Source: a virus. From it: a stretch of 27,864 nucleotides of DNA. The stretch lies in IMG/VR virus record IMGVR_UViG_3300044819_000017, positions 1 to 27,864 of that record. One strand, 5' to 3'. Below are positions 1-27,864 of this stretch, piece after piece. Every line of letters starts with the position of its first letter. Within the stretch, counting starts at the first letter, position 1. The notes under the pieces were generated by a model, which was not told the origin of the DNA, did no database searches, and saw only the letters and a list, made by a program, of their open reading frames with translations. The position numbers were made by a program, and so were the translations under genes.

Positions 1-571
1 CTATCCCGGCGCGTTTCTGCATCTGCCGGAACTTTTCCTCCTCGGCAAGCAGGCGCGGCCCCTCCCGGCTAAACATGAGGAACGTTTTTTCGTCCATGCC
101 GAACATGGACGCGATGTTTGCGCCGATGAAATGCGGGTAACGGGTATTCAGCGCCTGCACCAGCTCGATCAATGTTTTGGCGGTATCGTTCCCCTCGGTA
201 TTGTGGCCGACGATGTTGTTCAGGAACTGCCGCATGCCGGGATTGAGGCGTAGCGTTTGAGCCATGCCCTCGAGCGCCTCGCGTGCGTCCTCCGCACTGA
301 CGCCGATCTTTTGCGCGCCGAACTCAAGGGCCTGAATCTCACCCGCCGCCGACCTCGTCCGCTTGGAGGCGTAGTAGAGCTTCTCCATGTTCGACGCGAA
401 GACCTGCACGTAGGCTTCCACGGCCCCAGCAGCGCCGGTGATCGCCGCTCCGGTCTTTAGCGCAGTCTTGGTGGCAGTAGTCAGCGCGCCGATGAAATTC
501 TTATTGCCCGTGGGGTCTACGCGCCACCCCAGGGACATCAAAAACTCTTTCAGGACGGTTCTACTTGCCAC
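1..571 (-). CDS. Tape measure protein, N-terminal part (cut by window edge)
   Basis: An open frame starts at a GTG at 571 and runs off the left edge after 190 codons, so only the N terminus is present. It begins M-A-S-R-T-V-L-K-E-F and soon reads LGWRVDPTGNKNF, a start typical of tape measure proteins of DUF3383/DUF3277 phages, followed by an Ala-rich helical stretch and helix-rich sequence. The position fits: tape measure genes come directly after the tail assembly chaperone pair, and this start overlaps the chaperone extension by 11 nt. The product would set tail length as the ruler inside the tail tube. No transmembrane stretch is certain in the visible part. The function rests mainly on gene order and N-terminal style. 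Confidence 0.8.
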   Translation of the reverse strand, partial: MASRTVLKEFLMSLGWRVDPTGNKNFIGALTTATKTALKTGAAITGAAGAVEAYVQVFASNMEKLYYASKRTRSAAGEIQALEFGAQKIGVSAEDAREALEGMAQTLRLNPGMRQFLNNIVGHNTEGNDTAKTLIELVQALNTRYPHFIGANIASMFGMDEKTFLMFSREGPRLLAEEEKFRQMQKRAGI

Positions 572-791
572 GACTTGCCTCCATCAGCCGGGACCGATTT
601 TCATTGTCCACGCTGATCTTTTCGTTCATGTCGGCAATGTCATTCAAGTCGAGCGTCCCGTCCTTTAGGCTTTCGTACAGGCACATCCTTTCAGCGACCG
701 GGCGCAGCACCCAATCCAGGCCGGTAGACATTTCCACAAAATCCACCCCAGCCGCGTTGCCACTACTCAGCCTTGTTGCTGGGGACCTGGA
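561..791 (-). CDS. Tail assembly chaperone, -1 frame extension (GT-like part)
   Basis: This frame has no good start of its own next to the upstream gene but joins the chaperone ORF by a -1 shift at the T7 run (791-797). It then encodes 76 residues, beginning SRSPATRLSS and ending SRLMEASRGK. The product of the shift would be about 209 aa: 133 from the upstream frame plus 76. The part after the internal ATG at 731 (MSTGLDWVLRPV, then YESLKDGTLDL) resembles small proteins that follow the chaperone in DUF3277/DUF3383 tail modules, so a separate 56-aa product from 731 is a possible alternative or addition. By analogy with lambda gpG/gpGT, the extended form would bind tape measure and tube protein during tail assembly. 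Confidence 0.75.
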   Translation of the reverse strand, partial: SRSPATRLSSGNAAGVDFVEMSTGLDWVLRPVAERMCLYESLKDGTLDLNDIADMNEKISVDNENRSRLMEASRGK

Positions 792-1189
792 AAAAAATTG
801 CCCAGGTTCTCCCGCAGCACCGCGAATACAAGCTGCATCACTTCGGGCAGCGGGATGTCCTGCTGCAAATTGACCGCGCCCTGAGCTTTCACCGGTGCCC
901 ACGTACCATTGTCGAGCTTCAAATGGCAGACGAGCAGGCATTTGTTCAGGACGAACTCGGCGTCGGCGTCGGACAGCCCGGCAATGGCCTCGGCTACCGG
1001 ACCCATCGCAGCCAAGGCCGCGATGTCGTCGATCTTGGTTCCGTCCGTCTCGATGGTACTTGCCACCTTCCCCATCGCGAAAAATGCCGGGGCCAAGCGG
1101 CGGACGACATTGAACTGCGTGAAGACGTTCAGCTTGCCGATGCGATAGGTCTTTTCTCCTACCTGCACCTCATTTGGTTCTGCTTGCAT
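767..1189 (-). CDS. Tail assembly chaperone (G-like), 140 aa
   Basis: The ATG at 1189 has a GGGAG Shine-Dalgarno sequence nine bases upstream. The protein starts MQAEPNEVQVGEKTYRIGKL, a form common in tail assembly chaperones, with a hydrophobic, helical middle. It ends shortly after a TTT TTT codon pair. It lies between the tail tube gene and the tape measure gene, the usual slot for the chaperone. Its role would be to keep the tape measure protein soluble and recruit tube subunits; chaperones of this kind are not part of the finished virion. The short frame-0 end (PGPQQQG) is the product made when no frameshift occurs. Confidence 0.85.
   Translation of the reverse strand: MQAEPNEVQVGEKTYRIGKLNVFTQFNVVRRLAPAFFAMGKVASTIETDGTKIDDIAALAAMGPVAEAIAGLSDADAEFVLNKCLLVCHLKLDNGTWAPVKAQGAVNLQQDIPLPEVMQLVFAVLRENLGNFFPGPQQQG
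791..797 (-). promoter_or_regulatory. Slippery heptamer for -1 ribosomal frameshift
   Basis: On the minus strand the bases are T TTT TTT, read in frame as AAT TTT TTT CCA. This is a perfect X XXY YYZ heptamer with both zero-frame codons TTT. After a -1 slip the ribosome reads TCC AGG TCC and stays open for 76 codons into the tail chaperone extension. The zero-frame stop (TGA, 767-769) is only 21 bases beyond the slip site. This arrangement is the established lambda G/GT mechanism. I did not find an obvious stimulating pseudoknot by eye. Confidence 0.85.
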
Positions 1190-1218
1190 GGCGTCGCTCC
1201 CGACATGTTAAAAACCGA

Positions 1219-1677
1219 TTAGCCCTGGACGCCCGCGCCGAGCGCCGGGTCCATGATGCCCACGTTGAACTCCCACTCGACCGAGCCGCCTTCCTTGGCG
1301 TAGTTCAGGTCGGGGACCTTGGCGAAGCCCACCTGCTGGCAGGTGATGACGTCGCCGCTGACGGTGTTGGTCATCGTGAGCGTGTTCTGCCCGTAGTTCG
1401 CGGCGCTGGCGCGCTGTGCCGCGAGCGCGGCCATGAGCTGCGCATTGACGGGGCTGGTTTTGAGCAGCCGCACCGTGGCCTTGCCTGCCTTGCTTGCGAA
1501 CAGGTTGTGCATGACTTCGCCGCCCGCACCCTGCGTCATGGTGCCGACCTCGTTCACCTGCGAAAAGCTGATGCCCTCGTCGGAGGCCCCTGCGTCGGAG
1601 CCAAGGGAAAAGGAAACGCCAGGCCCAACAATGGCCACGTTGACGTCTTTGAAGCTATAGGTGTTCGGGGCGGGCAT
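1219..1677 (-). CDS. Tail tube protein (DUF3277-like), 152 aa
   Basis: The protein starts MPAPNTYSFKDVNVAIVGPG and ends VEWEFNVGIMDPALGAG. The order of beta-rich segments, the N-terminal TYSFKDVNVAI and the closing EWEF strand fit the DUF3277 family of contractile-tail tube proteins. The length of about 150 aa is normal for the family. It lies 12 nt downstream of the sheath gene, the standard sheath-tube order, and has GGAG upstream of its ATG. It would form the hexameric inner tube through which DNA passes. No signal peptide or membrane segment is seen. Family assignment is by pattern recognition. Confidence 0.88.
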   Translation of the reverse strand: MPAPNTYSFKDVNVAIVGPGVSFSLGSDAGASDEGISFSQVNEVGTMTQGAGGEVMHNLFASKAGKATVRLLKTSPVNAQLMAALAAQRASAANYGQNTLTMTNTVSGDVITCQQVGFAKVPDLNYAKEGGSVEWEFNVGIMDPALGAGVQG

Positions 1678-1689
1678 GGTCGTCTCCGG

Positions 1690-3168
1690 TTAGCGGTTCA
1701 CGTTGATCGTTACGTCCACCGTGCGGACGGCACCGGCGAGCTTGGCCGCGACCTGGATCGGCGGCGACTTGCGCGCCTCCCGGTCGACCTGAAGCTGCGT
1801 CGCCACCGCAGGCGCATAGACATAAAAGCCTTTCGGCAGGAAGGCACCTTGCACCAAGATACCGAAGCCCGCGCTGTTCCAGACACCCGCCGCGAGCATG
1901 CCGTTGGTTACGCCCTGCGAGCAGACAGACTCGATGGTGGTGACGATGAGGTGGATGCCCGCGTCGGTCTGCGGGATTTTCGTCGGCGACGTATAGAGCA
2001 GGTTGTAGATCGCGTTCTGGATCGTCACCGCCAGCCAGTCTGTATCGGTGATGATGTCCGCCGGGTCGCCGGACGTCATGTTGCCGAGCTGAATGATCGC
2101 CGTATTGTTTTGGTACGCGGCAAAGACGTTCGCGTTGTTGGCGGCGGCGGCATCGGCCTGCGACTCGGTCAGGTTCTCGGCAACGATGCCGGGCTCCTGC
2201 TTATACATGAGGTCGATGACCGTGTTGTTGCCGTTGTAGTCGACGTTGATCAGCCGCGCCAGGGCCGAGCAGACCGCGTACAGGTTGGTCGAGCTGTATT
2301 GCACGAACGACCGCTTGTAGCGAAGCTGCGTGAGCAAGTATGCGATGTTGGCTTGGTCGACCGGCGAAATGCAGCCAGTTTCCTGGGTGCTGATGCCGTA
2401 AATGTGTTTATTGTTGGCCGCCTCAATGTATGCGGCGCATGCCAGGTGGTCGGCGTCCAACGCACCCAGGACCGTGATCGCGTACCACGCCTGCCCGTAG
2501 TTTTGATCGAACAGGGTAACGGCAGCGACAGCAGTTTCCGCATCGATGCCGTCGGCTTGGTACCCGCCGCCGCCGATCCCCATGCCGAGCATCACGGAAA
2601 TGTCTGTGGCCGCGCCGGGCGTGAGGAAGGAGATGGAGGAGCCTGCGCCGACCGCGACCGACTCGATCTTGAAGCGGTTGTAGACGGCGTCATAGGTGCA
2701 AATGGCACCGGCGAGCTTGTTGGTGATCGCCGTGGCGACCGCGTTCAGGTTGCCCACGCCGGTAAAGTCGATGCCGTTGACCGGCACAGCGCCTGCGCCG
2801 TTGATATTGATGCCGAACGAGCCGTTGTTGATCGCCGCCCAGGTAGCGGGGTTCAGGTTCGCCCCGGACAGCGTCGCGCCCACAAGTAGCCCGGCGGTGG
2901 GGTTTTGCGCCCAGCGACCGATGCTCAGGGTATTGGGCTGCGGGTTTTGCTCGAACCACAGCAGGGCCGCGAAGTATTCCGGCAACGCCGTGCCGAAGTC
3001 CGCCGCGACCTCGTCGATGGAGATGTAATTGCGGATGCGCTCCGTAACGTCGATGATGTCGGAGCTGCCGAGGATCAGGAGCGTGTTCAGGCTCTGCGCC
3101 TGCGCCGACTGTGGCGTGAGTACCACGCTCACATCGATGAGGCGGCTGACTGCGAGTTTGTTCGACAT
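1690..3168 (-). CDS. Contractile tail sheath protein (DUF3383-like), 492 aa
   Basis: The protein begins MSNKLAVSRLIDVSVVLTPQ and has TLLILGSSDIIDVTERIRNY, a typical DUF3383 N terminus. The C terminus (KSPPIQVAAKLAGAVRTVDV) is the conserved closing domain of the family. Its length, close to 490 aa, is normal. It is followed directly by the tube gene, and the pair is the best evidence that the virion has a contractile tail. A GGGG-type ribosome binding site lies upstream of the ATG. The sheath surrounds the tube and contracts on infection. The gene is intact, without frame breaks. Confidence 0.92.
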   Translation of the reverse strand: MSNKLAVSRLIDVSVVLTPQSAQAQSLNTLLILGSSDIIDVTERIRNYISIDEVAADFGTALPEYFAALLWFEQNPQPNTLSIGRWAQNPTAGLLVGATLSGANLNPATWAAINNGSFGININGAGAVPVNGIDFTGVGNLNAVATAITNKLAGAICTYDAVYNRFKIESVAVGAGSSISFLTPGAATDISVMLGMGIGGGGYQADGIDAETAVAAVTLFDQNYGQAWYAITVLGALDADHLACAAYIEAANNKHIYGISTQETGCISPVDQANIAYLLTQLRYKRSFVQYSSTNLYAVCSALARLINVDYNGNNTVIDLMYKQEPGIVAENLTESQADAAAANNANVFAAYQNNTAIIQLGNMTSGDPADIITDTDWLAVTIQNAIYNLLYTSPTKIPQTDAGIHLIVTTIESVCSQGVTNGMLAAGVWNSAGFGILVQGAFLPKGFYVYAPAVATQLQVDREARKSPPIQVAAKLAGAVRTVDVTINVNR

Positions 3169-3180
3169 GGCTGTGGCCCC

Positions 3181-3792
3181 TTATGGTCCTGTGACGTCGA
3201 TTGAAACAGTGCCAGGGTCGCTGTGCAATGACCCTTGCGCGGAAAGAAGGTTAAGTATTGGGTACTGGCGACGAATTTCGCGACGGACATTCCATTCCAT
3301 ATCCATCCGGTTTTGCCACACGTCGTTTACTTTTTCCGGCAGTCGGATGATGTCCCCGGTATCCAAAAAGCCGACCCCAACAAGCTGCATCACTTCCAGG
3401 TTTTGCGGCAATTGGATTCCCTCGCGAAACTGTTCCGCAAAGGCACCCGCGTTGGGGCCGTAAAAGCTGAGCAGCGTGGCGACCGTTTCGTACCGAATCA
3501 TCTGGTCGTCACCGTCGTTAAGCGTAGCGCCGGACTCGTGACGGATCGCGGCATATGTATCGGCACGCTGTGCGGTAATGCCGAAGGCGCACCAGTCCGT
3601 ATCCGGAGCGGCAGGCGTATCCGGCGGCGCAGGCTGCCAACGTGGGCGCACGAGGGACGCCGGGTTGTAGCCTGCCACGGCGACCACAATCTGCTGCAAG
3701 AAACGGTCGAGCGACTGCCCCTCTATCGGCGGCGCGAGTGCCGGGTCGGGAAGGAGGTAGCCGCCGGTGGCTGAGGTATTGGGCGGCGGCAT
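3181..3792 (-). CDS. Neck terminator protein (gp12-like / LIC12616-like), 203 aa
   Basis: This ORF lies between the sheath gene and the head-tail connector genes and begins one base inside the previous stop (TAATG). It has a proline-rich start, then a domain with FLQQIVVAVAGYNPASLVRPRW and DTDWCAFGIT. Such LVRPRWQ and DWCAFGI motifs are seen in phage neck terminator (gp12-like/LIC12616) proteins found in DUF3383 phages. The later part (VGVGFLDTGDIIRLPEKVND) is also consistent. The likely role is at the junction of neck and tail. There is no membrane or signal sequence. The family call is from recognition of motifs and position. Confidence 0.75.
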   Translation of the reverse strand: MPPPNTSATGGYLLPDPALAPPIEGQSLDRFLQQIVVAVAGYNPASLVRPRWQPAPPDTPAAPDTDWCAFGITAQRADTYAAIRHESGATLNDGDDQMIRYETVATLLSFYGPNAGAFAEQFREGIQLPQNLEVMQLVGVGFLDTGDIIRLPEKVNDVWQNRMDMEWNVRREIRRQYPILNLLSAQGSLHSDPGTVSIDVTGP

Positions 3793-4193
3793 TAGCCCAT
3801 CCCCGACGGCGCGGCCTGCTGTGTATCGATGCTGCCTGCGAGTGCCTGAATGAAACCGGCCCCATACTGCACATAAGGCTCGACCAGTTTCACGACGTAG
3901 TTATCACCCCGCCACGTCACCACGTCCGGCTTAAAGCCGGGCGACGGTCCCTGCAAACGAAACTTCGTCACGATGGAAATAGTACGACTCGAGTTATCCC
4001 CTTCCGGCAGCCGGTCCAGGTCGTTTGGGCTCGCCATTGTCACGACGCCGATCTTGCCGGGGATGACCTGTGGCACCGGCACCGTGGACTCGCCAAAGCT
4101 ATTCACCACCTCCGGCGAGCGCGTGACGTCAAACGTATCCGCAAAGTCTGGATCGACCAAGACCTCGGATACGTCAAGGAAGGGCTTGCCCAT
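3792..4193 (-). CDS. Neck/tail-completion protein, 133 aa, family uncertain
   Basis: The start ATG overlaps the stop of the HxHxH-tagged upstream gene (TGATG), and its TAA overlaps the next start, so it is translationally coupled on both sides. The protein (MGKPFLDVSEVLVDPDFADT) looks beta-rich, with TISIVTKFRLQG, WRGDNYVVKLVEPYVQYGAG and a C-terminal Gln/Ala stretch. Short proteins of this kind (130-170 aa) between gp10-like and neck terminator genes are head-tail joining or tail completion proteins. The phrase W-x-G-D-x-Y-V-V is common in such proteins. The specific family cannot be fixed from the sequence alone. Confidence 0.65.
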   Translation of the reverse strand: MGKPFLDVSEVLVDPDFADTFDVTRSPEVVNSFGESTVPVPQVIPGKIGVVTMASPNDLDRLPEGDNSSRTISIVTKFRLQGPSPGFKPDVVTWRGDNYVVKLVEPYVQYGAGFIQALAGSIDTQQAAPSGMG

Positions 4194-4432
4194 CAGAAGT
4201 CAGTCTTTAGACGAAAAAACCGTTTGATCTGCTCAAAATCAGCAGACCGTGATATCTGCTGGCCACGTTCACGTACTGCATAGTGGCCAGCAAAAATCCC
4301 GGTCCCTTTAATCAACGTGTAACCACCCTTCGTCTCGTAGACATCCCCTTCAATTTCCGTCGGGTAAGCCGAGGTCAACCACGGTTTGCTGCGACCTGCA
4401 TCATGCAAGTGGATGTGGATGTGTTTACTCAC
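4193..4432 (-). CDS. HxHxH-tagged small protein, 79 aa
   Basis: The protein starts at GTG (4432), which overlaps the upstream stop as GTGA, and reads MSKHIHIHLHDAGRS. The rest contains GGYTLIKGTGIFAGHYAVRE and ends FEQIKRFFRLKTDF, a compact alpha/beta pattern. I do not recognise the family. What stands out is the alternating-His N terminus, nearly identical to that of the genes ending at 4959 and 6005 and similar to that of the gene at 12153-12542. The bodies of these proteins are different. A role in the virion is suggested by the location among neck genes, but this is inference. Alternating His would suit a beta-strand with all imidazoles on one face and could bind metal. Confidence 0.7.
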   Translation of the reverse strand: MSKHIHIHLHDAGRSKPWLTSAYPTEIEGDVYETKGGYTLIKGTGIFAGHYAVRERGQQISRSADFEQIKRFFRLKTDF

Positions 4433-4962
4433 CGAAACCGCCCCTTACCACGACGCACCACATAGGTAATCGACCGCAGCATTTGGGCCGTATCAATCAA
4501 GGGCGTGGTATCCGACGCGCTCGTGGCCTTGCGGCGATACTTGCTGCCCTTGGAGCGGCGGCGACGTGCGGCCACCGTGCTCGCGGCCAGGGGCGGCGGT
4601 ATGCCCTGCCGAATGTGCATTTGAGCGGCGCTGGCGGCTGCCTGCCCTGCGGCACTGAAGGCCCGCAGCATGCGGGCAGGGTCGGAGGCCAGGACTGCCT
4701 CGCCTGCCTGCCGGAAGTAGTTTTCGATCTTGCCCTTGGCGGCCACGATGCCGGGCGCAAGGAATGGGCGGGCGGGGATGTTTGCCGCCGGGCTGCCGTT
4801 TTCGTGCACGTAGCCCAGTTCGGCATTGCTCATCGGGTCGCCGTCTTTGCGCTGCGCCTTGTCCGCAGGGATGCCGACGAGGACGTCGTAGTCCGTCAGG
4901 CGCAGCATGTCCGCCACGAGCTTGCGTGTATTGTCCTTCGTGATGGACATGCCGGACTTCAT
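4429..4962 (-). CDS. Head-tail/tail completion protein (HK97 gp10-like), 177 aa
   Basis: I choose the ATG at 4962, which overlaps the previous TGA as ATGA, over an upstream in-frame ATG at 4995. The protein contains VLVGIPADKAQRKDG, NAELGYVHENGSPAANI and PARPFLAPGI. The G-x-P...N-A-x-L-G-x-x-x-E-N-G and P-x-R-P-F-L motifs are typical of gp10-like neck/tail proteins. The C-terminal half is very basic (AARRRRSKGSKYRRK) and ends with TPLIDTAQMLRSITYVVR, the D-T-G/A-x-L-R-x-S-I pattern of the family. The role would be to join head and tail. The short frame around 4493-5113 on the same strand is a shadow. Confidence 0.78.
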   Translation of the reverse strand: MKSGMSITKDNTRKLVADMLRLTDYDVLVGIPADKAQRKDGDPMSNAELGYVHENGSPAANIPARPFLAPGIVAAKGKIENYFRQAGEAVLASDPARMLRAFSAAGQAAASAAQMHIRQGIPPPLAASTVAARRRRSKGSKYRRKATSASDTTPLIDTAQMLRSITYVVRRGKGRFR

Positions 4963-6005
4963 TTTGTGTAGATCGACCCCTTGTCGCCGCCCCACTCACC
5001 CACATGCTTGCCGTCCGCGCCAATGGCAGCCGCGATATCTTTGTCGCCCTCGAAGCGCGTCGCCCCGGCAGCCTTGGCCGCAGCACGCCACGCCGAATAT
5101 GTTTGATACTCACGCTCGCCCAGGTGATTCAAGGCGTCTTTGCGCAGGCACTTCGCGCAGCCGCAGTCCCGCACGCGGTCGCCAGTGCCCCCCACCAGCT
5201 CGTTGATTATCTTTTTGGCCTCTTCGAGGCTGTGCGCCGTCCCGATGTTCGCGCCGCCCTTTTTGATGTAGAAGTCCTGCCGGTTGAATATCGAATTGGT
5301 GATGAGGTATCCCTTGAATGCGACTTGCGTGTAGGTGGTGTCCACGGACCGCATTTGCGCACGATCCCACCGGCCAATCACCTTTCCGTTCCGATACGCG
5401 ACCATCATGTAGCCCTGGCCGCGCCGAATATCCAAGGGGTACGGATCGGACATCCGCATCATGCGGACTTCCCACTCAGCATAGGACGACGTGGCGTCCC
5501 GCGCACCCATACGGCGCTTCGCCGCCAGCATCTGCTTCGCGGCAAGGTGTACCGCTTTGCTGGCGAACATCGTTTTACCGGCAGTTTCCTTGATGAGGTC
5601 CTCAAGCTCCGACGGCCCCATGCGCAGCATGTTTAGGCCACGCGCTGCGGCGTTGAGGTCCGATTGGTCCGGTTCACGCTCGGCGTCCCGGCGACGGCTG
5701 TCATAGCCCATGCGCGTATTTTCGTTTTTAATCCAGGCCTCAGCTTCACCGCGTGTTTTCCACGGAGCCCGACCAATGCCGATCGTGTTCCTTTGCTCGT
5801 TATAAACGGTAAAGCCGGTGTTGATTTTTTCCCAGTTAGCCTTGTCCTCCGAACTAGTCCAAGGCACAGCCCCATAAATAGATGCACCGGCCCCAGTCTT
5901 CTTGTTACGCCACATCTTGGACTCGACTACTGACCAAGGAGACTCCCGATCAACAGCGCGGTGACGCTTCCGATCATGCAGATGAACGTGAATGTGTTTG
6001 GTCAT
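4959..6005 (-). CDS. HxHxH-tagged 348-aa protein, unknown function
   Basis: The start ATG shares one base with the stop of the upstream tagged gene (TAATG). It begins MTKHIHVHLHDRKRH. Two stretches look like copies of one small domain: about residues 60-100 (INTGFTVYNEQRN, then EAEAWIKNE) and about 225-270 (FKGYLITNSIF, then FYIKKGGANIGTAHSLEEA). The C-terminal part has DCGCAKC, a likely Zn-binding pair of Cys, and an Ala-rich helix. The middle is rich in Met and Arg. There is no signal peptide or membrane segment. I do not recognise a family. Position between connector and neck genes suggests a virion or morphogenesis role. Confidence 0.75.
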   Translation of the reverse strand: MTKHIHVHLHDRKRHRAVDRESPWSVVESKMWRNKKTGAGASIYGAVPWTSSEDKANWEKINTGFTVYNEQRNTIGIGRAPWKTRGEAEAWIKNENTRMGYDSRRRDAEREPDQSDLNAAARGLNMLRMGPSELEDLIKETAGKTMFASKAVHLAAKQMLAAKRRMGARDATSSYAEWEVRMMRMSDPYPLDIRRGQGYMMVAYRNGKVIGRWDRAQMRSVDTTYTQVAFKGYLITNSIFNRQDFYIKKGGANIGTAHSLEEAKKIINELVGGTGDRVRDCGCAKCLRKDALNHLGEREYQTYSAWRAAAKAAGATRFEGDKDIAAAIGADGKHVGEWGGDKGSIYTK

Positions 6006-6202
6006 TAGCGGAGGTAAATCATCAAACCGTCGATGTCAGCTTTCGCCATTTGAAGCTGGTTGCGCGCCCCTTGAATATCCCGCCCGGCGAGCGCAGCAGC
6101 TTGACGCAATTTGGGGATCACGTTGTTTGAGATCCCAGCGACCAGATTTTTGACATCATCCGGCTTTGCATCACTTAAATGAATGTGAATGTGTTTACTC
6201 AT
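6005..6202 (-). CDS. HxHxH-tagged small protein, 65 aa
   Basis: It begins MSKHIHIHLSDAKPDD and continues as a predicted helical protein (VAGISNNVIPKLRQAAALAG, then IQGARNQLQMAKADIDGLMI). It ends one base into the next start. The N-terminal 12 residues match those of the 79-aa and 348-aa neighbours almost exactly, while the rest is unrelated. The gene starts 4 nt from the stop of the DUF4054-like gene, so all are in one transcript. Function unknown. The small size and helical body fit an accessory or assembly factor that is addressed by its tag; this is inference. Confidence 0.7.
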   Translation of the reverse strand: MSKHIHIHLSDAKPDDVKNLVAGISNNVIPKLRQAAALAGRDIQGARNQLQMAKADIDGLMIYLR

Positions 6203-6206
6203 CGCG

Positions 6207-6707
6207 TCACCCGCTCATGTTGGGATAATTTGCATACCACGGACCCGGCCACGCACCGCCACCGCTAAAGGGCGGCGCGCAGCCGAGGCCTACCTGTATC
6301 GGCCCCGCACCAAAAGCATTGAGCAGCCGGATGAAGCGCAGCCCATAAACGGTGAGGTTCCAATGCCCCGCGCCAGGCTCCGAAGACGCCCCGGTATCGA
6401 AGCCGATGGATACCTTGTCGACGGACTTGTTGTTGACCGGACCCTCGGCCACCCCCGGCACGCCGCCGTTGTTAGCGGAGGCAATAGCCTTCGCTTCGAG
6501 GACAAGCTGATGCGCGGCATAGAGCTCCTGTCCGTAATCAAACTCCGTGCGGACGTTATTGCCGCCCGCGCCCGGCACACCCCACCGGTCCTGATTGAGG
6601 AACAGCGCGGCGAACGCGAGCCAATACGTGATCATCGGCACCGGATAGACCGACGCGTCCCCAAACTCGGGGAAGTCGGCTACAAAGTCGGCGGCGGCGA
6701 TTCCCAC
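6207..6707 (-). CDS. Head-tail adaptor (DUF4054-like), 166 aa
   Basis: The product begins GIAAADFVADFPEFGDASVY, with the F-x-x-x-F-P-E-F pattern of head-tail adaptor proteins, then YWLAFAALFLNQDRWG and ELYAAHQLVLEAKA, both typical of DUF4054. The later part SVDKVSIGFDTG and YGLRFIRLLNAFGAGPIQVG also fits. The first possible start in this frame is GTG at 6707, with GGATG upstream. The length is close to the family norm. It lies downstream of the capsid genes, the position where connector subunits are encoded. It probably forms a ring under the portal. Confidence 0.82.
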   Translation of the reverse strand: MGIAAADFVADFPEFGDASVYPVPMITYWLAFAALFLNQDRWGVPGAGGNNVRTEFDYGQELYAAHQLVLEAKAIASANNGGVPGVAEGPVNNKSVDKVSIGFDTGASSEPGAGHWNLTVYGLRFIRLLNAFGAGPIQVGLGCAPPFSGGGAWPGPWYANYPNMSG

Positions 6708-6723
6708 CCAGGCATCCGGTGAA

Positions 6724-7380
6724 TTACTTCTTCACCGCTGCGGCGGCAGCTTCCGCACGCTTGGCCTCGGCTACGGCAGCGTCGGCGACCTTCTTCATGC
6801 GGTCGGCTTCCGCCTGCGCCTTGGCCGCGACCGCGTTCAGGTCGATCACCCGGACGCCCATTGCCACCGCAAACCAATGCTCGGCCACGACGGACGGCAC
6901 CTGCGAAATGCCTTTGGGGATGACGTTCACGACGCCGTGCGCCAGGGTGACGTTCACCGCCTTGGGCGAATCGACCATGACGAGCGACGCATTGGCAAGG
7001 GCGAGCTCGGCGGCAGCCTTGGCACCGGCAGCGGCACCGGCGGCACTGATGCGGTGCTCCTCCTGCGCCTTGCGCTCGGCATCCTGCGCGGCCCGGACAG
7101 CGTCCTCGGCGTTTTTCTTGGCGGTGGCCACCTTGCGCACCGACTCCTCGGCGTCCTGCTTTGCCTTGGCCTCGGCTTCCTGCCGGGCTTTCGCTTCGGC
7201 GTCGGCAAGGGCTTGCGCCTCCTGCTCTGCGCGGGCCTTGGCTTCGGCTTCCGCCTTGGCCGGATCGACGGCAGGCTTTTCGTCCACCTTGCCGCGCCGC
7301 TGGATGGTCTTGGCGTCGGCACCACCGGCGGCCTGCTCCCCGTCGGCCTGCTGCATGTAAATCCGTTTCATGGTTTTCAT
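6724..7380 (-). CDS. Coiled-coil, alanine/lysine-rich virion-module protein, 218 aa
   Basis: Residues about 40-125 are a long charged coiled coil with repeated AEAKA/QEAEAKAKQ units, TolA-like in composition. Residues about 140-185 contain a compact segment, VNVTLAHGVVNVIPKGISQV then EHWFAVAMGVRVI; this V-I-P-x-G-x-x-x-V...H-W-F pattern is seen in small proteins that follow the DUF2184 capsid gene in other phages. A second Ala/Lys-rich helix ends the protein. AGGAG precedes the ATG. The gene comes just after a terminator, with no room for a normal promoter. The repeats explain the many shadow frames on the other strand. Function in virion assembly is inferred. Confidence 0.75.
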   Translation of the reverse strand: MKTMKRIYMQQADGEQAAGGADAKTIQRRGKVDEKPAVDPAKAEAEAKARAEQEAQALADAEAKARQEAEAKAKQDAEESVRKVATAKKNAEDAVRAAQDAERKAQEEHRISAAGAAAGAKAAAELALANASLVMVDSPKAVNVTLAHGVVNVIPKGISQVPSVVAEHWFAVAMGVRVIDLNAVAAKAQAEADRMKKVADAAVAEAKRAEAAAAAVKK

Positions 7381-7404
7381 CCTGCGCTCCTATTCAGGTC
7401 ATTG

Positions 7405-7440
7405 AAACAAAAACGGCCCGGAAGATAATCCTCCGGGCCG
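7405..7440 (-). terminator. Intrinsic terminator after the major capsid gene
   Basis: On the minus strand there is a perfect 9-bp GC-rich stem (CGGCCCGGA with TCCGGGCCG, arms 7432-7440 and 7414-7422) with a 9-nt loop, followed by TTTTTGTTTC. It lies 31 nt after the stop of the capsid gene and 25 nt before the start of the next gene. This is the clearest terminator in the window. Because the downstream gene follows at once, it probably reduces, rather than blocks, transcription into the tail genes. Confidence 0.9.
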
Positions 7441-7471
7441 CGCCTTTTCGCCCGGCGACCTGCGGCGGCTC

Positions 7472-8614
7472 TTACAGCCCGTCGAAGTAGCCCAGGGTGT
7501 CGGGATACACGACCTCGACTACGCCCAGCTTCTGGTAGTAGGTCGTTTTCTGCCAGATGCTGTCGTACTGCAACGGCGTCCGGCCCATCTCGGTCATCGG
7601 GAAGCGCACCCGGTCCTTGTCGCGGGTATAGACCACCATGCGGTCGTGGCCATTCACCGTGCCGACCGTGCCGCCCGCGCCTGCGCCGATGCACCACTTC
7701 AGCGGCTCGATCTCGAGCTGCCCGCCGCCCTTGGTCGTGGTGACGTTGTTGTCGAGGATGTATTTCAGCACCGAGACGTTCCCGGCGAGGCTCACCTTCT
7801 GCGTGCTGATCTGGCCGAACTGCGTCGGCGGAATCAGGATGCGGGTGGGCAGCACCGCCCATGCACTGTTCTGCCATACGGTGGTCAGCGCCGCATTGAC
7901 GTCGGCCAAGATCTCGTCCGGCGTCTTGTTGGCCCACAGCGGCGAGCCCACCGCACCGGCGGGCAGGTTGGTCACCGACACCCCGGCGTTGTTCACCAGG
8001 CCGGTCACGTTCAGGGAGGTGTCCCCGATGTAGACCTGCTCGTCGATGTCCATCTGGTTTTTCAGCTTCAGGGCATCGAACTTCTGCTGGTCGATGGGGC
8101 GGCCCGTCTTGGCGGCGCTCTCGAGTTCGAGCAGCGTGAAGGCGATCTCGTTCATCCAGATCGTCAGCGGGTTGGTCAGCTTGGCGATGTCGATGCCGAC
8201 CGTCGCGACCTGGTCCGTTTTCTTGCCCGCCCAGGACTTGCCGTTCCCGATGCCGTTGCCTGCGCCCAAGCCACCCTGCGAAGCGAAGGTGCTCAGCGTG
8301 AAGCTGGAAACCTCGTCCGCAAGCGTAACGTCGGTGCGTAGATCGATGTCCCGTTGCCAGGACACCTGCACCAACGGCGCGTGCATGGTCGGGTCGAGGC
8401 GCTCGAGCTCCCCGATCAGGAACGCGCCGGTGCTATCTACCGTGCGCCCGTCGTGGGTCTGAAACGCGCCCGGCAGACGGCGACCGAGGTGGTTGCCTGC
8501 GCCGTCGTAGGTCATGGCACCGCCTGCGCGGTCGAAGGTCATCCCGGTGTCCCGGAAGGACCGGCGAACTCCCCGCACCAACGGGCGCTGTGCGAGCATT
8601 TGGTTGTGTTTCAT
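7472..8614 (-). CDS. Major capsid protein (DUF2184-like), 380 aa
   Basis: The protein carries patterns of the DUF2184 capsid family: FLIGELERLDPTMHAPL near residue 65, the TWxRDID-like VSWQRDIDLRTDV, VGIDIAKLTNPL, and LKLKNQMDIDEQVYIGD. The C-terminal part has YTRDKDRVRFPMTEMGRTPL and a closing VVEVVYPDTLGYFDG. The length is typical. GAGAGAGG lies upstream of the ATG at 8614. It follows the protease/scaffold and cement genes, as in related phages, and ends at a strong terminator, consistent with high expression. It would build the icosahedral head with an HK97-type fold. Confidence 0.92.
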   Translation of the reverse strand: MKHNQMLAQRPLVRGVRRSFRDTGMTFDRAGGAMTYDGAGNHLGRRLPGAFQTHDGRTVDSTGAFLIGELERLDPTMHAPLVQVSWQRDIDLRTDVTLADEVSSFTLSTFASQGGLGAGNGIGNGKSWAGKKTDQVATVGIDIAKLTNPLTIWMNEIAFTLLELESAAKTGRPIDQQKFDALKLKNQMDIDEQVYIGDTSLNVTGLVNNAGVSVTNLPAGAVGSPLWANKTPDEILADVNAALTTVWQNSAWAVLPTRILIPPTQFGQISTQKVSLAGNVSVLKYILDNNVTTTKGGGQLEIEPLKWCIGAGAGGTVGTVNGHDRMVVYTRDKDRVRFPMTEMGRTPLQYDSIWQKTTYYQKLGVVEVVYPDTLGYFDGL

Positions 8615-8672
8615 GGCTGTATGCCTCTCTCGTTGATGTGGGGTATGCGTTACCGTTGCGCGCCGTCGATGC

Positions 8673-9299
8673 TTAGACGTTCACGCAAATTTCGACGTTG
8701 CCCGCTGCGTCCGGCGGGCCGCCGAATTGGTAGCGAGGTCCGAGCTTGGTCGTATTGCCCGCGCTCGCCGCCGACGTGATCTGGCCTTGCACGTGCGCGC
8801 CTGCGGTGGCCGCGCACCAGACGAACACCGGGTCGCCCTTGGCAGGCGCGGCGTCACCGGCTGGCAGCACCGCCATGATGTAGCCCATGCGCAGAACATC
8901 GATCACGCCCGCTACCGGCGGCGTGCCGCTGCCGAAGTTCGAGGTCATGCCGCCCGCGTTTTGCTGCGCCGGGAAGGGACGCACCGTAAAGCCCCAGGGG
9001 TCGGAGGCGGTGACGTCGGACTGGTCGGCGACGCCATAGGGCCGGACGCCGACGTTGGCTGCACCCTGAAGGACCGGCTGCCCGTAAAACAGAGGCGGCG
9101 AAACGGCGTCGATCAGGTTGGCCTCGACGTTCAGCGGGTGGAAGCGCGAGGGGTCGCCCGCGATACCGGCGTTCATCCGGAAGGGGATGGACGTCTGGTT
9201 GTTATCGCGGAACCGCATCCGGCCACGCGGAGTGCGCGGGCGGTTGTCCCGCTTGCCGAACAGGGCACCGATCATGGCTGCCAAAATGGTCTTTTTCAT
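8673..9299 (-). CDS. Capsid cement/decoration-like structural protein, 208 aa
   Basis: It sits between the protease/scaffold gene and the major capsid gene, which is the place of the structural cement protein in DUF2213/DUF2184 phages. The N terminus MKKTILAAMIGALFGKRD is hydrophobic then basic, but the hydrophobic part is short and there is no clear cleavage site. The rest is beta- and Gly/Pro-rich, with VLRMGYIMAVLPAGDAAPAK and DPVFVWCAATAGAHVQGQ, a pattern seen in cement proteins (repeated P-x-K-G-x-x-V-x-V). AGGAG precedes the ATG. It probably coats or stabilises the head. Confidence 0.75.
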   Translation of the reverse strand: MKKTILAAMIGALFGKRDNRPRTPRGRMRFRDNNQTSIPFRMNAGIAGDPSRFHPLNVEANLIDAVSPPLFYGQPVLQGAANVGVRPYGVADQSDVTASDPWGFTVRPFPAQQNAGGMTSNFGSGTPPVAGVIDVLRMGYIMAVLPAGDAAPAKGDPVFVWCAATAGAHVQGQITSAASAGNTTKLGPRYQFGGPPDAAGNVEICVNV

Positions 9300-9339
9300 T
9301 GCGTTCTCCTTGCGTGGATGTGGGGTAGATGCGTCCGGG

Positions 9340-10776
9340 TTACGCGGCCTTGCGCTTCTTCCGCGCTTCCTCGTTCATCTTCTGGATGTCGGCGGTGGTA
9401 ACGCGGGCACCCTGCGTGCCACCGTCGTGCGCGGCAAGGCGACGCTCGCCCTGGTTCCCTTGGCGGTTCTGCTGCTTCTTCAGCGCGCCGACCGCGTTGA
9501 ACAGGGTGCGCACATCGGAAGCGCGCATGCCGTCGAGGACAAGCCGCTTGCCATGCACCAGCTCGATCAGGGCGCGGCCCTCGCCGGTGTTGTTGGCGAG
9601 TTCCAGGGCCGTGCGGCGCAAGCCGCAAATGGCGTCGTAGGTCTTTTTCGGCGCGGCGTTGCGCTCGTACTGCGGAATGCTGATGCCTGGCACCAGGATC
9701 TCGGCGACGGCACCGGCGCTCTGAAGCGAGTCGCCCAGGTACACGCTGTCGCGGGCCTTGCGCGCCTTGTCGCCGGTCCCCTGCGGGGCTTCCTCGGCCA
9801 GCGCGCCCTCGAGTTCCTCGGTCGCCTCGGCATCGGCTTCGCCGCTGTAGCCGACTTTCGCGGCAATGGCGTCGACGGTCTTGCCCAGTTTTTCCAGGGT
9901 GTCGCCGATCTTTTTGAAGCCGCCGGTAATTTCTTCGTCGGTCATCTTGACCGCGCCAATGGCCGAGCCTGCGTCATTGGGGTCGTCGCTGTTGCCGATG
10001 GTGCCGCCCTCGTCGTGATGCACGTGGACGTGGGTGTGCTCATCGCCACCCTCGCCCGCAGGCATCGCGGCCTCGGCGTCTTCCATTTCCTGCTCGGCGG
10101 CCTTGATCTCGGCCTCGTCCTTGGACTTGACCGCTTTGACCAGCCGGTCCTTGGCCTTCATGAGGCGGTCCATCCAGCTCGGACGTCCGTCGCGAGTACG
10201 CATACGCATGGCAGCATCTCCTGTTGATTGTTGCGAATGTTTTCGGTCGCCAATGGAGCAGCGCGGGCCACAACGACCGGCGTCGACCAGCGCGACATGG
10301 TTGCCAATGAGGTTCACCTGCTCGCCCTCACCGGGATGGATCTCGTTGTAGTCGGCGTCGTAACCGCAGGACACTTCCCGCTTGCCTGCCCGGACGTCCG
10401 CAATGGCATCGCGGTCAGTGATGATCATGTCCGCAATCAGGAGGTCCGCTTGCAGGCCGGTGCCCCGGCGCGGATTCATCACGGTGCCAACAGTCAGCGT
10501 GCGCCAATTGTCCGGGTTGACGTCCTCGTCCGGATGGTCGTTCACCACCGGCTTGCCGTGGTAGCTGCTGACGTGCTCGGGCTTGAAAACCTCGGCCTCG
10601 TCGCGGGCCACCTTGACGATGCCCTTGGCATCGCCAGGCAGCCCGATCTCGGTCGTGTGGTACTCCTGCATCCCGATCCGCGCAATCGGCACGTCCGAAA
10701 TGACAAGGAAACCCTCAGGCGTGAGCGCCTGCTTGTCGCCTAGCTTTTCGGTTACGTGGAAACGCGAACGGGACAT
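9340..10776 (-). CDS. Head maturation protease/scaffold fusion (DUF2213-like), 478 aa
   Basis: Residues 1-170 form a DUF2213-like protease domain: LTPEGFLVISDVPIARIGMQ, VSSYHGKPVVNDHP, REVSCGYDADYNEIHPGEG and NLIGNHVALVDAGRCG. H of the NDHP and S of VSCGY motifs are likely catalytic. Residues about 200-330 are acidic, helical, scaffold-like. In that part is EHTHVHVHHDEGG, an internal alternating-His stretch like the N-terminal tags of four other genes. The C-terminal half has SAGAVAEILVPGISIPQYER and ends in a basic tail. It would cleave scaffold and capsid N termini during head assembly. The start ATG at 10776 has only a weak ribosome binding site. Confidence 0.85.
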   Translation of the reverse strand: MSRSRFHVTEKLGDKQALTPEGFLVISDVPIARIGMQEYHTTEIGLPGDAKGIVKVARDEAEVFKPEHVSSYHGKPVVNDHPDEDVNPDNWRTLTVGTVMNPRRGTGLQADLLIADMIITDRDAIADVRAGKREVSCGYDADYNEIHPGEGEQVNLIGNHVALVDAGRCGPRCSIGDRKHSQQSTGDAAMRMRTRDGRPSWMDRLMKAKDRLVKAVKSKDEAEIKAAEQEMEDAEAAMPAGEGGDEHTHVHVHHDEGGTIGNSDDPNDAGSAIGAVKMTDEEITGGFKKIGDTLEKLGKTVDAIAAKVGYSGEADAEATEELEGALAEEAPQGTGDKARKARDSVYLGDSLQSAGAVAEILVPGISIPQYERNAAPKKTYDAICGLRRTALELANNTGEGRALIELVHGKRLVLDGMRASDVRTLFNAVGALKKQQNRQGNQGERRLAAHDGGTQGARVTTADIQKMNEEARKKRKAA

Positions 10777-10788
10777 GGCGGATGCTCG

Positions 10789-11271
10789 TTACTGTACGGA
10801 GCAGCCGACGGTGCCGGTAACGGTCGGCGTCGAGCTGCCACCCACCGTGATCGATACGCGCCACTTGGCGGCAATGGGGATGCCCGCGCCGACGTTGGCC
10901 GTGGTCGCAACACCGGCACCGGCGGAAATTGCCGAGGCAGTCAAGCCAGTGGTCACCGCCGAGTTGGTGATCAGGTCGTAGTAAAGGCCGCTGACCGCGT
11001 CCTTGTTTTGGATCTTGAAGGTAGTCGACGGCGACCCGGTGAAGGTCGACTGCGCGAACGCGCATACCACCCGGCTCACGTTGAAGCCCACCTGATCCGA
11101 GCTGGTGACCGTGCCCGCACCCTGCGCGGTCATGACCTTCAGCGCGCCGAGGTCCCGCGTTACCGGGCCATAAACGGTGACCGCCTGCGGGACACCTTGG
11201 GCGAATACGACTGCGGGGACTGCGAAAGCCGCTGCAAGCAGCAGGCTGGCGACGCGGCGGGCAAAGTTCAT
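10789..11271 (-). CDS. Exported beta-rich protein with signal peptide, 160 aa
   Basis: I choose the ATG at 11271, preceded by GGAGG at good spacing, rather than a start 72 bases upstream. The protein begins MNFARRVASLLLAAAFAVPA, with a likely cleavage after VVFA. The mature part is beta-rich and small-residue-rich, with GLYYDLITNSAVTTG and AAKWRVSITVGGSSTP, ending in VTGTVGCSVQ. It resembles the 143-aa exported protein at 20064-20495 in its YYDL-x and WRV-x-x patterns. It lies between the minor head and protease genes. A virion decoration protein would not need a signal peptide, so export to the periplasm or surface seems more likely. No family recognised. Confidence 0.75.
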   Translation of the reverse strand: MNFARRVASLLLAAAFAVPAVVFAQGVPQAVTVYGPVTRDLGALKVMTAQGAGTVTSSDQVGFNVSRVVCAFAQSTFTGSPSTTFKIQNKDAVSGLYYDLITNSAVTTGLTASAISAGAGVATTANVGAGIPIAAKWRVSITVGGSSTPTVTGTVGCSVQ

Positions 11272-11360
11272 TGTGGTGCCTCCGAGATTGATTTTGGGTT
11301 TCATTTGCAGCCCAAAGGATACGGAGACCAGCCACGGAAACAATCAGGTGTTAGCGATTC

Positions 11361-12152
11361 TTACACCCGGTCAGGAAGGACAGGCTCCGGGAAGCACCGA
11401 CAATTGTATATAGCGCCAGGGTGCGAACGCTCACCGTTCTCACCCGCAATCGGCGGCGCATCCCACCGGTGAAACGTGCCCTCGAGCTTTTTGTGCTCAA
11501 GACGTACGTCGGCGTCCATTGCGGTACGCCAGATGTATCCCTCGCTGCCTATGTGCAGCGCACGTGCCTGCGTCAAGGCAGAGGTGGTGCGTCCTGTTTC
11601 GGTGCGGGCGATGAGCATTGCGTGCGATTCGGATACCTGCCCCGACCGCATGATCTCTTTCGCCACTTCCTTTGCGCGGGTGCCGTCTACCAGCGCTTCG
11701 GTGGTGAGCTTGTGTACGCGGCGGCCTGCGACCGTCGGGATGCTGGTAATAAGCACCACCTGCTCATCCAACAACGCCTTCATGACCGAGCCCGTCGGCG
11801 CGGTCGCGATCTCCTGCCGCAGCAGGCGGCCCATCTCTTTCCCGACCTCACCCCAGGCGTTTGCGTCCCGCTTTGCTACCTCTGCCGCCATGCTTTCAGC
11901 AGTCGCCCGTGCCCAGGGTTTCAGCAGGTCCGCGTATTTGTCTAGCGCCGCCTGGATGGGGCGCGGGTCTTTGACGACCCCCTTGGGTGCCATGCCCCGG
12001 ACGATGACGCCCACCTGCTTGGCGACCTGCCGCAGCTTGCGTCCGTATGCGATCTCGGCCTTGCGTGCCCGGTGGAAGCGACGGCGGGCGGCCTGTCGCT
12101 GCTGCTGCTGCGTGGGGACGGGCCTAGCGCGAGGCGTGGGCTTTACTGCCAC
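11361..12152 (-). CDS. Minor head protein, Mu F-like (SPP1 gp7-like), 263 aa
   Basis: The C-terminal half is a clear Phage_Mu_F domain: LIARTETGRTTSALTQARAL, GYIWRTAMDADVRLEHKKLE, FHRWDAPPIAGENG and HPGAIYNCRCFPEPVL. The R-T-E-x-x-R, D-x-R-x-x-H-x-x-L and H-P-x-x-x-x-N-C-R-C motifs are diagnostic. The N-terminal 100 residues are basic and helical. The start is GTG at 12152, directly after the upstream TAA, with GAAGGG before it. It follows the portal gene after one small gene. It is a minor capsid protein with a role in head assembly or DNA ejection. Confidence 0.9.
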   Translation of the reverse strand: MAVKPTPRARPVPTQQQQRQAARRRFHRARKAEIAYGRKLRQVAKQVGVIVRGMAPKGVVKDPRPIQAALDKYADLLKPWARATAESMAAEVAKRDANAWGEVGKEMGRLLRQEIATAPTGSVMKALLDEQVVLITSIPTVAGRRVHKLTTEALVDGTRAKEVAKEIMRSGQVSESHAMLIARTETGRTTSALTQARALHIGSEGYIWRTAMDADVRLEHKKLEGTFHRWDAPPIAGENGERSHPGAIYNCRCFPEPVLPDRV

Positions 12153-12542
12153 TTACTTGCCCTTCTGCGCGGCTGCCATTTCCTTGTGAAGCTTTTTGAG
12201 GTCCTCGCGCATGGAGTCCGGCACCGTGCGGCCCTGGTCCTCGAGCGCCTCCATCTTCCTGACGAGCGCATCCCGCTTGGCGAGGAGCTCGTTGTAGCTG
12301 GCGTCGCCGGTGCTTGGCCGCAGCCATGCAAGGAACTCGATGAAGCCGTCGGACTCCTCGAGTTTTTTCGCACCCGCTTCCAAGGCGGCAGCGGTCGGGA
12401 AAAATTTCTCCTTAACTTGCATCGACCCGGCCCGGCCCACTGCGACGCGGTAGCGCACGCCATACTCACTGCTGCCGTCTCGCATCGCCACAGTCTTACC
12501 CGCCCGGATTGCCGGAACGTGGATATGGATATGTTGTGCCAT
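12153..12542 (-). CDS. HxHxH-tagged protein next to portal, 129 aa
   Basis: Starts 3 nt after the portal stop with AAGGAG upstream. It begins MAQHIHIHVPAIRAGK, the fourth and most divergent copy of the alternating-His N terminus. The rest has a small beta-rich part (YGVRYRVAVGRAGSMQVKEK) followed by helices with FIEFLAWLRPSTGDA and a Lys-rich C terminus. It contains no signal peptide. The body does not resemble the other tagged proteins clearly. It lies between portal and minor head genes, so a capsid-associated role is likely but not proven. Confidence 0.75.
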   Translation of the reverse strand: MAQHIHIHVPAIRAGKTVAMRDGSSEYGVRYRVAVGRAGSMQVKEKFFPTAAALEAGAKKLEESDGFIEFLAWLRPSTGDASYNELLAKRDALVRKMEALEDQGRTVPDSMREDLKKLHKEMAAAQKGK

Positions 12543-12545
12543 TGG

Positions 12546-14090
12546 TCACTCCTTGTCGGGCTTGTCCCGTTTCTTGAGCGGGGCTTTTTCCCCGCCAGGT
12601 GCGATGCCCTCTTTGGCCTCGCCTGCCGCTGTGCCGAGCGCCTCGCCGCCCACAGCGCCCATTGCGTTTTCGCCAGCAGGCGGCAGCGACTCCTCGGCAT
12701 CATCGATCTCATCATTGGTAATGCTGCTGAACCGTCCCGTGATGCGGGACAGCTTCTTCAGTTCCTTCATGGCGGTCTGCTGCGAGATCAACCCGGACTC
12801 TTCCGCCGCGCCGATGGTACGTCCATCGCGCTCAGCGATCTCGGACTGCTCCACTTCCGTCAATTGCCACAGCGACCGGAATTCGGTTTTGAATCCGTCC
12901 GGCAATGCGATACCCTCGCTGCGGGCCACAGTACGATAAATGAGGGTTACGCCCGGCCCTAGCTCGGCCTTTTGGTCCTTTTTGACACCGTCATAGTACG
13001 TGCGCAGGTCCGAGTCGCCGGTGCTGTTCAAGCCCGCCGGGGACTGCCCTAGCAGGCGCACAAGGGGTATTTGCAGCGCCCCGGCAATCTGCTGACCGAA
13101 CTGAAGCAGCATGTCGGACAGGCCGCTAAAGGTCGTGTTCTGCATGGCCTCCATTTCATCCTCGCCGTCCAGGAGCGTGATGCCCTCCTGCCCGGCCATG
13201 CGCCGCATCATGTCGACCTGCTTGACGAGGCCTTGGTATGCCTTGCCGCCCTGACCGATGATCTGGCGCAGCCCTTTGATCTTGTACGTGCGCAGCCATG
13301 CCTTATAGACGAGCTGCGCCGCGCCGGTGCTCGTGCTGTCATACGCGATCATCCGGTCATACAGGCGCTCGAGGACGCTGATGCCCCACAGGTTTTCGAG
13401 CAACCGTTGCTGGTACGGCAGGTTGATACCGACAAGCCGGATGCAGCGGCTGTGGTGTATTTTGATGTTTGGCATCGCCGGGCCGCCTGCATTGATGCGG
13501 TAGAACTTCGGCAGCCCCAGGTCCGGCCCCGGTTCGATGACGAGGTTATCCAAGGACGGATCGACCATCCACCGGTCAAGGACAAGCAGCCCCTTGAAGT
13601 CGCCCTTGCCCACCGCCTCCAAGCGGAAGGGCGTCGAGTAGTCGTGCCCGTCGATCATCATGACCGCCAGCGAACCACCATACAGCCGCGACCACTGAAT
13701 CGTTTCCTTGAGGGACTTCCAAATGCGCAGGGTAGTGACAGCCTCCTCAATTTGTTCCGCATGCTCGGGCGTGATCTCGCCTAGCAGGTTGACACCCTCA
13801 CGCGTCATGTCCTCGGCCTTGACGTCGACCGCGATGCCGCCTAGCCAGCTTCCCCGGTGTATCCACTCGAGTAATATCCGAATGCGGCTGATTGGGTTGA
13901 AGCCATAGGTCGATGTCGTCATGGCGTTGTCCGCGCCAATGCCAAGCATCTGCTGGAAATTTACGAACGAGTCCTCAGTCTTTTTGAGGCGCGCTGCGTC
14001 CTGGGCCTTGCGCAGCTTGCGGTCGACGGCGAGCGCGGTGCGGGCTGCGCCTGCGACGCTGACGTTCCGCTTGACGAGAGGCTTGGTCAT
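12546..14090 (-). CDS. Portal protein (DUF1073-like), 514 aa
   Basis: The ATG overlaps the upstream TGA as ATGA. Family patterns are visible: RGSWLGGIAVDVKAEDMTRE at about 80-100, WSRLYGGSLAVMMIDG at about 145, VLDRWMVDP, FYRINAGG, HHSRCIRLVGINLPYQQR, WGISVLERLYDRMIAYD and IPLVRLLGQSPAGLNSTGDS, with TYYDGVKKDQ after it. These are characteristic of DUF1073 portals. The C terminus is acidic with a Gly/Ala-rich, then Lys-rich tail (LKKRDKPDKE). The portal dodecamer is the DNA entry/exit ring of the head and binds terminase. The gene is intact. Confidence 0.92.
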   Translation of the reverse strand: MTKPLVKRNVSVAGAARTALAVDRKLRKAQDAARLKKTEDSFVNFQQMLGIGADNAMTTSTYGFNPISRIRILLEWIHRGSWLGGIAVDVKAEDMTREGVNLLGEITPEHAEQIEEAVTTLRIWKSLKETIQWSRLYGGSLAVMMIDGHDYSTPFRLEAVGKGDFKGLLVLDRWMVDPSLDNLVIEPGPDLGLPKFYRINAGGPAMPNIKIHHSRCIRLVGINLPYQQRLLENLWGISVLERLYDRMIAYDSTSTGAAQLVYKAWLRTYKIKGLRQIIGQGGKAYQGLVKQVDMMRRMAGQEGITLLDGEDEMEAMQNTTFSGLSDMLLQFGQQIAGALQIPLVRLLGQSPAGLNSTGDSDLRTYYDGVKKDQKAELGPGVTLIYRTVARSEGIALPDGFKTEFRSLWQLTEVEQSEIAERDGRTIGAAEESGLISQQTAMKELKKLSRITGRFSSITNDEIDDAEESLPPAGENAMGAVGGEALGTAAGEAKEGIAPGGEKAPLKKRDKPDKE

Positions 14091-14425
14091 TGGCGTGGCA
14101 GCAGGACGACGGACGGCGGCAGCAGCGGGACAAGCTGCGGCATGACAGCGGCCTTTAGCTGCCGGGCGTGCCTGTTATAAGGATTCAGGGCCACAGACCA
14201 TTCGAGTCGTGTGATCACGTCATTAACCTTCGTCGATGTACCGTCGCCGGACATCTTGGAGATCAGAAAATCTGCCGCCACGCTTGCTATCGCGAACCAC
14301 AGTGCTACCGCGAACCAAAGAGCCAGCGCACAGCGCCGCAGCCATAGCCGTGACAGGCATGTGAAGTGGGAAGGCAAGTAGTGCGATGGATAAAATAGTG
14401 ACCAGGACCAGTCCCTCAGTTTCAT
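14087..14425 (-). CDS. Small membrane protein overlapping the Wzy/WaaL-like gene, 112 aa
   Basis: I place the start at 14425 because GGGGAG lies about 8 nt upstream; this makes the gene overlap the upstream Wzy/WaaL-like gene by 203 nt in another frame. A start at the ATG at 14254 (55 aa) would reduce the overlap but lose the transmembrane segment CALALWFAVALWFAIASVAA. After that segment come DGTSTKVNDVITRLEWSVAL and NPYNRHARQLKAAV, which resemble the TPR-like tails found after O-antigen polymerases. It stops inside the portal start. It may work with the Wzy/WaaL-like protein. Reality good, start uncertain. Confidence 0.55.
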   Translation of the reverse strand: MKLRDWSWSLFYPSHYLPSHFTCLSRLWLRRCALALWFAVALWFAIASVAADFLISKMSGDGTSTKVNDVITRLEWSVALNPYNRHARQLKAAVMPQLVPLLPPSVVLLPRQ

Positions 14426-15293
14426 AAAAGCGCTCCCCGTCGTACATTGAACAAAACGAGGCAAGGAGGACGACCGCAGGGATCGCCGCAAGGATGCCCA
14501 GCTCGTAGACGTATTGTACCAATTCCGAGTGCGCGAACTCGGCAAAGGGAAAGTTTATCGGGAAGGAGCCGAGCCCGTTGCCTAATAACTGCATCCCCAT
14601 GATTGCGCTCTGCCAAAAGTCGAGGCGCACCTGTCCGGATGGAAACGTAAGCAGCGCCCAGGTGCCGCCGACCACGACCGCCCACGCGATTGCACCTGCG
14701 GTCTTGGGATATATGCGCCCGAGCCAGAATGCGAACGTGAGGACCAACGCACCGAATACCGCCTTGGACTGACCTACGCCCACGGCAAAGGCGGCAGGTG
14801 CAGCGAGCCACCACATGCGGGTGGATATCATCGCGACAAGGGCCACAGCCCCGGCTTCGGCGAGCAGGTTCTTGTTGATAAACAAGCCTGCCGGTGGGAC
14901 CGCCTGCGGGATGAAGTTCCACCCGACCACCTGCGCAGCAGCGACAGCGGCAGACACAGCAATGCCCGCGCCCAGGCCTACCCATGCAGGTGTCAGGTCT
15001 TCTTCTACGGTGCCAAGCAGGAAGACGCCGAACAGGATTGCGAGGTGGATCAATTCTTCGCCGCCGGTCAGTCTGTCCGGCGTCCAATAGATCGTGACCC
15101 CGGCGGCGGACAGTGCGAGCGCCCCGGCAAGAAATGGCAGCAGGGGTGGCGACCGGTCGAACAGGATGAAATACACCGGCACGGCCAGGGCCATGATCGC
15201 CCACCGTCCGGTGAACTGCGCGTCTAAGCCGCCATAGAAAAAAGCGACCGCGACGAGGAAGGTAAATCCGGACAGGTATGAGGCGCGCATCAT
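14223..15293 (-). CDS. O-antigen ligase/polymerase-like membrane protein (WaaL/Wzy type), 356 aa
   Basis: The start at ATG 15293 shares one base with the stop of the previous gene; a longer frame from 15407 is rejected. The protein is almost entirely hydrophobic, with about ten predicted membrane segments. Near residue 235-290 is the Wzy_C pattern: RLDFWQSAIMGMQLLGNGLG then FAEFAHSELVQYVYELGILA, with the conserved Arg, His, Glu and E-x-G. This large periplasmic loop is typical of O-antigen ligases and polymerases. In a phage such a protein could change the surface polysaccharide of the host and so block superinfection. Its place inside the late operon is unusual. Confidence 0.8.
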   Translation of the reverse strand: MMRASYLSGFTFLVAVAFFYGGLDAQFTGRWAIMALAVPVYFILFDRSPPLLPFLAGALALSAAGVTIYWTPDRLTGGEELIHLAILFGVFLLGTVEEDLTPAWVGLGAGIAVSAAVAAAQVVGWNFIPQAVPPAGLFINKNLLAEAGAVALVAMISTRMWWLAAPAAFAVGVGQSKAVFGALVLTFAFWLGRIYPKTAGAIAWAVVVGGTWALLTFPSGQVRLDFWQSAIMGMQLLGNGLGSFPINFPFAEFAHSELVQYVYELGILAAIPAVVLLASFCSMYDGERFYETEGLVLVTILSIALLAFPLHMPVTAMAAALCAGSLVRGSTVVRDSKRGGRFSDLQDVRRRYIDEG

Positions 15294-17248
15294 CAGTGTT
15301 TCACCGCGCCGACGTCCCGTGGCGCGGGCTCCGCAAGCAAGAAGAAGTCCGACCACACGGGGACTGACGTGCCGCCGCCAATCGCATAGCCACTGGTCGG
15401 TTTCCACCCTGCCGTAGTCGCTGGCGGCGTCGCGGTAAAGTTTGGCGAGGTGCTCTTCATCTGCGCGTCGCTTGAGTTGTTCGTAGCGGAGATGGTAGGT
15501 GAGGCACCCGTGCCGTGGATCATGTTAGGGCTTGTCCCGCTCGGGGAATAAGCGAGGTTGTTCTTCGCCACCACATTCGCCGCCGTATTATTCGTCCCCA
15601 TCCCTGAGTCAGAGGGTGCGAGTTCTATGCCAATCATCGTACCAGCACTACTACTGTAGGCAGAGTTATTGTAGATCGAGACATAGTTCGGATAAGTTTC
15701 CGTCGGCGCGGTAGTGCCCTCAATACCGCGACGCAAGACCGGCATCACATACTGGTCCGCGCCTCCTGAGAGGTTAAACAGGTTGTTCCGGATCGTCGTC
15801 CGCGTCACCCAGGAAATCATTCCGATGGTCGTAGAAGAACTCGCCACAAACCAGTTGCGCTCTACGATGATATCCCGCAGCCGCTCGTCGTGCGCGTTGT
15901 CCTGCGGTCCAAGCGCAACCATCCACTGCTCCGAACCTCCAACAAACTTGTTGTCGCTGATGACACCATTCTGCGTATAAGTTCCCGTGGTCGGCCAGGT
16001 AGGGTTATCCACTGACGCGATGCCAGCATCGAAGTCGCTGGGAGCGTTCCATGCACCCGTCGTATCATAGCTGTAGCTGTGCAGCTTTATCAGGTGCTTC
16101 GTACTAGCCGCCCCAGCGATGGTGTTGTTGGAGAAAACGAACCCGTTCGCGCAGACGGTGCGGAAGGTGTGCTCTCCTCCTCCGTTGTTGTTGAGAGAAT
16201 TCCCCATCACCATGTATTGATTACCAGCACCGAAGATCGAATGGCCCCCCGTGGTGCCGGTCACGTTCGTGGTTGTCGTCTCCACCACGGCGCTACCAGT
16301 ATAGAGGTGGTGCCCCGGATGCCCATTCGCGTTTGCGAAGTCAGGCCCGGCATCGTTGAACTGCATCGCGTTGTGAACATCATGGATGTTCATGCGGAAG
16401 ATCATGAGCTGGTCGAAACTGCCAGGGTTGTTCTGATTCCCCATCACACCCCCATTGCCGGAGTGCCCGTTCCCGGTGAATTCCAGATCCATGATGCGCC
16501 AGTCAGCTAGTGCGGTCTGCGTCCAGACGCCATACTCGATGATGTTCACGTTGTTCGCGCTCGCCTGCACAATGGGCGCAGCACCAGTGTCGTAAGCCCC
16601 GACCAGCCCCGGCCCTGTAACCTGAATATTCGCGGACGTCGATGCCGTGAATGTTTCCCCGCGCCGGAACAGCAGCCGCTTGCCCGCACCCACGTTCGCA
16701 TTGAAGGCGGCATCCCAGTCGGAGGATGTGACGTGCGTTGCTCCGGTCGGGCATCCGGTGAACGTGCCAGAGGTGGAGATACAGACCGTCTTGGTCGTGC
16801 TGAAATAGGTATCAGCATCCGTCACCGTGATCGAAGCCGTTCCGGTGTTCGTGTTCGTCCCGTCGTAAACGGTCAGGGTGACTGTATAAGTCCCTGCGGT
16901 CTCGAAGACGTGCCCAGTGACGGGACCGTAGGCCGCATTCTTGCTTCCTTGACCCGCACCGTTAGTCCACGTTGCCCCACCCGCTGTGTCACCAAAATCC
17001 CAAGAGAACTGTGCATCATGGAACACACCGAGCGTGCTGGTGATCACTGAATCGGTAGTAGCTGTCGCATCGAAATACACCGCGCAGGGTGCAACGCAAG
17101 TATCACCGCCGCCCGTAACCGCCCTTGATGGGGTAAAGGAAACTGTGATCGGATTAGATACCGATATAAGGAAGCCTACAAAGCTCGCTGCCTTGAGCGG
17201 CGGGAAGCAGGTGAGCGCGAGCAGCAACGCAAGAGCTAAACGTCTCAT
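15293..17248 (-). CDS. Exported PKD-domain and beta-helix protein, 651 aa
   Basis: Start at ATG 17248, overlapping the upstream TGA (ATGA). It begins with a signal peptide, MRRLALALLLALTCFPPLKA. Residues about 35-150 look like a PKD domain (DTCVAPCAVYFDATATTDS, FSWDFGDTAGG, GHVFETAGTYTVTLTVYDG). Residues about 200-620 read as a right-handed beta-helix: many short N-rich turns such as NVNIIEYGVWTQ, VISDNKFVGGS, IVERNWFVASS, TTIRNNLFNLSG and VVAKNNLAYSP. No catalytic set is certain. Beta-helices of this kind act on or bind polysaccharides, as tailspikes do, but tailspikes lack signal peptides. It may be secreted or surface-bound. The next gene is Wzy/WaaL-like, so a link to surface glycans is plausible. 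Confidence 0.85.
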   Translation of the reverse strand: MRRLALALLLALTCFPPLKAASFVGFLISVSNPITVSFTPSRAVTGGGDTCVAPCAVYFDATATTDSVITSTLGVFHDAQFSWDFGDTAGGATWTNGAGQGSKNAAYGPVTGHVFETAGTYTVTLTVYDGTNTNTGTASITVTDADTYFSTTKTVCISTSGTFTGCPTGATHVTSSDWDAAFNANVGAGKRLLFRRGETFTASTSANIQVTGPGLVGAYDTGAAPIVQASANNVNIIEYGVWTQTALADWRIMDLEFTGNGHSGNGGVMGNQNNPGSFDQLMIFRMNIHDVHNAMQFNDAGPDFANANGHPGHHLYTGSAVVETTTTNVTGTTGGHSIFGAGNQYMVMGNSLNNNGGGEHTFRTVCANGFVFSNNTIAGAASTKHLIKLHSYSYDTTGAWNAPSDFDAGIASVDNPTWPTTGTYTQNGVISDNKFVGGSEQWMVALGPQDNAHDERLRDIIVERNWFVASSSTTIGMISWVTRTTIRNNLFNLSGGADQYVMPVLRRGIEGTTAPTETYPNYVSIYNNSAYSSSAGTMIGIELAPSDSGMGTNNTAANVVAKNNLAYSPSGTSPNMIHGTGASPTISATNNSSDAQMKSTSPNFTATPPATTAGWKPTSGYAIGGGTSVPVWSDFFLLAEPAPRDVGAVKH

Positions 17249-18009
17249 TGGGCCATCCACGCCACTCCCTGAATCGTATATAGGCCGGATGCTACCGTCA
17301 CGCCGGGATTATAGCTGCCGGAGACTGTGGTGATCTGAGTCTCGACGCCGTCGTTGCTATAAGAAACGTCGGTGATGTTGAGCGTGTACCCGCTCCCCGC
17401 TGTCGGCAAGGCAGCATCCAAATCAAACAGAGACATCACAAGGGAACTGGACGAGGCCGTGGTGATTGCGCCGGGTGAGGGGTTGGCTGCCGTGCCGGTC
17501 GAGCTGGTCGGTGTCCCATCCAGGGCGAAAGTGCCGCTAGTCGTCTTGTATTCGGAGAAGAACGCTACTCCCTTACAGGTCGCGCTCTTCGTTACCGTCG
17601 CGGTTTTGACTACGTTCGCCGTTGCCCCGACTACCTTCCAGAACACGTAGAGCGTACTCGGGATGAGGGCGTTTCTCGTCGGCCCCACAGCCGTATTCCA
17701 CGTCCCACCATCGGTCATCAGGTCGGCAATGGATAGCGTAGCCGTGTTAGAGCCGCAATCTACAGCCACAACAAGTAGACCACCCGCTGTAGGGATGTTT
17801 GTCCACGTTGGCGTAAAAGCCGTGGTAGTCAAAGCGGTCGTCTTGGCCCACGCCTGCTGAATAGAGATGGTTCCGAAGCTGCCGCCGCCTGAGTAGGCTT
17901 TGTTACCCGGCCCCGGCCCCATGCCCTGCCCGGCGAAGCTGCTGGTGCTGACCCCTTGCGCGAACGCGAAGGCGAAGGCGAGTAGGGCTATTAGGATACG
18001 ACGCATCAT
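17245..18009 (-). CDS. Exported protein with signal peptide, 254 aa
   Basis: I choose ATG 18009, overlapping the stop of the 36-aa gene, over the upstream start at 18024. The signal peptide is MMRRILIALLAFAFAFAQGV with a likely cut after SSFA. The mature part is Thr/Ser/Ala-rich and beta-rich: AGGLLVVAVDCGSNTATLSI, VFWKVVGATANVVKTATVTK and LVMSLFDLDAALPTAG. The repeated strands suggest a beta-sandwich. No family is recognised. It is coupled to the PKD/beta-helix gene downstream and to the fibre-like gene upstream, so it probably belongs to the same exported set. Confidence 0.8.
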   Translation of the reverse strand: MMRRILIALLAFAFAFAQGVSTSSFAGQGMGPGPGNKAYSGGGSFGTISIQQAWAKTTALTTTAFTPTWTNIPTAGGLLVVAVDCGSNTATLSIADLMTDGGTWNTAVGPTRNALIPSTLYVFWKVVGATANVVKTATVTKSATCKGVAFFSEYKTTSGTFALDGTPTSSTGTAANPSPGAITTASSSSLVMSLFDLDAALPTAGSGYTLNITDVSYSNDGVETQITTVSGSYNPGVTVASGLYTIQGVAWMAQ

Positions 18010-18116
18010 CGGAAAGCCTTCCATATCAGGTACAGCGTGTACCCGACCGCCAGTACATTCGCCACCACAAGGAAGGCGATGTAGAGGAGATCAGCCTGTT
18101 TGCGTGTCAGCCTCAC
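18006..18116 (-). CDS. Small membrane peptide, 36 aa
   Basis: A GTG at 18116 overlaps the stop of the 649-aa gene as GTGA, and its own TGA overlaps the start of the 254-aa gene as ATGATG. The 36-residue product starts MRLTRKQADLLYIAFLVVAN and continues to LYLIWKAFR: a basic N terminus, one transmembrane helix and a basic tail. The perfect coupling at both ends is strong evidence that it is real. It is too short for most gene finders. Function unknown; one helix with positive ends fits a membrane anchor, an inhibitor or a holin-like peptide. Confidence 0.7.
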   Translation of the reverse strand: MRLTRKQADLLYIAFLVVANVLAVGYTLYLIWKAFR

Positions 18117-20062
18117 CGCACCACGATCCAGTTCAGGGTGAGGGACGTCGGCGTCACCGTCACGGCAAGGTTATTGCAGACCTTGAAGTTCACGTTGTCG
18201 CTGCTCGGGTAGCTGATGATGGTCAGCATACCGGAGGCGCTCGGTGCGTAGCCCGTCACACCGGTCGGGTCACCGTTGAAGCCCCAGTTGACCACATCGG
18301 TTGTCGCCGTGCCTGTCGCAGCGGTCGTGACTACGCTTGCACAAGTGCCGGAGGTAATGGCGCTCGTACCCATCGCGCTCGTGCCCTTGGCAATGATGAT
18401 GCTCGGTGCCCCGGCGCTGCCCGTGTTGACAGCGAGTGCCGTCGCGATACCCGTGCCCGGAGTCGTTGTCGCGAGCGTACTGAACGAGGTGCCGTTCGTC
18501 TTGGTGCAGGTAGTCGCAAGCACCCCGGCAGCCGACAACGTGACCGTCCCGCAGTCACCTGATCCGGATACGGTCTGTGGTGCGGGGTCAGCACCCGTCG
18601 CACCGACCACGAGCTGCCCGTTTGTCAGAGCGGCGATTGCCTTCGGTCCAGAACCAGCCGCGCCCGTCCCAACCACGACCGCGTGATTGGTGAGGGCTGC
18701 GCCGGACTTGACGCTGGTGCCGTCAGTGTACATCGCACCGCCGTCCGTCAAGCTGCCGCTGAGGGCTGCGAAGTTACTCCACGTAGTCGGCGTCGCTGCA
18801 CCACCCCCGGAGGTGAGTACCTGGCCGGCCGTACCCGCCGTCTGCGGGAGGTTGAAGTTATAGGTGCCCGCCGTCGCATTGGGTAGGATGTTGACCGTGC
18901 CGCTCGTCGCCCCCGTCAGGCTCAGGCCACCCGTGGTCGAGGCGGCAACACCGAGCGTCAAGGTGCTGCCGCTGATGTTCATCTGCGCGTTGCCGCTGAC
19001 CGCTGCCGTGCTGCTCGCGTAGTAGGCGAGCTGCCCGCTTGTACCTGAGTTGACCGTGCCCGAGCCGCTGATGGTATTGCAGCCCCAGGCATGGGTGGTC
19101 GTATTGTATGTGAGCGCGTTGCTGCCGCCCGCACAGCCGTTCGTCCCGCTCGTCGGCATGGCGACCGCAGTCGGGGCCGCGCTGCCGCCCGTGGCATTTT
19201 GAACGACGCTGTCTGCCGCCTGTGTCGCCAGCTTGGACAGGGCAATCGACCCGGCAAGGCCCGCATTAGTAACGGTGGCGCAGGTCAGGTTGCCGTTGGC
19301 CGCGATGGTCGTGGCGTAGTTATCCGCCGCGCAGTCCGTAGGGTTGGCAGCCAGGGCGGTCGCCGTCGATGCGTTGCCGGTCAGTGCGGCGGTAATCGTG
19401 CCCGCCGTAAAGTTTCCGCTGCCGTCGCGTGCGACGATTGCACTCAGGGTATTGGCGGACGCGGCTGTGGTATTGCCGTTAGGGATCACCCCCGTACCGC
19501 CCGTCGCATACGGGAAGCCTGTTGCGTTCGTGAGCGTCACGCTGCTCGGGGTGCCGCCTGCACCGTTAAATGTGACCAATGCACCGGCGCTGCCGACATT
19601 GGTGCCAAGGGCCGTGGCTACGCCGGTCCCGAAGCCGGATACGTCGGAGCCTACCGCTACGCTTGCGCAGGTAGCGGCCCCGGACGCATTGAGCGACCGT
19701 GGGAATTGATTGGTACAGCTCGTACCGCCATAGGCTGACAAGCTCGTGCCGTTGCCCAGGGTGAGGCCGGTCACCGTGGTGCTGATGGTAATGGTGGGCG
19801 TAGACGTCGGGTTGGCCACGCTGCCCGCGAAACCGTTGGCGCTCACCACGCTTACCGGGCCAATACTGCCACCACCGCCACCGGAGCAGAACTGCCACGT
19901 CGGGACAAGGATGCCTCCGTTACTTGTCCAGCATTGCCCGACGGTGCCGTAGGTCGTGGGGTACAACGCCGCGTCGAGCGTGTTGTACGTGTCGACCGCC
20001 TGCGCAAGCGGCGCGAACGCAAGAGTGACGGACAGCAGCAGGGTAAGCAGGCGTTTCATCAT
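18113..20062 (-). CDS. Exported fibre-like protein, 649 aa
   Basis: It starts MMKRLLTLLLSVTLAFAPLA, with a signal peptide cut after AQA. The rest is very rich in Ala, Gly, Thr and Ser, in repeats that resemble phage tail-fibre shafts: SIGPVSVVSANGFAGSVANP, TPTITISTTVTGLTLGNGTS, SGTSGQLAYYASSTAAVSGN and GLSLTGATSGTVNILPNATA. There is a Gly stretch near residue 60 and scattered Cys residues, which fit an oxidising compartment. A fibre-like protein with a signal peptide is odd, since virion fibres assemble in the cytoplasm. It could be a secreted adhesin made from a fibre gene. GGGGA lies before the start. Confidence 0.85.
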   Translation of the reverse strand: MMKRLLTLLLSVTLAFAPLAQAVDTYNTLDAALYPTTYGTVGQCWTSNGGILVPTWQFCSGGGGGSIGPVSVVSANGFAGSVANPTSTPTITISTTVTGLTLGNGTSLSAYGGTSCTNQFPRSLNASGAATCASVAVGSDVSGFGTGVATALGTNVGSAGALVTFNGAGGTPSSVTLTNATGFPYATGGTGVIPNGNTTAASANTLSAIVARDGSGNFTAGTITAALTGNASTATALAANPTDCAADNYATTIAANGNLTCATVTNAGLAGSIALSKLATQAADSVVQNATGGSAAPTAVAMPTSGTNGCAGGSNALTYNTTTHAWGCNTISGSGTVNSGTSGQLAYYASSTAAVSGNAQMNISGSTLTLGVAASTTGGLSLTGATSGTVNILPNATAGTYNFNLPQTAGTAGQVLTSGGGAATPTTWSNFAALSGSLTDGGAMYTDGTSVKSGAALTNHAVVVGTGAAGSGPKAIAALTNGQLVVGATGADPAPQTVSGSGDCGTVTLSAAGVLATTCTKTNGTSFSTLATTTPGTGIATALAVNTGSAGAPSIIIAKGTSAMGTSAITSGTCASVVTTAATGTATTDVVNWGFNGDPTGVTGYAPSASGMLTIISYPSSDNVNFKVCNNLAVTVTPTSLTLNWIVVR

Positions 20063-20063
20063 G

Positions 20064-20495
20064 TTAGTTCCCCAGGTAGCCGCTGACGCTGAAGGTCATG
20101 CTCGGTCCGCCTGCCCCGATCATTTGCACCCGCCACGTGCGTGGCAGGAAGTCGGCACTGCTCGCATTGGCAAGGGCGACGGCGCTAGGACAGATTTTCA
20201 GCACCGTGGTGCCGGTGCTCGAGATCGCAGGCCCCACCAGCAGGTCGTAGTAATTGGTGGGCGTAGCCGGGACCGCTGCCTGGAGGTGCGCCGTGTAGTT
20301 CCCGCTCGTATAGCTGCTGACGAATACGACCGCATGCAGGCAGCGCCACGACAGGTTGTTTTGGTCCACGCTGTTTACCGTGGTCGCCGTGCGCGCTGCG
20401 CTGGCAATCGGGATGATCGCGAGGTTGGCGTTCGACTGTGCGAAGGCACCGGCGGCGGTCAGTGCAAGCAGCAGGGCAACGATTAGTTTTTTCAT
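20064..20495 (-). CDS. Exported beta-rich protein with signal peptide, 143 aa
   Basis: AAAGGA precedes the ATG at 20495. The signal peptide is MKKLIVALLLALTAAGAFA, cut before QSN. The mature part has RCLHAVVFVSSYTSGNYTAH, PTNYYDLLVGPAISSTG and PRTWRVQMIGAGGPSMTFSV. The order YYDL...WRV...beta strands is shared with the exported protein at 10789-11271, so the two look like paralogues with one beta-sandwich fold. Two Cys residues in the mature part could pair. It stops one base before the next start. No family known to me. Confidence 0.78.
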   Translation of the reverse strand: MKKLIVALLLALTAAGAFAQSNANLAIIPIASAARTATTVNSVDQNNLSWRCLHAVVFVSSYTSGNYTAHLQAAVPATPTNYYDLLVGPAISSTGTTVLKICPSAVALANASSADFLPRTWRVQMIGAGGPSMTFSVSGYLGN

Positions 20496-20559
20496 GTCGG
20501 TTCCTTTGATGACGCGTAGGCTCGCGGGATTATTGCCCAGGTATGCGCCGGGCAGGGTG

Positions 20560-20817
20560 TCATTTTATGAGCCCACGCCGCAGGGCGAACGCGACCGCCC
20601 CGCAGCGCGTAGCCGCACCCATCCGGTCCATCGCACGGAACAGGTTCACGTGCACGGAGTTCACCGAGCAGCCAATGATGTCGGCTATCTCATTCGTGTG
20701 CTTGCCGTCGGCGAGCCACTTAATGATCTCCAATTGCCGTGGCGTTAGCTCTGCGGTGAACGCAACCCGAACGACCGCCCGCCGCTGTAGCGGAATTACC
20801 CTGCCAGCTTCTCCCAT
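20560..20817 (-). CDS. LuxR-type (GerE) helix-turn-helix protein, 85 aa
   Basis: Starts inside the end of the large terminase gene (22-nt overlap). After a basic N terminus comes a LuxR/GerE helix-turn-helix: LTPRQLEIIKWLADGKHTNE, IADIIGCSVNSVHVNLFRAM. The L-T-x-R-Q-x-E-I-x-x-x-x-A-x-G-x-x-x-x-E-I-A motif is clear. It lacks any sensor or receiver domain, so it is a stand-alone DNA-binding protein. The exported-protein cassette follows directly, so it may control that cassette or host surface genes. No binding site was identified. Confidence 0.82.
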   Translation of the reverse strand: MGEAGRVIPLQRRAVVRVAFTAELTPRQLEIIKWLADGKHTNEIADIIGCSVNSVHVNLFRAMDRMGAATRCGAVAFALRRGLIK

Positions 20818-22148
20818 AGGCCCAATCCCCCACGTGCTTGGATGTACCCGTCAAGGCTGTATCGCAGCCCATCGATGTGGTGGTTCCACTTGTCTACGAT
20901 CACCGGCAGCACTTCACCTGTCATCCGGTCTTTTTTGTAGCTGTACAGCCGCGCCTCCTGAGCCGTCTCCTTGCAGCGCTCGTGGATCACAATCTTGTCG
21001 AAGCCCTTGAGGTGCGCAATGCCGTCCTCGACGCTGCCCTTCCACTTTTCCGCCGCGCTCGCGTTGTAGCCGAAGCCCTTCATGTAGCTGATGGTTTCGG
21101 GGCGGGCATTGTCACATTTGATCGGCCACCCGTTACGCACCTCCGGGATGCTTCCCCAAAACTGGTCCATCTCGGTCAGCTCCACGCCCACGCCGTGCGC
21201 CTCGTAGTCACAATAAAGCGTATTGCCCAGGATGAAGGCACGGTTGAGCGTATTGGGATCGCGGGCAAAGCCAAAGTCCGCGCCGTACAGCAGGCGCTCG
21301 GCCTGCTTCCATAGCTCGTCGCTGAAGCCCTCGACCTTGTACCGCCCGGCCAGGATGATGCTGTCGTTCAGTTTCTTGGCACGTCCCATGTAGACGTGCT
21401 CGTAGGAATCGAAGTCGACCTCTTTCAGGTGCGCAATGCGTGCCGCCGACCGCTTGGACAGATATGGATTTTGGTCGTAGTTCACGATGTGGCTGATCAT
21501 GCCGGGCGGTGGCGTCAGCACACAGTATTTATAGATGGGATCGTCCTCGGCTACGACGTTCCAGCTAAACCACAGCTCGGAGCCTTCCTTGCGAATGGTC
21601 GGGTCAAGGATGTCGAGGCTTTCCTGCGACGTGTTTTGCGCCTCCTCTACCCACGCGATGTCGACACCCTCGAGCGACTTGATCTCGTTGATATTGTGGC
21701 GCAGGCCCTTATATATCGTATAGGCCCCGACGCGGCTGCGAATGCTGTCCCGCGTTACGTCAAACCACGAGGTCAGGCCCAACCGGATGATCGTATCCGT
21801 AAGCAGCCGGTGCACCGAGTCGCTCACGCTGTTTTGGAACTCGCGTGTGCACAGCACCCGAATAGGGCTGTACGTCATGCGGCGGATGATCGCCTCGGCA
21901 AATGCCCAGGACTTTGCAGCGTCCCGACCGCCCCTATAACTCTTGTACGGCGCTGGCTTGAGCAGGTCCTGGAACGGATGCCCCTCTAAGGTGAGCAGGG
22001 AGGAGTGACTTGCGAAGGGCGGAGGCTGTGGCGGTTGCTGCGGCTGTAGCTGCTGCCGCTGCTTGACCCGGCGCGCTCGCTCCACCAAAGCTAACGCCAA
22101 TCGCTGCTTCGGCGGCAGCGCCAGCAATGATCGCGTCAAGTTCTGCAT
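20796..22148 (-). CDS. terL: Terminase large subunit (packaging ATPase/nuclease), 450 aa
   Basis: After a Gln/Pro-rich start, the ATPase begins FQDLLKPAPYKSYRGGRDAA. The Walker A-type loop is GGRDAAKS (about residue 75), Walker B is VDIAWVEEAQ (about 165) and the coupling region SWNVVAEDDPIYKY follows. The nuclease domain has LLYGADFGFARDPNT, IKCDNARPETI and DKWNHHIDGLRY, with the acidic residues expected of an RNase H-like fold. It resembles the PBSX/Terminase_3 type. AAGGGA lies before the ATG at 22148. The N-terminal 72 codons overlap the small terminase gene. It drives DNA into the head and cuts concatemers. Confidence 0.92.
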   Translation of the reverse strand: MQNLTRSLLALPPKQRLALALVERARRVKQRQQLQPQQPPQPPPFASHSSLLTLEGHPFQDLLKPAPYKSYRGGRDAAKSWAFAEAIIRRMTYSPIRVLCTREFQNSVSDSVHRLLTDTIIRLGLTSWFDVTRDSIRSRVGAYTIYKGLRHNINEIKSLEGVDIAWVEEAQNTSQESLDILDPTIRKEGSELWFSWNVVAEDDPIYKYCVLTPPPGMISHIVNYDQNPYLSKRSAARIAHLKEVDFDSYEHVYMGRAKKLNDSIILAGRYKVEGFSDELWKQAERLLYGADFGFARDPNTLNRAFILGNTLYCDYEAHGVGVELTEMDQFWGSIPEVRNGWPIKCDNARPETISYMKGFGYNASAAEKWKGSVEDGIAHLKGFDKIVIHERCKETAQEARLYSYKKDRMTGEVLPVIVDKWNHHIDGLRYSLDGYIQARGGLGLWEKLAG

Positions 22149-22473
22149 CGGGTATCCCTTGGATAATTTCGACGCTGTTTAGGCGCGGGGCGAAGTACGG
22201 CGCAGCGGCACGCATGGCCTCGATGCGCTCTTTCATTTCCGGATACACGAGCGTGCCGTTGATATCGACCGGCAGGCCGTGCGCTATGTCAAGGAGTAGC
22301 TCGTGCGGCAGCTTGCGACCGGCGGCGGCTGCGGCTGCGGCGAGCTTGGCTGCGGTCGTGCGTTTGTTCTGCGAGCCCTTACGCCTACCACCGCCAGGAC
22401 GTGCACCGCCACGGTTCGACTTGTGGCGTAGCACCGCACCCTGGACCTGCTGGCTCAACGGCTTCGTCGGCAT
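21934..22473 (-). CDS. terS: Terminase small subunit, 179 aa
   Basis: I use the ATG at 22473. A TTG at 22551 would give 205 aa, but that start lies at the foot of the terminator hairpin. The N terminus has RHKSNRGGARPGGGRRKGSQ and NKRTTAAKLAAAAAAAG, the basic G-A-R-P-G-x-G-R-x-K-G-S-x-N-K-R-T pattern typical of small terminases. The middle has helical LPHELLLDIAHGLPVD and MRAAAPYFAPRLNSVEII. The C-terminal third is Ala/Thr-rich and shares its DNA with the start of the large terminase. There is no clear Shine-Dalgarno sequence at 22473. The protein would bind the packaging site. Confidence 0.8.
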   Translation of the reverse strand: MPTKPLSQQVQGAVLRHKSNRGGARPGGGRRKGSQNKRTTAAKLAAAAAAAGRKLPHELLLDIAHGLPVDINGTLVYPEMKERIEAMRAAAPYFAPRLNSVEIIQGIPDAELDAIIAGAAAEAAIGVSFGGASAPGQAAAAATAAATATASALRKSLLPAHLRGASVPGPAQASAVQEL

Positions 22474-22509
22474 TTGTTTTTCATTTGTTTGACTACCAAT
22501 CGGGAGGGG

Positions 22510-22538
22510 ACTGTAGCGCGCACGCTCGTCGGGTGCAA
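22510..22538 (-). promoter_or_regulatory. Candidate sigma-70 promoter for the late operon
   Basis: On the minus strand, TTGCAC (22533-22538) and TACAGT (22510-22515) are 17 bases apart. They match the -35 and -10 consensus in part (3/6 and 4/6). The site lies just after a hairpin terminator and 37 bases before the small terminase ATG, where a promoter for the packaging and structural genes is expected. In GC-rich DNA such partial matches are common, so this is a candidate only. Confidence 0.35.
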
Positions 22539-22550
22539 GCAGGCATGACA

Positions 22551-22584
22551 ACGCCCCGGACAGGTTACGGCCTGTGCGGGGCGT
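22551..22584 (-). terminator. Strong hairpin, probable terminator before terminase genes
   Basis: The arms ACGCCCCGGACAGG (22551-22564) and CCTGTGCGGGGCGT (22571-22584) pair over 14 positions with one mismatch and a 6-nt loop. On the minus strand the stem is followed by TGTCATGCC, with only a few T residues, so the terminator is not perfect. It comes 3 bases after the TAA of the small frameshifted ORF and before a candidate promoter. It would separate the accessory region from the late operon. Confidence 0.6.
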
Positions 22585-22587
22585 CGC

Positions 22588-22697
22588 TTATTGTTTTAGC
22601 TGTTTGGGTCTACTGCCGTCTTCTTGGACGATGCTTTCTTCTTTTTCTTTTTCGGCTACGCGCTCGAGGTTCCGAGCAGAGCTTTTTTCTTCGCCAT
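22588..22697 (-). CDS. Very short Lys-rich ORF, continued only by a -1 frameshift
   Basis: A perfect AGGAG lies 7 nt before the ATG at 22697. In frame 0 the peptide is MAKKKALLGTSSA and stops at 22656. If the frame shifts -1 at the A6 run, it continues as SSARNLERVAEKEKEESIVQ and reaches a TAA at 22588, just before the hairpin. That would make a charged 36-aa protein. The strong binding site and the fit to the hairpin suggest a real gene; the break could be a programmed shift or a missing A in the run. Confidence 0.45.
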
Positions 22698-22759
22698 AAC
22701 AATCTCCTGTGTGGTTGGAATGTCGCCTGCCGCTCCGCAGGCTGCACACAGCGTACTAC

Positions 22760-22984
22760 CTAATCGCGTTCGAAGGTGGGACCGTCCGGCAAGTATTTGA
22801 GCGCGTAGGTGGGGTGCATGCGGGACGTGTGTTTATTGCCATGCAGTCGCACATGGAGATACTGACTACCTGATGACCCGACTATTGTGCCGCGTATTAG
22901 TTCCCCATCGCTGGCGAGGTACTCGACCTCCTGTCCACGCTTGGCGGGCACTTTGTACGCCTGCCTGATAGCGGCCATGCTCAT
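22760..22984 (-). CDS. Small phage protein with SH3/KOW-like features, 74 aa
   Basis: ATG 22984 overlaps the upstream TGA as ATGA; the longer start at 23116 is rejected. The protein reads MSMAAIRQAYKVPAKRGQEV, then GTIVGSSGSQYLHVRLHGNK, then HPTYALKYLPDG. The order R-G-x-x-V-x-Y...G-x-I-x-G-x-x-x-x-x-L-x-V-R...H-P-T is a small beta-barrel pattern that I recognise from uncharacterised phage proteins. The function is unknown; a nucleic acid or protein binding role is possible. Confidence 0.7.
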   Translation of the reverse strand: MSMAAIRQAYKVPAKRGQEVEYLASDGELIRGTIVGSSGSQYLHVRLHGNKHTSRMHPTYALKYLPDGPTFERD

Positions 22985-23310
22985 TCGGGTGCCATGTCGA
23001 AGCCCAGGCGGACCAGGTACTCTTTGACGAAGGGCAGCATAATTCCAACGTGACAGCGCAATGGGACGCAATGGCACCCCAAGGTGATCACCTGCTTGTC
23101 GTGCTTTACTGCGCACTCGACAATGCGGTCGCCTAGCTGTGTAACCAGGTGCGGGTTGTGCCCAAGGTAGTTCCCGAATGCGAACAGGGCCTCGTCCCTT
23201 GTCGTACCGGAGCTAATCTTGTACGGGTTGCCGAAGGGCGACGTGCGGTCACAGACAATGTCCGCCGGGCCTGCGTGCAGGTTGACTATGGTGATGCGCA
23301 GGGGCTTCAT
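22981..23310 (-). CDS. DUF4326-like protein, 109 aa
   Basis: The protein reads MKPLRITIVNLHAGPADIVC, DRTSPFGNPYKISSG, then DEALFAFGNYLGHNPHL and ends with VITLGCHCVPLRCHVGIMLP. The R-x-S-P-F-G-N-P and L-G-C-H-C-x-P-x-x-C-H motifs define DUF4326, a family common in phages, with conserved Cys/His residues that could bind a metal or form an active site. It overlaps both neighbours by 4 nt. The biochemical function is not known to me. Confidence 0.85.
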   Translation of the reverse strand: MKPLRITIVNLHAGPADIVCDRTSPFGNPYKISSGTTRDEALFAFGNYLGHNPHLVTQLGDRIVECAVKHDKQVITLGCHCVPLRCHVGIMLPFVKEYLVRLGFDMAPE

Positions 23311-23804
23311 AGTTCGTCCTCGATTGGCTCATAGGCCGCGCAAAAAATGCCACGGCAGCGAGCGCCGTAGGCTAGGAGATCGCCCACAGCCTTGTCCGGT
23401 TTGCTGTCGTGCTCTGCGGTGTAAATATGATTTACGACAAGACAATCGATCACCGCCTCCCGCCACGGATTGGGAGGGACGGCTGGCTGCGCCGGTTCAT
23501 TTACGCCACGGATGACCGTGCGAATCACGCCGTTGTCGACAAGCACGGAGGAAACCACGGTGTATGCCCGCTGCCCTCTGCGAACGAGGGGATGGAGGCC
23601 AAGGCGCGGGTGGTTAAACAAATACGGCTCGACCCACATCAGCCTGCCGAGTTCGTCGGTGGCAACCTCAAAATACAGCTCCCGCTTTGCAGGCGTTTCC
23701 AGCGCCATACTACACAGCGCGTCGACAAAGTCCGTGACCGACATGCCGTCGGGAACTCTGCGGCCCTGCCGCCAGTCGTGTATTTGGTTGGAAGTGATGT
23801 TCAT
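23307..23804 (-). CDS. Unknown protein, 165 aa, carrying one arm of the inverted repeat
   Basis: I start at ATG 23804, which overlaps the upstream TGA (ATGA) and has GAGGG before it. The protein begins MNITSNQIHDWRQGRRVPDG, which looks like a short helix-turn-helix-like start, then has ELYFEVATDELGRLMWVEPY and AVIDCLVVNHIYTAEHDSKP. The C-terminal GARCRGIFCAAY is encoded by the 33-nt repeat. I do not recognise a family. It lies in a run of small accessory genes. Confidence 0.65.
   Translation of the reverse strand: MNITSNQIHDWRQGRRVPDGMSVTDFVDALCSMALETPAKRELYFEVATDELGRLMWVEPYLFNHPRLGLHPLVRRGQRAYTVVSSVLVDNGVIRTVIRGVNEPAQPAVPPNPWREAVIDCLVVNHIYTAEHDSKPDKAVGDLLAYGARCRGIFCAAYEPIEDEL
23334..23366 (+). 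repeat. Inverted repeat arm 1 (33 nt, perfect)
   Basis: The 33 bases beginning GGCCGCGCAAAAAATG and ending GCAGCGAGCGCC are the exact reverse complement of 25673-25705. The match stops at both ends. The arm lies inside the 3' end of the 165-aa gene, where the minus strand encodes ARCRGIFCAA. A perfect match of this length is far beyond chance in a 28-kb window. Confidence 0.95.
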
Positions 23805-24001
23805 AAAACCCTCACGATGAATAACGTGCCGTTGTACCAATTGGAAAATGTCTTGAACTCACTGTGCTGGCACTCGCCAAGCCGGGATGTGACGCTCTTC
23901 CGTTTTTGTTCCTCCACATCCCATATCAACAAGTCGTGAAGCTTCATGGCGCGCACCGCCTGCTGAAGTGGTATCCATGTCCCGCGTGGTACGTTAGGCA
24001 T
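23801..24001 (-). CDS. Small unknown protein, 66 aa (or 48 aa)
   Basis: The frame continues from ATG 24001, which overlaps the previous stop by a few bases, to TGA at 23801. A later ATG at 23947 would give 48 aa. The protein has PRGTWIPLQQAVRAMKLHDL, LIWDVEEQKRKSVTSRLGEC and ends WYNGTLFIVRVL. It is coupled to the next gene by ATGA. The longer frame upstream (to 24268) is a shadow of the NUMOD1-like gene. No family recognised. Confidence 0.55.
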   Translation of the reverse strand: MPNVPRGTWIPLQQAVRAMKLHDLLIWDVEEQKRKSVTSRLGECQHSEFKTFSNWYNGTLFIVRVL

Positions 24002-24254
24002 ACAGGGCGTGCCCATTGTCCAGCATGGCGTACAGCTTCGTCGTACCCACGCCCAGCTCCCGGCAGGCAGCGGTAATGCTCGGGAAGGTGCGGCGGCCCA
24101 CCTTGACCTTGCGCGCCACCCCATCGTTGCGCTCGGTAGCCTGACGCTTGCGGTAGCGCGAGGCCTCGGCCTGCCGCGCCTGTTCCTGAGCCTGCTCAAG
24201 CCGGTCGTCATGGTGCGTGGTAATGCGGTCGCGTAGCTGCTCGCGCAGGCGCAT
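23994..24254 (-). CDS. NUMOD1-like helix-turn-helix protein, 86 aa
   Basis: I choose ATG 24254, with TTGAGGA upstream, over 24290. The N-terminal half is a charged helix (MRLREQLRDRITTHHDDRLE, QAQEQARQAEAS). The C-terminal half has VKVGRRTFPSITAACRELGV, GTTKLYAMLDNG, the F-x-S-I-x-x-A-x-x-x-L-G-x-x-x-x-x-I pattern of NUMOD1 DNA-binding domains that often accompany homing nucleases. No nuclease domain is present here. It probably binds DNA. Confidence 0.72.
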   Translation of the reverse strand: MRLREQLRDRITTHHDDRLEQAQEQARQAEASRYRKRQATERNDGVARKVKVGRRTFPSITAACRELGVGTTKLYAMLDNGHALYA

Positions 24255-24274
24255 GTTGACTTCCTCAATGTGGG

Positions 24275-24391
24275 TCACGACCGACACCATTCCGGAATGT
24301 AGTAGCTCAGGATGATGTCCGTCGCCACCAACACGGTGAAAACCGCGACAAATATTCGAAAATATCGCTCGTCTTTTTGTGCCTGTTCCAT
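24275..24391 (-). CDS. Small membrane protein, 38 aa
   Basis: ATG 24391 has AGGGAG at good spacing. The product is MEQAQKDERYFRIFVAVFTV then LVATDIILSYYIPEWCRS: a charged start, one transmembrane helix and a short tail. It is in the same direction as, and just upstream of, the NUMOD1-like gene. Single-helix proteins of this size are common in phage accessory regions; the role is unknown. Confidence 0.65.
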   Translation of the reverse strand: MEQAQKDERYFRIFVAVFTVLVATDIILSYYIPEWCRS

Positions 24392-24413
24392 GCTGCGCTC
24401 CCTGTGTTGTTAT

Positions 24414-24440
24414 GGCCCTGGCTGGTCAAGGGCCAGGGCC
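24414..24440 (-). other. Perfect 9-bp hairpin in a short intergenic space
   Basis: GGCCCTGGC (24414-24422) pairs with GCCAGGGCC (24432-24440) around a 9-nt loop. It has no T run on either side, so it is not a standard terminator. It lies in the 155-nt gap between the GNAT gene and the 38-aa gene; apart from this, the gap holds only very short frames such as MYVPGESDWPIEI after the GNAT stop. It could act on RNA stability or translation. Confidence 0.5.
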
Positions 24441-24546
24441 GATCCTGCTTTCCGCTCTTACACCCTCACATGTCGTCTACAGGGCACGGACCTCCTTTTT
24501 CACTTAGATCTCAATAGGCCAGTCGCTCTCGCCAGGCACGTACATG

Positions 24547-24930
24547 CTATCGACGCCACTGACGGACCATGAGGTCCTGGTCATTGTGATAAAAATCGAA
24601 GCCAAACTCGCCATACCACTCCCGCAGGAGCTCGGCGCTCATGATCGACCCGCCACCAAATGGCAGCGGACGCAGCACCAAGGTATAGCGCAGCCCGTCG
24701 GCGGTCCTGACTGCTTGGTGCATTAGATCGGTGCCAATCCCCTCGTGGCGGTGCGTGGGCGCGACATGTACGCGGTGCAACAGCGCCCAATTGTGATCGA
24801 TGATTAGTTTACGGGATGCCCGCGTCCGCAGTTCCAGGCGGTACTCCAAAACCAGCGGCAGGCTGCGAATGATGAGCTCTGCTGTCCGATTATGGTCGGG
24901 GCCTTGCCACCACTGTAGATCGAGCCTCAT
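24547..24930 (-). CDS. GNAT-family acetyltransferase, 127 aa
   Basis: The protein has the GNAT motif A LLHRVHVAPTHRHEGIGTDL, with the R-x-x-G-I-G pyrophosphate-binding loop of acetyl-CoA, and the following helix MHQAVRTADG. Motif B-like sequence follows: LREWYGEFGFDFYHNDQDLM, with the typical W-Y-x-x-x-G-F. It is shorter than many GNAT proteins but has the whole core. The substrate is not clear; phage GNATs can modify host proteins or small molecules. It sits between unknown accessory genes. Confidence 0.82.
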   Translation of the reverse strand: MRLDLQWWQGPDHNRTAELIIRSLPLVLEYRLELRTRASRKLIIDHNWALLHRVHVAPTHRHEGIGTDLMHQAVRTADGLRYTLVLRPLPFGGGSIMSAELLREWYGEFGFDFYHNDQDLMVRQWRR

Positions 24931-24937
24931 GGTGGAA

Positions 24938-25204
24938 CTATACCGGTGGCACTCGCAGCACCCGGCGGGTGATACACCGCCCCTCTGCCGGACGACCGTC
25001 GCGTTGAACGAGCATCATGTCTTCGTCCTTTGCCTCGCAGCGCCGGGACCATACCCGTGCGGGCTCCCGATGCACCACAAGCAAGGCAATTCGAACACGG
25101 GCAAGTTTGGCATCCGTATCCATATCGATCAGGTCCACGGTACTGCGCTGCGCCGTATAGAAGAAAACCATCCCAGCCACGACCGCCAGCAAAAGTACGC
25201 GCAT
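24938..25204 (-). CDS. Membrane-anchored small protein, 88 aa
   Basis: ATG 25204 has AGGGAGG directly upstream, so the longer start at 25276 is rejected. The N terminus is MRVLLLAVVAGMVFFYTAQR, a signal anchor or a signal peptide without a clear cut site. The remaining 68 residues are soluble and basic (VDLIDMDTDAKLARVRIALL, then RRCEAKDEDMMLVQRDGRPA). It starts 2 nt after the previous stop. No family recognised. It probably sits in the inner membrane with its tail outside. Confidence 0.68.
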   Translation of the reverse strand: MRVLLLAVVAGMVFFYTAQRSTVDLIDMDTDAKLARVRIALLVVHREPARVWSRRCEAKDEDMMLVQRDGRPAEGRCITRRVLRVPPV

Positions 25205-25206
25205 GA

Positions 25207-25575
25207 CTAGCCTCCCTTTTTCAAATTGAATTTTTCCGCCGTCAACATGAGCAGCGTGGTGATATTGTCGTTCCACACCTTCGCCACCTCGACCTGGTAT
25301 TTTTTATTCAGCAGGCACAGCGGGCACGCCTCGCCGATGCCGCTGTGGAATATCTTGAGGCCAAGCTGCTGAGTGGCCTTTTTGTTGATCTCCATCACCG
25401 CAATCGCCAGCGGGTCGAACAATTCCGGCGGCACCGACTCCTTGGCCAGCCACTCCTGCGCACAACGGGCACTCTTTTTCGGGTCCATGCTGACCAAGTG
25501 CCAGATCCCCTTGTGCTGTAGCGCGGCCTTGAGGTCGTCAAAGTGCGACGTACACAGCTTGAAGCGGTAGCTCAT
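25207..25575 (-). CDS. Unknown protein with a CPLC motif, 122 aa
   Basis: It overlaps the upstream gene by 4 nt (ATGA). The protein is helical: MSYRFKLCTSHFDDLKAALQ, KSARCAQEWLAKESVPPELF, DPLAIAVMEINKKATQQLGL and EACPLCLLNKKYQVE. The C-P-L-C pair and another Cys could bind zinc, but a second pair is not obvious. It ends FNLKKGG. It follows the 97-aa Cys-containing protein and is followed by a membrane protein. No family recognised. Confidence 0.68.
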   Translation of the reverse strand: MSYRFKLCTSHFDDLKAALQHKGIWHLVSMDPKKSARCAQEWLAKESVPPELFDPLAIAVMEINKKATQQLGLKIFHSGIGEACPLCLLNKKYQVEVAKVWNDNITTLLMLTAEKFNLKKGG

Positions 25576-25865
25576 CCGGCACCCCTTTTGAGGAAATCTT
25601 CCATGACCGTATCCCCGCCACGCAACAACCGATCAATCTCGGCAAAGCGGGCCACCTCCCCATCGTCCTCCAGGCGCTCGCTGCCGTGGCATTTTTTGCG
25701 CGGCCCATTGCATGCGTCGCAAGGCTTGGCCCTGGCAAATAAAAAGGACTGTATGACCTCACCGCCAAGCAGACAGGTGGGCGGAACGACTTTGAGCTCT
25801 ATTGCCGCCCGCAGCTTGTCGTCGTCCTGGTCGGCACTAGCCTGCGCGAAGTAGTGCAGTTTCAA
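25572..25865 (-). CDS. Cys-motif protein with TTG start, 97 aa; carries one arm of the inverted repeat
   Basis: The start is TTG at 25865 with GGGAG upstream, and it overlaps the end of the Rad50-like gene by 29 nt. The protein begins MKLHYFAQASADQDDDKLRA. Near the middle is PCDACNGPRKKCHGSERLED, with a C-x-x-C pair and a C-H pair that could form a small zinc site. The segment GPRKKCHGSER is encoded by the 33-nt repeat. The rest is acidic and helical. No family recognised. Confidence 0.68.
   Translation of the reverse strand: MKLHYFAQASADQDDDKLRAAIELKVVPPTCLLGGEVIQSFLFARAKPCDACNGPRKKCHGSERLEDDGEVARFAEIDRLLRGGDTVMEDFLKRGAG
25673..25705 (-). repeat. Inverted repeat arm 2 (33 nt, perfect)
   Basis: Reverse complement of 23334-23366 without a mismatch. 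It lies in the coding part of the 97-aa gene, in the frame for GPRKKCHGSER. Flanking bases differ from those at arm 1, so the repeat is sharply limited. Confidence 0.95.
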
Positions 25866-27573
25866 TCCGACTCCCGCTGTCCGTTTTGACTATGTTGATC
25901 GTTCCCGCAAAGCCACCGAACTCCAATACGCGGTGGTCTGCGAGCAGTATTAATCGATTATACCGTCGCGCCCGGTCGCTCAATACCTCGAGCAGGCCAC
26001 CGACATCATCAAGCCACGTCGACGGCTCGTCCCAAAACTCCACATTCGGCTGCGTGCCCATGCGCGACCCAATCAGGTTCGCAAAGCCCATCGATATCGC
26101 CAGCCGTAGCCGCTGCGACTCGCCGCCCGACCACGCCTCCCAAGGCACGGCACTCTTTACGCCGGGTGCCCGGATAAACGTGGTGAAGTTTTTGTCGATG
26201 GTTCCCTTTTTCGTTTCGCGTTCAATTTCGAACTCGATGGACCAATCCGGCAGTCCTATTTGAAACAGGACCTCATTTACCTCCAGGGTTAGCTGCGCGA
26301 GGCTGCGCTCGATCTCCAGCAGCCTGATCTCTTTGAAGCCCTTAGTCCAAAATTTGCAATCCTCGAGCAGCTTGTGATCGGCGGCGATGGTGGCGCTGAC
26401 CTCGTCAAGCTGCTGCGCCAATGCTTCCCCACGTGCGTCCGCCTGCTCGCGGGCCTTGGTGTACGGGTTGCGCTCGGCACGTATGCTGTTCAGGTTCCCG
26501 GACGCTACAGCAGCGTGCATGTGCGCCTCCGTTACCGCAGCGTGGGCGATCTTTTCATTGGCATCAGCAGCCTCGGCAGCGTCCAATTCCTCCACAGATG
26601 TACGCCCGAGCTTTTCATGAGTGCGCAGGGATGCGGCAAACATCTCACCTAAATAAACTTCCTTTTTACCGGCGGCCTCGAGTTCCTTGCGGACGTGATC
26701 GTCCGACATGGGTGCCCCGCAGGTAGGACACTCCCTGATGTCTTTGTCCTGCAAGGCCCTGACCGTGGCGCGCTGCTCTCGCAGGGATGCTTCGGCCTGC
26801 CGGACAACGTCTGCCGCTGCCACAAGGCGCTCAAGGGCCGGGCGGGGACGGGCTACCTCCTTGGTAGCGGCTGCGAGCGCCTTTTCAGCGGCCAGAACAG
26901 CCGCCTCCGCTACCTTGACGCCCCTCGCCGCTGTAGCGAGCTTGGCCCGGCGCTCGTCGTCCCAGGCGCGTTCCTGCGCGCCGTAGTCCACGGCGAGTAG
27001 CTCCTTGGCTTGGCCCCTTAGTTCCGTCTGCTGCTCGCGCAGCCCGGCTAGGCCCTGTTCCAAGTCGGCGGCATGCCCGTTGCTCATCCCGGCGGCGGCC
27101 TCCCACTTATGCAGCTTGAGGACCTCCGTAAAGACCTTGGTCTGCTGCGGTCGCTCTAGATCAATAAACGACGGCGCAAACTGCGGGAAGTAGACGGCGA
27201 AGGTAAATGCCGCCTGCGGGCATTGCAGCACCTCCACCTCCAATTCCGTCTGGTCGATGGGGTGCGCTTCCTCGTCGGTATAGTGACGGCACTCGAGCAC
27301 ATTGGGGCTGTGCTCGCGCAAAATCGAATCGCCCTTTAGGTTAAGGATGACCGAGCATTTTTCCTTGCCGGTCCACGACTTGACGCTGCCTGCCTTTAGG
27401 CCCCGGCTGGTTTTGCCATATAAGGCCCAATGCACCGCCTCGAACAGACTGCTCTTACCTGACCCGTTGCGCCCGGCGACGTGGTACAGCCCCGGACGCA
27501 GCGCGTCAAAGTCTAGCGTTTGCGGCGAGGCGAAGCTCCGGAAGCCCTGTATGTCGATTGACTTGATGTGCAT
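25837..27573 (-). CDS. Rad50/SbcC-like ATPase, 578 aa
   Basis: The Walker A loop is GRNGSGKSSLFEAVHWAL (about residue 34). A Q-loop-like region has FAVYFPQFAPSF. After a coiled coil (about 165-265) comes a zinc-hook-like ECPTCGAPMS with C-x-x-C, then a second coiled coil. The signature motif is WSGGESQRLRLAISMGFANL and Walker B is VEFWDEPSTWLD, followed by a switch His in LADHRVLEF. These are the marks of SbcC/Rad50 and T4 gp46-like proteins. At 578 aa it is a short phage form. The nuclease partner (gp47/SbcD/Mre11-like) is not in the window and may lie beyond the right edge. It would work in end resection, recombination and replication. Confidence 0.92.
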   Translation of the reverse strand: MHIKSIDIQGFRSFASPQTLDFDALRPGLYHVAGRNGSGKSSLFEAVHWALYGKTSRGLKAGSVKSWTGKEKCSVILNLKGDSILREHSPNVLECRHYTDEEAHPIDQTELEVEVLQCPQAAFTFAVYFPQFAPSFIDLERPQQTKVFTEVLKLHKWEAAAGMSNGHAADLEQGLAGLREQQTELRGQAKELLAVDYGAQERAWDDERRAKLATAARGVKVAEAAVLAAEKALAAATKEVARPRPALERLVAAADVVRQAEASLREQRATVRALQDKDIRECPTCGAPMSDDHVRKELEAAGKKEVYLGEMFAASLRTHEKLGRTSVEELDAAEAADANEKIAHAAVTEAHMHAAVASGNLNSIRAERNPYTKAREQADARGEALAQQLDEVSATIAADHKLLEDCKFWTKGFKEIRLLEIERSLAQLTLEVNEVLFQIGLPDWSIEFEIERETKKGTIDKNFTTFIRAPGVKSAVPWEAWSGGESQRLRLAISMGFANLIGSRMGTQPNVEFWDEPSTWLDDVGGLLEVLSDRARRYNRLILLADHRVLEFGGFAGTINIVKTDSGSRIETALLRAG

Positions 27574-27671
27574 TGATTAACCCACGCCCTCATCCTGTTA
27601 CTGTGAATCCATCGCGGGAACGTCTTGTCGAACGTAGTGCGCCATACGCGGTTGATCCGCTTACCACTCAC
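27513..27671 (-). CDS. Very short basic ORF with strong ribosome binding site, 52 aa
   Basis: GTG 27671 overlaps an upstream TGA as GTGA and has GGAGG seven bases ahead. The peptide is MSGKRINRVWRTTFDKTFPR, then WIHSNRMRAWVNQ; the last 20 residues lie inside the Rad50-like gene. It is basic and Trp/Arg-rich. The strong binding site and the coupling make it plausible, but the overlap and small size leave doubt. No family recognised. Confidence 0.42.
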   Translation of the reverse strand: MSGKRINRVWRTTFDKTFPRWIHSNRMRAWVNQCTSSQSTYRASGASPRRKR

Positions 27672-27829
27672 CGCATGTCCTCCGGTAACTGCTTGCGAAG
27701 AAACTGCACCAACATGGCAGGGTCCTGGGTACGGTGAATCAGACCCGTGCTAAATCGATAAATAAAGTAACACCACTCGTAGTAGGTGGTGCCCTTCACC
27801 GTTTTCCTGACAGGCTGTTTTTGAACCAC
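27668..27829 (-). CDS. Very short ORF at right edge, 53 aa
   Basis: A frame from GTG 27829 to TGA 27668 gives MVQKQPVRKTVKGTTYYEWC, YFIYRFSTGLIHRTQDPAML, and ends FLRKQLPEDMR. The composition is protein-like (aromatic, basic, no low complexity), and its stop is coupled to the next ORF. I see no good Shine-Dalgarno sequence before the GTG, and the start could be elsewhere. The remaining bases to the right edge (27830-27864) hold nothing I can name. Confidence 0.38.
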   Translation of the reverse strand: MVQKQPVRKTVKGTTYYEWCYFIYRFSTGLIHRTQDPAMLVQFLRKQLPEDMR

Positions 27830-27864
27830 ACACGGCGGTGCAGGTCATCACAAATGGATTCGGC

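Follow-up and report, generated by a model that had tools for sequence, protein, structure and literature searches.

A shared N-terminal histidine strand on unlike proteins of a phage head cassette, a probable cleavable capsid-targeting sequence in DUF2213 phages

Phage proteins that ride in the head or are injected into the host have mostly been found singly, by mass spectrometry. In phage T4, the prohead protease gp21 has the specificity [LI]-x-E. As described in the portion of the T4 source drawn on here (PMC9026906), gp21 removes the capsid-targeting sequence (CTS), an N-terminal peptide of the unlike internal proteins IPI-IPIII and Alt, with LIE-9 as its site; in IPIII the first 10 residues are enough for targeting, with targeting at positions 4 and 7 and processing at positions 8 and 10, and the CTS cargo includes an anti-restriction protein and an ADP-ribosyltransferase, Alt being an ejected ADP-ribosyltransferase. 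In phage P1, the N-terminal 30 residues of the anti-restriction protein DarB carry a foreign protein into the head, and its authors reported no consensus among the Dar N-termini (PMC9024508). In the phiKZ-like phage SPN3US, N-terminal propeptides are removed by gp245 from many proteins of the head and the ejection set, at a common motif with acidic P1 and a preference for small P1', and most of the propeptides are 111-254 residues long, according to the sections used of PMC10052503. Polyvalent proteins with LPD domains are proposed, in the part of PMC5512222 relied on here, to be packaged and injected.

Tagged genes within the head cassette

The window, by which we mean the whole 27.9-kb virus record that was analysed, was found to carry a head cassette on its minus strand, composed of a portal gene (PF06381), tagged gene 4, a MuF gene, a DUF2213 gene, a decoration-like gene, the capsid gene (PF09950), a DUF4054 gene, tagged genes 3 and 2, a neck protein gene and tagged gene 1. 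The features considered first are:

4193..4432, minus strand: tagged gene 1, 79 aa, GTG start, beginning MSKHIHIHLHDA, tag MSKHIHIHLHD
4959..6005, minus strand: tagged gene 2, 348 aa, beginning MTKHIHVHLHDR, tag MTKHIHVHLHD
6005..6202, minus strand: tagged gene 3, 65 aa, beginning MSKHIHIHLSDA, tag MSKHIHIHLSD, overlapping tagged gene 2 at TAATG
12153..12542, minus strand: tagged gene 4, 129 aa, beginning MAQHIHIHVPAI, tag MAQHIHIHV, between the portal and MuF genes
9340..10776, minus strand: DUF2213 head maturation protease and scaffold, 478 aa, PF09979 E 3e-52, PHROG head maturation protease
10015..10038, minus strand: scaffold histidine strand HTHVHVHH, residues 247-254, proposed cognate of the cargo tags
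7472..8614, minus strand: major capsid protein, PF09950 E 1e-79
12546..14090, minus strand: portal protein, PF06381 E 2e-97

The initial annotation had pointed to a common N-terminal peptide (the tag) on four proteins; all four ORFs were present where it had placed them, and all lie on the minus strand, a point which it had omitted. The first nine residues of all four fit M-x-[KQ]-H-[IV]-H-[IV]-H-[LV] and the remainder of each protein was divergent, and the internal motif of the DUF2213 protein, EHTHVHVHHDEGG, was likewise real. The third-position codon differences described earlier (CAC/CAT, ATC/ATT) were present in the tags, and the leucine codons varied as well (TTG/CTG/TTA), from which it follows that the tag is kept as a peptide and not as DNA. 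A six-frame search of the window for H.H.H runs returned the four tags, the DUF2213 site and two matches in other frames, and no more.

The four tagged proteins of the window gave weak, chance-level matches only in Pfam and PHROG, without any family assignment; Toxin_ToxA at E 0.03 on the 79-aa protein is an example, and the weak phrog_36554 match of tagged gene 3 spans the tag region. When phage records resembling the window's cargo were sought, a weak match was obtained for the 348-aa protein only (residues 26-125, to hypothetical proteins of Brevundimonas jumbo phages), and the 65-aa protein gave chance matches.

Tags and the scaffold strand across DUF2213 phages

To see how far the tag extends, an exact DNA scan of IMG/VR with ATG-x-AAR-CAY-RTH-CAY-RTH-CAY-NT was carried out and returned 39 stretches, in which the matches were mostly genes with a plausible Shine-Dalgarno sequence. 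Many of these genes had the longer consensus MAKHIHIHLG.RKT[KR]DA in common, followed by unrelated sequence. A looser scan revealed further tagged genes amid many spurious short ORFs, as would be expected if short ORFs started with alternating histidines by accident or were brought in by the way of searching. Against such an origin, however, ORF starts with the tag pattern across the DUF2213 loci numbered 46 sense vs 11 antisense, and when ATG was permuted to GTA, the exact scan yielded nothing resembling a tagged gene; the motif is thus commoner at N-termini than chance would give. Together with the absence of HφHφH from loci without the scaffold strand, reported below, these controls largely refute the chance reading, to which we attach hardly any probability. 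In all, dozens of phage proteins with nothing else in common were found to begin with the tag. A search of the open-licence literature, a body without subscription papers, gave nothing on the HIHIH tag or on a DUF2213 cleavage motif.

An association with DUF2213, for which the initial annotation had proposed a test, was seen in this direction too: contigs found by the tag only carried DUF2213 in 23/41 cases vs 2/49 for control contigs, and in 16/19 when the tag-found contigs were of at least 20 kb. Both of the DUF2213-bearing control contigs (L008 and L064) have tag-like ORFs which had earlier been classed as doubtful.

Tagged loci elsewhere carry 1-4 tagged genes, and tagged genes are often adjacent, as at 4959-6202 of the window and in three further loci (L018, L283 and L311). 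Such adjacency is what tandem duplication would leave, and the tag could in that case be a relic of recombination or duplication at gene ends, or serve translation initiation, without any function in the protein. This is very improbable in our judgement, as the codons have diverged and the residues have been kept, the bodies behind the tags are unrelated folds, and the scaffold gene has its strand internally, far from the start codon.

The DUF2213 protein of the window scored 177 bits with PF09979 against a curated cut-off of 22, which places it in the family, and its identity as a protease rests on the PHROG annotation and on gene context. An AlphaFold2 model (pLDDT 82) predicted a beta-rich domain at about residues 1-175, a disordered loop next to the TRD/G site (the slash denotes a putative cut), a helix, a predicted disordered loop at 241-278 which bears the histidine strand, and further helices thereafter; a Foldseek search of the PDB with the full-length model returned nothing at E <= 0.001. 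Across 45 H-type DUF2213 proteins, a set picked partly by the histidine motif and so biased towards histidine conservation, H249, H251, H253 and D343-S344 were invariant or nearly so, and the rest of the scaffold was gappy.

The scaffold halves of DUF2213 proteins either had a THφHφH strand (φ being aliphatic or aromatic) or lacked it. The comparison was made on 160 loci collected by DUF2213 similarity (80 prophages and 80 viral contigs), five additional viral loci and annotated phages. When distinct HφHφH matches were counted in all sense-strand open frames, strand-positive loci gave 40 at N-termini, 39 inside DUF2213 and 3 elsewhere, and strand-negative loci gave 0 in 975,423 residues. Tagged genes were present in 27/59 strand-positive vs 0/93 strand-negative loci, a count for which ZHS and BgManors32 were labelled manually on the basis of their annotated genes. 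Four loci which the DUF2213 pattern had missed at first were read by eye, and the strand was there in 4/4.

The difference persisted when the loci were clustered by protease domain at 90% (tags in 24/51 vs 0/65, Fisher 5e-11), 70% (18/37 vs 0/39, Fisher 1e-7) and 55% (6/11 vs 0/10, Fisher 0.012), and it was also obtained when only viral contigs (6e-5) or only prophages (0.007) were counted. Tag and strand were both clustered by lineage on the tree, and a tree-based test of independent pairs yielded too few supported pairs, with no contrary cases. The rule runs one way, because 12 strand-positive contigs, some of them 53-72 kb long, had no M-x-x-HφHφ start when that spacing was searched. In SEN34-like phages, with the scaffold strand NLNINL, the search gave no matching N-type tags or cargo.

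Co-occurrence of this kind would be expected equally if scaffold strand and tag both docked on a third partner, such as the capsid protein, the portal or a metal cluster, and the position of the scaffold strand in a predicted disordered loop of the monomer model is where a docking peptide would be expected. We found, however, no conserved feature that would match such a receptor, and the capsid N-arms of strand-positive phages, as judged by eye, occur both with and without a long insert. We consider a common receptor possible and rather unlikely; the tag would still be a packaging signal under it, with another contact.

A T-x-D motif behind the tag and at head-protein leaders

A candidate cleavage motif was looked for downstream of the tag. 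The pattern [TAV]xD[AGST] occurred within 18 residues after the tag in 43/67 distinct proteins vs 6% of downstream windows, and the stricter TxD[AGST] in 30/67 vs 3%. In the window itself the candidate sites are D11/A12 in tagged gene 1 (LHD/A), D11/A12 in tagged gene 3 (LSD/A) and VAMRD22/G23 in tagged gene 4 (AMRD/G), the last lying only at residue 22; tagged gene 2 has D11 followed by R (LHD/R), which is no good cleavage site, and is not counted as a candidate. The window's own tags fit the site less well than tags elsewhere.

Alternating histidines could also form a Zn or Ni site for clustering or folding without any role as an address, and histidine is indeed kept over other strand formers at three scaffold positions (in the set biased by its selection) and in nearly all tags. 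Such a module would not predict the N-terminal bias (40 vs 3), nor the confinement of tags to phages whose scaffold has the strand, nor the cleavage-like site after the tag, and it seems improbable to us as an explanation; metal binding may instead be the chemistry of the address contact.

In annotated DUF2213 phages, T-x-D-small recurred where the leaders of capsid and decoration proteins end, at the N-terminus of portals and within the scaffold. We compared 82 distinct capsid proteins: in 61/61 of those with a leader, xD stood no more than eight residues from the conserved core, 54 times as T-x-D, with Arg at P2 in 44 and mainly G, S, N or A at P1'; the 21 leaderless proteins begin at that same boundary of leader and core. 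Cultured phages with the scaffold strand include Burkholderia phage BgManors32, Edwardsiella phage vB_EpM_ZHS and Phage WC36-2; in ZHS, candidate cuts lie at ATQD15/T16 of the tagged protein ZHS_5 and behind RARTRD in the capsid protein. A search blind to histidine, for genes preceded by a Shine-Dalgarno sequence and having an early [TA]xD[AGST], mainly returned capsid, portal, decoration and DUF2213 genes, and also tagged genes, the latter in strand-positive loci only (read by eye). The putative sites in the window are:

10186..10197, minus strand: putative DUF2213 self-cleavage T194-R-D196/G197, in the loop that follows the protease domain
9745..9756, minus strand: putative DUF2213 self-cleavage A341-R-D343/S344, D343-S344 being nearly invariant in 45 proteins
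8546..8557, minus strand: putative capsid cleavage F20-R-D22/T23; relatives have xD at the leader end or start leaderless
9201..9212, minus strand: putative cleavage F30-R-D32/N33 in the decoration-like protein (8673-9299), from by-eye alignment with leaderless homologues
13968..13979, minus strand: putative portal cleavage T38-E-D40/S41, before conserved F-x-NF, a position where several portals have TxD/S

Published capsid structures were compared with this motif, as regards capsid N-termini and not as evidence of a histidine strand in those phages. The T1 capsid protein gp47 was modelled from residue 27 (PMC11945409), and the T1 capsid sequence reads VKQD26/A27, so that the model starts directly past the Asp junction. 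The capsid proteins of E217 and Pa193 were modelled from residue 66 (PMC10329688, PMC11042391), and the relative phiKTN6 has AMD64/S65, one residue before that start; cleavage was only one of two possibilities given by the E217 authors. Both starts fit a cut at a junction of this kind, although they are based on ordered density and could reflect disorder. The capsid gene of Agrobacterium phage 7-7-1, whose capsid protein is cut at A164, was not recognised in the stretch examined.

When 72 tagged proteins were scanned against families, only a few had a match at E <= 0.001, mostly of an effector-like kind; most tagged proteins, the window's four included, had no family match. The effector-like matches were LPD3 (three), topoisomerase IB (two), GNAT (two), an ADP-ribosyltransferase (E 1e-24) and an Acb1-like anti-CBASS protein (E 5e-19) in which the two HxT motifs are kept, and PHROG added an ADP-ribosyltransferase exoenzyme, an Alt-like RNA polymerase ADP-ribosyltransferase and ParB-like families. 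It is plausible from these matches that the recognisable cargo consists of injected effectors, with apparent anti-defence enzymes among them.

Proposed loading of cargo and its counterparts in known systems

Taken at the level of sequence, the tag is probably a cleavable capsid-targeting sequence that loads cargo by way of the scaffold's strand and is trimmed by the DUF2213 protease. We infer packaging, physical contact, cleavage and injection as follows. The N-terminal histidine strand, with H at about residues 4, 6 and 8, would act as the targeting sequence and draw the cargo into the DUF2213 scaffold core as the head assembles; the same strand (THφHφH), displayed on the flexible loop of the scaffold, would be the address. 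Contact could be made by beta pairing between chains, perhaps with metal bridging the histidines, or by docking of both strands on a common partner; we rank pairing first and the common partner second, and metal may take part in either. The DUF2213 protease would then cut after D in T-x-D/small, in the scaffold, in the leaders of capsid, portal and decoration proteins, and behind the tag, and the released cargo would remain in the head and enter the host with the DNA. For the address code in its full form, in which the scaffold's histidine strand and its cargo copy co-assemble and the scaffold's own protease frees both, we see an even chance.

An address tag to the prohead or scaffold, as the initial annotation had proposed, is therefore the part of its suggestion that the unrelated folds, the occurrence of tags only with the scaffold strand, the usual T-x-D/small and the effector-like cargo argue for, as far as sequence can tell; the neck, its other suggested destination, found no support. 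If the reading is right, strand-bearing genes in such phages would encode injected proteins and the strand would be a search key for counter-defence effectors, so that effector lists could be drawn straight from genomes, to include an anti-CBASS enzyme, an ADP-ribosyltransferase and topoisomerases, together with numerous families of no known function. The DUF2213 phages would gain a CTS with a presumed receptor, a protease family which Pfam still labels as of unknown function would gain a substrate motif, and chosen reporter proteins could be given a handle for loading into phage heads.

Like DarB of P1, the tag would be an N-terminal packaging signal; unlike the Dar N-termini, it has a strict consensus across many phages. 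As in SPN3US, a common motif with acidic P1 and small P1' is found at N-terminal leaders, but here a short strand is shared as an address, and none is described in the sections used of that source. LPD3 and ART-type domains recur in the cargo, as in polyvalent proteins, whereas mostly small proteins are tagged here and the part of the source relied on describes no packaging tag.

The likeness to the T4 CTS, drawn already in the initial annotation, would hold for the way of working and fails for sequence and cleavage specificity. In both, unlike proteins of one phage (four in the window) have a common short N-terminal peptide, and the tag is followed, as read from sequence, by the cleavage-type motif of the phage's own capsid leaders; the strand occupies residues 4-8, and in most cases the site comes at most 18 residues later. 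Unlike in T4, the putative cut falls after Asp (T-x-D) and not after Glu, so that the gp21-type [LI]-x-E specificity is absent; the alternating-histidine strand is not described for T4 in the portion of the source drawn on; the address strand can also be recognised in the scaffold; and the protease and scaffold belong to another family (DUF2213). By sequence the tag is thus no member of the T4 CTS family, but by analogy it appears to work like one.

Second module of tagged proteins

In tagged proteins, the N-terminal alternating-His peptide was often followed by a second module, [WF]xExxHPRxxxGKFGSGxG. This module was also observed toward the C-terminus of some portals, with L157 and L159 as the loci and phage PhiXhv-5 as the example. 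It was noted that phrog_30637 was matched by seven tagged proteins, and this family may correspond to the module. Locus L016 carried a tagged protein resembling the anti-CBASS enzyme Acb1, so virions of this phage might already contain Acb1; the tagged protein adjoining it gave a weak ParB-nuclease-like match.

L155:2727-3068, carries the second module (also in L005, L016, L020, L029, L304 and L327)
L016:7999-8496, minus strand, tagged Acb1-like protein (family match)
L016:7412-7978, minus strand, adjoining second tagged protein

Leaders and the proposed cleavage motif

In Edwardsiella phage vB_EpM_ZHS, both the decoration and the capsid protein had a leader that resembled a hydrophobic signal peptide (MKKTVLATAVLALAAASAG...), followed by the TRD site, a proposed DUF2213 protease cleavage site. 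A signal-peptide-like N-terminus was also read from the sequence of a head-cassette gene lying between MuF and DUF2213.

L155:7864-9695, proteins with signal-peptide-like leader before the TRD site
Window 8673-9299, minus strand, decoration-like protein noted with them
Window 10789-11343, minus strand, protein beginning LLLAAAFAVPAVVFAQ

In the Pbunavirus phiKTN6 (L172), AMD|S was repeated in the capsid (64|65), portal (36|37) and DUF2213 proteins, and this recurrence suggests that P3 of the motif is Ala instead of Thr in this lineage.

DUF2213 scaffolds and essentiality

In several SEN34-like DUF2213 scaffolds (L167, L170, L220-L225), the place of the His strand was taken by GVNLNINLSPQQPLP or a variant of it; no cargo with an N-type tag was found in these loci. 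A Tn-seq study of Burkholderia cenocepacia described DUF2213, as a domain without known function, to be essential (PMC8770471); this could possibly be a prophage effect, since DUF2213 here stands in a phage-head context.

Follow-up and report, generated by a model that had tools for sequence, protein, structure and literature searches.

An uncultured tailed phage carries a probable late module of exported proteins and a WaaL/Wzy-type enzyme between terminase and portal

Tailed phages are thought to make their late proteins in the cytoplasm, exporting mainly lysis proteins and a few surface-exclusion proteins. What is the role of a gene block between terminase and portal that appears to encode several secreted proteins and a glycan-active membrane enzyme? 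The window analyzed here, a 27,864-bp IMG/VR fragment (IMGVR_UViG_3300044819_000017), is an incomplete contig of an uncultured tailed phage of the myophage type, with genes for TerL, portal (PF06381), MuF, a DUF2213-type protease, the major head protein and the tail sheath, all on the minus strand. Pfam and PHROGs agree on the identities of TerL and portal. Between these two lie 6.7 kb of DNA, of which the cassette proper, excluding the LuxR gene, occupies approximately 14.09-20.50 kb (Table 1). An original prediction had described this 6.7-kb block, and every open reading frame listed in it was found in its place on the minus strand.

Table 1. Genes of the terminase-portal region and a related gene downstream of MuF. 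Arrows mark predicted signal-peptidase sites.
Feature	Position	Strand	Description	Evidence
TerL	20796..22148	-	Terminase large subunit; left border, outside cassette	PF04466 8.6e-32; phrog_3717
LuxR	20560..20817	-	LuxR/GerE HTH protein	PF00196 1e-12; same place in L028 and L032
p143	20064..20495	-	Predicted exported, beta-rich; AFA↓QS; 2 Cys	5-member family, Sec signals throughout
p649	18113..20062	-	Predicted exported, fibre-like; AQA↓VD; 28% S+T; 12 Cys in 6 spaced pairs	Sequence; L063 analogue
p36	18006..18116	-	36-aa hydrophobic ORF; GTG start; uncertain gene	ORF reading
p254	17245..18009	-	Predicted exported, beta-rich; AFA↓QG; 2 Cys	Sequence
p651	15293..17248	-	Predicted exported; LKA↓AS; PKD domain; N-rich repeats	PF00801 7.2e-6; repeats
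wzy	14223..15293	-	WaaL/Wzy_C-type polytopic membrane protein	Wzy_C in relatives; predicted fold; 6 phage members
sm	14087..14425 (open frame to 14545; start uncertain, inside wzy)	-	TM and TPR-like partner; +1 frame over wzy end	
Portal	12546..14090	-	Portal; right border, outside cassette	PF06381 1.7e-97
p143 paralogue	10789..11271	-	Second predicted exported p143-type protein, after MuF; VFA↓QG	Profile match 3.2e-39; sequence

From p143 to the portal the genes are tightly packed. A one-base gap separates p143 from p649, a GTGA overlap joins p649 to p36, TGATG-type overlaps are found at p36/p254 and p651/wzy, and ATGA overlaps at p254/p651 and sm/portal; the long overlap of wzy and sm is the sole exception to these short junctions. 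Because the junctions are one-base gaps or short ATGA, TGATG or GTGA overlaps, translational coupling from p143 through to the portal is likely, in support of the original claim that the genes overlap or touch down to the portal and are coupled to the late genes. Gene order, the sole basis in this case, suggests that the cassette is expressed late, together with the structural genes. The 36-aa membrane peptide that had been proposed is present as a hydrophobic reading frame, but with its GTG start and no homologue found in our search it may not be a gene. No glycan donor genes were seen in the 27,864-bp contig.

In L028 and L032, both closely related to the contig phage (61% portal identity), the order is TerL-LuxR-portal, almost gapless and without the cassette at that site. 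LuxR is therefore a backbone gene, and the 6.4-kb block from p143 to sm is, judged by these empty sites, an insertion between LuxR and portal. The original inclusion of LuxR in the cassette thus fails, and a role for it as cassette regulator was dropped, as relatives lacking the cassette there have LuxR too. The wzy-sm pair again abuts the portal start in L187, while in L032 it is placed after MuF and a p143-family gene. These placements indicate that the block moves about among the late genes, as a whole or in parts.

The proteins encoded by p143, p649, p254 and p651 are very probably exported. Each begins with a short K/R n-region followed by a hydrophobic core and a good signal-peptidase site. 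Signal peptides were judged by rule together with conservation; p143 and p651 are not called by the strict rule. The strongest argument is comparison within the p143 family, which has five members: p143, its paralogue in the contig, and copies in L059 (3648-4121), L187 (4447) and L032 (5270-6040). Mature parts of the other four are 23-35% identical to p143, and all five keep a signal of the form K/R-hydrophobic-small-x-small↓Q, ending right before Q; in L032 the signal lies in the preceding frame, and this copy seems to have been disrupted by a single-base shift within a run of Cs. The four proposed Sec-signal proteins (143, 649, 254, and 651 aa) thus have classical signals, but the count omits a fifth, the p143 paralogue, which is encoded outside the interval originally considered. 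Exported mature proteins contain 1.32% Cys, vs. 0.65% in other contig proteins (Fisher p 0.013), and S+T contents are 25% and 11%, respectively. The p649 cysteines form six spaced pairs (44/59, 116/132, 244/261, 310/328, 504/519, and 574/629), which fits disulfide-bonded folding in the periplasm. In p651, N-rich repeats form a ladder typical of a right-handed beta-helix of the spike or polysaccharide-binding type, although no beta-helix family in Pfam matched this protein. PHROG matches were found for none of p143, p649, p254 and p651, and the analogues tested matched no structural PHROG. On these sequence features, export of the cassette proteins appears well supported. It is very unlikely, by comparison, that they are ordinary virion proteins whose hydrophobic N-termini are merely signal-like and which have a membrane gene nearby by chance. 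Their composition is fibre-like, and hydrophobic N-termini are known in some phage proteins; yet ordinary virion proteins would lack a Sec signal and remain cytoplasmic, whereas here the signals are conserved in five diverged p143-family members, the cysteines are paired, and the pattern recurs in unrelated phages.

A loose signal-peptide scan was unspecific (8.5% on the same strand vs. 7.4% on the opposite strand). With a strict scan, the two strands differed in the IMG/VR lineage (4.3 vs. 1.4%) but were equal in GTDB prophages (2.6 vs. 2.6%). By the strict heuristic, signal-peptide-like genes occur in 22/79 IMG/VR relatives, mostly downstream of the portal. Between MuF and the protease, L063 encodes a tandem run of three large proteins with signal peptides (636, 396, and 877 aa); it has a p649 analogue at 14213-16147, and wzy is absent from its 72.5-kb record. 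Based on L063 and the 22 relatives, exported proteins seem to be a wider habit of the lineage, and the enzyme a recurrent addition. Searches by tblastn with wzy, p649, p651, p254 and p143, and likewise with two wzy relatives, found nothing in 50,697 phage records, and no match came from scanning viral contigs with wzy, p254 and p651 as single sequences. Exported proteins could also be destined for the virion, maturing in the periplasm with disulfides and glycans and meeting the virions to join them once lysis breaches the inner membrane. The fibre-like repeats of p649 are consistent with this, as are the location of the p143 family in the head gene cluster, after MuF, and the resemblance of L211_192 to a P22-like phage protein that is not exported (E 1e-5). 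However, we know of no precedent in tailed phages for virion decorations matured in the periplasm, and we consider this route unlikely.

The enzyme is best recognized through its relatives. While the contig wzy protein itself matches no Pfam family, three of four aligned relatives match Wzy_C (PF04932; best 1.2e-11), and hhalign aligned the phage profile with bacterial Wzy_C-TPR proteins at 99.5% probability over 273 columns. An AlphaFold2 model of wzy built from six phage sequences reached a pLDDT of 63.8 and a pTM of 0.66, an earlier model from four sequences having been poor (pLDDT 46). Foldseek with the later model gave WaaL (7tpg_B) as the only match with a probability of 1.00 (E 0.06, TM 0.51), and VIA-align 2 aligned the two with a Z of 15.0 over 296 residues at 10% identity; FtsW/RodA came next at Z 7.5-9 (FtsW 9.0). 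Because model confidence is medium, the WaaL match is used only jointly with the sequence evidence. Taken together, Wzy_C in the relatives and the WaaL match of the model agree with the original Wzy/WaaL-like assignment, and a WaaL/Wzy-type membrane protein with a predicted WaaL fold is well supported. Viral predicted structures yielded no credible match, and a PDB sequence search nothing useful. The periplasmic histidine H254, the counterpart of WaaL H338, is invariant in all six phage members. By alignment reading, R222 (equivalent to WaaL R288) is kept in five of the six, the position of WaaL R215 is R in three, K in two (the contig wzy included) and L in one, and the contig protein seems to lack equivalents of PglL H400/E404. 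The PglL_A motif (PF15864) had no match in any of four members at E<=1, and for this reason wzy was not filed as a PglL.

The neighboring sm gene has a counterpart in the same bacterial relatives, which at 645-680 aa consist of a Wzy_C core followed by an extra TM helix and TPRs. The phage sm proteins have a matching TM-TPR make-up (TPR_19 2.3e-6 in the L188 member), and a TPR-type partner adjoins the enzyme gene in 6/6 phage contigs. In the contig, L032, L187 and L188, sm overlaps the wzy end in the +1 frame with no conserved start, and L211 has an overlap as well, whereas L212 encodes sm from its own ATG in a separate gene that does not overlap wzy. We weighed a programmed +1 frameshift that would fuse wzy and sm, but prefer internal initiation in view of the L212 arrangement. 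The small membrane protein of the original prediction is thus present, most likely as a genuine partner subunit of the enzyme, encoded apart.

Profile scans of IMG/VR found the enzyme and its TPR-type partner in six phage contigs, which represent two or more unrelated lineages. The contig, L032 and L187 share a portal lineage, the portal of L211 and L212 is of another type that by sequence alone looks P22-like, and L188 represents a third gene context. A signal-peptide S/T-rich gene lies directly upstream of the enzyme in the contig, L032 and L211, while in L212 a single gene intervenes. The L187 record is cut at the upstream side, and in L188 the upstream gene encodes a signal-less LamG-like protein. 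With signal-peptide genes at a background of 4-12%, four of five would arise by chance with a rough probability of 1e-5 to 1e-3, for contigs that are few, two of them related, and not fully independent. This pairing lends moderate support to a functional link between enzyme and exported proteins. Of the gene order sought in other phages, the enzyme plus exported protein recurs in unrelated phages, but not in L188. Enzyme and exported proteins are nonetheless separable, as L188 has the enzyme with no signal-peptide neighbor and L063 the exported proteins with no enzyme.

Bacterial relatives of the enzyme provide further clues, in two directions. All four TPR-fused relatives first examined, and a fifth, sit in MSHA-type pilus loci beside pilin-type and GspE/PilC-type genes, while equally scoring non-fused relatives sit in Wzz-type exopolysaccharide loci (contexts read by eye from the sequences in both cases). 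A tree of the Wzy_C core was without deep resolution, and the phage proteins were not gathered into one clade. Given the mixed locus contexts and this tree, homology speaks for a periplasmic glycan transferase without fixing its acceptor. The TPR-fused relatives in MSHA loci would suit an enzyme pair that modifies host type IV or MSHA pilins and so blocks pilus-dependent phages, the exported proteins serving otherwise. We regard this as improbable, as the neighbors of the phage enzyme genes are not pilin genes but the phages' own genes for exported proteins, and the tree has no deep resolution.

We favor, with a probability of roughly 40%, the reading that the cassette is a late phage module for exported, probably glycosylated proteins that might coat or occupy the host surface and hinder adsorption. 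The fibre-like, beta-sandwich and spike-like proteins, as their sequences strongly indicate, would leave the cytoplasm via Sec and fold with disulfides in the periplasm. There the WaaL-fold enzyme and its separate TM-TPR subunit would act at the periplasmic side of the inner membrane; the fold has support, and the activity is inferred. A lipid-linked host glycan would be the donor. The acceptors would most likely be the co-encoded S/T-rich exported proteins, because PglL-type enzymes often adjoin their substrates (PMC3643930). Late in infection, the glycosylated products might then coat, shield or occupy the host surface and hinder further adsorption, which is speculative. The original interpretation is supported in part, its proposed effects on host envelope, adhesion, receptor or superinfection being conjectural. 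Arguing against our reading are the absent PglL_A motif, the K at the R215 position, the apparent loss of PglL H400/E404, the relatives in exopolysaccharide-type loci, the separable parts, and a contig in which no glycan donor genes were seen. It is a tentative further step to suppose that several unrelated tailed-phage groups share a dedicated late system for Sec export of phage fibre- or decoration-like proteins and their periplasmic glycosylation by a phage-encoded two-subunit WaaL-type ligase, leading to a glycoprotein coat on the dying host or to virions decorated from the periplasm at lysis. Similar enzyme and exported-protein blocks in unrelated phages suggest that phages may make secreted proteins of their own and perhaps coat them with sugars. 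If true, some uncultured phages would run a secretory glycoprotein program, combining late, disulfide-rich fibre-like exports with their own periplasmic glycan ligase. Such a program would matter for superinfection exclusion, for the chemistry of the virion surface, and for the question of where phage-borne polysaccharide-active proteins come from.

The main rival is LPS remodeling. Here the wzy-sm pair would alter the host O-antigen or another surface polysaccharide and thereby block adsorption, and the exported proteins would be separate adhesin or polysaccharide-binding morons. The WaaL fold of the model and the equally scoring relatives in exopolysaccharide-type loci fit such a role. So does the precedent of Pseudomonas phage D3, whose Wzy-beta/Iap/Oac serotype conversion system includes a phage-encoded polytopic glycan polymerase. 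In Variovorax phage VarioGold, the moron cluster VG_p25-p28 encodes an O-antigen ligase-like 10-TM protein, said to be 31% identical to D3 Wzy, and as in the cassette its gene lies beside a signal-peptide gene and genes for TM proteins (PMC9658991). In contrast to the cassette in its late operon, however, the D3 and VarioGold genes are on the strand opposite the late genes; those of VarioGold have lysis and integrase genes close by, are proposed to function during lysogeny, and include only one signal-peptide hypothetical protein (299 aa), with no TPR partner reported (PMC9658991). The D3 system has no exported fibre-like proteins and is not located between terminase and portal. D3 Wzy-beta (hhalign probability 0.2% against the single D3 sequence) and E. 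coli WaaL gave no profile-level match to wzy, and the enzyme is repeatedly paired with signal-peptide S/T-rich genes. D3 Wzy-beta is possibly a functional analogue of wzy, with no homology detected here. The O-antigen-type enzyme of the original prediction accordingly holds as a WaaL/Wzy type, but an O-antigen target is not specifically indicated, also in view of the MSHA loci, and we consider surface polysaccharide remodeling a doubtful, if serious, alternative to an exported glycoprotein coat.

The original remark that no described system with this gene set was known agrees with our search: in open-licence papers we found no late terminase-portal module of several exported fibre- or spike-like proteins with a two-gene WaaL-type enzyme, VarioGold being the sole near case of a phage-exported protein cassette. 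Among individual enzymes, WaaL O-antigen ligase (PDB 7TPG) shares the predicted fold of wzy, but wzy is 10% identical to it in sequence, lies outside an LPS locus and has a TPR partner. PglL-type O-oligosaccharyltransferases likewise belong to the Wzy_C family, with genes beside exported S/T-bearing substrate candidates; in 21 of 31 cases, a PglL gene neighbors a pilin gene or lies in its vicinity (PMC3643930). Exported candidates are similarly placed in the contig, L032, L211 and L212, but not in L188; wzy differs in having no PglL_A motif. Closest in architecture are the bacterial MSHA-locus Wzy_C-TPR proteins (~650 aa), which share with the phage pair a Wzy_C core followed by TM and TPR. 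They are, however, single fused proteins with pilin neighbors, whereas the phages have two genes, adjoined by genes for exported proteins of their own.

The p143 family, named for the 143-aa signal-peptide protein of the window's terminase-portal cassette, extends beyond that cassette (see table). Its member in phage contig L032 appears to be broken: a one-base break within a run of C apparently separates off the signal peptide frame. The 36-aa ORF may be a coupling peptide, a small membrane protein or no gene.

Positions of features in the window and in other phage contigs (L-numbers)
Feature	Position	Strand	Context
Second p143 paralogue, with signal peptide	window 10789-11271	-	directly downstream of MuF, outside 14087-20817
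36-aa hydrophobic ORF, GTG start	window 18006-18116	-	overlaps bridge p649 to p254 (649- and 254-aa signal-peptide proteins)
Short ORF, judged GNAT-like by eye	window 24547-24930	-	upstream of terminase
SbcC-like protein (phrog_77)	window 25837-27573	-	upstream of terminase
p143-family gene, apparently broken	L032 5150-6040		signal peptide encoded in preceding frame
Three large signal-peptide proteins in tandem	L063 14213-19957		between MuF and protease
Small Cys-bearing signal-peptide beta proteins	L029 8637, L036 11639, L037 6218, L046 8806, L056 17894, L094 13128, L100 12983, L105 7137		downstream of portal; uncultured phages of the window's portal lineage

The small Cys-bearing proteins are an undescribed family, or more than one. 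L063 has no wzy gene (WaaL/Wzy-type membrane protein); the products of its tandem genes are one fibre-like, one beta-rich and one with helix-like repeats; the last has no Pfam match and carries a TFDD stretch that recalls polysaccharide deacetylases. An exported protein of L211 (5406-5984) resembles a non-exported protein encoded near the tail genes of L022 (16585-17316), a P22-like phage, which suggests exported versions of virion-type domains.
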